From the NCBI GenBank assembly GCA_902625365.1, contig CACOAX010000001.1, forward strand, positions 40,310 to 104,309: DNA of 64,000 nucleotides. Reading direction: 5' to 3'. This DNA comes from an uncultured Alphaproteobacteria bacterium (lineage in GTDB: Bacteria; Pseudomonadota; Alphaproteobacteria; HIMB59; GCA-002718135). A model generated the notes under the pieces. That model made no database searches. It had not been told where the DNA came from and saw nothing but the letters and a program-made list of their open reading frames with translations. Shown here piece by piece: positions 1 through 64,000 of the stretch. The position numbers and the translations under genes were made by a program. Position 1 is the first letter of the stretch; the number at the start of each line of letters is the position of its first letter.

Positions 1-823
1 GTGAAGCTCCAAAGTAAGTTGACATTTGTGAAATAAAACCTGTATCCCAAGTAAACCATTTCCACATTAAAACATATAAAACAGGGGGAAGTATTCTTGG
101 CAAAAACCAAATAGTTCTAAATGTAGACGCTGTTTTTGATGGTAAATAAAATGTAGAAATTGCCAGAAACAAACCGAAGACTACATTAAATGTTAAAGTA
201 AAAAAGACGTAAATAACTGTATAAAAAGCAAACTTATATGAAGATGGTAGACTGTAAATTAATTTGAAATTATTATTGGTCCAAGACCAACCAGTATAAC
301 TTTCTTTAATAATTATATCTCTATCATTTTGATCTATTTCAAGCTTTATTAAATTTTCTTCAAAAATAGACTTACTATTAAATCTTTCATTAATTATTGA
401 TTCTTTAAATATTTCAGCAATCTCTTTTCTATCTCGTGTTTTTTTAATTTTATTTTTTTTTAATTTTTTAAGCGCTCTTTCTAAATCTTTTCTATTTGAA
501 AATTTTTCTCCAAAATAAAGAGAATTTATTTCGTTTGATAGTGCTTCTTTATATTTTTTACTTACTATTTTTAATCCTTCTTCATCAATTAAATATCCAG
601 CATTTTCAAGCTTTTCAATAGTACCCTTTTGAATATTATATTTTTTTATTTCTTTAATAGTTTCTTGATTAATTAAATACTCTCCTCCTTTTATACCTGT
701 TGAAGTTGACATATTTGTAAAAGAAAAAAAAGCAGTCATAACAACTGGTGTTAGAAAGAACAAAAATACCATTAATAGTACAGGAGATATAAAAATTAAA
801 CCGAACCAATTTATTCTATTCAT
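1..823 (-). CDS. Sugar-type ABC transporter permease (MalF/UgpA/InoF-like), 3' part beyond window edge
   Basis: Not in the ORF track because it runs off the window. Reading the minus strand from ATG at 823 gives MNRINWFGLIFISPVLLMVFLFFLTPVVMTAFFSFTNMSTS...YKFAFYTVIYVFFTLTFNVVFGLFLAIST...FRTIWFLPRILPPVLYVLMWKWFTWDTGFISQMSTYFGAS, a typical carbohydrate ABC permease pattern. Confidence 0.85.
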   Translation of the reverse strand, partial: MNRINWFGLIFISPVLLMVFLFFLTPVVMTAFFSFTNMSTSTGIKGGEYLINQETIKEIKKYNIQKGTIEKLENAGYLIDEEGLKIVSKKYKEALSNEINSLYFGEKFSNRKDLERALKKLKKNKIKKTRDRKEIAEIFKESIINERFNSKSIFEENLIKLEIDQNDRDIIIKESYTGWSWTNNNFKLIYSLPSSYKFAFYTVIYVFFTLTFNVVFGLFLAISTFYLPSKTASTFRTIWFLPRILPPVLYVLMWKWFTWDTGFISQMSTYFGAS

Positions 824-881
824 AGTTTTTGATTAAAATAACAGGAGTGAAATTCACTCCTGTTGATTATTTTAAAAAGTG

Positions 882-2228
882 TTATCTTACTATTAAATCA
901 TCTCCAAGTTTTGAAGATAATTCATTTTCAAGATCATTTACTGCATCAGCAGCAGATTTAGAACCAGTCCACACAGACTCTAAACCAGCCCACATAGCTT
1001 CTGAAAATACTCCATATTGTAGATGATTAGGTTGGGCGTTGGCTGATCCTAAAAGTACTTCAGTTGCTTCTGCAGCCCATTGGTCATTTGCATAAAGTCC
1101 AACATTAGATTGTTGTTTAGAAATTCCTAGGTGTGCAGACTCAATAGCATGTAAAGAATTGATTCGAGGTTCAGAAGCAATCTTTACAAGTTGAGATGCG
1201 ATATCTTGTAGATCTTCATCATTCTGGTTTGTTACAAGATAAACTAAAGGATGCGTAATAGTATTTGCTCTTCCTCTATCATTTCCTGCTGGGATAAGAG
1301 TAAATTGAATTGTTCCAAAGAAATCATCATTTCCTTCTTTTCCAGTGTATCTAGCATAGTGCCATGTTCCACCATGCCAAAAAGCAGCTTTACCATTTGC
1401 AACTTCATTATACCATTGTCCCCAATCAGTACCGATATGATTTTTCTTTGTTACTCCTGCAGCGACTGCATCCGCAAAGAATTGATAAAATTCTTGCATT
1501 GAAGCTTTATCTAACAATAGTTTACCTGATGCAGAGTCCATTAACTCACCACCAAATGATTGATAGAATTGAGCATAATCAGGACCATTAGACACTCTAG
1601 GGTAAAAACCATAACCCTCTTCTACTAATCCCATTGATACGGCTTTCTTTGCATCTTCAAGAACATTTGCTAGAGTGTATTCACCAGAAGCAACTTTGGA
1701 AGGTAATGCATCAATATCACTATCTGAGTAACCAATGCCTTTTAGGCATTCCCTCCAAAAGAAGAAAGGTCTGCTCTCTGCATCTTGTGGAACACCATAT
1801 TGTATGCCGTTGTAAGCTGCAATTTCCATTAAATTGCTATAAATATCATTCAATGGCCAAGCATCCATATCAAGATAATCTTCCACCGGAACAATGTAAC
1901 CTGCTTGACTCCATGGCGCTATATCAAGGTGACTTGTAACAACTATATTAGGAGCTGATCCATCTTCAGCTGCTAGGGTAACAGCTTGTTTAAACTCTCC
2001 CCAACCACCGAAGTCTCTTTTGCCCTCTACAGTAATGTTAATTTCTTCTCCTTGAATTGCCATTTCACGAGTAAGAATATCAGCAGCCATTTTGATTGCT
2101 TCCATCCTGTAATAATCAGCTTCGTTTGTACCACCAGCCCATACTGTGATTTTTACATCTTTAGCAGTTGCATATCCAAAACTTAAAACAGTTATAAGGA
2201 ATGCAATTACTAGACTTTTTATTTTCAT
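882..2228 (-). CDS. Extracellular solute-binding protein family 1 (carbohydrate/phospho-polyol ABC transporter)
   Basis: Signal peptide MKIKSLVIAFLITVLSFGYATA; family-1 SBP features (KITVWAGG, SAPNIVVTSHLDIAPW, GKAAFWHGGTW); directly upstream of the permease in the same orientation. Confidence 0.85.
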   Translation of the reverse strand: MKIKSLVIAFLITVLSFGYATAKDVKITVWAGGTNEADYYRMEAIKMAADILTREMAIQGEEINITVEGKRDFGGWGEFKQAVTLAAEDGSAPNIVVTSHLDIAPWSQAGYIVPVEDYLDMDAWPLNDIYSNLMEIAAYNGIQYGVPQDAESRPFFFWRECLKGIGYSDSDIDALPSKVASGEYTLANVLEDAKKAVSMGLVEEGYGFYPRVSNGPDYAQFYQSFGGELMDSASGKLLLDKASMQEFYQFFADAVAAGVTKKNHIGTDWGQWYNEVANGKAAFWHGGTWHYARYTGKEGNDDFFGTIQFTLIPAGNDRGRANTITHPLVYLVTNQNDEDLQDIASQLVKIASEPRINSLHAIESAHLGISKQQSNVGLYANDQWAAEATEVLLGSANAQPNHLQYGVFSEAMWAGLESVWTGSKSAADAVNDLENELSSKLGDDLIVR

Positions 2229-2417
2229 AATAACTCCTTATTTTTTAATAATAATGCATCACTAAATTATTATGTCAAACCATATTAAATTGTTAAAAAC
2301 AGCCATTATTTTGGCTATTTAAGACATTCATCTACAAAATTTCATAACGATAAATGTTGATAAATTATGAATTTGAAACTGGTAAATACTTAAAGAATTA
2401 TTGTAGTACAATATTGT

Positions 2418-3215
2418 ATGAAAATATTACATTTATCGGATCCACACATTGAACCAGATATTTTACATGGTATTGATTCTCAAAAAAGATTTCATCAAGC
2501 ACTAACACATATTAAAAAAAATCATTTTGATACAGATTTATTTGTTATTTCTGGTGATATTACTCATTTTGGAAGTAGTGAAGCTTATAAAGTATTTAAA
2601 GATATATTAAACCAAGCCGAGTTACCAAAAAATTTGTTACCACATATAATAATTGGAAATCATGATGATAGAGAAAATTTTAGAAATAATTTTTCTGATA
2701 TTAAAACTGACAACAATGGCTTTATTCAATATTCAAAATCTTTTGATAAAAAAACTTTTCTTTTTCTAGATACTAATCAACCGAATACTGACAGCGGTCA
2801 TTACAATAAAGTTAGACAAGACTGGTTAATAAGTGAATTAGAAAAAAATAGTAAAAATGAAGTTTATATTTTTATGCACCATAACCCTCTTGCATTAGGT
2901 GATGAAAAAAGTGATAAAATAGGGCTAATTCAAAAAAATGATTTTCAGGATATATTATTAAAATTTAGAGAAATAATAAAACATATATTTTTTGGCCATC
3001 AACATATTACCACATCTGGTCAATATTTAGGCATTACATTTTCTTCACCACGTAGCACTTGGTCACCATTAGTTCCAAACTTTTCAAGTAAATATAGATT
3101 GGGAACTGCAAACACTGATCCTAATTATAATGTAATTTTAATTAAAGATAATTCTTTAGTTGTACATAGCGAAGATTTTTTAAAAACAGAGGTTAATTGG
3201 TTCGAGACTGAATAA
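2418..3215 (+). CDS. Calcineurin-like metallophosphoesterase (CpdA/GpdQ class)
   Basis: Metallophosphoesterase motifs: LHLSDPHIE, VISGDITHFG, IIGNHDD, IFMHHNP, FFGHQHI. Confidence 0.85.
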   Translation: MKILHLSDPHIEPDILHGIDSQKRFHQALTHIKKNHFDTDLFVISGDITHFGSSEAYKVFKDILNQAELPKNLLPHIIIGNHDDRENFRNNFSDIKTDNNGFIQYSKSFDKKTFLFLDTNQPNTDSGHYNKVRQDWLISELEKNSKNEVYIFMHHNPLALGDEKSDKIGLIQKNDFQDILLKFREIIKHIFFGHQHITTSGQYLGITFSSPRSTWSPLVPNFSSKYRLGTANTDPNYNVILIKDNSLVVHSEDFLKTEVNWFETE

Positions 3216-3217
3216 TG

Positions 3218-4324
3218 CTATTTTTTCTCAATTATAAAAATTTCATTATTAAAATAAAGGCCTTTATTTTTTGAAACTATTTTTTGAACTACTTTTTCAT
3301 AATTTCTTGTTTTTTCTACCCTCATTACTTTATCATCATCCATTTGATTGACATATATGGAAGCATTCCAAGCAGAAAAAACTAATGATGTTGCTATACC
3401 TCCGCTGATTTCTGTTGGTAGAGCTCTCAGTTTACATTTAATAATTCTTTTTTCTCCAAAAGATAAACTGCTTAATAAATCTTTATCTAAATTTTTCTTA
3501 AGATAAGAAATGATACTATTTCCAAGAGAAGGAAATGGGTCCTCTTTTGGCCAAATTTTACGAATTATTTCATTAGCAGGATCTTTTCCTGAAGCATGAA
3601 TAGTTAATAATTTCCCTTTTGATTTTAACGCTCTAATCATTGGTTCGATGACGTATTTTGATTTCTTTTCTGCTGAAATTCTTGAACGATAAGGCTGCGA
3701 AGCAATAATAAGATCAAATTTATTATCTGATTTTTTTTTGGTAGGTATTAATTCATTAACATTAAATTCTTGATCTTCACGGTAGATAACCATGACTGAA
3801 GGCTCTTTATAAGTATGGTTACCTGACTTTTTATTAATTTCTATATTCCATTTTTTTTCTAAAAATTCATTTTGTTTTCTTAATTGTTGGGCAAATTCAA
3901 GAGAAGTGTCGCCTTTTAATTTAATAATATTCCAATTAATTTTTTTCTGTTTAACTTCATTTTTTGATTTAAGGTTTGCTGCTTCCGCATAGTGAAGATT
4001 TGAAATGACAAAAACAGTATTCTTATGCTCAACAAACCTATCAGGTAATTTTTCTAAACCTAATCTTACATCTTCAATACTTATTTCTTTTGTGCAAACT
4101 AATAGAGGTACGTTAGGCCTAGCCTCGTGGCACTGACGCATAACATTCATAAGTAAAGAACCATCCCCCATACCAGCATCAAATATTTTTATGCCAGGTT
4201 TTTGAGGTTTTATTTTATTTACGTGAGGGCGAATAGCATCGGCAATTTGATTTTTTTCATTTGTTGTTGTTACAAATAATAAGTATTTTTGTCTGTTATC
4301 ATAAAACCTGAAATTTTTTTTCAT
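3218..4324 (-). CDS. Class I SAM-dependent methyltransferase-like protein, unknown substrate
   Basis: Motif I-like DAGMGDGSLL, later FDLIIASQPY and KGKLLTIHASGKDPANEI; last gene of the putative phosphonate operon. Confidence 0.55.
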   Translation of the reverse strand: MKKNFRFYDNRQKYLLFVTTTNEKNQIADAIRPHVNKIKPQKPGIKIFDAGMGDGSLLMNVMRQCHEARPNVPLLVCTKEISIEDVRLGLEKLPDRFVEHKNTVFVISNLHYAEAANLKSKNEVKQKKINWNIIKLKGDTSLEFAQQLRKQNEFLEKKWNIEINKKSGNHTYKEPSVMVIYREDQEFNVNELIPTKKKSDNKFDLIIASQPYRSRISAEKKSKYVIEPMIRALKSKGKLLTIHASGKDPANEIIRKIWPKEDPFPSLGNSIISYLKKNLDKDLLSSLSFGEKRIIKCKLRALPTEISGGIATSLVFSAWNASIYVNQMDDDKVMRVEKTRNYEKVVQKIVSKNKGLYFNNEIFIIEKK

Positions 4325-4326
4325 TA

Positions 4327-5439
4327 CTAATAAAGTCCCATTGATTTAGCAGAAGATATAAAGGCTTCTTTATTGCCAATAAAGTTTTTACCTCGCTCCC
4401 CTAAAAAAGCATCATCTACTATATTATTCCATTCTTGAACAGGAACTTTTATTTCATTTAAGTTAAGAGGAACCTCTAAAGAACGCATAAATTCACTCAG
4501 ATGATCTGCAGCATTCTCAAGATTATCATTAAAAATTAATTTTAATCTCTCCTCAGCTACACTATCAATTCCAACCATACTCAATGTAATCATAGGTAAT
4601 GTAAATGAGCAAGCAATACCATGCTGAATGCCGTAATTGAGCGTCACAGGGTATGATAGATTGTGCGCAATAGCAGTTTTTGTGTTGGAAAACGCTAAGC
4701 CAGCATGAACACACGCCAATGCAATTTTTGAGCGTAATTCAATGTTTCTTAAATCTTTAGTGAGAAGTGGTAAATTTTCTAATATTAATTTTGACGCTTG
4801 TATTGCATGAGAAGCAGAAACTGGGTTTGCATTAATATTCCATATACTTTCCATTGAATGAGAGAGAGCATCTAAACCAGTTGAAATGGTCAAGCCTAAA
4901 GGCTTATCAATCATAATAGATGGATCGATAATTGCTTTTTCTGCATAAAGAGATTTATGTGCCAAAGATAATTTATTATTTTTTTCTTTATCCCATATTG
5001 TGGCCCAACACGTAAGCTCACTTGATGTTCCTGAAGTTGTAGGGATTGCAATAATTTTGATTGGATTTTCGACTCTTGGACTTTTCTTATTGCGAACAAA
5101 ATCTGTTAGATATTCTTGTTTATCTTTAAATGCAGCAATTGCTTTAGCTGTATCTGTAACAGAGCCGCCACCTATAGCTAAAATATAATCTACCGTTTCA
5201 CTAATTGAAGAAAATTTAATTTGTAGCTCTAAAATATCCTTGTAATCTGGATTAGGCTGGACATCAGTCATAATGGATAGAGGTGGATTTGAAGAGAATT
5301 TAAATTCATCACTATATTTTTTAAAAATTTCTTCTGGATGAGTGATTATAATGTAGTTCTTATTTTTAATAGTATGATGTACTTCCTTAAATCTATATTC
5401 TCCAAATAAAATTTCCACGGGATTAAAATAATTCCACAT
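4327..5439 (-). CDS. Iron-containing alcohol dehydrogenase, phosphonoacetaldehyde reductase (PhpC)-like
   Basis: Fe-ADH motifs NPVEILFG, AIGGGSVTDTAKAIA, PTTSGTSSE, GLDALSHSMES, KTAIAHNLSYPVTLNYGIQHG. The TCWATIWD segment resembles phosphonoacetaldehyde reductases, from memory. Confidence 0.75.
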   Translation of the reverse strand: MWNYFNPVEILFGEYRFKEVHHTIKNKNYIIITHPEEIFKKYSDEFKFSSNPPLSIMTDVQPNPDYKDILELQIKFSSISETVDYILAIGGGSVTDTAKAIAAFKDKQEYLTDFVRNKKSPRVENPIKIIAIPTTSGTSSELTCWATIWDKEKNNKLSLAHKSLYAEKAIIDPSIMIDKPLGLTISTGLDALSHSMESIWNINANPVSASHAIQASKLILENLPLLTKDLRNIELRSKIALACVHAGLAFSNTKTAIAHNLSYPVTLNYGIQHGIACSFTLPMITLSMVGIDSVAEERLKLIFNDNLENAADHLSEFMRSLEVPLNLNEIKVPVQEWNNIVDDAFLGERGKNFIGNKEAFISSAKSMGLY

Positions 5440-5503
5440 TACCTTAAATTGATTTTGTTCTTAGTAAATAAAGATTAGTTGTTGTAAGGAGCATTTATTT
5501 TTT

Positions 5504-6946
5504 TTACCAAGGTAGCGAAAAAGTTTTTACATTAGTAAAGCTTTTCATTGCTTCAATTACACCCTCTTTATAACCAAGACCTGAATCTTTAATTCCACCA
5601 AAAGGAGACATTTCTATTCTATAGCCTGGAACCTCCCATATATTTACAGTTCCAACACTTAAACCTTGAATATATTTTTTCGCTCGCATGAAATTGTTTG
5701 TACATACACCAGAAGATAATCCGAATGCTGTAGAGTTAGATATTGTCATTACAGCTTCATCATCATTTGGAACACGAATGATTGGAATTACTGGACCAAA
5801 TGTTTCTTCTAAAACTAATTCACTTTTAGGATCAACATTATCTACTACTATTGGAGGTAACAAAGCACCTTTTCTTCCAGGGTGATATAAAATTTTTGCG
5901 CCGTCTCCTTCAGCCATAGAAACTCTTTTGTCAAAAAGTTCAGCAGCTTCGGCATTAACAACGGTACCTAAATCTGTCTCCATATTCATAGGATCACCAA
6001 ATTTAATTTTCTTAGCACGCTCAAGAGCCATTTCGACAAATTGATCTGCAATGGATTCTTGTACTAATATTCTTTTTACAGCTGTACAACGTTGGCCGGA
6101 GTTTTTTGTTGCTCCAGTAACGGCTAGCTCAACTGCTTTTTTAAGATCATCACTGTCTAAGTCATTTAATACAATTAAAGGATCATTACCACCAAGCTCT
6201 AGTACTGTTCTTTTGTATCCAGCTTGTTCAGCAATTAATTTTCCTACACCCACACTGCCTGTAAAAGTAATTAGATCAATGTTTGAATTTTTGATCATTT
6301 CTAATCCGATATCTTGAGGCCATCCAGTTACAACTGAAAACATTTCTGGTGGTAAGCCAGCTTCATATAATACATCAGCAAGTACCATTGCTGTTAAAGG
6401 TGTTAATTCTGTCTGCTTACATACTGTGCAATTATTAGTTGCAATTGAAGGCGCAATTTTATGCGCTACCATATTCAAAGGGTGATTAAATGGAGTAATT
6501 GCTGAAATTGCTGTTAATGGTTCTCTTATGGTAAATATTTTTCTCGCTTTTCCATGTGGAGTTAAATCACAAGAAAATATTTCTCCATCATCAAGAATAC
6601 AAAGTTGTGCAGTCAATGAAAATACATCAAAAGCTCTTCCTACTTCATATAAAGAATCTTGTTTTGAGATACCAAGCTCTAATGTAATAATATCAGAAAT
6701 TTCGTCTTTTCTTTTAACAAGTACCTCTGCAGCAGTTTGAAGAATTTTTTGTCTCTCATATCTTGTAAGTTTAGGTTGGTAATTTGCAGCAATATCTAGA
6801 GCCTTTCTTGCATGCTCTGCGGTACCGGCTGGAACCGTTCCGATTACCTCACCTGTAAAAGGGTACTCTACATTTATTGTTTTATCCGAAGTAACTTTTT
6901 CTCCAGCAATACGCATTGCTTCATTAATCATTTTTTTGTGCATCAT
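5504..6946 (-). CDS. phnY: NAD(P)-dependent aldehyde dehydrogenase, probable phosphonoacetaldehyde dehydrogenase
   Basis: ALDH motifs [53 protein letters not shown]; stop/start overlap with the adjacent phosphonoacetate hydrolase gene. Confidence 0.75.
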
Positions 6947-8184
6947 AGGGCCCCTTTAATTGCATAGTAAAATGCATCATAGTTATATAATTGTTTGCTA
7001 GTATCTAAATTTTGTAATTTTAAGTTTGATATGAATGGCACTTCTCTTTCATGAAGTCCACCATGTGAACGTAAAGGTTCATTTAATCCTGAGAGATTGT
7101 GTTTATTTTCAGATGAACCAATAGTCATAAATTCTGAAGACATACATATTATGTCCCCCATTCTATCAAGAGGTAAGTTATAGGCAGAGCATCCTTCATC
7201 TTTTGTTAAAACAACTTCTATATCTTTTATTTCTTTGATAGCATTTATAACAGTATCTAACTTACTTTTGTCTTTTAAATAAATTGTTGCAAAAGAACCA
7301 AGTGAACCATGATGCACGACATATGGATCTGTAATTGGTAGAATAACTTTAGCCATATTTGGTTCAAATTTTTTATCTAAATAATCTTGTAAAAATATTG
7401 CGTTAGGTGAACCATCTTCTTTTGATTTTGGTTTCATACCATGATCTGCTGTGATGATTATAGAAACATTCTCTTTATTTAAAAGACCAACGTATTTATC
7501 AAACATAGCATAAAATTTATTCGCTGTTTCATTTCCTGGTGCGTATTTGTGTTGGATATAATCAGTTGTAGATAAATACATTATATTTGGTTTGAACTCT
7601 TCAAGAAGTTTTACACCTGCAGCCATTACAAATTCAGAAAGTCCTTCAGAATATACTTCTGGGACTGGCACACCTAACCAATCGTTTACGTTATCTATAC
7701 CATTGAGATCTTTTGTTGCTTGATCAGATTTTTCAGCAGAAAAACATATTGCCCTCTGATCATTAAAACTTAATCCATTTCCTAAAAGTGTTCTTAACTT
7801 GTCTTTTGCAGTAACAAGAGCAATTTTAGAACCGTAATTGTAAAACTTTTCAAAAATAGTTGGTGCTCGCATGTATTTGGGGTCATTCATCATTACTTCT
7901 TCACCAGTCTCGGGTGTATAAAAAAAGTTTCCGCATATACCGTGAACAGAACTTGGTTGGCCAGTTACGATGGAAATGTTATTTGGATTTGTAAAACTTG
8001 GAATAGCACTGTGAACTAGTAGGTTTTCACCATGAGCAATTAATTTATCAAGATTTGGTGTAAGATTAGATTTAGATGCTTCTTCAAGATACTCTTTTTG
8101 ACTACCATCAAGGCAAATCACAATGGCAGTTTTTGAGAAGGTACTTGGATATTCTCTTTTATTAATTTCTAGATTATCGGACAC
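6943..8184 (-). CDS. phnA: Phosphonoacetate hydrolase (alkaline phosphatase superfamily)
   Basis: AlkP-superfamily metal sites: [26 protein letters not shown] nucleophile region, [35 protein letters not shown]; pattern typical of PhnA. Confidence 0.75.
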
Positions 8185-8467
8185 AATTTCAACTATATAT
8201 AAAAATTAATTTATAGTTATATGGTTTTTAAACTCAATACTAATTCGAATATTTTTAATAAAATTGAAATAAATCCAAAATAAGTAGAATTAAGATATTC
8301 TCAAATTTAATGAATTTTGAACATTAAAAACAACATTTTGTAGAGGTGTTGGCTCAATAGTTAAAGTAATGGTTCACTCTTATAGTTACTTTTTATAGTA
8401 TTATAAAAACGATTTAATAAAGAAATTATTTTGACAGGCATGAAGTAAATTCTTATCTACTAATTAG

Positions 8468-9310
8468 ATGTCAGTAAATTTTATTTTTATCTTAATTCTT
8501 GTTTCAGCTCTATGTCATGCAGTTTGGAGTGCTATAATAAAATCAAGTAAGAACCCTTTATCGTTAATGGGTATAACATCTGTCTTAGAAGTTACTATTT
8601 TCTTACCTTTAACATTTACTGTGCCATTTCCAACATTAGAAGTTTGGTATTTTTTAATTGCAACCGTCATCATTCATGTCATTTATAGATTAAATGTAAT
8701 TTATTCTTATAGATACGGGGATCTCTCTTACATATATCCAATTTCTAGAGGAAGTTCGTGTTTGTTTGTAGCAATCATAAGTATTTTATTTTTAAGTTCT
8801 GATATTAGTGTTGCTGGTTTTGTTGGAATATTAAATGTTTGTATTGGATTATTTTTAATATCTTATACTAAAAATTTATCTTTTAACTTCAGAGGTTTTG
8901 CTCTTGCGATTTCAACAGCTATTCTAATTACTGCTTACACTTTAGTAGACGGGGTTGGGGTTAGACTTTCTGAAAATGGTTTTTCTTATATTTACTGGCT
9001 CTTTACACTTAATGGAATACCATTACTAATTATTGGTTTGATCTCGAAAGATGGTTTACGAAAAAGAGCAACGTACACTTTAAGATCAGGAATTGCTGCT
9101 GGTGTATTTGCAACAAGTAGTTACGCAATTGTTGTTTGGAGTATGCAATTTATAGAAATTGCTTATGTCTCTAGTATTAGAGAAATAAGCATTGTCTTTG
9201 CTGCAATTATTGGAATGGTTTTCTTATTTGAGAAGAATGCAAAATCTCGAATAATACCTTCTATTTTAATAGTGAGTGGTATTTCGGTTGTTTATTTTCA
9301 AATTCTTTAA
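8468..9310 (+). CDS. EamA/DMT-superfamily membrane protein, possibly the phosphonate-utilization-associated type
   Basis: Ten-TM pattern; LVSALCHAVWSAIIKSSKNPL and YRYGDLSYIYPISRGS; divergent from phnA. Confidence 0.75.
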   Translation: MSVNFIFILILVSALCHAVWSAIIKSSKNPLSLMGITSVLEVTIFLPLTFTVPFPTLEVWYFLIATVIIHVIYRLNVIYSYRYGDLSYIYPISRGSSCLFVAIISILFLSSDISVAGFVGILNVCIGLFLISYTKNLSFNFRGFALAISTAILITAYTLVDGVGVRLSENGFSYIYWLFTLNGIPLLIIGLISKDGLRKRATYTLRSGIAAGVFATSSYAIVVWSMQFIEIAYVSSIREISIVFAAIIGMVFLFEKNAKSRIIPSILIVSGISVVYFQIL

Positions 9311-9345
9311 GGAAAAAATATAGACTTTTTGCACGAAAATTTTAT

Positions 9346-9516
9346 ATGAGTTTTATGACTGAGGATATTGTGAAAGTAGATACAAAAACTGAAACTATCT
9401 CTTGCGATGGTGGTGAAGATGGTTTAGGACATCCCGCAGTTTATTATACCTTCAATAATGAGAATAAAATTGTATGTGGTTATTGTGGTAGAATATTTAT
9501 AAAAAAAGAAGAATAG
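9346..9516 (+). CDS. Zinc-finger CHCC-domain protein (56 aa; related to the complex I NDUFS6 domain)
   Basis: Below the ORF-track length cutoff. Translation MSFMTEDIVKVDTKTETISCDGGEDGLGHPAVYYTFNNENKIVCGYCGRIFIKKEE* has C-x8-H-x14-C-x2-C spacing. Confidence 0.85.
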   Translation: MSFMTEDIVKVDTKTETISCDGGEDGLGHPAVYYTFNNENKIVCGYCGRIFIKKEE

Positions 9517-9518
9517 AT

Positions 9519-9872
9519 ATGTACAAAGAATCTTGGGGTCTAAAAAGAATTTGTCCGATGTGTAGTAAACAATACTACGACCTAGGAAGAACGGAGCTTG
9601 AGTGTCCTGAATGTGGTAAAGAAATTGAAGTTACTACTATGACAAGACCAAGACGTGGAAGAAAACCTGGAAGTACAAATGCCGCACCCTTAACAAATCC
9701 TATTCCTCCAAAACCAAAAGAAAAAGATGATGATCTTGATATCGATAATTTGGATTTGGATAACAACGAAGATAATCTAGAAGATGATACTGTTTTATTA
9801 GAAGACGAAACAGAAATTGATCCAATAGCTGAAGGTATTAAGCCTAAAGAAGACGGCGAAGAAGAATACTAA
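9519..9872 (+). CDS. TIGR02300 (FYDLN_acid) family protein
   Basis: N-terminus MYKESWGLKRICPMCSKQYYDLGRTELECPECG with a strongly acidic C-terminal tail. Confidence 0.9.
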   Translation: MYKESWGLKRICPMCSKQYYDLGRTELECPECGKEIEVTTMTRPRRGRKPGSTNAAPLTNPIPPKPKEKDDDLDIDNLDLDNNEDNLEDDTVLLEDETEIDPIAEGIKPKEDGEEEY

Positions 9873-9894
9873 AATTTTAATAAAAATTTAGAAG

Positions 9895-11133
9895 ATGTAT
9901 AAGGTACTACAAAACACTTGGGCCCTTTTTTTTGGCTTTGGCTTAATCTGTCTTGGACATGGATTGCAAGGAACACTAATTGGTGTTCGTTCTGTTTTAG
10001 AAGGTTTTAGTTTTTTTGCATCAGGACTAATTATAGCTGGTTATTACGTTGGATACTTAACTGGCGCATTGACAATTCCAATTTTTTTACAACGTGTTGG
10101 TCACATAAGAGTTTTTGCCGCTTTAGCATCTCTTGCATCTATAGCTATATTATTACACTCAGTATTTGTTCATCCCTATTCATGGATGTTTATAAGAATA
10201 TTAACTGGAGTAAGTCTTGCTGGGATTTATGTGATAATGGAAAGTTGGCTGAATGAAAAATCAACTAATCAAACTCGTGGTCAATTACTTTCCGTTTACA
10301 TGATTATTACTTTTGTGTTTGTTGGAGCAGGACAATTTTTATTAAATTTAGGTGATCCAGCTAAAGTTGATTTATTTATTTTAGTATCAATCTTATTATC
10401 ATTCGCACTTCTTCCCATTCTTCTATCTTCAACAGAACAACCTAATACAGAAAGTCCTAAATTTTTTTCTTTAAGAGAGTTTTATACTGTTTCACCTTTA
10501 GGTTTTGTTGGTGCATTAGCAACTGGTTTATCCCATAGTGCAGTGTTTGGATACGGTGCAATTTATGCGTCATCTATTAATTTAAGCTTATTTGAAATTT
10601 CTCTTTATATGATGATCATAACATCTGCTGGCGCCCTATCTCAATGGCCTATTGGATATTTGTCAGATAGAATTGATAGACGTGTTATTCTTATTGCTGT
10701 TTCCTTTATGGCTTCAGGTTTGAGTTTATTTTTTGTTTTTGCAAGCTTTATGCCACTTACATTATTCTTAATTTTTACTGGTCTTTTTTCTATTGCTTGT
10801 TTGCCTATGTATTCACTTACGGTTGCTCATACAAATGACTTCTTACAACCTAATGAGATAGTATCAGCAAGTGCAACCTTTGGTATACTTATTGGTATTG
10901 GATCAATTATTGGACCTTTGTTTGTTTCTGGTTTCATGGAAATTTTAGGAGCTGTAGGTTTTTACATCTATTTATTTTTGATACATGGACTATTAGGATT
11001 ATTTGGTTTGTATAGGATGACACAAAGAACTAAACCACGTGATCTTGAATCACAATACAATCCTTTACCACGAAATATTAGTCCTGCCGGTATGGAAATG
11101 AACCCAGTTACTGAGCCAACTGAGAACGAGTAA
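9895..11133 (+). CDS. MFS transporter (YcaD-like)
   Basis: Twelve-TM pattern; ESWLNEKSTNQTRGQLLSVYMI and GYLSDRIDRR. Confidence 0.8.
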   Translation: MYKVLQNTWALFFGFGLICLGHGLQGTLIGVRSVLEGFSFFASGLIIAGYYVGYLTGALTIPIFLQRVGHIRVFAALASLASIAILLHSVFVHPYSWMFIRILTGVSLAGIYVIMESWLNEKSTNQTRGQLLSVYMIITFVFVGAGQFLLNLGDPAKVDLFILVSILLSFALLPILLSSTEQPNTESPKFFSLREFYTVSPLGFVGALATGLSHSAVFGYGAIYASSINLSLFEISLYMMIITSAGALSQWPIGYLSDRIDRRVILIAVSFMASGLSLFFVFASFMPLTLFLIFTGLFSIACLPMYSLTVAHTNDFLQPNEIVSASATFGILIGIGSIIGPLFVSGFMEILGAVGFYIYLFLIHGLLGLFGLYRMTQRTKPRDLESQYNPLPRNISPAGMEMNPVTEPTENE

Positions 11134-11713
11134 GTCTTTTAAATATTCTGTGAAGTAACAAGAGAATAATTATTCCCATATAAATAACTGGTTCAGTTTT
11201 ATCAGCACGAACTAGAACATAAAAATGCATACTAGCCAGAATGGCGACAGGATAAATTAAGTAATGAATTTTCTTCCATAATTTAAAACCTAATCGTTTA
11301 ATCATATTGTTTGTTGAGGTACTAGCAAGCGGGATTAAAAAAAGAAAACTTATAAAACCAAAAGTTATAAAGGGTCTTTTTATTATATCTTGAACGATGA
11401 ATTGAATATCTAGAAAATGATCTAAAACTATGTAAGTAGAGAAATGCAAACAGACATAATAGAAAGCAAAAAGCCCAATCATTCTTCGCAATACAACTAT
11501 CGATTTTAAAGGTTTAATGTTTGATAGAGTAGTAATCATAAGAGTTATTATTATTAGTCTGAGTGCCATCAGACCTAACTCGTCCATTAGTTTTTCGATT
11601 GGATTTACTCCAAGATTCCCTGTAACAAATTGGTACGCCCAGAGTAAACTTGGGAATAGAATTAAAATAAATAAGATAGGCTTACTGCGATTAAAATTTC
11701 TTGTTGAAAACAT
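11108..11713 (-). CDS. msrQ: Ferric-reductase-like heme membrane subunit MsrQ
   Basis: YedZ-like: GLMALRLIIITLMITTL, RRMIGLFAFYYVCLHFSTY, LGFKLWKKIHYLIYPVAILASMHFYVLVRAD; directly downstream of msrP. Confidence 0.9.
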   Translation of the reverse strand: MFSTRNFNRSKPILFILILFPSLLWAYQFVTGNLGVNPIEKLMDELGLMALRLIIITLMITTLSNIKPLKSIVVLRRMIGLFAFYYVCLHFSTYIVLDHFLDIQFIVQDIIKRPFITFGFISFLFLIPLASTSTNNMIKRLGFKLWKKIHYLIYPVAILASMHFYVLVRADKTEPVIYMGIIILLLLHRIFKRLTRSQLAQ

Positions 11714-11716
11714 TCA

Positions 11717-12634
11717 TTAATAAAATTTAGTTAAATCTAAATCTTTATAGAGATGGGCTACTTCTTTTTCATAGCCATTAAACATAAGCGTTTCTCTTCT
11801 TTTAAATTCTCCAATTCGTCTCTCTGTTCCTTGACTCCATCTTGGATGGTTAACATTAGGATTAACATTAGCATAAAAACCATATTCCCATGGAGCCAAA
11901 GTTTCCCAAGATGTTTCAGGTTGGGTATCTAAAAATCTGATTTCCACAATTGATTTAATTGATTTGAAACCATACTTCCATGGAACAACTAATCTTATGG
12001 GTGCACCATTTTGATTGGGCATTTCATGACCATACAATCCAGTTGCTAATATTGTTAAAGGATTCATTGCTTCATCCATTCGAAGCCCTTCTCTATATGG
12101 CCAAATAATTGTTCTTTTTTGTTGTCCTGGCATTTCTTCGGGCCTGAATACAGTTACAAACTGAACGTACTTTGCTGAACTTAAAGGTTCGGCCATTTTT
12201 ATAAGTTCAGATAGCTGAAAACCTTGCCAAGGAATAACCATGGACCATGCCTCAACACATCTTAAGCGATACACTCTATCTTCTATTGTTACATTTGATA
12301 AAATTTTTTCTAAATCAAATGTTTGAGGTTTTTTCACTAAACCATCTATTTTTATTGCCCATGGTCTAGGCTTAAAATTTCCAGAGTTTAAGTGAGGATG
12401 TTTTTTATGAGTGCCAAATTCATAAAAATTATTATACGTTGTGATTTCTTCGTAAGAATTAAGTTTATCATTTTCATTTAGTTTTTTAGTATAAACTGAA
12501 AAATCACTATCGTGGTTTGCAAATGCTGATGAGGTAACTGTTGTTAGCATGGCACTAGCCAAAGATCCCTTTATAAACTTACGTCTATTTAAATAAGTCT
12601 TATAGGGTGTGATTTCAGATCCTAAAATTTTCAT
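11717..12634 (-). CDS. msrP: Protein-methionine-sulfoxide reductase catalytic subunit MsrP
   Basis: Twin-arginine NRRKFIKG; molybdopterin Cys region RLRCVEAWSMVIPWQGF; PIRLVVPWKYGFKSIKSI. Confidence 0.93.
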   Translation of the reverse strand: MKILGSEITPYKTYLNRRKFIKGSLASAMLTTVTSSAFANHDSDFSVYTKKLNENDKLNSYEEITTYNNFYEFGTHKKHPHLNSGNFKPRPWAIKIDGLVKKPQTFDLEKILSNVTIEDRVYRLRCVEAWSMVIPWQGFQLSELIKMAEPLSSAKYVQFVTVFRPEEMPGQQKRTIIWPYREGLRMDEAMNPLTILATGLYGHEMPNQNGAPIRLVVPWKYGFKSIKSIVEIRFLDTQPETSWETLAPWEYGFYANVNPNVNHPRWSQGTERRIGEFKRRETLMFNGYEKEVAHLYKDLDLTKFY

Positions 12635-12720
12635 ATTTTAAATATATATTAATAAATCTAAAATTGTAGTAATGTTAAGAACATCTTTATCAAATCAATT
12701 TAAATTGTTAGTGTAAATCC

Positions 12721-14511
12721 ATGAAAAATCTTTCTATCTTACTACTCAGCGTTTTCTCATTTTTATTACCTCTAAAGTTTGCTTCTGCAGAAAAAGTTCA
12801 TGGAATTGCAATGCATGGCACACCAAAATATAGCGGTAATTTTACACACTTAGATTATGTTAATCCAAATGCACCTAAAGGCGGAACAGTAAAATTTGGA
12901 TCATATGGGTCTTTTGATAATCTAAATAGAGTAGCTTTTAAAGGCTCAAAAGCTGCTGGTCTTGGGTATGTTAATGATACGTTAATGAGAAGAGTATGGG
13001 ATGAAGCATTCTCTCTCTATGGTTTAATAGCCGAAAAGGTAGAATTACCTGAAGATAGATCTTCTATAACTTTTTATTTGAATTCAAATGCAACCTTTCA
13101 TGATGGCTCACCAATAACACGTGATGATGTTTTATTTAGTTTAGAAACATTTCAAACAAAAGGGACTCCAAATCAGAAAAAGACTTATGGCAAAGTTATT
13201 AAAACAGAATTGATTGGAAATGATGGAATAAAAATGATTTTTGAAAATAATGAAGATAAAGAATTACCTCTTATTATTGCAGGCTTTCTTCCTATCATTC
13301 CAAAAAAGTTTTATGAAAATCTTGATGTCACAAAAACATTTTTAGATATCCCTCTAGGCAGTGGTCCATACCAAGTGGATAGTCTCGATCCAGGACGTCA
13401 AATTAAATACAAACGTGTTGAAAATTATTGGGCAAAAGATTTACCAGTAAATAAAGGTCTCTATAATTTTGATACAATTATTTATGATTATTACAAAGAC
13501 TCAAATGTTTTAGTTGAAGCATTTAAAGTTGGCGAATACGACTTTAGAAGAGAATACAACGTTAAACGTTGGTTATCAGAATATGATTTCAAAGCTGTCC
13601 AGAATGGTGAAGTAATATTGACAGAAATGAATAATGATAGACCTGTTGGAATGAATGGTCTTGTGATGAATACAAGACGTGACATATTTAATAATAGAAA
13701 TGTAAGACTTGCTTTGAGTTATGCCTATGATCATGAATGGATTAATAAAACAATATATCAAAATGCTTATGTGAGAACAGATAGTTATTTTGATAATTCG
13801 CCATTAGCTTCCTCAGGCTTACCGTCAAAAAATGAATTAGAATTATTGAATGTATGGAAAGATAAAATTCCAGCAGAGGTATTTACGGAATCATTTACGC
13901 CACCTATTACGAATGGCAGTGGTAATGATCGTAAAAATTTATTGAAAGCAAAAGACATACTCGAAAAAGAAGGGTGGTTTGTTGAAAACGGAAAACTCAT
14001 AAAAGATGGAATGGAATTCAAGTTTGAGTTTTTGATTGTCAGTCCATCTGATGAGAAGATTGCCTTGGCCTATCAAAGTAATTTAAAAAAACTTGGCATT
14101 ACAATGGACGTAAGAACTGTTGATTCATCACAGTATCAAGAACGTTTGTTAAGTTATGATTTTGATATGATTAAAAGATACTGGGGAGTCAGTTTAAGTC
14201 CAGGAAATGAGCAGCAATTTTATTGGGGATCAGAAGTTGGTCAAAAAGATGGAAGTAGAAATTATCCTGGTATCAATAGTCCAGCAGTCGATGCATTAAT
14301 TGAAAAACTAATTAGTGCAACAAATAGAGAAGAATTAACAACGGCGATCCACGCACTTGATAGAGTATTGTTATGGGGTCACTATGTCGTTCCTCTTTAT
14401 CATAGCAACAAAGACAGAATTGCTTATTGGGATTTTTTTGAATACCCAGATGAAATTCCACTTTACGGAATTGTAATAGAATCTTGGTGGATTAATAAAG
14501 ATAAACAATAA
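12721..14511 (+). CDS. Family 5 extracellular solute-binding protein (YejA-like)
   Basis: Signal peptide; HGIAMHGTPKYSGNFTHLDYVNPNAPKGGTVKFGSYGSFDNLNRV, typical of YejA-type oligopeptide SBPs. Confidence 0.88.
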   Translation: MKNLSILLLSVFSFLLPLKFASAEKVHGIAMHGTPKYSGNFTHLDYVNPNAPKGGTVKFGSYGSFDNLNRVAFKGSKAAGLGYVNDTLMRRVWDEAFSLYGLIAEKVELPEDRSSITFYLNSNATFHDGSPITRDDVLFSLETFQTKGTPNQKKTYGKVIKTELIGNDGIKMIFENNEDKELPLIIAGFLPIIPKKFYENLDVTKTFLDIPLGSGPYQVDSLDPGRQIKYKRVENYWAKDLPVNKGLYNFDTIIYDYYKDSNVLVEAFKVGEYDFRREYNVKRWLSEYDFKAVQNGEVILTEMNNDRPVGMNGLVMNTRRDIFNNRNVRLALSYAYDHEWINKTIYQNAYVRTDSYFDNSPLASSGLPSKNELELLNVWKDKIPAEVFTESFTPPITNGSGNDRKNLLKAKDILEKEGWFVENGKLIKDGMEFKFEFLIVSPSDEKIALAYQSNLKKLGITMDVRTVDSSQYQERLLSYDFDMIKRYWGVSLSPGNEQQFYWGSEVGQKDGSRNYPGINSPAVDALIEKLISATNREELTTAIHALDRVLLWGHYVVPLYHSNKDRIAYWDFFEYPDEIPLYGIVIESWWINKDKQ

Positions 14512-14532
14512 AGTAAGTAATCAAATATTTTT

Positions 14533-15417
14533 ATGAGTCATACAAGAGCTAACATATTCATGTTAATTGCCTCACTTATATGGGGAACAGCTTTTGTAAG
14601 CCAAACTACTGGAATGGGAGCCATAGGTCCTTTTACTTTTAGCTTTGGAAGATTCTTTTTTGCTTTTTTAACAGTAGCTCCATTTGCAATTTATCTAGAA
14701 CAACAAAATATTTTTAAAATATTAAGTGATAGAAAAAAAATTTATCTTTGTTTGGCTACAGGTTTTTTTCTTTTTGGTGGTATGGGTCTTCAACAATACG
14801 CTTTACAAAAATCATTAATATCAAATGCTGCTTTTCTTAGCACTCTTTACGTTCCCTTTGTTGGTATAATTTCAAGATTCATAATTAAAAAACAGGTACA
14901 CTGGATTATTTGGATTGCCATTTTACTTTGTTTATATGGATCATATCTTTTATCCTCTAATCAATCAGTCGAAATTCAACAGTCAGATTCACTCTTGTTT
15001 ATTGCTGCTTTGTTTTTTGCCTTACATATTATTTGTATTGATATTTTTATGAAAGAACTCAACAGTCCTTTTTTATTTGGAAGTATTCAGTACTTTATTG
15101 TTTTTATATTATCTATGATCTTAGCTTTTATGTGGGAAGAGCCAAAGCTCTCAAATATGCAAATTGAATGGTTTGAAATTTTATATACGGGTATATTTTC
15201 TGCTGGCATTGGATATACACTTCAAATTATCGCTCAACATAAAGCTAATCCTGCTCCAGCTGCTATTATTTTATCAATGGAGTCAGTCTTTGCTGCAATA
15301 GCAGGTTGGATACTTTTAAATCAAGTTTTAGACACACAAAAAATACTTGGATGTCTTGCAATATTTATTGGAGTGATTATAGTACAATTAGTACCAATAA
15401 TTATTAAACAAAAATGA
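14533..15417 (+). CDS. EamA/DMT-superfamily transporter
   Basis: ANIFMLIASLIWGTAFVSQTTGM and C-terminal EamA repeat PAAIILSMESVFAAIAGWILLNQ. Confidence 0.88.
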   Translation: MSHTRANIFMLIASLIWGTAFVSQTTGMGAIGPFTFSFGRFFFAFLTVAPFAIYLEQQNIFKILSDRKKIYLCLATGFFLFGGMGLQQYALQKSLISNAAFLSTLYVPFVGIISRFIIKKQVHWIIWIAILLCLYGSYLLSSNQSVEIQQSDSLLFIAALFFALHIICIDIFMKELNSPFLFGSIQYFIVFILSMILAFMWEEPKLSNMQIEWFEILYTGIFSAGIGYTLQIIAQHKANPAPAAIILSMESVFAAIAGWILLNQVLDTQKILGCLAIFIGVIIVQLVPIIIKQK

Positions 15418-16388
15418 GTGATAAATTAGATGTAGTTGGAATTGGAAATGCTATGGTAGATGCCATAATTCCTTCCAATCAAAGTGAAATTGAAAAACAT
15501 GAAATTAATAGAGATTCAATGAATCTTATTGATGAAAACTTAAAAAATAACTTACATGAAAGTTATTCTATTAGAGAAATGGCAGGCGGAGGTTCTCTTG
15601 GTAACTCCATGTTTGGTATTACCTCTTTTGGCGGTAATGGAAGTTTTATTGGAAAAATTAAAAATGATGAAGTTGGTATTTTTCTTCAAAAAGATATGGT
15701 CAGAGAAGGTTTACAGTTTCCTTTAGGTTTTACTTCGCCAGATATTTCTACAGGATGTTGTACAATTTTTGTTGAGGAAGATGGAACAAGGACAATGTGT
15801 ACTTTTCTAGGTGCAGGAACTTTAATTGGACCAGATGATATTAATGATCAGCACATAAAAAATCATAAAATAGCTTATTTAGAAGGCTACTTATGGGATA
15901 ATGAAAATGCGAAAAAAGCTATGAAGAAAATGGTTGATATTTGTAAAGCAGATAATCAGCAAATTGCTTTTACTTTGTCTGATTTATTTTGTGTTGATAG
16001 GCATAGAGATTCTTTCAAGGAATTAATTGAGAATGATGTAGATATTCTTTTTGCTAACGAGGATGAGATTAAAGCTCAGTCTGAGGAGACAAACTTTGAC
16101 AATGCTATTGAGTATGCAAAATCATTAAATATGACTGTAGCAATTACAAGAGCAGAGAAAGGATCTGTGATTGTAGAAAAAGATAAAATAATTGAGATTA
16201 ATCCAATTCAAGTAGACAAAGTTGTTGATACGACTGGAGCGGGTGATCTTTATGCAGCTGGGTTTTTGTTTGGCATTGCCAGAGGTAAAGATATTTCCAC
16301 TTCTGGAAATTATGCCAGCATTGCTGCTGCAGAAATAATTTCGCATTATGGGGCAAGACCTTTAGTGAAATTATCTAATTTAATTTAG
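15414..16388 (+). CDS. PfkB-family carbohydrate/adenosine kinase
   Basis: AGGGSLGNSMFGITSFGG and PfkB signature VVDTTGAGDLYAAGFLFG. Confidence 0.9.
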   Translation: MSDKLDVVGIGNAMVDAIIPSNQSEIEKHEINRDSMNLIDENLKNNLHESYSIREMAGGGSLGNSMFGITSFGGNGSFIGKIKNDEVGIFLQKDMVREGLQFPLGFTSPDISTGCCTIFVEEDGTRTMCTFLGAGTLIGPDDINDQHIKNHKIAYLEGYLWDNENAKKAMKKMVDICKADNQQIAFTLSDLFCVDRHRDSFKELIENDVDILFANEDEIKAQSEETNFDNAIEYAKSLNMTVAITRAEKGSVIVEKDKIIEINPIQVDKVVDTTGAGDLYAAGFLFGIARGKDISTSGNYASIAAAEIISHYGARPLVKLSNLI

Positions 16389-17355
16389 CTAATAAATTAT
16401 TTTTATTTTCTTTATCACAAAAAGAATATTTAATTGCGTTATGAGTAAGGGAGGTTAATTCTTTTTCATTTAAACCTAAATCTTCCATAACATTATACTC
16501 ACCACTAATCGTTGCGTTGAAAAAAGGTGGGTCATCTGAATTTACTGTTACTTTTACTCCTTGATCAAATAATGTTTTCACAGGATGATCTTCATAATCT
16601 TCATAAATCTTAGTTGCAATATTACTTGTTGGACAAGTTTCTAGAATAATATCTTTATCAATTATTTCTTTTACTAAATCAGGATCCTCTATTGACCGAA
16701 CTCCGTGGCCTAATCTTGTTGGGTGCAGGAGATTAATTGCATTTCTTATATTTTCAGGACCATCCCATTCACCTGCATGAACGGTAATTGGAAAATTTTC
16801 TTTTTTTAACATATCAAATGTTTCAACAAATAAATTTGGAGGAAAATGCAGCTCATCCCCAGCCAAACCAAAACCAACTAAACAAGGATGAGGATTATTT
16901 AAAACTTCTTCTGCAGTTCTTTGTACTGACTCTGGCCCTAAATGTCTGATCCCATTCATTATGTAACGTGAAACAATACCAAAATCCTCTTCGGCTTTTT
17001 TGGAAGCTTCATAGACTCCTTCGATAAAAGAATGATAGGTCATGCCTTTTTCTTTAGCATGAGTTGAGGAAATCATAGCTTCGACATAAAGAACATTATT
17101 AGCGGCACAATCTTTTAAATATTCATATGTTAATTCAAAATAATCTTCTGGTGTATGTATGACAGATGTAACTATGTCATATTTTTTTATAAAATCATAA
17201 AAATCATCCCATTGGTATGCATACTTTGATCCAAACATTTCTTCAGGTATTTCGTGATTATTTCGTTTAGCAAATTTCTTACACAGATCTGGTGTAATGG
17301 TTGCCTCTAAATGAACGTGGATTTCTGCTTTTTTAACTGAATTAAAAATATTCAT
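16375..17355 (-). CDS. add: Adenosine deaminase
   Basis: KAEIHVHLEATITPDL, FPITVHAGEW, HPTRLGHGVRS, NSDDPPFFNA. ATG at 17355 is preferred because the track start at 17484 overlaps the divergent gene at 17385. Confidence 0.9.
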   Translation of the reverse strand: MNIFNSVKKAEIHVHLEATITPDLCKKFAKRNNHEIPEEMFGSKYAYQWDDFYDFIKKYDIVTSVIHTPEDYFELTYEYLKDCAANNVLYVEAMISSTHAKEKGMTYHSFIEGVYEASKKAEEDFGIVSRYIMNGIRHLGPESVQRTAEEVLNNPHPCLVGFGLAGDELHFPPNLFVETFDMLKKENFPITVHAGEWDGPENIRNAINLLHPTRLGHGVRSIEDPDLVKEIIDKDIILETCPTSNIATKIYEDYEDHPVKTLFDQGVKVTVNSDDPPFFNATISGEYNVMEDLGLNEKELTSLTHNAIKYSFCDKENKNNLLAKLN

Positions 17356-17384
17356 ATAAATTAAATTACCTATATAATAATAAT

Positions 17385-18296
17385 ATGGAAGCAAGAATAA
17401 ACAGAAGAAGCTTTGTTTTTGGAGCCAGTTGCTCTTTATGTGGTTCGATAATTTTACCATCTTGTACACAAGTACCATTAACAAATCGAAATCAGTTAAA
17501 TTTATATGATAGCAATCTACCTATAATTTTAATGGGTGGCGGTGTAGCAGGTCTTCCAAAGATTTATCCTAATGAAAGAGCTCTTAATAAAGAAGTTGAT
17601 AAAACATATTCAAGATTTTTATCAAAAGCTAAAGAAGATAAAATTCTTCTAGATAATACAGATGAATCTAAAAAAATTGAAGAAATCGGAAAAGAAATTT
17701 ATACCTCTCTAGATACATTTTATATTAATAAGCGTGAAAAAAATCCTGTAGAAAATTTTAACTGGCAATTTGCTCTAATTGAATCTGATACAAAAAATGC
17801 ATGGTGTATGCCTGGTGGTAAAATTGCGTTCTATACTGGTATACTTCCTGTTTGTAAAAATGATGATGGAATTGCAGCAGTCATGGGACATGAAATTGCC
17901 CATGCATTTGCTAGACATACAGTAGAAAAATTAACTCAAGCATCTATGATTCAAATGGCAACAATTGGAATATCACGAAGTAGATATGCAGAACTTTTAA
18001 ATAAATCTTTAAGAGTTGGTAACGTAGGTGGTAATGTTTACAACTCAGTTGTTAAGTATGGGATTTTTCTTCCTTTTAGTAGAAAAATGGAAAGTGAAGC
18101 TGATTATTTAGGCATGGGATTTATGAATCTTGCAGGATTTAATCTTAAGGAGCCTGCTAAACTATGGCAAAGAATGATGGCAGGCCAAGAAGGAAGAATG
18201 CCCGAATTTATGGGGTCGCATCCAAGTCCTGATAACAGATCTAAAAAATTTCTCGAATGGGAAAGTGAAATTTTGGATAAATTTCCTCGTGTTTAA
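17385..18296 (+). CDS. M48-family metalloprotease, Tat-type putative lipoprotein
   Basis: NRRSFVFGASCSLCGSIILPSC (twin Arg and lipobox-like Cys); HEXXH in MGHEIAHAFARH; ESEADYLGMGFM. Confidence 0.88.
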   Translation: MEARINRRSFVFGASCSLCGSIILPSCTQVPLTNRNQLNLYDSNLPIILMGGGVAGLPKIYPNERALNKEVDKTYSRFLSKAKEDKILLDNTDESKKIEEIGKEIYTSLDTFYINKREKNPVENFNWQFALIESDTKNAWCMPGGKIAFYTGILPVCKNDDGIAAVMGHEIAHAFARHTVEKLTQASMIQMATIGISRSRYAELLNKSLRVGNVGGNVYNSVVKYGIFLPFSRKMESEADYLGMGFMNLAGFNLKEPAKLWQRMMAGQEGRMPEFMGSHPSPDNRSKKFLEWESEILDKFPRV

Positions 18297-18317
18297 TTTA
18301 TAGTATTTTAATTATTT

Positions 18318-19364
18318 ATGTCTGCAGTAGAAATCACAAATTTAAGTCACACAATAGGTAATAAGGAAATTTTAAAAAATATAAACTTTACTCTAAGCAA
18401 AGATAGTATCTCGTGTATTTTAGGACCGTCAGGAAGTGGTAAAACTTCACTCCTTAAATTAATTGCTGGTTTAGAAAGAGTACAAAACGGTAGTATAAAA
18501 ATAAACAGTAAAGAAGTAAGTAGCAAATCTAAACATTTGCCTACAGAAAAAAGAAATATTGGTTTTCTATTTCAAGATTATGCACTGTTTCCTCATCTAA
18601 CAGTTAAACAAAATTTGGAATATCCTATTAATTATAAAACTTCACCTCATACTATTGAAGATATAATTAAATTAATAAAACTTCCTAATTCACTTAATAA
18701 GTATCCTCATGAATTAAGTGGAGGTGAACAACAAAGAGTTGCTTTAGCAAGATCAATCATTTCAAACCCTGATATTCTTTTATTAGATGAGCCTTTTTCA
18801 AGCTTAGATTTAAATTTAAGAGAAGATGTAAGAGATGACACTTTACATTTACTTCAAAAATCAAATGTCTCAGTAATTATTGTTACTCATGATCCATTTG
18901 AAGCAATGTTTATTTCTAATCAAATTAACATTATGGATACGACTGGTAAAATAGTCCAATCAGGTAGCCCGGCAGAATTATATAATAATCCAGCTAATTC
19001 TTACGTAGCTGAATTCTTTGGAGAAACAAATAGATTTGAGGGTGTAGTAAAAAATGGGCAAATTATTACACCTGTTGGAAAGATAAGTGCTCCAAAAGAA
19101 TTAGAAAATAAAAATGTCAAAATTCATATTAGACCAAGAGGTATTAGATTAAACAAACAGCCTACACCTGTGAATGGTATAAAAGGAACTGTTATGGCTT
19201 CAAAATTAATGGGTTCATTTAGTTTTATTCATTTATCTGTTTTAGATAAAGATAATGAAATTGTTCACATTCATAGTCATATGCCTGCCGATTTTAATCC
19301 AAAACAATCCTCTGCAGTAGAAATAGAGATTGATCAAAAACAAACATTTATTTTTCAAAATTAA
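18318..19364 (+). CDS. Iron(III) ABC transporter ATP-binding protein (FbpC-like)
   Basis: Walker A GPSGSGKTS, signature ELSGGEQQRVALARS, Walker B ILLLDEPFSSLD, TOBE-like C-terminus; opposite an iron permease/SBP pair. Confidence 0.85.
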   Translation: MSAVEITNLSHTIGNKEILKNINFTLSKDSISCILGPSGSGKTSLLKLIAGLERVQNGSIKINSKEVSSKSKHLPTEKRNIGFLFQDYALFPHLTVKQNLEYPINYKTSPHTIEDIIKLIKLPNSLNKYPHELSGGEQQRVALARSIISNPDILLLDEPFSSLDLNLREDVRDDTLHLLQKSNVSVIIVTHDPFEAMFISNQINIMDTTGKIVQSGSPAELYNNPANSYVAEFFGETNRFEGVVKNGQIITPVGKISAPKELENKNVKIHIRPRGIRLNKQPTPVNGIKGTVMASKLMGSFSFIHLSVLDKDNEIVHIHSHMPADFNPKQSSAVEIEIDQKQTFIFQN

Positions 19365-20974
19365 AAACTTCTTTTCTTTTGAGAGACTCTTTGAAGTGTT
19401 GAGTTTAAAAAAATAACTGGCCCAAGACCAACAATTATGATTATTAAAGCTGCAAAAGATGATTCCTGAAGAAGTTCGTCTGATGCATATTGATATACAT
19501 AAGTTGAGAGTGTTTCAAAATTAAAAGGCCTTAATAAAAGAGTTATTGGTAACTCTTTAAGAATATCGACAAAAACCAGAATACCTCCAATAAGAACATT
19601 GGTATAAATAAGTGGTAAAATAATTTTCCTTATGCTTTGATAAAAGCCTCTACCCATTGATGTTGAGGCATCCATTGCATTTGGATGAACCTTAAGAATA
19701 CCTGATCTAATAGCAGCATTACCAACTGCTAAAAATCTAGTCACATAAGCAAAAATTAAAACTATAAAACCACCTGCTACATAACTTAAATGAAAATTTA
19801 TTATACTATTTATCCAGCCAACAAAAATTACTATTCCTACTGCTAATATCGTTCCAGGTAATGCGTATCCGCATGAAGCTATAAAGATTAAAACTTTGTG
19901 AAAATTATTTGATTTGTAGTTTGAAATTAGAATTAATAAAACAGAAACAAGCATTACAAAAAAAGCACCTGCAGAGGCTACTGAAATACTAGTTAGGGCA
20001 GTTTTAAATATTTCTGTAAAATTAATAATTGAAAATCCACTTAAAACAAAATTTAAGAGAATTAGAACTGGAACAATAAACCCTAGGAATATTGGTATAA
20101 AGCAAATTAAAAAACAGAATAATTTTTTAGAACTAGATAAGTTTTCAGAAATCAACATATTTTGGCCACTGCTTAATTCATGGTATCTTTGTCTTCTTCT
20201 TGCTAGGTACTCAATTGTAAGCAATATTATAACGAAGATAAAAAGTACTGATGAAATCTGAGACGCACCTGACAAACTATTCATACCAAGCCAAACATTA
20301 AAAACACCGAGTGTAAGCGTCTCAAGAGCAAAATACTCAACTGTTCCAAAATCAGAGATTGTTTCCATTAAGACTAGTGCGAGTCCAGCAAATATTCCAG
20401 GTCGAGCCAATGGTAAAGCCACTGAAAAAAAACTATTACGTCCATAAACTAAACTTGTTTGATAAAAAGATATAGGTACAGTTAAAAATGATGCACGCGT
20501 CATCATATATACATAAGGATAAAGAACGCATGACATTACTAACATTGCCCCACTCATGGACCTTATTTCTGGGAACCAATAATCTGATGAACTATTCCAA
20601 TTAAATATTTCCCTAAGAGTTTTTTGAAATACACCAGCATATTCTAAAAAATCTGTATATGTGTATGCAATTATGTATGCTGGAACGGCTGCTGGCAATA
20701 ATAATGCCCATTCAAATATCTTTTTTCCAAAAAAATTATATCTTGTTACAACCCAAGCAGAAGATATTCCAAATATTAATGTTAATACCCCAACACCGAA
20801 CATTAATACTAATGTATTATAAACATACCTCGGTAGAACAGTTGAAAATAAATGAGGCCAAAGTGATGTATCCCCTAAAAATGCAGAGAAGAAGACTGCA
20901 ATAATAGGTGATATAATAGCAAATGCTAGAAGAGTTGCTAAAGTTGAAGAGCTATTCCAGTTATACAAAATCAC
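19361..20974 (-). CDS. Iron(III) ABC transporter permease (FbpB-like, two fused permease halves)
   Basis: 537 aa with two BPD_transp_1-like halves; PAAVPAYIIAYTYTDFLEYAG; DASTSMGRGFYQSIRKIILPL. Confidence 0.87.
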   Translation of the reverse strand: MILYNWNSSSTLATLLAFAIISPIIAVFFSAFLGDTSLWPHLFSTVLPRYVYNTLVLMFGVGVLTLIFGISSAWVVTRYNFFGKKIFEWALLLPAAVPAYIIAYTYTDFLEYAGVFQKTLREIFNWNSSSDYWFPEIRSMSGAMLVMSCVLYPYVYMMTRASFLTVPISFYQTSLVYGRNSFFSVALPLARPGIFAGLALVLMETISDFGTVEYFALETLTLGVFNVWLGMNSLSGASQISSVLFIFVIILLTIEYLARRRQRYHELSSGQNMLISENLSSSKKLFCFLICFIPIFLGFIVPVLILLNFVLSGFSIINFTEIFKTALTSISVASAGAFFVMLVSVLLILISNYKSNNFHKVLIFIASCGYALPGTILAVGIVIFVGWINSIINFHLSYVAGGFIVLIFAYVTRFLAVGNAAIRSGILKVHPNAMDASTSMGRGFYQSIRKIILPLIYTNVLIGGILVFVDILKELPITLLLRPFNFETLSTYVYQYASDELLQESSFAALIIIIVGLGPVIFLNSTLQRVSQKKRSF

Positions 20975-20986
20975 TGGTTTTATAAA

Positions 20987-22006
20987 CTACCAACCAACTC
21001 TATCAATAATCTTTTGAGCTTCCGGTGCTAATTCTGCAATTTTTATAATTGGCAAGTTGTCTTCGCGAAACTCTCCCCAATTTTGTAATTCTTCACTAGG
21101 AGAAACTTTAGGGTTAACAGGATATTCAAAATTTATTTCACCATAAAGCTTTTGTGCTTTTTCACTTGTTAGAAACTCTAGTAATGCAATAGCCTCTTTT
21201 TTATTTTTTGAGTATTTTGCAACTCCTGCTCCCGAGATATTTACATGGGCTCCCCTATCTCCTTCTGCTTGGTTTGGAAATATTAGTCTGACATTTTCTA
21301 CCCATTTCCTTTGCTCAGGATCTTCTGAAAATTTTAGTTTGCCATAATAATAATTATTTATAATTGCTATCGAGCACTCACCTTCATAAATTGCTTTTAC
21401 TTGTGCCCTATCATTACCTTGAGGTCTTTTGGCAAAATTTGATACCAGATTTCTTGCCCATTCCTCAGCTTTTTCTTTTCCATATTCTGCAAGAACTGAA
21501 GCCATAATACCTCTGTTATAAACATGACTTCCAGGTCTAGAACATATTTGGCCTTTCCACTTTGAATCAGCAAGATCTTCTAGCGTCGTTATTTCTCCAT
21601 CTTTAATTTTTTCATTATCAACAACAATTACTCTGGCCCTTTTTGATAATCCAAACCAAGAATTATCGGGGCTTCTTAAGTAAGATGGTATGTTGTTAAT
21701 TAATTTTTTTGATTCTATTGGTAAAAGTAGATCAAGATCATCATAAACGTATAACCTTCCTATATCTACAGTTAAAATTATATCAGCGGGACTATTCTCA
21801 CCTTCAGCTTTAAGACGCTGAGCTAAACCTTTTTTAGAATAAACTACATTAGTTTTAATGCCAGTCTCTTGAGTAAACAATTCTAAAAATGGATTAATAA
21901 GAAAAGGCTGTCTATGTGAATATATATTTATTTCCTTAGCCATAATGTACGGTGTAAAGATGAAAGATATGGCTAAAAATATAAAACTTATAATATTAGT
22001 TTTCAT
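20987..22006 (-). CDS. Iron(III) ABC transporter substrate-binding protein (FutA/FbpA-like)
   Basis: KEINIYSHRQPFLINPFLELFTQETGIKTNVVYSKKGLAQRL and tyrosine cluster AIINNYYYGKL. Confidence 0.9.
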   Translation of the reverse strand: MKTNIISFIFLAISFIFTPYIMAKEINIYSHRQPFLINPFLELFTQETGIKTNVVYSKKGLAQRLKAEGENSPADIILTVDIGRLYVYDDLDLLLPIESKKLINNIPSYLRSPDNSWFGLSKRARVIVVDNEKIKDGEITTLEDLADSKWKGQICSRPGSHVYNRGIMASVLAEYGKEKAEEWARNLVSNFAKRPQGNDRAQVKAIYEGECSIAIINNYYYGKLKFSEDPEQRKWVENVRLIFPNQAEGDRGAHVNISGAGVAKYSKNKKEAIALLEFLTSEKAQKLYGEINFEYPVNPKVSPSEELQNWGEFREDNLPIIKIAELAPEAQKIIDRVGW

Positions 22007-23006
22007 TAAAAATTCTCCCTTTGTTGTTATTTGCTAAAAATTTATTCTTTAGTTTTTTAAAATTTTTAAAAATATAATTTTTAATTTCAATAAATGGATT
22101 TAAATATAAATCTTTGAGATTGTGTGTTTCATCTTTTTGGTTTTTTGAAATACCGAGTTCAAGTGTATCAAATTCTACTGAATGATGAAGTGATCCAAAT
22201 AACCAATCCCATATCGCAAGTGCTGCTCCAAAATTTTTGTCATGATGTTCTCTTGCAATAGAATGATGGAGCTGATGCTGTGCTGGTGAAATAAATATGT
22301 ACTCTACCCATTTCCAGTATCGAATGCCTATATGTGAATGACGAAGGTTAGATCCAAGTACATTAAATAAAAAAACAAAAATATTTACACCAAGAATTGT
22401 TAACAGATCAACATTATTACCGAAAAGAAATATAAATGAAGAAATACTAATAGCCTGTGTAAGTGAGCTTCTTAATGAAAATATAATACCCTCCAAAGGA
22501 TGCGTTCTAAATACTGTCATTGGAGTTAAAACTGTTGCTGAATGATGAACTTTATGAAGTGACCACAATATAGGCCATCTATGCATAAATCTGTGAATTA
22601 TATATTTACTAAAGTCATCTATTGTAAATTGAAATATTGTAAAAGAAATTATTACAATGATTGGCAATGTTTCCTTAAACATTCCAACACTAAGCCAATC
22701 GATAGAGTGAAAATAAAAATATAGAGCAGTAGCTATTGTTAACTGAGTTATTAATAATGGGGAAATAATCATCATTATTAATTGATTAATAAAAAAAACT
22801 TTATAGTCCGATTTCGCTGACTTAGATAAAAATATATTTTTATCAAATATTTTTTTTAGAGCTTTTTTAAATGATAGTCTTCTATTTAAAACAAACCAAC
22901 CTAAAGCAATAAATATTGAGATAGCTATATATGCTATAAAAACTCTTTTTTTAGGATCAATAAATTGATTGCCTATTTTTATAAAATATTCGTTTAAAAT
23001 TTCCAT
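21996..23006 (-). CDS. Sterol desaturase / fatty acid hydroxylase superfamily protein
   Basis: Histidine boxes HRFMHR, HKVHHS, HQLHHS. Start moved from 23042 to ATG at 23006 because a 10-bp hairpin (23016-23040) lies in the track's N-terminal extension. Confidence 0.85.
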   Translation of the reverse strand: MEILNEYFIKIGNQFIDPKKRVFIAYIAISIFIALGWFVLNRRLSFKKALKKIFDKNIFLSKSAKSDYKVFFINQLIMMIISPLLITQLTIATALYFYFHSIDWLSVGMFKETLPIIVIISFTIFQFTIDDFSKYIIHRFMHRWPILWSLHKVHHSATVLTPMTVFRTHPLEGIIFSLRSSLTQAISISSFIFLFGNNVDLLTILGVNIFVFLFNVLGSNLRHSHIGIRYWKWVEYIFISPAQHQLHHSIAREHHDKNFGAALAIWDWLFGSLHHSVEFDTLELGISKNQKDETHNLKDLYLNPFIEIKNYIFKNFKKLKNKFLANNNKGRIFNEN

Positions 23007-23015
23007 TCCATTAAA

Positions 23016-23040
23016 GGTGTGGCTTATTAAAAGCCACACC
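23016..23040 (-). terminator. Hairpin between the DUF4856-like gene and the sterol-desaturase-like gene
   Basis: GGTGTGGCTT-ATTAA-AAGCCACACC, a perfect 10-bp inverted repeat immediately after the 23051 stop. Confidence 0.65.
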
Positions 23041-23050
23041 AAATATAGTA

Positions 23051-24430
23051 TTAGTCATTTTCTGCTGAGTCAGAACTTCCCATTGAACTTGCAAGTTCTT
23101 CCATAGCAGCTAATTGATCATTTGCTCTCGCAACTACTCCAAATTCATCAACCATTAGTTTTTGAATTTTAATCATGTGAAGTTTAAATTCTCCCCAATC
23201 TTGAGCTTGATCTTTAATGAAGTTACCATTTGAATCAACGCCTACAACTTGAGAAGCATTTAATAGAACTGGTCCAAAACCCATCATTCTATTCATCTTT
23301 TCTGCGGTTTCACCAAGATCTTCTGGTCCACATTGAAGTGCTAAAGCAAAGCCCTTAAGCTCTCCCCAATGTTTTGCATATTTTCTAAATGCATCTGTAG
23401 TATCACCATTTGCTTCCATAATTGTTTCAAGAGCCACAATGTCCTTATATGTAGAACCAGCATACTTGAACACAGACTCAGCAATAACTTTTTGCCAATT
23501 GTCTCTGATAGTATCTCTAGCTGCTAACATATCTGTTCTTTCAGCAAAGTTAAGGTTTCTTCCACCAGCATCTCTGATTACCTTTCTTCCATCAATAAAT
23601 GCTTGGTTAACAGTAGCTAAGTAATTAGTCTTACCACCTTTGTCATAACTTGATGCATAGTAAGCATGTGCGTATAACATCTCAGAATATAAATCTACAA
23701 CACCATCACCATTATAATCAGCAGCAGCTAAATCTTTCATTTTAGCAACATTGTAGTTTTGTTCTGCTGTTAGAGTTAATGAGTGAGCTGGTGCACCCCA
23801 ATAACCAAAGGCTTCATCCCAACTGTGTTCTTTACCAGTATAATATGCACCTTCTTTGTATGGTTTACGATTTTCTTTTTGACCAATTTCCATTTTTTTA
23901 CCAAGATAATTGTTTACACCTTGGTTATAAAAAACAGCACCCATTGCAAACTTAGATATTAATTGAGTGTAATCAAATCCAGTTGCTGGATCAAAATCAC
24001 CGCCAATCTCACTAGCTTTCTGCATCATATGCTCAAGAGCTTCTGGTCCAGATAGTCCACCCCAGCCTGGAATAGCACCTTTGTACATTTTACCAGATAA
24101 GTTTCCGCTACCTATTTCTGAAACCATGGTTTGCATTACTGGAAAACCATCTTTTGATTTTGGAGCGATAATCTCTAAACCATCTTCTCCATTATAGTAA
24201 GCCATCATCTTATCAAGATCACCAGTTTTAACAAGTTTCTTCAAACTATCGTGTAAAACTTGTCTAGCCATTTGACCTGTATATTTTACTGAATTTGTTT
24301 CATCGCCATCATAACCTTTTAACGTAATTGGATATGGACCATAAATTTCTGGGCCATGACCATCTGCAAAAGATTTAGAAAAACTAAATGATAAAACTAA
24401 TGCAGTAGCAATCAGTAATATTTTTTTCAT
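23051..24430 (-). CDS. DUF4856 / imelysin-like secreted protein
   Basis: Signal peptide MKKILLIATALVLSFSFSKSFA; YPITLKGYDGDETNSVKYTGQMARQVLHDSLKKLVKTGD resembles DUF4856. Confidence 0.7.
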   Translation of the reverse strand: MKKILLIATALVLSFSFSKSFADGHGPEIYGPYPITLKGYDGDETNSVKYTGQMARQVLHDSLKKLVKTGDLDKMMAYYNGEDGLEIIAPKSKDGFPVMQTMVSEIGSGNLSGKMYKGAIPGWGGLSGPEALEHMMQKASEIGGDFDPATGFDYTQLISKFAMGAVFYNQGVNNYLGKKMEIGQKENRKPYKEGAYYTGKEHSWDEAFGYWGAPAHSLTLTAEQNYNVAKMKDLAAADYNGDGVVDLYSEMLYAHAYYASSYDKGGKTNYLATVNQAFIDGRKVIRDAGGRNLNFAERTDMLAARDTIRDNWQKVIAESVFKYAGSTYKDIVALETIMEANGDTTDAFRKYAKHWGELKGFALALQCGPEDLGETAEKMNRMMGFGPVLLNASQVVGVDSNGNFIKDQAQDWGEFKLHMIKIQKLMVDEFGVVARANDQLAAMEELASSMGSSDSAEND

Positions 24431-24470
24431 ATTTCTTTTCCTTAATTGTAAAATTTCTTAGTTTATGGTT

Positions 24471-24539
24471 GTGGAGATAAGTGAAAACCTGTGAGGTTAA
24501 GATGCGCCTTTACCCTTTAAAAAGATTGCTTATCTCCAC
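24471..24539 (-). ncRNA. Candidate structured leader RNA (three-way-junction-like) upstream of the DUF4856 gene
   Basis: GTGGAGATAAG (24471-24481) and CTTATCTCCAC (24529-24539) form a perfect 11-bp closing stem; inside on the minus strand are AACCT-CAC-AGGTT and a CTTT...AAAG hairpin; ends ~40 nt before the start codon. Confidence 0.5.
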
Positions 24540-24636
24540 GTCCTATTACTAAGGATCTGATATGCTTTTATATTAATTAAAAATCGTTTTTTTTTTATTT
24601 AAAAAATGATGTTATTTTGGGAAAAAATAAGCTTTT

Positions 24637-24651
24637 TTAGAGTTATTCTAA
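24637..24651. promoter_or_regulatory. Candidate Irr (ICE)-like box 1
   Basis: TTAGAG-TTA-TTCTAA, one mismatch from a 6-3-6 palindrome; resembles the alphaproteobacterial Irr motif TTTAGAA-N3-TTCTAAA. Confidence 0.5.
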
Positions 24652-24818
24652 TTTAAAGAAAATTTTAGTAGGTGGTTAATAATCGTAATATTAAATGTGA
24701 GTTATAATGTTAAAAAAACTAACCACCATGGAACGGAAGTAGACTTGTACATAGATAAAAATGAACTTTTTTGTAAAAAAAAATTATTTCTACAGCAAGA
24801 AACATTAATTAGAGTATT

Positions 24819-24833
24819 TTAGAACTATTCTAA
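24819..24833. promoter_or_regulatory. Candidate Irr (ICE)-like box 2
   Basis: TTAGAA-CTA-TTCTAA, a perfect 6-3-6 palindrome; about 30 bp of sequence around it resembles box 1. Confidence 0.55.
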
Positions 24834-24844
24834 TTAAAAGAAAT

Positions 24845-25432
24845 TTAAATAATTAAATAGAATCCAAAAACAGCACAGCATAGTCCGAGGATTCTTAAAA
24901 CTGTATTTAAAAAATAACTTTTAATCAACACCAATCCAATACCTACTCCAAATAAGTGTAGAACTGCTGTACCTGATGAAAAACCTAGAGCAAACAATAT
25001 TGGATTAGCTGCCCAGGGCATTTCAATACCGTGAGCTAATCCATGAAAGGAACCAAAAAATATAACAGCTATCATTATTATAATTGTTGGTAATTTTTTT
25101 TCTATCGCAACCGATAAGCCTAAAAAAATTACTGAAAAAATTATTCCCCACTCAATAATATTAGACAGAGTAATGGCTAGTATTTCTATAAATAAACCTG
25201 CCGCTCCACCTATAATCATAAATAGAACAAACAAGGAGGGAACTGTCCATATGGCTCTTCCACCAATTTGTGAACTGACAACTCCAACACATACCATTGC
25301 CAAAAAATGGTCTAAACCTAAAACAGGATGTGAGAGACCGTCATAGAAACCATTCATTCCTGTAAAGGTATGGGCGTAAAGAGGTTTAAAAATTAGAAGA
25401 GTGCTTATTAAAAAAATGATTCTGAGAAACAT
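24845..25432 (-). CDS. HupE/UreJ-family membrane protein
   Basis: HTFTGMNGFYDGLSHPVLGLDHFLAMVCVGVVSSQIGGRAIW and FGSFHGLAHGIEMP. Confidence 0.88.
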   Translation of the reverse strand: MFLRIIFLISTLLIFKPLYAHTFTGMNGFYDGLSHPVLGLDHFLAMVCVGVVSSQIGGRAIWTVPSLFVLFMIIGGAAGLFIEILAITLSNIIEWGIIFSVIFLGLSVAIEKKLPTIIIMIAVIFFGSFHGLAHGIEMPWAANPILFALGFSSGTAVLHLFGVGIGLVLIKSYFLNTVLRILGLCCAVFGFYLII

Positions 25433-25439
25433 AATAAAA

Positions 25440-26114
25440 TTATGTTTTCCTTTTAAAAAATATTATTTTTATTAAAAAATAAATGATTGTTATTAAAACT
25501 AAAAGAGCAATATGAGGAATATAAGCACGAATATCAAATTTTTGCCAGTGCACGATATCCATGAATGGGCCAATATAAAGAATAATAGGTGTCCAAGTTA
25601 ATATTTGTTCCCATAAATTAGATCCAAAAAATTCTGCCTCACCAACTGCTAGTGAATAATGTCCAGTGTTATCGTCATTAAATACTTTTATATAATAGGT
25701 GCCAGCTTCAATCATAAAACTTGTTTTAAATTCTTGGTTTCTTTCGGTTCCTATTTCAGGACCTTTCCAATACCAATCTCTTGCATAGGGCTCGTACCAT
25801 GCATTCCAATCAAAATCCTTACCTTGTGCGCTATAAATGACTTCTTTATTTTCATTTAAAACTTCAAGGGATAACCATTTATAAGTATCATTTACTTTTG
25901 GACTTAAGATACCTGTGTAAAATAAAAATTCACTATCACTTTCTATTTTATAATAATGTGGCTCTCCTTCTAACTTAGAATAATAAGCTTTTGAAATTTC
26001 TGGGTATACTACTTCATGTGGGTTATCAAAAGATGGTGAGTAATTTATTAATTTAGGTTGATGGGCAAAAATTGATAAAGGATAAAATACTAAAAGAAAA
26101 ATTAATATTTTCAT
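25440..26114 (-). CDS. Secreted/membrane-anchored protein of unknown function, upstream of hupE
   Basis: Signal peptide ending IFAHQ, extracellular beta-type domain (SFMIEAGTYYIKVFNDDNTGHYSLAVG) and C-terminal TM helix. Confidence 0.65.
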   Translation of the reverse strand: MKILIFLLVFYPLSIFAHQPKLINYSPSFDNPHEVVYPEISKAYYSKLEGEPHYYKIESDSEFLFYTGILSPKVNDTYKWLSLEVLNENKEVIYSAQGKDFDWNAWYEPYARDWYWKGPEIGTERNQEFKTSFMIEAGTYYIKVFNDDNTGHYSLAVGEAEFFGSNLWEQILTWTPIILYIGPFMDIVHWQKFDIRAYIPHIALLVLITIIYFLIKIIFFKRKT

Positions 26115-26156
26115 AATTACTTATAAAAATTAAATTATACTTTTCAATAATTGTAA

Positions 26157-26189
26157 AGTTTGGGGCCACTTTGGGCCCCTATCCAAACT
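26157..26189 (-). terminator. Rho-independent-type terminator of hsp20
   Basis: AGTTTG GGGCC...GGGCCCC TATC CAAACT inverted repeat at the end of the hsp20 ORF. Confidence 0.6.
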
Positions 26190-26625
26190 ACTTTATTGAG
26201 ATTAATCTAGCTTTTTTTTCTTCTGGGATAATTCTTTCAAGATCAATTGCTAAAAGTCCATTTTTCAATTCAGCATCTTTAACTTTAATATCTTCTGAAA
26301 TTGTGAACGATCTTTCAAATTGTCTTGTTGAGATTCCTTTATGGATTACACCATTGCCATTTTCATTAACCACTTTTTCTTTAGGTTTATTTCTAACAGT
26401 TAGGTTGTTTTCTTTTAATTCAATCTCAATATCTTCTTTACTATATCCAGCAAGAGCAACTTCAATTTTATAGTTATGCTCATCGACTCTATGAATATTG
26501 TAAGGTGGATAATTTGTATTGTATCGTTCCGTAGACTCCAACATTCTATCAAATTCATCAAAAATTGAGTCAAATCCAACAGAGAATGGTCTTAGAGAAT
26601 TCCAAACGGATAGGTTTCTAGTCAT
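26188..26625 (-). CDS. Hsp20/alpha-crystallin small heat-shock protein
   Basis: PFSVGFDSIFDEFDRMLES, YKIEVALAGYSKEDIEIELKENNLTV, HKGISTRQFERSFTI. Start at ATG 26625 (MTRNLS) preferred over the track start at 26667. Confidence 0.93.
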   Translation of the reverse strand: MTRNLSVWNSLRPFSVGFDSIFDEFDRMLESTERYNTNYPPYNIHRVDEHNYKIEVALAGYSKEDIEIELKENNLTVRNKPKEKVVNENGNGVIHKGISTRQFERSFTISEDIKVKDAELKNGLLAIDLERIIPEEKKARLISIK

Positions 26626-26686
26626 AATAACTCCTTTATTAAGCAAGTTTATTTTGTCCGCACCCACAATGGCATACAGACAATTA

Positions 26687-26716
26687 TAATGTGGGTATGA
26701 TTGTATTTAATTCAAG
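26687..26716 (-). promoter_or_regulatory. Sigma32-like heat-shock promoter of hsp20
   Basis: Minus strand CTTGAA (26716-26711), 15-nt spacer, CCCACATTA (from 26695). Confidence 0.5.
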
Positions 26717-26722
26717 TCTTTG

Positions 26723-27379
26723 TTATTTTTTTCTTATAAACGATAATCCATCAGATAATGGCAGAAGAGAGAATTCCACTCTTGTGTCATTTTGTATTTT
26801 TAAATTTAAGTCACGGATAGTTTTTGTTTGAGAGTCTTGTTTAGTTTCGTCAGCAACATCACCGTGCCAAAGCATATTATCAATAATTATTATTCCATTC
26901 GAAACTAATAGGTTTAGTGATAGTTCGTAATAATTTGGATAATTATTTTTATCAGCATCTATAAAAATTAAATCATAACTCTGTTGACGGTCTATCATGC
27001 TTTGCATTACATCAACACCATCTCCAATAATCGATTCAATTTTTAAGCTCACATTATCTAATTCCCAATATTTTTTTGCTAAGGGTAAAAATTCATCTGA
27101 ATTATCAACAGTTACAATTTTTCCTGATTCAGGTAGACCTCTAGCCAAAAACAAAGTGCTCATCCCTGTAAACCTTCCAATCTCTAAACAGTTATTGGCA
27201 TTGGAAATTTTAGTTATCATTTCTAAAAACTGACCTTGTTCTTTTGCAATCTGCATTTGGGAAACACTACCAAGTTTTAAAGTTTCGTTTTCTAATTCAT
27301 TAATTATTTTATCTTCTCGGTAACCTACGCTTTGTAAATATTGCACAAGTGCTTCATTAATTTCAGTTTGGGTGCTCAC
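26723..27379 (-). CDS. Class I SAM-dependent O-methyltransferase
   Basis: CLEIGRFTGMSTLFLARGLP, YDLIFIDADKNNYPNYYELSLNLL, GIIIIDNMLWHGDV. Confidence 0.92.
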   Translation of the reverse strand: MSTQTEINEALVQYLQSVGYREDKIINELENETLKLGSVSQMQIAKEQGQFLEMITKISNANNCLEIGRFTGMSTLFLARGLPESGKIVTVDNSDEFLPLAKKYWELDNVSLKIESIIGDGVDVMQSMIDRQQSYDLIFIDADKNNYPNYYELSLNLLVSNGIIIIDNMLWHGDVADETKQDSQTKTIRDLNLKIQNDTRVEFSLLPLSDGLSFIRKK

Positions 27380-28689
27380 TAATTTATGGTTTCAAATATT
27401 TCAGATAGTTTTTGAGTTTTTTTATCTGAAATAATGAAACAGCCTTTTATTTTATTTATTAAATTATCATCTATATTTTTACTTGAGTATAAACTTAACA
27501 GAGGAGTTGAGGAATTTATTTCATCACCTATATTGGAAACATTATCATATCCAACTCCATAATCTATCTGATCAGTTACCTGTTTTCTTCCTCCTCCAAG
27601 TTCAATAAGTATAAGGCCTAATTCTCTGGTATGAATTTTTTCTATCCACCCTTGTTCACTAGAAAATACATCTTTTCGAACGGAGGTATTTATTAAATCT
27701 TTTTCAAAAGATGATAAAATATTTTTTGGTCCACCCAAGGCTGCAACCATCATTTCAAATTTTTCTGCAGCTAGTCCATTATTAATAACCGTATTAATTT
27801 TATTATATGCTTCTTCTTTAGAAATTTTATAAATGTTTACTAATAGCGAAGATATTAATTCATTAGTGATTTTCTCTAATCGATAATCTTTAAAATCATT
27901 TTTAATATATTTTATACATTCTAATATCTCTAGCGTATGACCAGCACTCTTACCTAAGACTTGATTCATATCTGTTAATATAGCTTCACAATGTAAACCA
28001 GCTCCTTTAGCCACTCTTACTAAGGAGTTGGATAAATCTCTTGCTATATCAATAGTGCTATTAAAAGATCCATTACCAACTTTTACATCAAGTACCAAAG
28101 ATGAAAGACCGCTTGCAATTTTTTTTGAAAGAATAGATGATGTTATTAAGGGTAAAGATTCTACTGTACCTACAACATCTCTTATGGAATATAATTTTTT
28201 ATCAGCTGGTGCTAAGTTAGAGGTTTGGCCAATAATTGCACAACCTACGTCTTTTACTACTTTTTTAAAAGTCTCTAAATCAGGCTTTGTATTGTACCCA
28301 GGTATTGAATCAAATTTATCTAGTGTGCCACCCGTATGACCCAAACCTCTACCTGAAATCATTGGTACATACAGTCCACATGCTGCAAGTATTGGTGCTA
28401 AAATAACGCTCGTCTTATCTCCAACACCACCGGTTGAGTGCTTATCACAAACCAGCTCAGAATCTACAATCTCAGACCAATTTAGTGTATCACCTGAGTT
28501 CGTCATCGCCTCAGTTAAACAAACAGTTTCTTCAGGTGTCATTCCATTTGCGAATATTGCCATGCTCATTGCTGCAATTTGTGCATCTGAAAAAGATCCA
28601 TTGGTTAAACCGTCTACAAAAAAATTTATGTCTTCTTTTGACAGATCTTGGCTGTCTCTTTTTTTTCTAATTATCTCTTGAGGTATCAT
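27379..28689 (-). CDS. deoA: Thymidine phosphorylase
   Basis: VCDKHSTGGVGDKTSVILAPILAACG, MISGRGLGHTGGTLDK, GLHCEAILTDMNQVLG. Confidence 0.93.
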   Translation of the reverse strand: MIPQEIIRKKRDSQDLSKEDINFFVDGLTNGSFSDAQIAAMSMAIFANGMTPEETVCLTEAMTNSGDTLNWSEIVDSELVCDKHSTGGVGDKTSVILAPILAACGLYVPMISGRGLGHTGGTLDKFDSIPGYNTKPDLETFKKVVKDVGCAIIGQTSNLAPADKKLYSIRDVVGTVESLPLITSSILSKKIASGLSSLVLDVKVGNGSFNSTIDIARDLSNSLVRVAKGAGLHCEAILTDMNQVLGKSAGHTLEILECIKYIKNDFKDYRLEKITNELISSLLVNIYKISKEEAYNKINTVINNGLAAEKFEMMVAALGGPKNILSSFEKDLINTSVRKDVFSSEQGWIEKIHTRELGLILIELGGGRKQVTDQIDYGVGYDNVSNIGDEINSSTPLLSLYSSKNIDDNLINKIKGCFIISDKKTQKLSEIFETIN

Positions 28690-29497
28690 CGAATTGAACT
28701 TCTTGTATAAATTGTTTAATTAAATTTAAAACATTGTTCTCTGCTAAACTTGCATTCTCTAAAGTTTCTTGATGACTTAATTTTGTTTTATTCATACCAG
28801 CAGCTAGGTTGGTAATTACACTGATACCAATAACAGGAAGTCCACAATGATTAGCAACTAAAACTTCTGGTACTGTAGACATTCCAACAGCATTTCCACC
28901 TATTACTTTTAAGGCATTGATTTCAGCAGGTGTTTCAAAATTTGGTCCTGAGTACATACAATAAATACCTTCATAAATTTTTTGATCTATTTTTTTTGCG
29001 ACTTGTATTAGCTGATCTCTATAAAACTTATGATACCCATCACTCATATCATGAAAGCGGGGACCATACTCTTCAGCATTGGGTCCAATAAGTGGATTGA
29101 AGCCACTCCAGTTAATATGATCTTTAATTGCCATTAGACTACCAGCCGGCATAGCTTCATCTAAACTACCTGCTGCATTTGTAACAATTAATAACTTACA
29201 GCCAATGTCTTTTAAAACTCTTATAGGTAAAGCTAAGCTTTGAGGATTGTGTCCTTCATAAATATGGGATCTTCCATACATACAAACTACATTTAAAGTA
29301 TTTATTTTTCCTAAAACTAATTTACCTGCATGACCTTTGACAGTTGGTTGTGGAAAATCAGATAACTGTTCATATGAAATTGATTCTTGAATATCTTTTT
29401 CTTCAAAAAAATTAGTGAGTCCACTTCCTAAAATTACAGCAATATCAGGTGAAGTATTATTTGTTATTTCTAAAAATTTTTTGGCCGAAGGTAACAT
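28667..29497 (-). CDS. Purine-nucleoside phosphorylase
   Basis: VILGSGLTNFFE, VKGHAGKLVLG, MYGRSHIYEGH, VTNAAGSLDEAMPAGSLMAIKDHINWSG, AVGMSTVPEVLVA. Confidence 0.93.
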   Translation of the reverse strand: MLPSAKKFLEITNNTSPDIAVILGSGLTNFFEEKDIQESISYEQLSDFPQPTVKGHAGKLVLGKINTLNVVCMYGRSHIYEGHNPQSLALPIRVLKDIGCKLLIVTNAAGSLDEAMPAGSLMAIKDHINWSGFNPLIGPNAEEYGPRFHDMSDGYHKFYRDQLIQVAKKIDQKIYEGIYCMYSGPNFETPAEINALKVIGGNAVGMSTVPEVLVANHCGLPVIGISVITNLAAGMNKTKLSHQETLENASLAENNVLNLIKQFIQEVQFDDTSRDN

Positions 29498-29913
29498 TAA
29501 AGATTCTCTGGGCCAAAAGAGTCTGGAAGTAATTCTTCGAGCGTAGATGTTTTCATATGACCATTTTCGTTACACATATGAATCTTAGTATCTAAAGAAG
29601 CAAATTCTCTTAACCTCTGTCTACAACCACCACAAGGTGAGCATAATAATTCACCTGAACCTATAACTACAACTTCTAAAATTTTTTTATTTCCATTAGA
29701 TATCATATTTCCAATTGCTGTTGCTTCGGCACACTGGGATTGGGGATAAGCTGCATTTTCAACATTACAACCAGTAATAATTTTATTATCTTCTGTTAAA
29801 AAAGCTGCTCCTACTTTAAAATTTGAATAAGGCACATGAGCTTGCTCTCTAACTTTTTTTGCAGCCTTAAATAAAGTATCAAAATTTTCCGAAACCATAT
29901 TCTTGTTTAACAT
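29497..29913 (-). CDS. cdd: Cytidine deaminase
   Basis: VPYSNFKVGAAFLTED, GCNVENAAYPQSQCAEATAIG, CSPCGGCRQRLREF. Confidence 0.93.
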   Translation of the reverse strand: MLNKNMVSENFDTLFKAAKKVREQAHVPYSNFKVGAAFLTEDNKIITGCNVENAAYPQSQCAEATAIGNMISNGNKKILEVVVIGSGELLCSPCGGCRQRLREFASLDTKIHMCNENGHMKTSTLEELLPDSFGPENL

Positions 29914-29939
29914 GAAATTACTAAAAAAATTATTTATTT

Positions 29940-31091
29940 CTAAATCTTAAACAATTCTTGAGACAAATCAGGAAGTGCATCTCCCCAAAAAACTTCTTTA
30001 CGTAAAAATTCTGGATCTTGGTTAAAACAAACAGACATTGCAGAATTATAAACAGCCCTTGAGTCAATAGTCGAATTTAGATCTCTTCCTTCAAATAATT
30101 CTTTCTTTTTTAACCCAGGCCAATCTGTATAAACTTGAGATTTTTTTAGCAAGCCTCCAGCCATTAGTATTGCACTTCCATATCCGTGCTCAGTTCCATA
30201 GCCTCCATTTTGTTTTATAGTTCTACCAAATTCAGTCAGTGTTAGAATAAGTGTATTATCAAAAGCTTGGCCAAGATTTTCATGTAAAATGGTAACAATC
30301 TTATTTACTTCTTCTAGTTCATCGGCGTGCGCCCCATCAACGCCTCCTTGAGCAGCATGGGTATCAAAACCATCTAAATCAAATACAGCAACTCGAGGAC
30401 CACTTTGATCTTGTAATTGTTTAGCAGCTTCAAGAGCAAGTTTTTTTCTATCATCAGAGTCAGTAGCTATTTGCATAGACAATGGTCTTTGTCTAATTGT
30501 ATCAAGTGTAGATTTAATAAGCTCGTTATGTTCACCTTTAAATTCATTATAAATTTGATCTATTAACTTTGTTTCAACAAAATCTGGTGATGGGAAAAAG
30601 TTATTATTCTGTGGTACACCTCTTAATAAAAGTGGCATTGGTAAAGATATTGCCAGACCTTTTCCTATAATATTTGATGCTAATAACCCCCTACCAAGCC
30701 ATCCTGTTTTTTCTTTGTATGGAATGTGTGCTCCAGTTTCCATTAGATTTTGTCCATCAAAATGTGATCTGCCTGTGTAAGGTATATTTGTTGCATGAAC
30801 AAATGCCGCTTGATTTTTTTGCCAAAGTTTATGAAAAATTTCTAATTTAGGGTGAAGACCAAAGTCACTGTTCAAATTAAGAACGTCTTCCAGAATGAGT
30901 TTTTTTCTCAATTTTTTGAGACGTTTATCTCCAATAACTGGAACAGCAGTTAAACCATCCATTCCTCCACGAAGTGATATAATAATTAGATTTTTTTTCT
31001 GCATTGAAGCAAAACTTATTTTTGGAAAATATCCAGAAAGAAACAATGTTGTTGATCCTCCAATTAAAAAATTTCTTCTGGTACAATTCAT
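29940..31091 (-). CDS. DUF1501 domain-containing protein (Tat-type signal)
   Basis: CTRRNFLIGGSTTLFLSGYFP; IISLRGGMDGLTAVPVIGD; LTEFGRTIKQNGGYGTEHGYGSAILMAGG. Confidence 0.9.
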   Translation of the reverse strand: MNCTRRNFLIGGSTTLFLSGYFPKISFASMQKKNLIIISLRGGMDGLTAVPVIGDKRLKKLRKKLILEDVLNLNSDFGLHPKLEIFHKLWQKNQAAFVHATNIPYTGRSHFDGQNLMETGAHIPYKEKTGWLGRGLLASNIIGKGLAISLPMPLLLRGVPQNNNFFPSPDFVETKLIDQIYNEFKGEHNELIKSTLDTIRQRPLSMQIATDSDDRKKLALEAAKQLQDQSGPRVAVFDLDGFDTHAAQGGVDGAHADELEEVNKIVTILHENLGQAFDNTLILTLTEFGRTIKQNGGYGTEHGYGSAILMAGGLLKKSQVYTDWPGLKKKELFEGRDLNSTIDSRAVYNSAMSVCFNQDPEFLRKEVFWGDALPDLSQELFKI

Positions 31092-32524
31092 ACTTTTAAT
31101 ATTCCCGGTAAATTACAAATAACTCCATACTTTCGACCTAAATCTTTATCTGATGTACCAAATCTAAATTGATGAATAAGAGATGCCATATTTTCATGAT
31201 CTTCAAAATTATTTTTAAGACAAGTTAAAATAAAATCATGAGATCTGTTTCCAGATTTAATAAGTATTGGAAGTTCTACTGAAGCAAACCACAACCTTCT
31301 CAATAACAATTCTGGTGATACCCAATCTACCTCAAAATCACTCCAGCCATTAGGTTGTTTAGCACGATATGGTGAGTGCCCAATTTCTCTAAGTATCCAT
31401 GACAGTTGTCTTTGTTTTCTATTTGGCTTTGATTTAAAAGTATAATTCATTTTTTCAAAAGAAAGCGGAATATCTAAATCAAACATTCTAGATAATTGCA
31501 TTAACCATATTTCTGGTGGATGAAATTTATGAGTACTCTCATTATATTTGTAAGCTTGCTTAATAACTGCTTTGTGAATTTCAATTAATTTACCATTAGA
31601 TTTATTCCACGCCTCTATTACTGGTTTTATCATTTCTTCGGTTGGTTCATCTGTAATAAAATGCCTACAAAGTTTTGTTGAAACAAATTTTATACAGATT
31701 GGGTGTGTTGCCAAATCATGAATTACTTTTGCAAGTTCTCTTTTTGCATCATTTTTATATTTAACTCCTAAAACTACTTTATCTCCTTTTTGATGCATTT
31801 CTTGATCAAACCATATGTCCCCAGTCTCTAGATTTTTTCTATCCCATTTGTGCGCCCAACCTGTCATGATATAGGCTAACTGAATCACATCTTCCTGAGT
31901 GTATCCAGCATTTGGAGATACTGTATGTAATTCTAATAATTCTCTTGCATGATTTTCGTTTATAGTTTCCCCCCACTCCATTCCTTTTTTAGAATTGGGA
32001 CCAAAAGATTCTGAATTATCAAGGTGGTGAATCATACACCATGAAGTTGTAACTGACTTAACCATCTCTTCAAAAGTTTTAACCATCTTAGGTCTAATAA
32101 TCTCACGTTGATAGGGTCCAGTGCTAAACTCTGCTAGAAAATCTTTTTCACTTATTGCAAAATGGTTTCCCCAAAAAAGCCAGAAACGCTCAAAAACAGG
32201 TTGTTTGGAATACTTTGTTTGAAAATGACGAATAGCATGTTCATTTAATTCAAAATATCTTTCGCCAGTTTTTATTCTTAATTCATCTTTTGCTTTTCTA
32301 TACGCATGTTTATCATTTTTAAATTTTTTTCTTAAAACTTCTCTATCCCCGTACACCCATTCACCATATTTTTTTCTTAAATCTTTTTCTGTTGGGATTT
32401 TTCCAGACCACAAGAGATCAGGTATGGTATCTAATTGATTTATTGCCCAATTAAGAGGATCTTTATCTGGTTTTTCATTTGGCGATAGACCAAACGCTAC
32501 CCGTCTATAAAAATTTAATGACAT
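31088..32524 (-). CDS. DUF1800 domain-containing protein
   Basis: NENHARELLELHTVSPNAGYTQEDVIQLAYIMTGW; paired with DUF1501. Confidence 0.92.
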   Translation of the reverse strand: MSLNFYRRVAFGLSPNEKPDKDPLNWAINQLDTIPDLLWSGKIPTEKDLRKKYGEWVYGDREVLRKKFKNDKHAYRKAKDELRIKTGERYFELNEHAIRHFQTKYSKQPVFERFWLFWGNHFAISEKDFLAEFSTGPYQREIIRPKMVKTFEEMVKSVTTSWCMIHHLDNSESFGPNSKKGMEWGETINENHARELLELHTVSPNAGYTQEDVIQLAYIMTGWAHKWDRKNLETGDIWFDQEMHQKGDKVVLGVKYKNDAKRELAKVIHDLATHPICIKFVSTKLCRHFITDEPTEEMIKPVIEAWNKSNGKLIEIHKAVIKQAYKYNESTHKFHPPEIWLMQLSRMFDLDIPLSFEKMNYTFKSKPNRKQRQLSWILREIGHSPYRAKQPNGWSDFEVDWVSPELLLRRLWFASVELPILIKSGNRSHDFILTCLKNNFEDHENMASLIHQFRFGTSDKDLGRKYGVICNLPGILKV

Positions 32525-32576
32525 ATATAAAAAAAAATAGTTTACATATATTTATAATTTTTAAAAATAAATTTTA

Positions 32577-33227
32577 ATGAAAAATATACCTCTAAAAATT
32601 TGTGGCATAACAAATGTGAAATCTGTTGAAGTGGCACATAAAAATAAAATAAAATCATTGGGTTTTGCAAGTAAAAATTTAAATGGACCAAACACAGTTA
32701 GTGATAAAAAAATACAATCATTAATTAAAGAATGTAAAAATTATAAGATAGAATCAGTACTTCTGACTCGGTATGTATCTTTAGACAAGCTAATAGAACA
32801 AATAGATTTTACAAAACCAAAGACAATTTCATGTTCATATCATTTTCCCAAAAAAGATTTATTAAAAATAAAAAAAATATTTAGAAGATTAAAAATAGGT
32901 ATTGCAATTAATCCAGAAAATTTTGATAAAAAGTACATTGTATCAATTAGAAAAATTGTTGATGTTATTTATTTTGATATGAATGTTTATAGAAAAAAGA
33001 GTATTAAAAAGTATTCATTGAGAAAAAGTATTAAACAAATACAATTTATAAAAAGTAAAAATATTCCAGTTTATATTGGTGGTGGTATAGACAAAAAAAA
33101 TGTTTCCAACATTCTAAAACAAATAACACCTTTTGGATTAGATATTTCTAGAAGTTTGAAAAATCAGAGAAATTTAATATCTAAATCAAAACTCAGAGAT
33201 TTTTTAAATCAAATTTCGGTAGGATAA
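32577..33227 (+). CDS. Divergent phosphoribosylanthranilate isomerase (TrpF)-fold protein
   Basis: N-terminal LKICGITNVKSVEVA and C-terminal YIGGGIDKKNVSNIL...GLDISRSLK are TrpF-like, but the central GGTG-type segment is not recognisable. Confidence 0.6.
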   Translation: MKNIPLKICGITNVKSVEVAHKNKIKSLGFASKNLNGPNTVSDKKIQSLIKECKNYKIESVLLTRYVSLDKLIEQIDFTKPKTISCSYHFPKKDLLKIKKIFRRLKIGIAINPENFDKKYIVSIRKIVDVIYFDMNVYRKKSIKKYSLRKSIKQIQFIKSKNIPVYIGGGIDKKNVSNILKQITPFGLDISRSLKNQRNLISKSKLRDFLNQISVG

Positions 33228-33704
33228 TTTTTTAATAATATATTTATTTTGCAACGCTTTCGATAATACTTTTATTGATTTTTTTTCGATCGGATGTCTG
33301 AAAAATGGATCAATATCAAGTATTGGATATAATACAAAGTCTCTTTCAGCTGCTCTTGGGTGAGGAATTACTAAATTTTTTTTATTAAATTTTTGTTTGC
33401 CAAAAAAAATAATATCTAAATCTATATTTCTTGGACCATTGATAATCTTTTTATTTTTTTTTAATTTTTTTTCAATTTCATAAATATTATTTATTAATTC
33501 TAATGGCTGCTGATTGGTTAATAGTTTTATAGCAGTGTTAAAAAAATTACTTTGTGATTTATATCCATAAGGAGAAGAAATATAAATATTTGCAAATTTT
33601 TTTATTTTACCAATATTTTCTAACTCTCTAACAGCACAGCGTAAATTAAATACAGCATTACCTAGATTTGAGCCAAGTGCGATTATTGTTTCAGTTTGAT
33701 ACAC
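33204..33704 (-). CDS. folK: 2-amino-4-hydroxy-6-hydroxymethyldihydropteridine pyrophosphokinase
   Basis: IALGSNLGNAVFNLRCAV, GPRNIDLDIIFFG, IPHPRAAERDFVLYPI. Confidence 0.93.
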   Translation of the reverse strand: MYQTETIIALGSNLGNAVFNLRCAVRELENIGKIKKFANIYISSPYGYKSQSNFFNTAIKLLTNQQPLELINNIYEIEKKLKKNKKIINGPRNIDLDIIFFGKQKFNKKNLVIPHPRAAERDFVLYPILDIDPFFRHPIEKKSIKVLSKALQNKYIIKKLSYRNLI

Positions 33705-34035
33705 TTAGTGATTCAGCTCCATATTTTTTTGCTACAGCTGTTTTGTTAATTGTAATTTTAACTTTTTTTATTTTAAATTCTTTTTCAAGAACATTGGATG
33801 TTTTTATAATTAAATGTTCAAGAGTATGCGATTGAGATTCCTTTATGAAAGTTTTTAAATATTTTGTAATAGATGAATAATCCTTAACATTATTAATATT
33901 ATTTAAATCTAGTGAGTTTTTAACAGGATAACTAAATTCTAATGTTACCTTTAATAACTGTTTTTTCTTTCTCTCTTGGGCAGTGATGCCTATGTTTGCA
34001 TTGATGGATAAGTTTTTAATTTCTACTTTGAACAT
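33691..34035 (-). CDS. folB: Dihydroneopterin aldolase
   Basis: IGITAQERKKKQLLKVTLEF, DYSSITKYLK, TLEHLI. Confidence 0.88.
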   Translation of the reverse strand: MFKVEIKNLSINANIGITAQERKKKQLLKVTLEFSYPVKNSLDLNNINNVKDYSSITKYLKTFIKESQSHTLEHLIIKTSNVLEKEFKIKKVKITINKTAVAKKYGAESLSVSN

Positions 34036-34841
34036 AGTTTTTCAAAAATTTTTAATGATTGAGACGTTTCTTTTATGTCGTGAACTCTAAATATATCAAC
34101 TCCCTTTTGATAACAATATAATGCAGAGGCGATTGAACCTCCCAATCTTTGATTTGTTTCACTCTTATCTATGAAGTTGATCCAGCTTTTTCTAGATGAT
34201 CCTAATAATAATCCATATCCCTTAAACTTAAACTGATTAATTTTTTGCATAATTTCTATATTTTGTTTTAAATTTTTACCAAAACCAATACCTGGGTCAA
34301 ACCAAACTTTGGATGAAGGAATTTTTATTTTTTCTAATTGTTTAATTTTCTGAAGAAATATTTTTTTAATATCTTGTACAACATTGTTATATGAGTGTAT
34401 TTTCTTTTGCATAGTTTTGGGTGGTGCAGGTGTGTGCATTAAAATTAAACCAGTTTTAAATTTTTTAGTTAAAAAGAATAAATCTTCTGAGCCGCCGAAG
34501 ACATCATTTATAATATGTGCTCCCATATTCAATGCATATTCTTGAGTTTCAATTTTATTAGTATCAACAGATATGACAAATTTATTTTTTGGCAATTTTT
34601 TTAATATCGGTTCTAATCTTTTAACTTCTTCTTTGTGTGTTAATGGATCTGAGCCAGGTCTTGTACTTTCTGCCCCAATGTCAATAATACTTGCTCCATT
34701 TTTAACCATTTCTTTAATATTTTTTAGTGCATCTGAACTTTTAAAACTCTTTCCACCATCACTAAAAGAGTCAGGGGTGACGTTGCATATTCCCATTACC
34801 GTTGGACTAGTTAGTTTAAAATTATATTTACCTAATTTCAT
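34023..34841 (-). CDS. folP: Dihydropteroate synthase
   Basis: VMGICNVTPDSFSDGGK, IDIGAESTRPGSDPL, WFDPGIGFGKNLKQN, GYGLLLGSSRKSWI. Confidence 0.95.
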   Translation of the reverse strand: MKLGKYNFKLTSPTVMGICNVTPDSFSDGGKSFKSSDALKNIKEMVKNGASIIDIGAESTRPGSDPLTHKEEVKRLEPILKKLPKNKFVISVDTNKIETQEYALNMGAHIINDVFGGSEDLFFLTKKFKTGLILMHTPAPPKTMQKKIHSYNNVVQDIKKIFLQKIKQLEKIKIPSSKVWFDPGIGFGKNLKQNIEIMQKINQFKFKGYGLLLGSSRKSWINFIDKSETNQRLGGSIASALYCYQKGVDIFRVHDIKETSQSLKIFEKLCSK

Positions 34842-35593
34842 TTCAGTAATATTTTTGAATATTTTTTTGATAAAAAATTATATATTTTCATTGAAGACCT
34901 ATACCAATTAAATTGTTTAATAAAAGAAATACTAACCACACCTTTACCAGAACCAACTAAAAGGATTTCACTAAATTGATGTAAACTAGAAATATTAATA
35001 TCTGTTCTATAAATTTTATAAGGGAGATTTTTAATTAAGTATTCTAGAGTAATTCCATAATAATAGTAATTTTTTGGAATAAATAATTTATTACCATTTA
35101 CAAATATTAAATTGGTCGTAGAACCTTCTAAAATTTTATTGTTAAAGTAAAAAAGAATCTCTTCTTTTTGTAAATTAATTTTTTTTTGTAAAGAAATTAT
35201 TTTTTTGTACTGTAAGTTTTTGAAGTTAGGTAAAACCCGTTGGAATCTAAAAAATTCTGCAGTAAAATACTTATGGTCTTTGTTTCGTTTACGTACAGAT
35301 AATGAGATTATTTTTTTTGTGACTGCAATTCTTAATAGGTGGTCGTAATTTTTAATTTTAGAATATTTATTTAAAAAATTGGTTAAAAGATTTTTTGAAA
35401 TTTTAATATCAATGCCAAAATATCTTAAATCTTTATTTAGTTTTTTTAAATGCTGATCAACTAAGATAAAATTTGGCTCTTTGCCAAATAGTCTAATGGT
35501 TGTAAAGATGCCCTTGTATCCCCAAAGAGAATTGAACTTAAGTAATTTAAAATTCTTAGCGTGAAAGGATTTTTTTAATAAGATATTTACCAT
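34838..35593 (-). CDS. pabC: Aminotransferase class IV, probable aminodeoxychorismate lyase
   Basis: FFTIRLFG-like N-terminus (GIFTTIRLFGKEPNF), LEGSTTNLIFVNGNKLFIP, LLVGSGKGVVSI; downstream of pabA. Confidence 0.75.
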   Translation of the reverse strand: MVNILLKKSFHAKNFKLLKFNSLWGYKGIFTTIRLFGKEPNFILVDQHLKKLNKDLRYFGIDIKISKNLLTNFLNKYSKIKNYDHLLRIAVTKKIISLSVRKRNKDHKYFTAEFFRFQRVLPNFKNLQYKKIISLQKKINLQKEEILFYFNNKILEGSTTNLIFVNGNKLFIPKNYYYYGITLEYLIKNLPYKIYRTDINISSLHQFSEILLVGSGKGVVSISFIKQFNWYRSSMKIYNFLSKKYSKILLK

Positions 35594-36113
35594 TTGGAGT
35601 TAAAAATGAATCTGGGTGAAACTGTAATCCATAGACTTTATTAATATCATCTTCAACCGCCATTGCTACATTTGTTTTTACACAACGCATTGTAATTATC
35701 ATTGATTGAGAAACAAATGGTTCAGTCATTTTTAAGGAATGATATCGACCTCCTAAAAAACTAAAATTTTTTTTAAAAATTGATTTATCGTTAGTAACTT
35801 TAATATGACTCTGATAACCATGAAGAATATTTTTTTGTTGAACTATTTTAGCTCCTTCACAAAAAACTATTTGTTGGAAACCTAAACATATTCCTAATAT
35901 TTTTTTCTTTCCTTTATATTTATTGTAAATCTTAGTTGTTAATGGATAATCTTTTGGTTCACCAGGGCCTGGTGAAAGAACGATCGTCGAAGATTTTTTT
36001 AGTTTTGTTTGATCTATTTCATAATAATTTGAAACAAATGTTGGCTCAATACTATCTAGTAGATGAGCTAAATTGTATGTGAATGAATCTTCGTGATCAA
36101 TGAGATAAATCAT
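35556..36113 (-). CDS. pabA: Aminodeoxychorismate/anthranilate synthase component II (glutamine amidotransferase)
   Basis: DHEDSFTYNLAHLL, VLSPGPGEPKDYP, ILGICLGFQQIV, GGRYHSLKM, YGLQFHPDSFLTPNG. Confidence 0.88.
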   Translation of the reverse strand: MIYLIDHEDSFTYNLAHLLDSIEPTFVSNYYEIDQTKLKKSSTIVLSPGPGEPKDYPLTTKIYNKYKGKKKILGICLGFQQIVFCEGAKIVQQKNILHGYQSHIKVTNDKSIFKKNFSFLGGRYHSLKMTEPFVSQSMIITMRCVKTNVAMAVEDDINKVYGLQFHPDSFLTPNGKYLIKKILSR

Positions 36114-37318
36114 TAGTTAAATAGATCTAAAAGTGATTTAGCTTTAATATAATTTTCATTATATTCTTTTTTTGCGGTACTGCCTAAGATCACACCACTA
36201 GCAACTGATAATTCGATATCATTTTTAAAATTAAGTAGTGTTCTAATCATTATGTTAAATCGCATATCACCATTTGAATGTATAATTCCAAAACTGCCTG
36301 TATAAATATTTCTGTCAAATTTTTCTTTTCTATTTAGAAGTTGAATAGTACTAATTTTTGGACAACCAATAACTGAACCGCCTGGCATTAAAGAAGAAAT
36401 TATATCATGGTTACTCATTTTATTTTTTATAACTCCCTTGATTGTAGTAACGTAATGAAAAAGATCTCGATATTCCTCAACTTTTTTTAGTTTATCTATT
36501 TTAACAGATCCAGTTTTACAAATTTTAGACAGATCATTTCTTTCCATATCAACAATCATATTATGTTCTTTAGTTTCTTTTTCATTTCTTCTAAAGAATG
36601 TGAGAGCTTTATTTTTATTTAAATGCTTTGTTTTTCTTAATGTTCCTGCAATAGGTTTAGTTATAATTGTATTTTCTTTTTTCAATATGAGTGTCTCTGG
36701 TGAACAACTTACGATATTATAGTCTTTTTCCCTGATAAGAAAACTTTCAGGCGATTCATTCATTTTCATTAGCTTCCAAAAAAGATCAATAGAATTGATA
36801 TTACCTTTTTTCGAATATGTTTGAGCTATTTTGATTTGATAAGTTTTTCCCTGTTTAATATTTTTAGAGAAATCATTAAATATCTTAGAGTACTGCTTTA
36901 AAGATAAATTAAGATTAAACTTTTTATTTAACTGTAAATATTTTTTCATATTGATACTTATATTTCTAAAATTGGGTTTAATGCTTTTGATTATTATTTT
37001 TTTACCAATACTAATTTTAGTTTGTGGCTTGTAAAATACACCGCTATGAAAGTTTTTAGATCGCTGTTTTGGAAACTTTATTCCTATATTTTCACAAAGA
37101 AGTTTATAACCAAAGAAACCGACATAACAATTCAATTCTTCAATCTTAGATTTTTTTGATTTTGATTGGATATTAAGAAAATATTTTAGATTTTTTTTAT
37201 TAATAATAATTCTTCTAGAAAAATCAGTATAGATGTCATAACCCTTATCAGTTTTATAAATTATAAGAGGTTTATCTGATTGATATAGTCTATTTAGATA
37301 TTCTTTATTGTTCAGCAC
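36113..37318 (-). CDS. pabB: Aminodeoxychorismate synthase component I (chorismate-binding)
   Basis: GKTYQIKIAQTY, SPETLILKKENTIITKPIAGTLRKT, NMIVDMERNDLSKI, LMPGGSVIGCPKISTIQLL, YTGSFGII. Confidence 0.88.
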   Translation of the reverse strand: MLNNKEYLNRLYQSDKPLIIYKTDKGYDIYTDFSRRIIINKKNLKYFLNIQSKSKKSKIEELNCYVGFFGYKLLCENIGIKFPKQRSKNFHSGVFYKPQTKISIGKKIIIKSIKPNFRNISINMKKYLQLNKKFNLNLSLKQYSKIFNDFSKNIKQGKTYQIKIAQTYSKKGNINSIDLFWKLMKMNESPESFLIREKDYNIVSCSPETLILKKENTIITKPIAGTLRKTKHLNKNKALTFFRRNEKETKEHNMIVDMERNDLSKICKTGSVKIDKLKKVEEYRDLFHYVTTIKGVIKNKMSNHDIISSLMPGGSVIGCPKISTIQLLNRKEKFDRNIYTGSFGIIHSNGDMRFNIMIRTLLNFKNDIELSVASGVILGSTAKKEYNENYIKAKSLLDLFN

Positions 37319-37346
37319 TTGATTCTATTATAATTAGGATACTTAT

Positions 37347-37769
37347 ATGAAAAGTTTTTTTACTAAAATATTCTTTTTTGGCTTAACAGTCACATGGTCT
37401 TTAGGTCTTTTTGCACATGGAACTATCATTTTTCCAAATGTAGAACATGGTGATGGCTACATTGATGTTAAGATATATGACTCAAAAGAGAGCTTTTTGG
37501 ATGAAGAATTAGCTATTGAGAGCGTCAGAAAAAGAGTGCAAAAAGGTGAGGTTGTTGTTCCTTTGAGTAAGATACATGAAGGAAAAATAGCAATTGTTGC
37601 CTATCATGATGAAGATTCAGACGGAAAATTAAAGACTGGATTATTCTGGAGACCAAAAGAAGGTTTTGCCTTTAGTAATAATTATCAACCAAAAGGTCCT
37701 CCATCGTTTGAAAAAGCCGCAATCATTTTAGTTCATGGCGAACCCGTGGTAATAGAACTTAATTATTAA
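37347..37769 (+). CDS. DUF2141 domain-containing secreted protein
   Basis: Signal peptide; IAIVAYHDEDSDGKLKTGLFWRPKEGFAFSNN. Confidence 0.85.
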   Translation: MKSFFTKIFFFGLTVTWSLGLFAHGTIIFPNVEHGDGYIDVKIYDSKESFLDEELAIESVRKRVQKGEVVVPLSKIHEGKIAIVAYHDEDSDGKLKTGLFWRPKEGFAFSNNYQPKGPPSFEKAAIILVHGEPVVIELNY

Positions 37770-37780
37770 AAATTATACTG

Positions 37781-39163
37781 ATGTCATTACAGTTACAAAA
37801 CACATTAAGTGGTAAAAAAGAATTTTTTAAACCAGTTAATCCAGATCATGTAAGAATATATGCGTGCGGCCCAACTGTTTACAATTTCGCGCACATAGGT
37901 AATGCACGTATGGCAGTTGTAAATGATTTATTAGTTCGTGTATTAAAAACACAATTTAAACAAGTGACCTATGTGTCTAATATCACAGACATTGATGACA
38001 AGATTATAGAAGCTTCTAAAGAAACGGGTGAAGACATTAGTGTTATCACAAATAAATATACAGAGATTTACAATAATGACATGAGCGCACTTGGCGTTAA
38101 TCTTCCTGATATTCAGCCAAGGGCAACTGATCATATTAAAGAAATGATCGAGTTAATAAAAAAATTAATTGATGAAAATAAAGCTTATGAAAAAGAGGGT
38201 CATGTTTTATTTCATGTGCCAAGTTTTGATAATTATGGAATTCTTTCAAAAAGAAATAGAGATGAACAAATAGCTGGAAGCCGTGTTGAAGTAGCACCGT
38301 TCAAAAAAGATCCAGCAGATTTTATTTTATGGAAACCATCTCCTTCTCCCTTACCTGGTTGGGATTCACCCTGGGGATTTGGAAGACCGGGATGGCATTT
38401 AGAGTGCTCCGTTATGTCAGAAAAATCACTAGGTCTTCCTTTTGATATCCATAGTGGTGGTATTGACTTGGTGTTTCCGCATCATGAAAATGAAATAGCG
38501 CAAACTTGTTCTATATCTGAAAACAAAGATCCTAAAGATTTTGCAACTTATTGGTTTCATAATGGATTTGTTAATGTTGAGGGAGAAAAAATGTCAAAGT
38601 CAATTGGCAATATTAAGCTCGTTCATGAACTCAATAAAAAATACAAGGGAGAGGTTTTGAGACTAACATTGTTATCAGCTCATTACAAACAGCCATTGAA
38701 CTGGACAGAAGAAATCATTGAACAAAATAGCAAAATGATCGATCGACTTTATAGAGTTCTATTAGAGCTGTCAGAAGTTGAAATAGATACTAACTTACCT
38801 TCTGATTCTATAATGGAATCATTTTTAGATGATTTGAATACACCTAAAGTCATTGCAAAACTTAATGAAGAAGCAAATGATACTTCATCTGCATCTGATG
38901 AAAGAAAAAAAGAAATCAAAAAAAATCTTCTTTCTGCCGGTAAAATATTAGGTATTCTTGGAGATGATCCAGGAAATTGGTTAGGCTATAATCAAAAAGA
39001 TACTGAAAATACTCAAGAAATTGAAAGGTTGATAAATGAACGTAATGAAGCTAGACGCAGTAAAAATTTTAATTTGGCAGATACTATTAGGGACACATTA
39101 AAAGATAAAGGCATAGAAATAGAAGATACTGATAAAGGAACGATTTGGCGGAAATCTAGATGA
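37781..39163 (+). CDS. cysS: Cysteinyl-tRNA synthetase
   Basis: [57 protein letters not shown]. Confidence 0.97.
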
Positions 39164-41085
39164 GTGAAAAAATAATAATTACATTTCCAGATGGAAATAA
39201 AAAGGAAGTTGATAAAGGCATCAGTGGTCTTGAATTGGCATCACAAATTTCTAAATCTCTTGCCAAAGAATCAGTCGCTATAAAAATTAATAATGAGATA
39301 AAAGATATTAGTTTACCTATTAACGGTGATGCATCTGTATCAATTTTAAAAAGAGATAGCGAGGAAGCACTTGAATTAATACGACATGATTGTGCTCATG
39401 TAATGGCAGAAGCCGTCCAAGAATTATTCCCTGGAACTCAAGTTACAATTGGTCCAGCAATTGAAAATGGTTTCTATTATGATTTTGCAAGAGATGAACC
39501 TTTTACTATTGCTGATCTTCCAAAAATTGAAAAGAAGATGCATGATATCATTCAAAGAAACAAAAATTTTATAAGAGAAGTATGGTCTAAAGAAGAATCG
39601 ATAAAATATTTTAAAGACAAAGGTGAAGACTATAAAGTTGAATTAATTAATGATCTGCCTGATAATGAGGAAATCAGTATTTACAAACAAGGTGATTGGT
39701 TAGACTTGTGCAGAGGTCCTCATATGGTTTCAACAAAACAAATTGGTAAAGGATTTAAATTAATGAAAGTTGCTGGTGCTTACTGGCGAGGTGACTCATC
39801 TAATGCAATGCTAACAAGAATTTATGGAACAGCCTGGGCAACAGAAAAGGGTCTTGAGCAACACCTTTTACAAATTGAAGAAGCAGAAAAAAGAGATCAC
39901 CGAAAACTAGGAAGAGAAATGGATTTATTTCATTTTCAGGAAGAGGCCCCTGGAGCGGTTTTTTGGCATCCTAAAGGTTGGACATTATTCCAGTCACTAA
40001 TAAATTATATGCGAAACAGACAAGACAAAGCAGGTTACGTAGAAACTAATACGCCAGACATGATGGATAAGTCTCTATGGGAAACATCTGGTCACTGGGA
40101 TAAATTTAGTGACATGATGTTTAGGACTGAAGCTAAAGACGATAAAATTTATGCTATCAAACCAATGAATTGCCCTGGTGCTGTAGAAATTTTTAAACAA
40201 GGATTAAAAAGTTATAGAGACTTACCATTTCTATTATCTGAATTTGGAAAAGTTCATCGTTATGAACCATCAGGTGCTCTTCATGGATTAATGAGGGTGA
40301 GAGCATTTACACAAGATGATGCACATATATTTTGTACAGAAGATCAAATTACACAAGAGAGTAAAACGGTATGTGATTTGATACTTAGTATCTATAAGGA
40401 CTTTGGTTTTGATAATGTTAGAATTAAATTTTCAGATCGTCCTGAAAAACGCGTAGGCGATGATGACATTTGGGATAAGGCTGAAGCTGCATTAATGCAA
40501 GCCATGGAAGCGACGGGTCTTGAGTACTCACTCAACCCAGGAGAAGGTGCATTTTACGGTCCAAAATTAGAGTTTGTTTTACGTGATGCAATTGGCAGAG
40601 ACTGGCAATGCGGAACATTACAGGTAGATTTAAATTTACCTGGAAGATTAGGAGCTACTTATATTGGTGAAGATGGTAATAAAAAAATACCAGTCATGTT
40701 GCATAGAGCTCTATTTGGTTCCTTGGAGAGATTCACTGGCATTCTAATTGAACATTATGCAGGTCATCTTCCTTTTTGGCTTTCTCCACTGCAAGCGGTA
40801 GTTGCTACAATTACATCTGATACTGATGAGTATGCATATGAAGTACAAAAAGAATTGGTTTCAAAAGGAATCAGGGCAGAAATAGATACACGTAATGAAA
40901 AAATTGGTTATAAAATACGAGAACACAGTAATAGTAAAGTGCCAGCAATTATAGCTGTTGGAAAAAAAGAAGCTCAAGATAAAACAGTATCTGTTAGAAG
41001 AATAGGATCTTCTGAAACAAATACCTTTAAATTAGAAGATATTGTTACTAGCTTATCTAAAGAAGCAAAATCACCAGTAGAATAA
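39160..41085 (+). CDS. thrS: Threonyl-tRNA synthetase
   Basis: TGS domain, [61 protein letters not shown]. Confidence 0.97.
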
Positions 41086-41088
41086 GTA

Positions 41089-42090
41089 ATGAATAATATG
41101 CAAGGCAAGTTTCCAAGTACAAGACTTAGACGTAATAGAATGAAAGAATTTTCTCGTCGTTTAGTAGCCGAAAATACTCTTAGCGTTAATGATTTAATCT
41201 TACCTTTATTTGTATGTGAGGGAAATAATATTGATGATCCTATTAATTCAATGCCTGGAGTTAGCAGATACTCTATTGATAAACTTTTAAACGAAGTAGA
41301 AAAAGCTGTTAAATTTAATATTCCTGCCATTGCAATCTTTCCGCAAATTGAAAGTAGTCTTAAAAATTCTAAGGGAAGTTTAGCTGTAGATGAAAACAAT
41401 TTGGTGTGCAGATCAATTAAAAGTATCAAAAAAGATTTTCCAAATATTGGTATCGTATGTGATGTTGCGTTAGATCCTTTTACGGACCATGGGCATGATG
41501 GTTTAGTTATTAATGATAAAATAGATAATGATAAAACTTTGGAGGTCTTGGAACAACAAGCTCTAATCCAAGCGAATGCTGGTTGTGATGTAATCGCCCC
41601 ATCCGATATGATGGATGGTAGGGTTGGAAGAATAAGAAGTGCATTAGACTCAAATAATTTAACAGATACCCTAATACTTTCTTATGCTGCGAAATATGCT
41701 TCAGGTTTTTATGGGCCTTTTAGAGATGCTATAGGTTCTGGTTCTAGTTTAGGTAAAGATGGTAAATTAACATATCAAATGGATCCATCAAACAGCGAGG
41801 AAGCGATTAGAGAAGTTGGATTAGATATAAGTGAAGGAGCAGATATGGTAATGGTTAAACCTGGTATGCCTTATCTTGATATTATTTCTAGAATAAAATC
41901 AGAATTTAAAGTTCCAACTTTTGCCTACCAAGTATCTGGTGAATATTCGATGATAAAAGAGTCAATTAATAAAGGTTGGCTCAATGAAAAAGTTATAATG
42001 GAATCTCTTTTATCTTTTAAAAGAGCAGGAGCAAATGGTATACTAACTTACTTCGCATTAGAAGCTGCTGAAAAATTAAAAAATGAATAA
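41089..42090 (+). CDS. hemB: Delta-aminolevulinic acid dehydratase (porphobilinogen synthase)
   Basis: [50 protein letters not shown]. Confidence 0.96.
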
Positions 42091-42556
42091 CATTCAATTT
42101 GAAAAAAGGAAATCTATAGAACAGGTTGAGGAGTCAAATGAACTTGCTCCAAAATTTGACTCAAACGGTCTGATACCAGTTGTGACTACAGATTTTTCAT
42201 CTGGTGAACTACTTATGCAAGGTTATATGAATGAAGAAGCCTTTAAAAAAACTATAAGTTTTGGCGAAGCTGTTTATTATTCTAGAAGTAGAAATACCCT
42301 TTGGCATAAGGGTAAAACAAGTGGATTAACTCAGAAGATAAAAGAAATAAGAATTGATGATGATCAAGATTGTGTTTGGTTAAGGGTTGATGTCAAAGGT
42401 GGTGCTAGCTGTCATGTAGGATATAGATCATGTTTTTATAGAAGTATTCCTTTGAATAATTCTAGCTCTAAAGTTGTTCTTGAATTTGAAGAGAAAGAAA
42501 AAGTTTTTGATCCTGAAGAAGTATATAAAGGTGCTCCAAATCCTACTAAACTATAA
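42083..42556 (+). CDS. hisI: Phosphoribosyl-AMP cyclohydrolase
   Basis: [50 protein letters not shown]. Confidence 0.93.
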
Positions 42557-43146
42557 TGTCAGAAAAGTTAAAGTTTATTGAAACTAGCAAACTTCCAACA
42601 GATATTGGAGAGTTCACTGTACATGCCTTTACAGATGAAAATGAATCTAAAGATCATTTAGCAATATGTATGGGTGACTTGCTTACTGATGAGCCAGTTT
42701 TATCAAGAATTCATTCGCAATGTATTACAGGGGAGTCTTTTTTTAGTATGAGATGTGATTGTAGATTCCAACTAACTGAATCATTAAAACAAATTGCTCA
42801 GATTGGAAGAGGGGTTATTTTTTATCTTCAACAAGAAGGAAGAGGCATTGGACTTTCAAATAAAATTAAAGCATATAGTTTACAAGACAAGGGGCTAGAT
42901 ACAGTTGAAGCTAATCATCAATTAGGTTTCAAAGATGATGAAAGAACATATGAAAATATTGCTGGAATGGTAAAATATTTAGCGATCAAAAAATTAGACT
43001 TGATGACTAATAACCCAAAAAAAATAAAAGCGCTTGAAGATATGGGTATCAAAGTAAACCAAAGAGTTCCTATTTTCTCAGACACAAATAAATATAATGA
43101 AAAATATATCTCAACTAAGAAAAGTAAACTTGGTCATTTAATCTAA
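42556..43146 (+). CDS. ribA: GTP cyclohydrolase II
   Basis: RIHSQCITGESFFSMRCDCRFQL, FYLQQEGRGIGLSNKIKAYSLQDKG, LMTNNPKKI. Confidence 0.95.
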   Translation: MSEKLKFIETSKLPTDIGEFTVHAFTDENESKDHLAICMGDLLTDEPVLSRIHSQCITGESFFSMRCDCRFQLTESLKQIAQIGRGVIFYLQQEGRGIGLSNKIKAYSLQDKGLDTVEANHQLGFKDDERTYENIAGMVKYLAIKKLDLMTNNPKKIKALEDMGIKVNQRVPIFSDTNKYNEKYISTKKSKLGHLI

Positions 43147-43551
43147 GTGGAAGCAGATAATTTAATAAAAAAACTCAAAATGATTAGTCACCCTGAAGGG
43201 GGGCATTATGTTGAAAATTTTAAGAACGATAATGTTAGTCAAATTTATTACCTATTAAAAAGGAGTGAAAAATCACATTGGCATCGATTAACTAAAAATG
43301 AAATATTACATTTTTATTCTGGAGATCCTCTGGAGGTTTTTACATCTAGTGATGGAGTTAATTATGAAGCTTTTTCACTAGGCTCAGATAATAATTATAT
43401 TTATACAGTGAAGGCAAACAACTGGTTTGCTATGAGATCCTCCGGTTCTTACAGTTTAATTGGGTGCACTGTCGCACCTGCTTTTGATTTTAATGATTTT
43501 GAACTTGCACCTGCGTCGTGGCGACCCGAAAAATTTAAAATTGAGTTATAG
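43147..43551 (+). CDS. Cupin DUF985-family protein
   Basis: HPEGGHYVENF, SHWHRLTKNEILHFYSGDPL, VAPAFDFNDFELA; GTG start. Confidence 0.88.
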   Translation: MEADNLIKKLKMISHPEGGHYVENFKNDNVSQIYYLLKRSEKSHWHRLTKNEILHFYSGDPLEVFTSSDGVNYEAFSLGSDNNYIYTVKANNWFAMRSSGSYSLIGCTVAPAFDFNDFELAPASWRPEKFKIEL

Positions 43552-43611
43552 TTTTCACTTTTCTTTAATTTAAATTCTTTATATATTAGTATTAAATAAC
43601 GGAGGTTCTAA

Positions 43612-45747
<2,136 letters not shown>

Positions 45748-45766
45748 AAAATATTTTAACATATTC

Positions 45767-45800
45767 AAAAGTGGAACTTAACGTTCCACTTTTTTTATTT
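45767..45800. terminator. Bidirectional terminator between katG and the convergent SnoaL-like gene
   Basis: AAAAGTGGAAC-TTAAC-GTTCCACTTTTTTT: 11-bp stem with T-tract. Confidence 0.9.
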
Positions 45801-46115
45801 TGGCATATTAGTTGCGCCAGTTTCAAGTGAAATTATTTTACCATCTTTATATTTATATACTGCCATTACAGCCTGAGTGTTTCCATCTTTAAAAGTAACA
45901 AAAGAATGATGTATCCCAATTTCATCATTTTCATATACAATTCTAGACTTATCATCATTAATGTCATCACTCATAGCCCAACCTATAACATCGGACTTTG
46001 ATAAAACATTACCACTAGAATGCATTGTAAATTTAAAATCATCATGGATAATTTCGTTCATTCCTGCTTCATCTTTTTCGTTAAACACTTTCATATATTT
46101 TTCTAATATAGACAT
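45795..46115 (-). CDS. SnoaL/NTF2-like protein
   Basis: YMKVFNEKDEAGMNEIIHDDFKFTMHSSG...VIGWAMSDDI. Confidence 0.75.
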   Translation of the reverse strand: MSILEKYMKVFNEKDEAGMNEIIHDDFKFTMHSSGNVLSKSDVIGWAMSDDINDDKSRIVYENDEIGIHHSFVTFKDGNTQAVMAVYKYKDGKIISLETGATNMPK

Positions 46116-46171
46116 ATTATCTCCTGATTTAGTATATTACTTATATAGATATTTTTCTAAAATAACTTAGA

Positions 46172-47143
46172 TTATCTTTCTTTAATATATGGCTGACCAA
46201 TTGCGTTAGGGGCAATTGCTTTACCAACAAAACCGGCAAGCAAAACAACAGTTAATACATAAGGTAATGCTTGTATTAGCTGAACAGGTATTTCACCAAT
46301 GGCAGGTAGTTCGACTCCTTGGAGTCTGATTTGAAGTGCATCGGTAAATCCAAAAAGTAAACAAGCTACTAATGCAGTTTTAGGATGCCACTTTCCAAAA
46401 ATCATAGCTGCTAAAGCTAAGTATCCTCTTCCAGCTGACATCTCTCTAAAGAAATTGGCATTAACTGCAGTTGATAAATGAGCTCCAGCAAAGGCAATTA
46501 AGACACCGTTGATTGCCAAAGCTTTATATCTCATTGCAAAGACATTTATGCCTGCCGTATCAACAGCACTGGGATTTTCTCCAACTGCTCTTAATCTCAA
46601 ACCAAAACTAGTTTTAAACACAACCCAAAAAACTAATGGAACTATAGCGTAAGCTAGGTATACAAAAATATAATGTCCACTTAATATATCACTATAAATT
46701 GTTCCAATTATCGGTACATCCCTTAAACTCTCAGCAAAAGGAAGATTAACTTCTAAAAAACGCTGATCTTCATTTAGTGTTGGTGTTAAACCTGCTTGCC
46801 CAAACCAAGCGGCTGCCAGAGCAGTGGTTAAACCAATTATTAAAATATTTATAGCAACACATGAAACAACTTGATCGCCCTTATAGGTAACTGAAGCAAA
46901 ACCGTGCAACATTGAAAGGCTAACGCATGCTATAATAGCCAACAATAAACCAAGCCATGGATTTCCTAAAAAATAAGAACCTACTGCAGCAACAAAGGCA
47001 GCCATAAGCATTTTTCCTTCTAAACTAAAATCAATAACCCCTGATCTTTCAGCAAATATTCCTGCCATAGCTGCAAATACTAATGGTGTTGAAATTCTTA
47101 AAGTAGAATTTATTAACGATGCAATATCAGATAAAAATTCCAT
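46172..47143 (-). CDS. Nucleoside-type ABC transporter permease (BMP-associated)
   Basis: FAAMAGIFAERSGVIDFSLEGKMLMAAFVAAVGSY, LRAVGENPSAVDTAGI. Confidence 0.9.
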   Translation of the reverse strand: MEFLSDIASLINSTLRISTPLVFAAMAGIFAERSGVIDFSLEGKMLMAAFVAAVGSYFLGNPWLGLLLAIIACVSLSMLHGFASVTYKGDQVVSCVAINILIIGLTTALAAAWFGQAGLTPTLNEDQRFLEVNLPFAESLRDVPIIGTIYSDILSGHYIFVYLAYAIVPLVFWVVFKTSFGLRLRAVGENPSAVDTAGINVFAMRYKALAINGVLIAFAGAHLSTAVNANFFREMSAGRGYLALAAMIFGKWHPKTALVACLLFGFTDALQIRLQGVELPAIGEIPVQLIQALPYVLTVVLLAGFVGKAIAPNAIGQPYIKER

Positions 47144-48258
47144 TACGCTTTTGCCTTTAGGTTTAGTCTGTTAACAAAAAAGTTTTCAATTTGTGGTCTA
47201 AACAGGTTCTCTAATGCACCACTAAATAAAATGATTACACCTTGAACAGCAACAAACATATACCGAGTAATATTTGGCATATCGAAAGTAACTTCTGATC
47301 CTCCTTGGTATAAAATTCCAAATAAAAATGCCGCTGGAAAAATTCCTATAGGATGGTTTCTTCCCATTAAAGCAACGGCAATTCCAGTGAAACCGTATCC
47401 AGCTGGAAAACCTGCAACGATTTTATGATGAACTCCTAATATTTCATTAACACCTAACAATCCTGCTAAACCACCAGATATACACATTGCAATAATTATA
47501 TTTTTATAAGGAGAAATTCCTGCGTAAATTGCCGCTTGTGTATTGTGGCCAACAGCTCGCATTTCGTAACCCCATCTTGTTTTCCATACTAAGAACCAAA
47601 CAAAAAATGATGCAGCAATTGCTAAGAGAAAAGAAATGTTTAATGGTGAATATCTGATCTTAATTCCAAATAGGGCTGCAAAATCTTCAAAACTTGGAAA
47701 CCACTGTTCTTCCGGTAAAGCAACTGTGTGAGGTCCCATTTGTGTGGTATCCCTAATTACATCAACAAGTAAGAAAACCATCAAAGATGCAGCTATAAAG
47801 TTAAACATAATTGTAGTTATAACTACATGACTCCCTCTCGTTGCTTGAAGATAGGCTGGGATAAATGCCCAAGCAGCACCAAAAACTACAGCTCCACCAA
47901 CAGCAAGCAACCATACAATTGGAACAGGTAAAAAACTAAAATTTATAGCAACTAAAAAAACTCCTAGACCACCAATATAAGCTTGACCTTCACCACCAAT
48001 ATTAAAAAGTCTACAATGAAATGCGACGGCAAACGCTAAACCAGTAAAAATAAAATTTGTTGTATAATAAAGAGTGTAAGCAAAACCTTCTATATAACCA
48101 AAGGAACCGTAGATTATTAAACTTACTGCTTCAAAAGGATTTTCACCTGCAATAAATATAAACAGGCCTGACACAAATAATGCTAATGTTAAATTAACGA
48201 GCGGAACAATGAGATTGGAAACCCACCACGGAACTCTGGATTTATCTACTGTTGCCAT
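47143..48258 (-). CDS. Nucleoside-type ABC transporter permease (BMP-associated)
   Basis: FNIGGEGQAYIGGLGV, GYEMRAVGHNTQAAIYAGISPYKNI. Confidence 0.9.
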   Translation of the reverse strand: MATVDKSRVPWWVSNLIVPLVNLTLALFVSGLFIFIAGENPFEAVSLIIYGSFGYIEGFAYTLYYTTNFIFTGLAFAVAFHCRLFNIGGEGQAYIGGLGVFLVAINFSFLPVPIVWLLAVGGAVVFGAAWAFIPAYLQATRGSHVVITTIMFNFIAASLMVFLLVDVIRDTTQMGPHTVALPEEQWFPSFEDFAALFGIKIRYSPLNISFLLAIAASFFVWFLVWKTRWGYEMRAVGHNTQAAIYAGISPYKNIIIAMCISGGLAGLLGVNEILGVHHKIVAGFPAGYGFTGIAVALMGRNHPIGIFPAAFLFGILYQGGSEVTFDMPNITRYMFVAVQGVIILFSGALENLFRPQIENFFVNRLNLKAKA

Positions 48259-49778
48259 TACACAACTCCTGCCATTAATAATCCTAACTCACGATCAGTA
48301 ACATTTGTATTTTCTTTTTCACCAACTATCTTTCCATCAAACATAACAACAATTCTATCAGATAATGAAAGCACTTCATCCAACTCAACAGATACTAAAA
48401 GTATTGCAGCGCCTTTATCTCTCATATCTATTAATCTTTGATGAATAAATTCAATAGCACCTATATCTACACCTCTCGTAGGTTGACCAACTAATAATAC
48501 TTTTGGTTTTTCATTAAGTTCCCTACTTAAAATTATTTTTTGTTGATTACCGCCTGAGAAATTCGAAGTGATTAAATTTGGTGATTGTGGTCTTACATCA
48601 TACTCTTCCATAATTTTTTTAGAATGGGAAATTATATCTTTATGATTTAAAATTGAAGACCTCGAAAACGGTTGTTGATCATGATAACCAAATATAAGAT
48701 TTTCATAAGCTTTAAAATCTGTAACTAATCCCATTCTTTGTCTGTCTTCAGGAACATGAGCTAAACCTTGATCTTTCAATTCTCTTGGATCTAGAAAATT
48801 TTGACTATCTGATACTTTTTTTCCGTCTAAATATATTTGACCTGACTCAACTTTTCTAATGCCAGAAAGCGCTTCCAGTAATTCTGTTTGACCATTTCCC
48901 GTAACACCTGCTAAGCCTAAAATCTCTCCTGCACGAATTTCTAAATTTACATTCTTGACTCTAGTTACATCTAGATCATCTTTAACAGTAAGATCTTCAA
49001 CTTTAAAAACGACATCGCCTGTATTAGCTTCTGTTTTATCAAGTCTTAATAATACACTTCTACCAACCATCATCTCAGCTAATTGTTCTTTATTAGTATC
49101 TTCAGTTTTAGTATTTCCAACCATTTCCCCTTGTCGCATTACAGAAACTTCACTTGTTAGATCCATGATTTCTATTAATTTATGGGTAATTAAAACAATT
49201 GTTTTACCCTCTTCATTGAGCGAGCGTAATATTTTAAACAATTCATCAACTTCTTGCGGTGTTAAAACACCTGTCGGTTCATCAAGTATAAGAATTTCTG
49301 CCCCTCTATAGAGCGACTTTAATATTTCAACTCTTTGACGAAACCCAACCGACAAATCTGATATTGTTGAATTAAGATCAATATTCAGTTTGTATGTATC
49401 ACAAAGATTTTTTAAATCTTTTTTTGCTTTTTCTAAATTTTTTCCAAATACTAATTCGCCTTCAAATCCCAAAATTATATTTTCTAAAACAGTAAAATTT
49501 TCTACTAACATAAAATGTTGGTGCACCATGCCGATGCCATTAATTATAGAGTCCTTAGGAGATCTTAGATTTATCTCTTTTCCATTTATTTTTATTGTTC
49601 CTGAATTTGCTTGATAAAGACCAAACACGATACTCATTAGAGTAGATTTTCCAGCACCGTTTTCTCCAATTATTCCATGGATTGTTCCTTTGTTAATGGT
49701 AAGATTAATATTCTTATTGGCGTGTACATGGCCAAAAGATTTATTTATATTTTTTAATTCTAGGATAGGTGAGACCAT
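48258..49778 (-). CDS. Nucleoside-type ABC transporter ATP-binding protein (two ATPase domains)
   Basis: GENGAGKSTLMSIVFGLYQANSG, LSVGFRQRVEILKSLYRGAEILILDEPT, second domain GVTGNGQTELLEALSG. Confidence 0.93.
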   Translation of the reverse strand: MVSPILELKNINKSFGHVHANKNINLTINKGTIHGIIGENGAGKSTLMSIVFGLYQANSGTIKINGKEINLRSPKDSIINGIGMVHQHFMLVENFTVLENIILGFEGELVFGKNLEKAKKDLKNLCDTYKLNIDLNSTISDLSVGFRQRVEILKSLYRGAEILILDEPTGVLTPQEVDELFKILRSLNEEGKTIVLITHKLIEIMDLTSEVSVMRQGEMVGNTKTEDTNKEQLAEMMVGRSVLLRLDKTEANTGDVVFKVEDLTVKDDLDVTRVKNVNLEIRAGEILGLAGVTGNGQTELLEALSGIRKVESGQIYLDGKKVSDSQNFLDPRELKDQGLAHVPEDRQRMGLVTDFKAYENLIFGYHDQQPFSRSSILNHKDIISHSKKIMEEYDVRPQSPNLITSNFSGGNQQKIILSRELNEKPKVLLVGQPTRGVDIGAIEFIHQRLIDMRDKGAAILLVSVELDEVLSLSDRIVVMFDGKIVGEKENTNVTDRELGLLMAGVV

Positions 49779-49826
49779 AAAATTATTTAATCTCTTGGTC
49801 TCACCAAATTATTTATAAAAGTTCTA

Positions 49827-50804
49827 TTACTCTTGTGACCAGTCAGCAACTTCCATTGAACCACTAACAATATCTGCTGCTGCTGCTGCAACTGCTGATT
49901 CCATTGCAGAAGTTACCATGCCGTCTTCAGTAGCATAGCCAACCATACCTTCAGCTAAACCAAGAATATGAATTCCTGACTCAAAAGTTCCTGCAGCTGT
50001 TTTTTCAGCTTGTTCAAAAATTGTTAAATCTAAACGCTTTAACATAGAAGTAAGCATGTTACCTGGGTGCATCCAGTTTTGATTTGTATCAACACCAATA
50101 CCCATTATTCCTGCATCAGCTGCTGCTTGAAGAACACCTATACCTGTTCCACCTGCTGCTTGATATACGACATCTGCGCCACCATCAATTTGTGCTTTTG
50201 TTAATTCAGCACCTTTTGTTGGGTTGTTCCATGCCTCTGGTGTTGAGCCAGTCATGTTAGCTAAAATGTTAATATCAGGATTTACATAAAGTGCACCTTG
50301 CTCATAACCTCCTTGGAATTTTCTGATTAGTGGGATATCCATTCCACCAACAAAACCAATTGTTCCACTTTCAGAAGCCATAGCTGCAATCATACCAACA
50401 AGGAATGATCCTTCGTGCTCTTTGTAACAAGCTTGATAGATGTTGCTTGCTGGATCATCTACCCAACATACATCCACTGCAACAAAGTTTATATCTGGAT
50501 AATCAGGAGCAACTGCTGCAACAGCATCAGCTTGAGCAAAACCCATTGCTACGATTAATGATGCGCCTCTGTCTGCAATTTTACGCATGCCTTGTTCTAT
50601 TTGAGTGTTGTTTGAAGCTTCAAATTCAACCATGCCCCAACCAAGTTCGTTTTTAACTCTTTCAGCAGTTTTAAATGCTAATTCGTTAAATGATTTATCA
50701 AACTTTCCTCCAGAGTCATATACAACTCCAATCTTGTTTGCAAACGCACTTGAAGAGAAGACAAGAGCGAAAGAAACTGAAATAATACTTAAAATTTTCT
50801 TCAT
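49827..50804 (-). CDS. BMP-family (PnrA-like) nucleoside-binding ABC substrate protein
   Basis: Signal peptide; IGVVYDSGGKFDKSFNELAFKTAE, VVYQAAGGTGIGVLQAA, GIGVDTNQNWMHPGNMLTSMLKR. Confidence 0.93.
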   Translation of the reverse strand: MKKILSIISVSFALVFSSSAFANKIGVVYDSGGKFDKSFNELAFKTAERVKNELGWGMVEFEASNNTQIEQGMRKIADRGASLIVAMGFAQADAVAAVAPDYPDINFVAVDVCWVDDPASNIYQACYKEHEGSFLVGMIAAMASESGTIGFVGGMDIPLIRKFQGGYEQGALYVNPDINILANMTGSTPEAWNNPTKGAELTKAQIDGGADVVYQAAGGTGIGVLQAAADAGIMGIGVDTNQNWMHPGNMLTSMLKRLDLTIFEQAEKTAAGTFESGIHILGLAEGMVGYATEDGMVTSAMESAVAAAAADIVSGSMEVADWSQE

Positions 50805-50921
50805 ACTAAAAATCCCCCTTAAATATGAATTATAGATACCTCATTGATAACATTTTATTATTAAAAAAATGAATTAAAAAACGAGATAATGGATAAATAA
50901 TAAGATTTTTTATGGATAACT

Positions 50922-51542
50922 TCAAGTTCCCATGTACCTATCACCTGCGTCACCTAAGCCTGGTACAATGAACTTATTTTTATTCAATTTAGCATCAATG
51001 TTGCAAGTAAATATATGAATGCCTTTTTGCTTTTTTTGAATATTTTTAATACCCTCAGGAGCAGCTAGTAAAGACACCAAAAATATATCTTTAATATTTA
51101 CCCCTTTGTTTTTTATTAAATTGATTGCAGCAATTGAAGAATTACCTGTGGCCAACATTGGATCTAGAATTAACACTTTTTTATTTTTAACTCTAGGAAG
51201 TTTAAAAAGGTATTCTACAGGTTCATAAGTTTGCTCGTCGCGGTATAAACCTATGTGACCTTTTTCAGCTTCCGGTAAAAATTTTGCAAACCCCTCAAGT
51301 AACCCTAAACCGGCACGTAATATTGGGACCAAAATTATGGGTTGACCCAAGGCTGTACCATTAATTTTTTTTAGAGGTGTTTCAATTGTTTGTTTTTTAA
51401 ATGGAACATATTTTAGAACATCTGAAGCAATGAGATAGCTTATCTCATTCATAGTTTGTCTAAAAACAGTATTTGACGTTTTTTTATTTCGCAAAATTGT
51501 TAATTTGTATTGAACGAACGGTGATTTAATTACTGTAATCAT
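50922..51542 (-). CDS. upp: Uracil phosphoribosyltransferase
   Basis: PILRAGLGLLEGFAKFLPEAEKGHIGLYRDEQT, VLILDPMLATGNSSIAAI, PGLGDAGDRYMGT. Confidence 0.95.
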   Translation of the reverse strand: MITVIKSPFVQYKLTILRNKKTSNTVFRQTMNEISYLIASDVLKYVPFKKQTIETPLKKINGTALGQPIILVPILRAGLGLLEGFAKFLPEAEKGHIGLYRDEQTYEPVEYLFKLPRVKNKKVLILDPMLATGNSSIAAINLIKNKGVNIKDIFLVSLLAAPEGIKNIQKKQKGIHIFTCNIDAKLNKNKFIVPGLGDAGDRYMGT

Positions 51543-51562
51543 AAGAGATTACATATATAGAA

Positions 51563-52063
51563 ATGCCACTAAGAGCAATGCGGTTATCAATTTATTTTTT
51601 AACACTAGTGTTTTTGTCTAGCTGTACAACTATTGAGGTTGGCAGAGAAGTTGTTAAGGTTGGAGCAGTTGTAAAAGATAAAGTTGAAGAAACTATTATA
51701 AAAAAAGAACCAGAAATTATTGAAGATAAAACTATTGTTGAGGAACAACAAATAATCACTGAAGAAAAAGAAGAGGAAAAGACTATAGTTAAAGAGCAAC
51801 AAAAAATTTCAGAAATAAATTTTATGGGCAAACAACTTGCGGAAATAAAACAAAAACTAGGACAGCCTAATTTAGTGAGATCTGATGGCTCAGTACATAT
51901 TATGCGATATGATAGCAGCTCATGCAGATTATTTATCTTTTTTAATTTAAACTCCAATATTAAGAGAGTAGAATATTTTGAATTTCGAGATTCTTCAGGT
52001 GAACTTATAAACACAAGAGGGTCGATAGAAGAGTGTTACAAAGAATACAACTTTGCTAGCTAA
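51563..52063 (+). CDS. Putative lipoprotein with Glu/Lys-rich linker and small C-terminal domain
   Basis: Lipobox-like FLSSC; low-complexity EEQQIITEEKEEEKTIVKEQQKISE; C-terminal GKQLAEIKQKLGQPNLVRSDGSVHIMRYDSSSCRLFIFF. Confidence 0.65.
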   Translation: MPLRAMRLSIYFLTLVFLSSCTTIEVGREVVKVGAVVKDKVEETIIKKEPEIIEDKTIVEEQQIITEEKEEEKTIVKEQQKISEINFMGKQLAEIKQKLGQPNLVRSDGSVHIMRYDSSSCRLFIFFNLNSNIKRVEYFEFRDSSGELINTRGSIEECYKEYNFAS

Positions 52064-55000
52064 TCACGACAATCAAGTCTTTTGTTTCCACATTATCACC
52101 AGATGCAACATTAATTGCTTTGATGGTTCCACTTTTATCCGCATTAATAGTAGTTTCCATTTTCATGGCTTCGATCACTAGTAACTTATCACCTTTTATT
52201 ACTTTACTACCTGGTTGAACAAATATTTTAGCAACTTGACCTGGCAAAGGAGACCCAACATGATCCAAATTATTATCATCTGCTTTTGCTCTTTGTGTTA
52301 TATTTTTTGAAAATTCTTTATTTTCTATATCTATTGTTCTTGGTTGTCCGTTAATTTCAAAAAAAACGGAGCACTTTCCATTACTATTAACTTCACTTTT
52401 CGCTAAGTATCTTAAGATAAGGTTTTTCCCTCTATCAATTTCTATCGTGTATTCTTTATCTTGTTGAGGACCATAGAAAAACAATTCTGTTGACAAAATT
52501 GATGTATCACTAAACTCCTTAAAATGATCAACATAATCTTTGAAAACTTTAGGATACATTAAGTATGACGATAGATGTGTTTGATTAACTTTCATCCCTA
52601 TTTCATCTTCTAAATTTTTGGCTTCTTTATCTAAATCAACTGATTCTAAAATTTCCCCAGGTCTTCTTGTCAAAGGTTTAGTATCACCAAGAACTTTCTT
52701 TTGTAGTTCTTTTGGAAAGCCTCCTTGAGGTATACCAATCTCCCCTTTAAAAAATTCGATAACTGAAGCAGGAAAAGAAATTTCTTTTTTTGGATCTAAT
52801 ACATCTTCTTTGGATAAATCATTAGCGATCATATAGAGCGCCATATCACCTACAATTTTAGAAGAAGGTGTAACTTTAACAATATCACCAAAAAGTTGGT
52901 TTACCTCTGCATATTTATTAGCAACCATTCCCCACTTATCAGTTGTAATTCCCAATGATCTTGCTTGTTCTTTTAAATTTGTAAACTGACCACCAGGCAT
53001 TTGGTGAAGATACACATCAGAACTACCACCTTTGAAATCGGTTTCAAATGCATGATAATTTTGACGAACTTGTTCCCAATATAAAGATAGTGTTCTTATA
53101 GCCTCTTCATCAAGTTTTGGGTCTTGATGATTTTGTTTCATTATAGATACGACAGAACCAAGTGCAGGTTGTGATGTTAATCCACTCATCGAGTCAATTG
53201 CAAGATCGACGATATCTACCTTTTCTTCAATAGCAGCAAGAACTGATGCTGATGAAGTACCGGATGTATCGTGAGTATGGAAATGAATTGGAAGAGCAGT
53301 TGTTTGTTTAATTTCGTTGACTAATTTTTTTATAGCATTAGGTTTTGCTAATCCTGCCATATCTTTAATGGCAATAATATGCGCTCCTGCTTTTTCTAAA
53401 TCTCTTACAAGATCAATATAATATTTTAATGTATATTTTTTCTCATTTGGATCGGTTACATCATTTGTATAACAGATAGTTCCTTCACAAATTTTATTTT
53501 GATTACGTACTTCATCAATTGCAACACGCATATTATCAATTAGGTTTAATGAGTCAAAAACACGGAATACGTCAATCCCAGCTTGAGCTGATTGTTGAAC
53601 AAAATGTTTAACCACGTTATCTGGATAATTTTTATATCCAACAGCATTAGATCCCCTAAAGAGCATTTGTTTAAGAAGGTTAGGGGCCCTTTTGTTTAAT
53701 CTTGCTAATCTATCCCAAGGATCCTCTTTTAAAAAACGCATCGATGTATCGAAGGTTGCACCGCCCCAACATTCTAATGAGAACAAGTTGCTTAGATTTT
53801 CACTATAATATTCAGCAATATTAATAAGATCATCTGTTCTCATTCTTGTAGCAAGAAGCGATTGGTGTGCATCACGCATCGTTGTGTCAGTAATTAGGGT
53901 GTAAGGTGTTTCTTTTATTTTTTTTGCAAATTTTTCTGGACCTAAATTTTGTAAATCCTTTACATAATCATTTTTCTCACTTTTAATATTTGAAATAGGA
54001 ATTTGAACTTCTACAGTCGAATTACTACTAACCCTTCCAGATATGTCATTGTGTCCATTTACAATTATGTTTCCAAGATAAGATACGATTTTTGACGCTC
54101 GATCTTTTTGCGGATTATATGCATAGAGCTCTTTTTTAGTATCAACAAAATTTGTATTGTAGTTTCCTTCAAGGAAATCTTTATTGTTAATAAGAGACTC
54201 AAGAAATACTAAATTTGTTTTAACGCCTCTAATTCTAAATTCTCGCAAAGCCCTATCCATTCTTTTAATACAGTCGTCTTGATGCTTTGCCCAAGTTGTT
54301 ACTTTTACAAGTAAAGAATCATAATACGGTGTGATGATGGAACCAGCAGAAGCATTTGCTGCATCAAGTCTCACTCCAAAACCAGCTGCCGAGCGATAAG
54401 TCATTATCTTTCCATAATCGGGCATAAAATTATTAAGCGGATCTTCGGTAGTAACTCTACATTGAATAGCAAATCCGTTTAGATGAATGTCTTCTTGTTT
54501 AGGAAGTGCTGGGTGATCACCAATTTTTTCACCTTCTGCAATTTTAATTTGAGCTTTTACAATATCAATACCAGTTACTTCTTCTGTTACTGTATGCTCA
54601 ACTTGAATTCTTGGGTTAACTTCGATAAAATAAAATTCACCAGACTTTTTATCAAACAAAAATTCAACAGTTCCTGCACCAAAGTATTTAACTTGTTTTG
54701 CAATTTTAATAGCAGCACTGCAAATTTCTTCTCGAGTTTTATTTTCAAGAAAATGTGCAGGTGCTCTTTCAATAATCTTTTGATGTCTTCTTTGAAGAGA
54801 ACAATCTCTTTCAAAAAGATGTATGATATTCCCATGTCTGTCACCTAAAATTTGAACTTCTATGTGAGCAGCATCTTCTAAAAATTTTTCTATAAATACT
54901 TCATCTTTTCCAAAAGCTTTAAGTGACTCGCTTTGAGCAGTTGTAATTTGATCTATTAATTCGTTGCTTGATCTAACAACACGCATTCCTCGACCGCCAC

Positions 55001-55499
55001 CACCCCAACTAGCTTTGACAATTACTGGGTAACCAATTTTCTCAACTTCTTTTTCAATACTTTTTAAATTTTCTTTTGTTACAAGAACAGATGGAACGGT
55101 GTCTACCTTTGCTTCTTCCGCAACTTTTTTAGCTTCAGTTTTATTTCCAAATCTTTTTAGTATTTCTTTACTGGGGCCAATAAATGTTATGTCATTTTTT
55201 TCACACTGCTCAGCTAGTTCAGGACTCTCAGATAAAAATCCATAACCTGGATGTATAGCATCAACCTTTGCATCTTTAGCAATTTTAATAATCGAGTCTA
55301 TGTCTAAATATGCTTGAATTGGACCTTTGCCTTCACCAACTAAATAACTTTCATCCGTTTTAAATCGGTGAATAGCAAAACGGTCTTCTTTAGAATAAAT
55401 AGCAGCTGTTTTAATACCAGACTCTTCAGCAGCTCTAAAAATTCGAATAGCAATTTCACTTCTGTTTGCTGCTAAAATTTTACCAATCTTTTTCATCAA
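52056..55499 (-). CDS. pyc: Pyruvate carboxylase (single-chain)
   Basis: Biotin carboxylase N-terminus (ILAANRSEIAIRIFRAAEE), carboxyltransferase (TLITDTTMRDAHQSLLATRMRT), biotinyl EAMKMETT. Confidence 0.97.
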   Translation of the reverse strand: MMKKIGKILAANRSEIAIRIFRAAEESGIKTAAIYSKEDRFAIHRFKTDESYLVGEGKGPIQAYLDIDSIIKIAKDAKVDAIHPGYGFLSESPELAEQCEKNDITFIGPSKEILKRFGNKTEAKKVAEEAKVDTVPSVLVTKENLKSIEKEVEKIGYPVIVKASWGGGGRGMRVVRSSNELIDQITTAQSESLKAFGKDEVFIEKFLEDAAHIEVQILGDRHGNIIHLFERDCSLQRRHQKIIERAPAHFLENKTREEICSAAIKIAKQVKYFGAGTVEFLFDKKSGEFYFIEVNPRIQVEHTVTEEVTGIDIVKAQIKIAEGEKIGDHPALPKQEDIHLNGFAIQCRVTTEDPLNNFMPDYGKIMTYRSAAGFGVRLDAANASAGSIITPYYDSLLVKVTTWAKHQDDCIKRMDRALREFRIRGVKTNLVFLESLINNKDFLEGNYNTNFVDTKKELYAYNPQKDRASKIVSYLGNIIVNGHNDISGRVSSNSTVEVQIPISNIKSEKNDYVKDLQNLGPEKFAKKIKETPYTLITDTTMRDAHQSLLATRMRTDDLINIAEYYSENLSNLFSLECWGGATFDTSMRFLKEDPWDRLARLNKRAPNLLKQMLFRGSNAVGYKNYPDNVVKHFVQQSAQAGIDVFRVFDSLNLIDNMRVAIDEVRNQNKICEGTICYTNDVTDPNEKKYTLKYYIDLVRDLEKAGAHIIAIKDMAGLAKPNAIKKLVNEIKQTTALPIHFHTHDTSGTSSASVLAAIEEKVDIVDLAIDSMSGLTSQPALGSVVSIMKQNHQDPKLDEEAIRTLSLYWEQVRQNYHAFETDFKGGSSDVYLHQMPGGQFTNLKEQARSLGITTDKWGMVANKYAEVNQLFGDIVKVTPSSKIVGDMALYMIANDLSKEDVLDPKKEISFPASVIEFFKGEIGIPQGGFPKELQKKVLGDTKPLTRRPGEILESVDLDKEAKNLEDEIGMKVNQTHLSSYLMYPKVFKDYVDHFKEFSDTSILSTELFFYGPQQDKEYTIEIDRGKNLILRYLAKSEVNSNGKCSVFFEINGQPRTIDIENKEFSKNITQRAKADDNNLDHVGSPLPGQVAKIFVQPGSKVIKGDKLLVIEAMKMETTINADKSGTIKAINVASGDNVETKDLIVVIS

Positions 55500-55708
55500 G
55501 CCACCATTAAATAAGGATTATTACTTAATATTTTTTCGGGGATGCATCTATATGTTCCTTACTAAATTAGCAAGAGATCAAAGGAATTTAGCCATTTTTT
55601 AGGATTTGGAAGCAATTATAAATTGATAATAAAATGCAAATTATCGATTTAATATCTGTGCACATATGTCCCTTTATCAGAAAGGTTATTTTATATTAAT
55701 GTCAAATT

Positions 55709-56155
55709 ATGAATTCATTAAATGAAAATATAAGACCTTATCAAAGCTGTTCTAAATCAGTCTTTTTAGTTTTAGGAATTATTTTTATAAGTTGGATTTC
55801 ATTGTTCTCTATTTTTCTTATTGTACAAGGTGCATGGCCTGTATCTATATTTCTTGGACTTGAATATCTGATAATTTTTTATTTGATCCGCCTTTATTTC
55901 AAAGAAAAAAATATTAAGGATGAAATTAAAATTAATCAAAAGGAAATATCTATAAGAAAATATAAAGGTGATAAACTTTTACATTCATCTAAATTCAGCA
56001 CTTATTGGTCCAAAGTTTTTTTTACAAAATTTAAAAACACTTCCAAGTTATCAATAAGAGAATCTGATAAAGAAACTGAAGTTGCAACTTTCTTGCATGC
56101 CGATTTAAAGGAAAGTTTGTACTTAAGAATTAAAAGACAATTAAGCTATTATTAA
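55709..56155 (+). CDS. DUF2244-like membrane protein
   Basis: Small two-TM protein beginning RPYQSCSKSVFLVLGIIFISWISLFSIFLIVQGAWPVSIFLGLEYLIIFYLI. Confidence 0.7.
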   Translation: MNSLNENIRPYQSCSKSVFLVLGIIFISWISLFSIFLIVQGAWPVSIFLGLEYLIIFYLIRLYFKEKNIKDEIKINQKEISIRKYKGDKLLHSSKFSTYWSKVFFTKFKNTSKLSIRESDKETEVATFLHADLKESLYLRIKRQLSYY

Positions 56156-56955
56156 AATAACAAATCATTCATATTGAAAAGACCTGTTTTCTTTTTAGAA
56201 ATAAAGATAGCTGCTTCGATGGCCCCATCTACAAAAATTGATCGATTATTAGCTTTATGAACTAGATCAACTCTATCGTTGCTACCAATAAAACTTACTA
56301 TATGTTCACCTGCAATTTCACCGCCTCTTGTAACAGAAAAGCCAATGTCACCTTTTTTTCTAGATGATAGTTTTTTTGTTCGATCTAAAACTTTTGATTT
56401 ATTTAATTTAGTTTTTCTTCCCTCAGCTGCATATTCACCGAGAGATAATGCAGTTCCGGAAGGAGCATCTTTTTTATGTTTATGATGAGTCTCAGCAATT
56501 TCAATATCATAATCAGTATCTTTTAGAGCTGAAGCTGTTTGTTTCACTAAATTAAATAGTAAGTTAACGCCCAAGCTCATGTTAGAAGACATGAGTATAG
56601 GTATTTTTTTAGAATAACTTTTTACTTTCTTTTTTTGTGCGTCTGTCATTCCTGTTGTGCCAATAACAACTGCTGTTTTGTTTGTAGAAGCAATATTTAA
56701 ATTATCTAATGTAGACTTAGGTGTTGTAAAATCAATTATAACATTTGAATCTTTGATTAACTGAGCTGCATTAGCTGTAACTAATTTTGTAGAGTTTATA
56801 CTTGAAACTTTGTTTAAAGGCTTGTTTATATCTTTATGTTTTTTGTGTTCAAATCCACCGACAAATTCTAAATTTTTATTTTGTAAAATTTGTTTCGATA
56901 TTTCCTGACCCATTCGGCCAAGACAACCTGCAACTGCTATTTTAATTTTTGCCAT
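56152..56955 (-). CDS. dapB: 4-hydroxy-tetrahydrodipicolinate reductase
   Basis: IKIAVAGCLGRMGQEI, VVIGTTGMTDAQ, ETHHKHKKDAPSGTALSLGE. Confidence 0.96.
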   Translation of the reverse strand: MAKIKIAVAGCLGRMGQEISKQILQNKNLEFVGGFEHKKHKDINKPLNKVSSINSTKLVTANAAQLIKDSNVIIDFTTPKSTLDNLNIASTNKTAVVIGTTGMTDAQKKKVKSYSKKIPILMSSNMSLGVNLLFNLVKQTASALKDTDYDIEIAETHHKHKKDAPSGTALSLGEYAAEGRKTKLNKSKVLDRTKKLSSRKKGDIGFSVTRGGEIAGEHIVSFIGSNDRVDLVHKANNRSIFVDGAIEAAIFISKKKTGLFNMNDLLF

Positions 56956-56996
56956 AAAAACTTCTTATACTTTGGTGATTGTAAGTTGAAAAGAAA

Positions 56997-58130
56997 TTAA
57001 GTTAAATCTTCCCAGACTTCTTTTAATTTTGAGAAAAAACCTTGTGATTTTGGACTGTGTTTTTTTGATGTTCCACCTTCATTTTCAAACTCTCTCAAAA
57101 TATCTTTTTGTTTACTATTTAGATTAACTGGTATTTCAACGTTTGCTTGCACATACATATCACCTCGTCTGCTTTGTCGAAGTATACTCATACCTTTGCC
57201 GCGTAGTCTAAATTGCGTTTCAGATTGAGTTCCTGCTGGAATGTTAAGCCTGGCTTTTTTTCCCTCTATAGTTGGTACTTCTATTTCACCACCTAAAATA
57301 GCAGTAGTGATTGAAATTGGTATTTCACAAAATAAATTTTCTTCTTCTCTTTCAAAGAGTTTGTCCTTTTGAACTTCAACAAAAATATATAGATCCCCAT
57401 TTCCTGCACCTCTTTCACCAGGTTCACCTTCACCGGCTATTCGAATTCTTGTACCTGTATCAACACCAGCAGGAATAGTAACAGAAATTGTTTTTTGCTT
57501 TTTTATATTTCCAGTTCCAGAACATTTAAGACATGGATTTTTAATACTGGAACCTTCTCCTCCACATGTTGGGCATGGTCTCTCAATAGAGAAGAAGCCT
57601 TGTTGAGATCGAACTTTTCCTGCACCACCACAAGTAGAGCAAGTACTTGGTCCAGATTTATCTGCACTTCCTGTTGCTGCACACGTATCACAACCAACAT
57701 ATGTTGGTATTCTTATTTGTGGTTTTTTACCTGTGAAAGCTTCCTGCAAAGAAACAGACATGTTGTAACGAAGATCACTTCCTCTTTGGGGACCTCTTCT
57801 TCTTGAAGATTGTCCACCAAACCCTCCGCCAAAAAATTCTTCAAAAATATCAGAAAAACCTCCTGCAAAATCACCAAAACCTTGGGCTCCGCCCATGCCG
57901 CCTTGTTTGAAAGCATCATGTCCATATTGATCGTAAGCTGATCTTTTCTCTGAGTCTTTTAGAATTTCGTAAGCAGCCGCAGCTTCTTTGAATTTTCTTT
58001 CAGCAGTTTTGTCATCCTTGTTACGATCAGGATGATATTTCATGGCCTGTTTTCTATAAGCCTTTTTTATTTCATCATCACTGGCATTTCGTTGAACACC
58101 TAGTATCTCATAGAAATCTTTATCAGCCAC
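56997..58130 (-). CDS. dnaJ: Chaperone DnaJ
   Basis: J-domain [33 protein letters not shown], four zinc-finger CxxC motifs. Confidence 0.97.
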
Positions 58131-58158
58131 ATCTCCTCCTTATAAAAGTAATGGAGCG

Positions 58159-60081
58159 TTAATCTTTTTTATCTTCGTCTACTTCTTCAAATTCAGCGTC
58201 TACAACCTTTTCATCTTTTGTATTATCAGCTGATGGTTCAGCACCAGATGGATCAGGTTGAGGTCCGGCACCTTGAGGGTTTTGTTTATAAATTGCTTCA
58301 CCCATTTTTAGAGATGACTGAACTAGTGCTTCAGTTTTAGATTTTATAGCTTCTAAATCCTCACCGTCTTTTACTTTCTTAAGCTCTTCAATATCCTCAG
58401 TGATCTTATTTCTATCAGCTTCTGGGATTTTATCTCCGTGCTCTTTTAAGTTCTTTTCAGTTTCATTAATTAAACTATCAGCATGGTTTCTGGTATCAAC
58501 AGCTTCTCTTTTCTTCTTATCAGCCTCAGCATTTTCTTCTGCCTCTTTGACCATTTTTTCAATCTCTTCATCAGATAATCCCCCAGAAGCTTGAATTTTA
58601 ATCTGTTGTTCTTTACCAGTTGATTTGTCTTTAGCCGAAACATTTACGATACCGTTTGCATCAATATCAAAAGTTACTTCAATTTGAGGCATTCCTCTTG
58701 CGGCAGGTGGAATGCCTACTAAGTCAAACTGACCTAATAATTTGTTATCAGCAGCCATCTCTCTTTCACCTTGAAACACTCTAATTGTTACTGCACTCTG
58801 ATTATCTTCAGCTGTAGAAAATACCTGGCTCTTCTTTGTTGGGATAGTTGTGTTTTTATCAATTAGTTTTGTGAATACACCGCCGAGTGTTTCAATACCA
58901 AGTGATAAAGGTGTAACATCAAGTAATAAAACATCTTTCACATCGCCTTGTAATACGCCTGCTTGAATAGCAGCACCAGATGCTACTACTTCATCTGGGT
59001 TAACACCTTTGTTAGGCTCTTTACCAAAGAAGTTTTTTACTATCTCTGTTACTTTAGGCATTCTTGTCATACCACCAACTAAAATAACATCATCGATTTC
59101 AGCAGCTTGTAAACCGGCATCTTTAAGTGCCATTTCGCAAGGTTTTAAACTTTGGTTTAAAAGTTCGCCTACGATAGCTTCAAGTTTGGCTCTCGATAAC
59201 TTAATCGTTAAATGTTTAGGGCCAGATTGATCAGCTGTTATGAATGGTAAGTTAACTTCTGTTTCAGTTGAACTTGATAATTCAATTTTTGCTTTCTCAG
59301 CAGACTCTTTCAAACGTTGAAGGGCAAGTTTATCTGAACGTAAATCAATACCATTATCTTTTTTGAATTCGTCAGCGAGATAATCAATGATTTTAAGATC
59401 AAAATCTTCACCACCAAGGTGCGTATCGCCATTGGTTGATTTAACTTCAAAAACACCGTCACCTATTTCTAAAATGGAAATATCAAATGTACCTCCACCA
59501 AGATCATAAACAGCAACAGTACCAGTTTTCTTTTTATCTAATCCATATGCTAACGCTGCAGCAGTAGGCTCGTTAATAATTCTTAAAACTTCTAGTCCAG
59601 CTATTTTTCCAGCATCTTTTGTTGCTTGTCTTTGAGCGTCATTAAAATATGCAGGAACTGTTATAACTGCTTGTGTAACAGTATCTCCTAAATAGGACTC
59701 TGCTGTCTCTTTCATTTTTTGTAAAATGAATGCACTAATTTGACTTGGACTATATTTATCTCCACGTGCTTCTACCCAAGCATCACCGTTATCACCTTTT
59801 ACGATTTTATAAGGTACTAATCCGCTGTCAGACTTAACAGCTTCGTCCTCAAATGTTCTTCCAATTAATCTTTTTATGGCAAATAAAGTATTTTCAGAAT
59901 TAGTTACAGCTTGTCTTTTAGCAGATTGTCCAACAAGTTTTTCTTTTGTGTCACTGAATGCTACCATTGACGGTGTTGTTCTTCCGCCTTCAGAGTTTTC
60001 AATTACTTTTGCTTCCTTACCGTCCATTACTGCAACGCAGGAGTTTGTAGTACCTAAATCAATACCAATTACTTTTGCCAT
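58159..60081 (-). CDS. dnaK: Chaperone DnaK
   Basis: [54 protein letters not shown]. Confidence 0.98.
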
Positions 60082-60130
60082 ATTTTATATCCTCTTTACT
60101 TAATTATTTACCAATCAACATTGGCTACAT

Positions 60131-60161
60131 TAGATATGGGAAAAAAGTTTTAAAATACAAG
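60131..60161 (-). promoter_or_regulatory. Sigma32-like heat-shock promoter of dnaK
   Basis: Minus strand CTTGTA (60161-60156), 15-nt spacer, CCCATATCTA (60140-60131); same spacing as hsp20. Confidence 0.5.
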
Positions 60162-60224
60162 GATGTTCCCGATTTATATTAAAAAAATCAAGTAATTTAT
60201 GGCTTTTTATGACTTTTCTTTACT

Positions 60225-60878
60225 CTAATTTTCAGGATTATCTTCTTCTTTTTCTTCTGTAGGTTCTTCCGTTCTAGCGACTGGTTTTTTGGAAACACCA
60301 ACCATCGCTGCTCTGAGTAATCGGTCATGCATTGTATAGCCAGATTGGACTTCTTGTACTACTGTTCCTTCTTCAAAATCATTATTTTCAACTTCCATCA
60401 TTGCTTGATGAAAATTATGATCAAATTTTTGATTTAAAGTTTCAATTTTTTTGACTCCGTGTTTTTCAAGAGTACTTTTGTATTCTTTAAGCACCATTTT
60501 TAAACCATCGATAAGATTTTTTATACTTTCTGGATGATTTTCATCTTCTGGTAAAGCATCTAGCGCTCTTTCTAAATTATCTCCTGGCGATAGAATATCT
60601 CTTGCTAGATTAATACTACCAAATTTTATCGTTTCAACTTTTTCTCGTTCAAATCTTTTTCTAAGATTCTCCATTTCAGCCAGTAATCGAATTTTTTCTT
60701 CTTTCAGTGTTTCAATTTCCTTTTCTAAACTATCTTCTTCTGTATTTTCATCTTCACTTGTCTTTTCTGTATCTGTGTTTTCTTGAGCGTCATTATTATC
60801 TTCTTCGTTTTCAATATTCTCAGAATCAGGTTCTTTAATTTCTTCTTGTTGGTTATCTTCTTCTTTTTTCTCAACCAT
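60225..60878 (-). CDS. grpE: Nucleotide exchange factor GrpE
   Basis: EKIRLLAEMENLRKRFEREKVET, NLERAL, KFDHNFHQAMMEVEN, VVQEVQSGYTMHDRLLRAAMVGVSK. Confidence 0.96.
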   Translation of the reverse strand: MVEKKEEDNQQEEIKEPDSENIENEEDNNDAQENTDTEKTSEDENTEEDSLEKEIETLKEEKIRLLAEMENLRKRFEREKVETIKFGSINLARDILSPGDNLERALDALPEDENHPESIKNLIDGLKMVLKEYKSTLEKHGVKKIETLNQKFDHNFHQAMMEVENNDFEEGTVVQEVQSGYTMHDRLLRAAMVGVSKKPVARTEEPTEEKEEDNPEN

Positions 60879-61924
60879 TAATCAATTACCTTTCCAATAA
60901 TTTTTGATGTATAATCAACAAGAGGAACGATTTTGGAGTAGTTTAGTCTTGTTGGCCCAACCACACCTATAGCTCCTATAATTTCTTGATCATTATTTTT
61001 ATATGGGGCCATTACCATAGAAAGACCAGAGTGTTTAAACAAAAAATTTTTAGATCCAATAAAAATTTGAACCCCTTTTGCTTTTCCTGCAGTTTCTAAT
61101 ATGTCTACAAAACTAGATTTTTTCTCAATTTCATCAAAAAGATTTCTTATTTGATCTAAGTCTTTTGATACTATTTCATCTTTCAGTAAATTTGATTGAC
61201 CATGCAAAAAAATATAAGGATTTTTACTATTGGGTTGAGTTTCAATGATACCTTTTTGAATTAATTTTGAAGAAATTAATTCTAGCTCATTTTGTGAATT
61301 TCTTATTTCTGTTTGTATTAATCTTTTAATTTGCAAAATATTTCTATTGGTAAACTTTGATGTAAGATAATTGGAGGCCTGTATAAGTAACGAGCTATTA
61401 TATTTTCCATTATCTTCAATTATGCGATTTTCCACTTCTCCATTCTCATAAGCAAGAATAAGCATCAATTGACTACTATTTAATCTAATAAACTCAACGT
61501 GTTTTATGTTTTTTTGAAATTTTGGTGCAATAACTATTCCTGCATAACTTGATAATCCTGAAATTGCCTTGGAAGCAACATCAAGCACCTCTTCATAAGA
61601 TTTTCCCTTTGTTAAACACTGTTGTTTAATATTTTCTTTATCTGTTTTTGAAATTCTTCCAAACTCTAAAAGTCCGTCTACAAAAAACCTCATACCCTTT
61701 TCAGTGGGCATTCTGCCTGCTGATCTGTGAGGTGCGTATAAAAGTCCTTCTTTTTGTAAATTTGATAAAATAGATCTAATTGATGCTGACGAAAGATTTA
61801 AGCCTCCCATCTTCATAATTGTTTCTGATCCTGCTGGAGAACCAGTTTTAAGATATGACTCAACTAATTTTTTGAAAATTAATTTCGATCTATCATTAAT
61901 TTGAGCATATAGATTATCAGACAT
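60878..61924 (-). CDS. hrcA: Heat-inducible transcription repressor HrcA
   Basis: LNLSSASIRSILSNLQKEGLLYAPHRSAGRMPTEKGMRFFVD. Confidence 0.95.
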   Translation of the reverse strand: MSDNLYAQINDRSKLIFKKLVESYLKTGSPAGSETIMKMGGLNLSSASIRSILSNLQKEGLLYAPHRSAGRMPTEKGMRFFVDGLLEFGRISKTDKENIKQQCLTKGKSYEEVLDVASKAISGLSSYAGIVIAPKFQKNIKHVEFIRLNSSQLMLILAYENGEVENRIIEDNGKYNSSLLIQASNYLTSKFTNRNILQIKRLIQTEIRNSQNELELISSKLIQKGIIETQPNSKNPYIFLHGQSNLLKDEIVSKDLDQIRNLFDEIEKKSSFVDILETAGKAKGVQIFIGSKNFLFKHSGLSMVMAPYKNNDQEIIGAIGVVGPTRLNYSKIVPLVDYTSKIIGKVID

Positions 61925-61971
61925 AAGAATTTTATTTAAAAATTATTTTTATCTACTATTATTAAATTTAT

Positions 61972-62682
61972 ATGAGAAAAGATAGATCCTTCAATCAAAT
62001 GCGTGAAATTTCATTTGAGAAAAACGTCAATATTCATGCAGATGGTTCATGTTTGGTAAAATTTGGAAACACACATGTCCTTTGCCTTGCAACAATTGAT
62101 GAAAAAACTCCTCACTGGTTAAAGAATACTGGTAAAGGTTGGGTTACAGCAGAATACGGCATGCTGCCAAGGTCTACAAATACAAGAATGGATAGAGAGG
62201 CAGCAAAAGGAAAACAATCAGGTAGAACACAAGAAATACAAAGGTTGATTGGGCGTAGCTTAAGATCAATTGTAGATCTTTCAAATCTTGGAGAACGTCA
62301 AATAAAAATAGACTGTGATGTAATTCAAGCAGATGGTGGGACAAGAACTGCTTCTATCAGTGGCGGTTTTGTTTCTTTATTTCTGGCAATAGAAAAGTTG
62401 AAGAATAATTATAATCTTCAAAAACCAATTATAAAAAACTTTATAGGAGCAGTATCAACTGGAATAGTTGAAAATAAAGCATTATTAGATCTAGATTATA
62501 ATGAAGACTCCGAGGCTCAAGTAGATGCAAATTTTGTAATTTGTGGTTCAGATGAAATATCTGAAATACAAGTTACTGGGGAGGAATTTTTTTTCAATGA
62601 TGCTCAGTTTACAGAAATGTTTTCACTAGCAAAAATTGGAGTTAAAGAAATAATTTCTAAACAAAAAGAGGCTTTGAAATAA
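61972..62682 (+). CDS. rph: Ribonuclease PH
   Basis: ADGSCLVKFGNTHVLCLATID, GWVTAEYGMLPRSTNTR, DCDVIQADGGTRTASISGG. Confidence 0.97.
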   Translation: MRKDRSFNQMREISFEKNVNIHADGSCLVKFGNTHVLCLATIDEKTPHWLKNTGKGWVTAEYGMLPRSTNTRMDREAAKGKQSGRTQEIQRLIGRSLRSIVDLSNLGERQIKIDCDVIQADGGTRTASISGGFVSLFLAIEKLKNNYNLQKPIIKNFIGAVSTGIVENKALLDLDYNEDSEAQVDANFVICGSDEISEIQVTGEEFFFNDAQFTEMFSLAKIGVKEIISKQKEALK

Positions 62683-62683
62683 A

Positions 62684-63265
62684 TTGAGGCAATTATTATT
62701 TTTTTCAAATAATAAAAATAAAATAATTGAAATTAAAAAAATCTTTGACAAATTTAATCTAGAACTTCTTTCATTAAATGATCTAAAGATAAGTGAAGAG
62801 CCAGAAGAAAGTGGGCAAACTTTCGAAGAAAATGCAAAAATTAAATCAGACTATGGATTTAATAAAACTGGCATTCCTTGTTTTGCTGATGACTCAGGAA
62901 TATGCATTGAAAGCTTAAATTGGAAACCAGGCGTTCTTTCAAAAAGATTTTTAAATAGTTTCAAAAGTAATGAGGCTTGTTTTGAAAGTATTATTAAAAG
63001 TGTTAAAATGAAAAGTAAACAAAATGCTTACTTTAAAACTTCTATCAGCTTAACAGTTAAAGATAATCAAAGCGTAATTTTTAATGGCAAAATTGATGGA
63101 AAAATTTCTGAACAAGCTAAGGGCAGATTTGGATTTGGTTATGATCCAATTTTTATTTCTAAAAATTATAATAAAACATTGGCTGAATTACCCACAAAAG
63201 AAAAAAATGAAATTAGTCATAGATCTATAGCTGTAACAAAATTAATTAACTTTTTATCTAATTAA
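62684..63265 (+). CDS. rdgB: XTP/dITP pyrophosphatase (RdgB/HAM1)
   Basis: LLFFSNNKNKIIEIKKIF, SGQTFEENAKIKSDYG, CFADDSGICIESLNWKPGVLSKRF, GFGYDPIFI; TTG start. Confidence 0.94.
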   Translation: MRQLLFFSNNKNKIIEIKKIFDKFNLELLSLNDLKISEEPEESGQTFEENAKIKSDYGFNKTGIPCFADDSGICIESLNWKPGVLSKRFLNSFKSNEACFESIIKSVKMKSKQNAYFKTSISLTVKDNQSVIFNGKIDGKISEQAKGRFGFGYDPIFISKNYNKTLAELPTKEKNEISHRSIAVTKLINFLSN

Positions 63266-64000
63266 TGACAACAGAATATCCATTGTTTATTTTTAATATG
63301 TTAAGATCTCTTTCAATCAAATTATCTTTAAAGTAAAAGTTTCCATCAATACCATCAAATTTTTTATTCGGATTGTTTAATAATTTGACTACATCACCAA
63401 GTTTATATTCCTTTGTATAGATGAAATTAATTAAACCTATTAAGTCATAAGGCAATGTTGAGATTCTCAAAAACTCATCATCATATATCTCCATATAATT
63501 ATTAATTATATCTATTCTGCTTGTTTCAGGAACACCGGGAAATATGGCTCCTTGTAAAGAAGGTTCAAAGAAAAACGTTTTATCATCTACTACTCCAGTT
63601 CCCATAAACTGTACAATATTGGGGTCTATGTCATAGTAAGGGAGAAGAGGTGCAACCTGTAATAAATTCAAACCATAATCAGCAATCAATATGTGTGTAA
63701 AATCGTAGTCACTTGTAGTTTTAAATTTTTCCAATTTTTTTAATCTTTTTTTTGATTTTTCATCTTTTTTAGAAGATAGAATTTGTTTTTGTCTACTCAA
63801 TTCATATTTTCTCAATTCATATTTTCCCAACTCTTTTATTGATTCTCTTACATTTGATAGTTCGTCTTTATATGAAGATCTGTTGACTAATATTGCTGAG
63901 CTTTCAAAAACAATGTCATCGATAAGACTGTTTATTAAATATCCATATTCATTTTCAGGATAAAGTAGCGCAACTTTTGCATCATCTTTTAAATATAACA
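63258..64000 (-). CDS. Leu/Ile/Val-binding-like periplasmic protein (LpoA-like/Peripla_BP_6), 5' end beyond window edge
   Basis: The track ORF starts at an internal TTG, but the frame stays open to the window edge (YLKDDAKVALLYPENEYGYLINSLIDDIVFESSAILVNRSSYKDEL...); the region reads as a periplasmic-binding fold. Confidence 0.65.
   Translation of the reverse strand, partial: LYLKDDAKVALLYPENEYGYLINSLIDDIVFESSAILVNRSSYKDELSNVRESIKELGKYELRKYELSRQKQILSSKKDEKSKKRLKKLEKFKTTSDYDFTHILIADYGLNLLQVAPLLPYYDIDPNIVQFMGTGVVDDKTFFFEPSLQGAIFPGVPETSRIDIINNYMEIYDDEFLRISTLPYDLIGLINFIYTKEYKLGDVVKLLNNPNKKFDGIDGNFYFKDNLIERDLNILKINNGYSVVIN

Follow-up and report, generated by a model that had tools for sequence, protein, structure and literature searches.

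An iron-containing alcohol dehydrogenase as a candidate second entry, from 2-hydroxyethylphosphonate, to the PhnY-PhnA pathway of marine Alphaproteobacteria

Which phosphonate feeds the PhnY and PhnA enzymes when their genes run on into a gene for an iron-containing alcohol dehydrogenase (Fe-ADH)? The question is raised by four genes in a 64,000-nucleotide stretch of DNA (the window) from an uncultured alphaproteobacterium. An earlier note read them as a tightly packed, co-directional run encoding PhnA, PhnY, an Fe-ADH resembling phosphonoacetaldehyde reductase and a methyltransferase-like protein, and proposed that, with no PhnW, 2-hydroxyethylphosphonate (HEP) would enter the pathway through the Fe-ADH.

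The run stands as it was described, with four intact open reading frames on the minus strand (Table 1), and the names of the first two genes hold as well. In profile searches PhnA scored 460.6 bits against TIGR02335 (curated cut-off 407.55) and PhnY 790.5 bits against TIGR03250 (curated cut-off 635.65); across their full lengths they match the solved Sinorhizobium-type enzymes 3szy (536.7 bits) and 4i3t (822.5 bits), respectively, and comparison with 3szy revealed that PhnA keeps the PSFTNPNN, TTDYxQHKYAPG, TADHGM and RSHGG segments. The fourth gene matched no family above cut-off in the profile search, and its methyltransferase-like label was borne out by its model (mean pLDDT 77), which shows the fold of a class I SAM methyltransferase; the closest fold, that of histamine N-methyltransferase (TM 0.54/0.68), speaks for the fold class only and not for a substrate. 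This gene is tied to the PhnA/PhnY core and not to Fe-ADH, since it is found after phnY even where Fe-ADH is absent. The cluster is kept in dozens of relatives and its substitutions are mostly at third codon positions, so that it is not a product of chance.

Table 1. Features of the phosphonate locus, in positions of the window.
Feature	Position	Strand	Basis and remarks
Solute-binding protein of Ugp/sugar-type ABC importer and glycerophosphodiesterase set	882..2228	-	SBP_bac_1; between cluster and phnW
Calcineurin-like phosphodiesterase (SpdA-like)	2418..3215	+	Metallophos 59.1 bits; NF050112 170 bits, below cut-off 400; convergent
Class I SAM-dependent methyltransferase-like gene	3218..4324	-	Fold of model; neighbourhoods
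Fe-ADH, iron-containing (type III) alcohol dehydrogenase, phosphonate-associated kind; proposed 2-hydroxyethylphosphonate dehydrogenase	4327..5439	-	TIGR03405, metal ligands, model
phnY, phosphonoacetaldehyde dehydrogenase	5504..6946	-	TIGR03250; start overlaps phnA stop by 4 bp
phnA, phosphonoacetate hydrolase	6943..8184	-	TIGR02335; first gene of minus-strand run, GTG start
EamA-type membrane protein related to phn_DUF6	8468..9310	+	TIGR03340 143 bits, below cut-off 288; divergent from phnA

The four genes are best explained as belonging to a larger island for phosphonate use in a HIMB59/AEGEAN-169-type marine alphaproteobacterium, of which they make up one arm; the other begins 4.4 kb to the left of the window and encodes PhnW, a homologue of the HD-domain phosphonate oxygenase and a Pit-type phosphate transporter. 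Neighbourhood comparisons showed that most relatives retain the calcineurin-like phosphodiesterase, possibly a phosphonate-ester hydrolase, with the Fe-ADH genes on one side of it and the PhnW genes on the other. The Ugp/sugar-type importer and glycerophosphodiesterase genes (the GDPD/ATPase/permeases/SBP set at L123:11225-17228) occur only in some relatives (L009, L029, L062 and L076), and are probably variable cargo and not part of the core.

PhnW is indeed missing from the 64-kb window, as the earlier note held, but not from the genome: a full-length copy (G000:C1:34812-35870, plus strand) lies on the same contig, about 4.4 kb to the left of where the window begins, with 459 bits against a cut-off of 400.8 (PRK13479, 511.6 against 296 bits). 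The supposed absence is thus ruled out as an artefact of the window edge, and PhnW, PhnY and PhnA are all encoded within about 14 kb, each above its curated cut-off. Because PhnW is in the same neighbourhood, and relatives in the genus retain it beside PhnA/PhnY, 2-aminoethylphosphonate (AEP) very probably serves as substrate here. By its gene neighbourhood this is, therefore, not an operon in which an alcohol-entry route takes the place of PhnW, and the original proposal largely fails in that strict form. The combination that would mark HEP entry, Fe-ADH with an aldehyde dehydrogenase and PhnA in the absence of PhnW, is not found here, but it does occur in a sister family (f2) and in a separate alphaproteobacterial family (f99), which lends support to the wider idea of entry through Fe-ADH.

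By fold and metal site, Fe-ADH belongs to the iron-containing (type III) alcohol dehydrogenases. It scored above cut-off for PF00465 and ADH_Fe_C, keeps the Asp-His-His-His metal site (D190, H194, H259 and H273), and its model (pLDDT 91) has as closest solved structure, by fold and sequence, the sulfoacetaldehyde reductase 6jko (Foldseek TM 0.89/0.87, ~26% identity). Within its clade K156 and R349 are invariant, and positions 254 and 351 are always K or R. The suggested resemblance to phosphonoacetaldehyde reductase was partly upheld: the best family is TIGR03405 (phosphonate-associated Fe-ADH), but the score of 354.5 bits is below the cut-off of 423.7, which no genome of this order passed in the profile search. 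We found no paper that explains the NCBI name "PsrA" for this family. The score below cut-off counts against HEP entry, as does the frequent action of Fe-ADHs as reductases; PhpC, a homologue that has been characterised in phosphonate metabolism, acts as a reductase on phosphonoacetaldehyde (role as in PMC9381506).

Comparison of relatives revealed four arrangements around the common PhnY-PhnA core: PhnW only, in six contiguous loci where PhnY adjoins the methyltransferase gene (L135-L139 and L211); PhnW plus Fe-ADH, in the window's genome and most of its genus; Fe-ADH only (f2; L124, L125, L133, L134, L145 and L147); and the FAD oxidoreductase TIGR03364 only (G037 and G044). Fe-ADH-only clusters are found in 14 genomes of f2, with no PhnW above cut-off and no PEP mutase, and the orthologous Fe-ADH is present in all 14 PhnA-bearing genomes of this family that lack the FAD enzyme and in none of the eight without PhnA. 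Inspection of the genes around the f2 cluster showed no entry enzyme. Class V aminotransferase matches of f2 (~100 bits) were rejected as PhnW, being far under the cut-off and found also in f2 genomes without PhnA; likewise, the FAD enzyme was rejected as an overlooked supplier of aldehyde in f2, since only G037 and G044, both without Fe-ADH, have TIGR03364 above cut-off. As for f99, PhnW is found in none of 100 genomes, and five genomes, two of them essentially complete single contigs, have Fe-ADH-only clusters with a PhnDCEE transporter. This operon reads PhnD-C-E-E-PhoU-Pit-(LysR)-PhnA-ALDH-FeADH-EamA, so that an EamA gene, as found near the window's cluster, also comes after Fe-ADH there, and it adjoins a gene for a PhoR-like kinase; a nearby class III aminotransferase was rejected as a PbfA candidate, being an acetylornithine transaminase. 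In a class sample of 385 Alphaproteobacteria, PhnA is present in 10 of the 12 genomes with Fe-ADH versus 44 of 385 overall (p = 8e-9). Two points weigh against HEP entry: in the larger genomes (G146, G115, G338, G415, G241 and G061) Fe-ADH does not adjoin PhnA, and genomes that share a genus do not count as independent data.

These distributions bear on the view that the locus degrades AEP by the ordinary PhnW-PhnY-PhnA route and that Fe-ADH is an unimportant passenger. Although the genome encodes all three classical enzymes and six relatives retain the locus without Fe-ADH, we hold this to be very improbable: purifying selection acts on Fe-ADH, its presence follows that of PhnA exactly in f2, and the two co-occur across the class. 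A role in the reducing direction, turning PhnW-made phosphonoacetaldehyde into HEP, whether to dispose of the reactive aldehyde or as a means of producing HEP from AEP, would agree with the family resemblance to phosphonoacetaldehyde reductases and with the presence of PhnW in this genome, and has been suggested for phpC in AEP operons (PMC9381506). However, such a reductase and PhnY would be competitors in an operon ending in phosphate, and Fe-ADH persists in f2 and f99 alongside PhnA and an aldehyde dehydrogenase although PhnW is missing; since f2 has no PEP mutase or FAD entry enzyme either, no source of aldehyde is seen for Fe-ADH to reduce, and we consider this role quite unlikely. Participation in phosphonate synthesis was ruled out because PEP mutase is absent from all 61 relatives, including this genome (55% complete).

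Fe-ADH might instead oxidise another phosphonate alcohol, or an alcohol freed from an imported phosphonate ester (glycerol, methylated or sugar-linked), with Ugp-type import and MetE-like processing. Within the genus and within f2, genes for a Ugp-type ABC importer with its binding protein and for a MetE-like protein always accompany Fe-ADH and are never present at PhnW-only loci, and this association with the orthologues means that the true substrate may be larger or methylated. Nevertheless, the window and L052, L065, L072, L076, G020 and G035 have Fe-ADH without those genes, f99 pairs it with a PhnCDE importer and lacks a MetE-like gene, and an alcohol unrelated to phosphonoacetaldehyde would leave the missing entry enzyme unexplained, so that we regard this alternative as unlikely.

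We favour, with a probability of roughly 0.6, oxidation of HEP or a close relative to phosphonoacetaldehyde by Fe-ADH, which would here be an entry additional to PhnW and, in f2 and f99, probably the only one. The idea is supported by the PhnW-less clusters of PhnA, aldehyde dehydrogenase and Fe-ADH in these two other lineages, by the presence of PhnA in 10 of 12 Fe-ADH genomes together with the lack of PEP mutase, and by the closest solved structure, which acts on a sulfonate analogue. PhnY and PhnA would form a common exit, from phosphonoacetaldehyde to phosphonoacetate and on to acetate and phosphate, into which PhnW would feed from AEP. With substrate, direction and cofactor as we infer them, Fe-ADH would most likely be a parallel feed, through NAD(P)-dependent oxidation of HEP or a close hydroxyalkylphosphonate, drawn forward by PhnY and by the irreversibility of the PhnA reaction; at the f2 and f99 loci no candidate entry enzyme other than Fe-ADH is seen. 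That related bacteria lack PhnW and yet keep Fe-ADH suggests a possible second way into the pathway, from HEP. We give about even odds to the broader proposal of a hydrolytic, ethylene-free HEP pathway in streamlined marine Alphaproteobacteria, in which Fe-ADH would be a dedicated HEP dehydrogenase, sole entry in two lineages without PhnW, one of which has an aldehyde dehydrogenase other than PhnY, and joined with PhnW in the window's genus.

Bacteria use HEP esters, which are abundant components of marine dissolved organic matter (PMC5649143, PMC9381506). If the proposal is true, an HEP dehydrogenase with PhnY and PhnA would let abundant streamlined bacteria obtain phosphorus and acetate from HEP without C-P lyase, and would help to explain why one AEGEAN169 clade has been reported to have a "partial" pathway of PhnY plus PhnA (PMC11366302). 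We found no description of an HEP dehydrogenase feeding PhnY/PhnA in the searchable literature, and the PhnW-less operons of f2 and f99 make the question directly testable.

Compared with known systems, this genome has all three enzymes of the PhnWAY pathway for AEP, but PhnW sits apart, on a convergent arm, and the PhnA-PhnY run goes on into Fe-ADH and the methyltransferase-like gene. As with the Pbf ancillary enzymes (PbfA, PbfC/D and PbfF), which funnel other phosphonates to phosphonoacetaldehyde (PMC8154272, PMC10590968, PMC12366243), an extra enzyme beside PhnY/PhnA would broaden the substrate range. However, none of these is an Fe-ADH, and identity with PbfF, for which HEP oxidation was considered and judged less likely (PMC12366243, 2025), was ruled out because PbfF is a PF02826 racemase and Fe-ADH belongs to PF00465. 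With the TIGR03405 (Phn_Fe-ADH) and PhpC-type phosphonoacetaldehyde reductases, Fe-ADH shares its best family match and a phosphonate gene neighbourhood, whereas it falls under the family cut-off, its proposed direction is opposite to that of PhpC, and PEP mutase is missing from the genome and its relatives. The sulfoacetaldehyde reductase 6jko acts on the sulfonate analogue of phosphonoacetaldehyde/HEP, although its substrate is a sulfonate and not a phosphonate, and its physiological direction is reduction. Finally, C-P lyase is the known bacterial route that takes phosphorus from HEP (PMC5649143); its PhnJ was found in 6 of the 61 relatives and not in this genome (G000, 55% complete). C-P lyase works by radical chemistry and releases ethylene, whereas the proposed Fe-ADH route would yield acetate without forming ethylene.

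The four ORFs that an earlier note had described, for PhnA, PhnY, an iron-containing alcohol dehydrogenase (Fe-ADH) and a methyltransferase-like product, proved exact in their coordinates and intact in frame. PhnA and PhnY both score above curated cut-offs and align with solved enzymes from end to end. The Fe-ADH belongs to the type III enzymes and retains all of its metal ligands; its best family is the phosphonate-associated TIGR03405, although its score is under that cut-off. Within the genus, the methyltransferase-like gene is tied to phnY and phnA, not to the Fe-ADH gene, while in the sister family f2 a distant homolog lies nearby, but apart. The window spans positions 40310-104309 of contig C1. 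The source genome has 1.03 Mb and is 55% complete; its named relatives are single-cell genomes labeled uncultured Alphaproteobacteria or Pelagibacteraceae/Pelagibacterales and, from these names and the literature, we infer that it belongs to the HIMB59/AEGEAN-169 group.

An alcohol-entry operon had been proposed on the ground that the window has no PhnW, the first enzyme of the classical PhnWAY route from 2-aminoethylphosphonate (AEP). A phnW gene does occur on the same contig, outside the window, whose first base lies 4.4 kb to its right, and therefore the classical pathway is complete in this genome; the note was thus mostly right in observation but wrong in its main inference for the window genome. 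Since PhnW can supply the aldehyde, a reductive role of the Fe-ADH is a rival reading to be reckoned with in this genome. Between phnW and the cluster there are a cupin-like gene, a glycerophosphodiesterase, an Ugp/sugar-type ABC importer and a SpdA-like phosphodiesterase; past phnW lie an HD-domain oxygenase homolog (Phn-HD), a dual-specificity phosphatase-like gene and a Pit-type phosphate transporter. The full gene set of both arms is kept across the genus, aside from a slot of variable cargo that separates the phosphodiesterase gene from the cupin gene and contains the glycerophosphodiesterase and importer here and another Ugp-type importer, or nothing, in relatives. The oxygenase homolog, which neighbors phnW and the phosphatase-like gene a short way left of the window, may constitute a second C-P cleavage route.

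Features discussed in the text, with coordinates in the window, its contig (C1) or gene neighborhoods (L)
Feature	Location	Strand	Remarks
PhnW	C1:34812-35870	+	459 bits vs cut-off 400.8; also above PRK13479 and TIGR03301 cut-offs
HD-domain oxygenase homolog, PhnZ/TmpB kind	L123:8827-9402	-	TIGR03276, 202 bits vs cut-off 214.6
Variable cargo slot	window 882-2228 and L123:11225-15823		
Methyltransferase-like gene	window 3218-4324	-	predicted class I methyltransferase fold; closest fold histamine N-methyltransferase
TIGR03364 FAD oxidoreductase	L126:12305-13429	+	replaces PhnW and Fe-ADH beside PhnA-PhnY; also L127
BADH-like aldehyde dehydrogenase	L169:10210-11652	-	in PhnY's place between PhnA and Fe-ADH; also L207-L210
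MetE-like (core methionine synthase) gene	L132:10836-11915	-	absent from window

Comparison of around 100 loci revealed that the enzymes that could supply phosphonoacetaldehyde to the PhnA-PhnY core differ, in four arrangements. PhnW alone occurs in six contiguous loci with the methyltransferase gene directly after phnY (L135-L139 and L211, the latter from a 96% complete genome); PhnW plus Fe-ADH, in the window and most of its genus; Fe-ADH alone, in 14 of 24 f2 genomes, where no PhnW scored above the cut-off (best score, 105 bits); and the FAD oxidoreductase alone, in G037 (a complete genome) and G044, in which neither Fe-ADH nor PhnW was found. These weak f2 matches were rejected as PhnW, being well below the cut-off and equally present in genomes without PhnA. 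The orthologous Fe-ADH was found in all 14 PhnA-bearing f2 genomes without the FAD enzyme vs. none of eight without PhnA (exact probability 3e-6, a value that makes the evidence look stronger than it is, since the genomes have common ancestry). The FAD oxidoreductase is probably a PbfC/PbfD-like entry enzyme; PhnS2-type AEP transporter genes lie alongside. Within the genus, identity to the window Fe-ADH is 58 to 96% (L065, L066, L070, L072, L076, L128) while that of PhnY is at least 87%, which suggests that the Fe-ADH gene was repeatedly replaced.

Among 385 evenly sampled Alphaproteobacteria (Fe-ADH threshold, E ≤ 1e-80), 12 genomes contained the Fe-ADH and 44 PhnA, with both in 10 of the 12 (p = 8e-9, for genomes that are not phylogenetically independent). 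One of these ten, the single-contig 1.24-Mb genome G432 from the separate family f99, has the order PhnD-PhnC-PhnE-PhnE-PhoU-Pit, phn-type LysR regulator, PhnA, aldehyde dehydrogenase, Fe-ADH and phn_DUF6 membrane protein, adjoining a PhoR-like kinase and Pst-like genes. The operon is present in four further f99 genomes, including G481 (complete, one contig), and PhnW in none of 100 genomes from f99 and its neighbor family; the controls of that search gave no hit either, but the same model detected PhnW in 77 genomes of the class sample. The G432 aldehyde dehydrogenase was discarded as PhnY (28% identity; TIGR03250, 256 vs. 636 bits), and the BADH-like enzyme at L169 and L207-L210 is a candidate non-orthologous phosphonoacetaldehyde dehydrogenase. 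Genome G435 has PhnA-PhnY-PhnE..PhnD-FeADH; its Fe-ADH passes the TIGR03405 cut-off, and its PhnW is encoded 11 kb away.

PhnY oxidizes phosphonoacetaldehyde and PhnA hydrolyzes phosphonoacetate. The Fe-ADH is proposed to oxidize 2-hydroxyethylphosphonate (HEP) to phosphonoacetaldehyde, because no other candidate entry enzyme was seen at loci that lack PhnW. PEP mutase was found in none of 61 relatives, the window genome included, which removes a PhpC-type biosynthetic role in this order and also argues for HEP oxidation, as would the basic residues of the Fe-ADH clade (K156 and R349 invariant; positions 254 and 351 always basic). Two other lineages give this plausible role firmer support than the window genome does. 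The natural substrate may instead be a HEP relative that is larger or methylated, because in the genus and f2 many Fe-ADHs come with a Ugp-type importer, the binding protein of this importer and a MetE-like protein; the MetE-like gene always occurs there with the importer and Fe-ADH.

The phpC gene was noted in AEP-degradation operons, with PhnW and PhpC proposed to make HEP from AEP (PMC9381506), which cannot explain the PhnW-less loci. One AEGEAN169 clade has the full AEP pathway and another only phnY and phnA, in 30% (PMC11366302); the Fe-ADH-only f2 loci may be this latter case, and the FAD-enzyme loci another. C-P lyase bacteria use HEP, releasing ethylene (PMC5649143), and HEP oxidation was considered for another enzyme but judged the less likely role (PMC12366243, 2025); we found no description of a catabolic HEP dehydrogenase in the open-licence literature. 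The nearest solved structure to the Fe-ADH is sulfoacetaldehyde reductase, which acts on the sulfonate analog and would thereby also argue for HEP oxidation. In PhnX clusters an Fe-ADH might handle acetaldehyde, whereas the PhnA route ends in acetate and, therefore, the Fe-ADH is not needed for acetaldehyde here.
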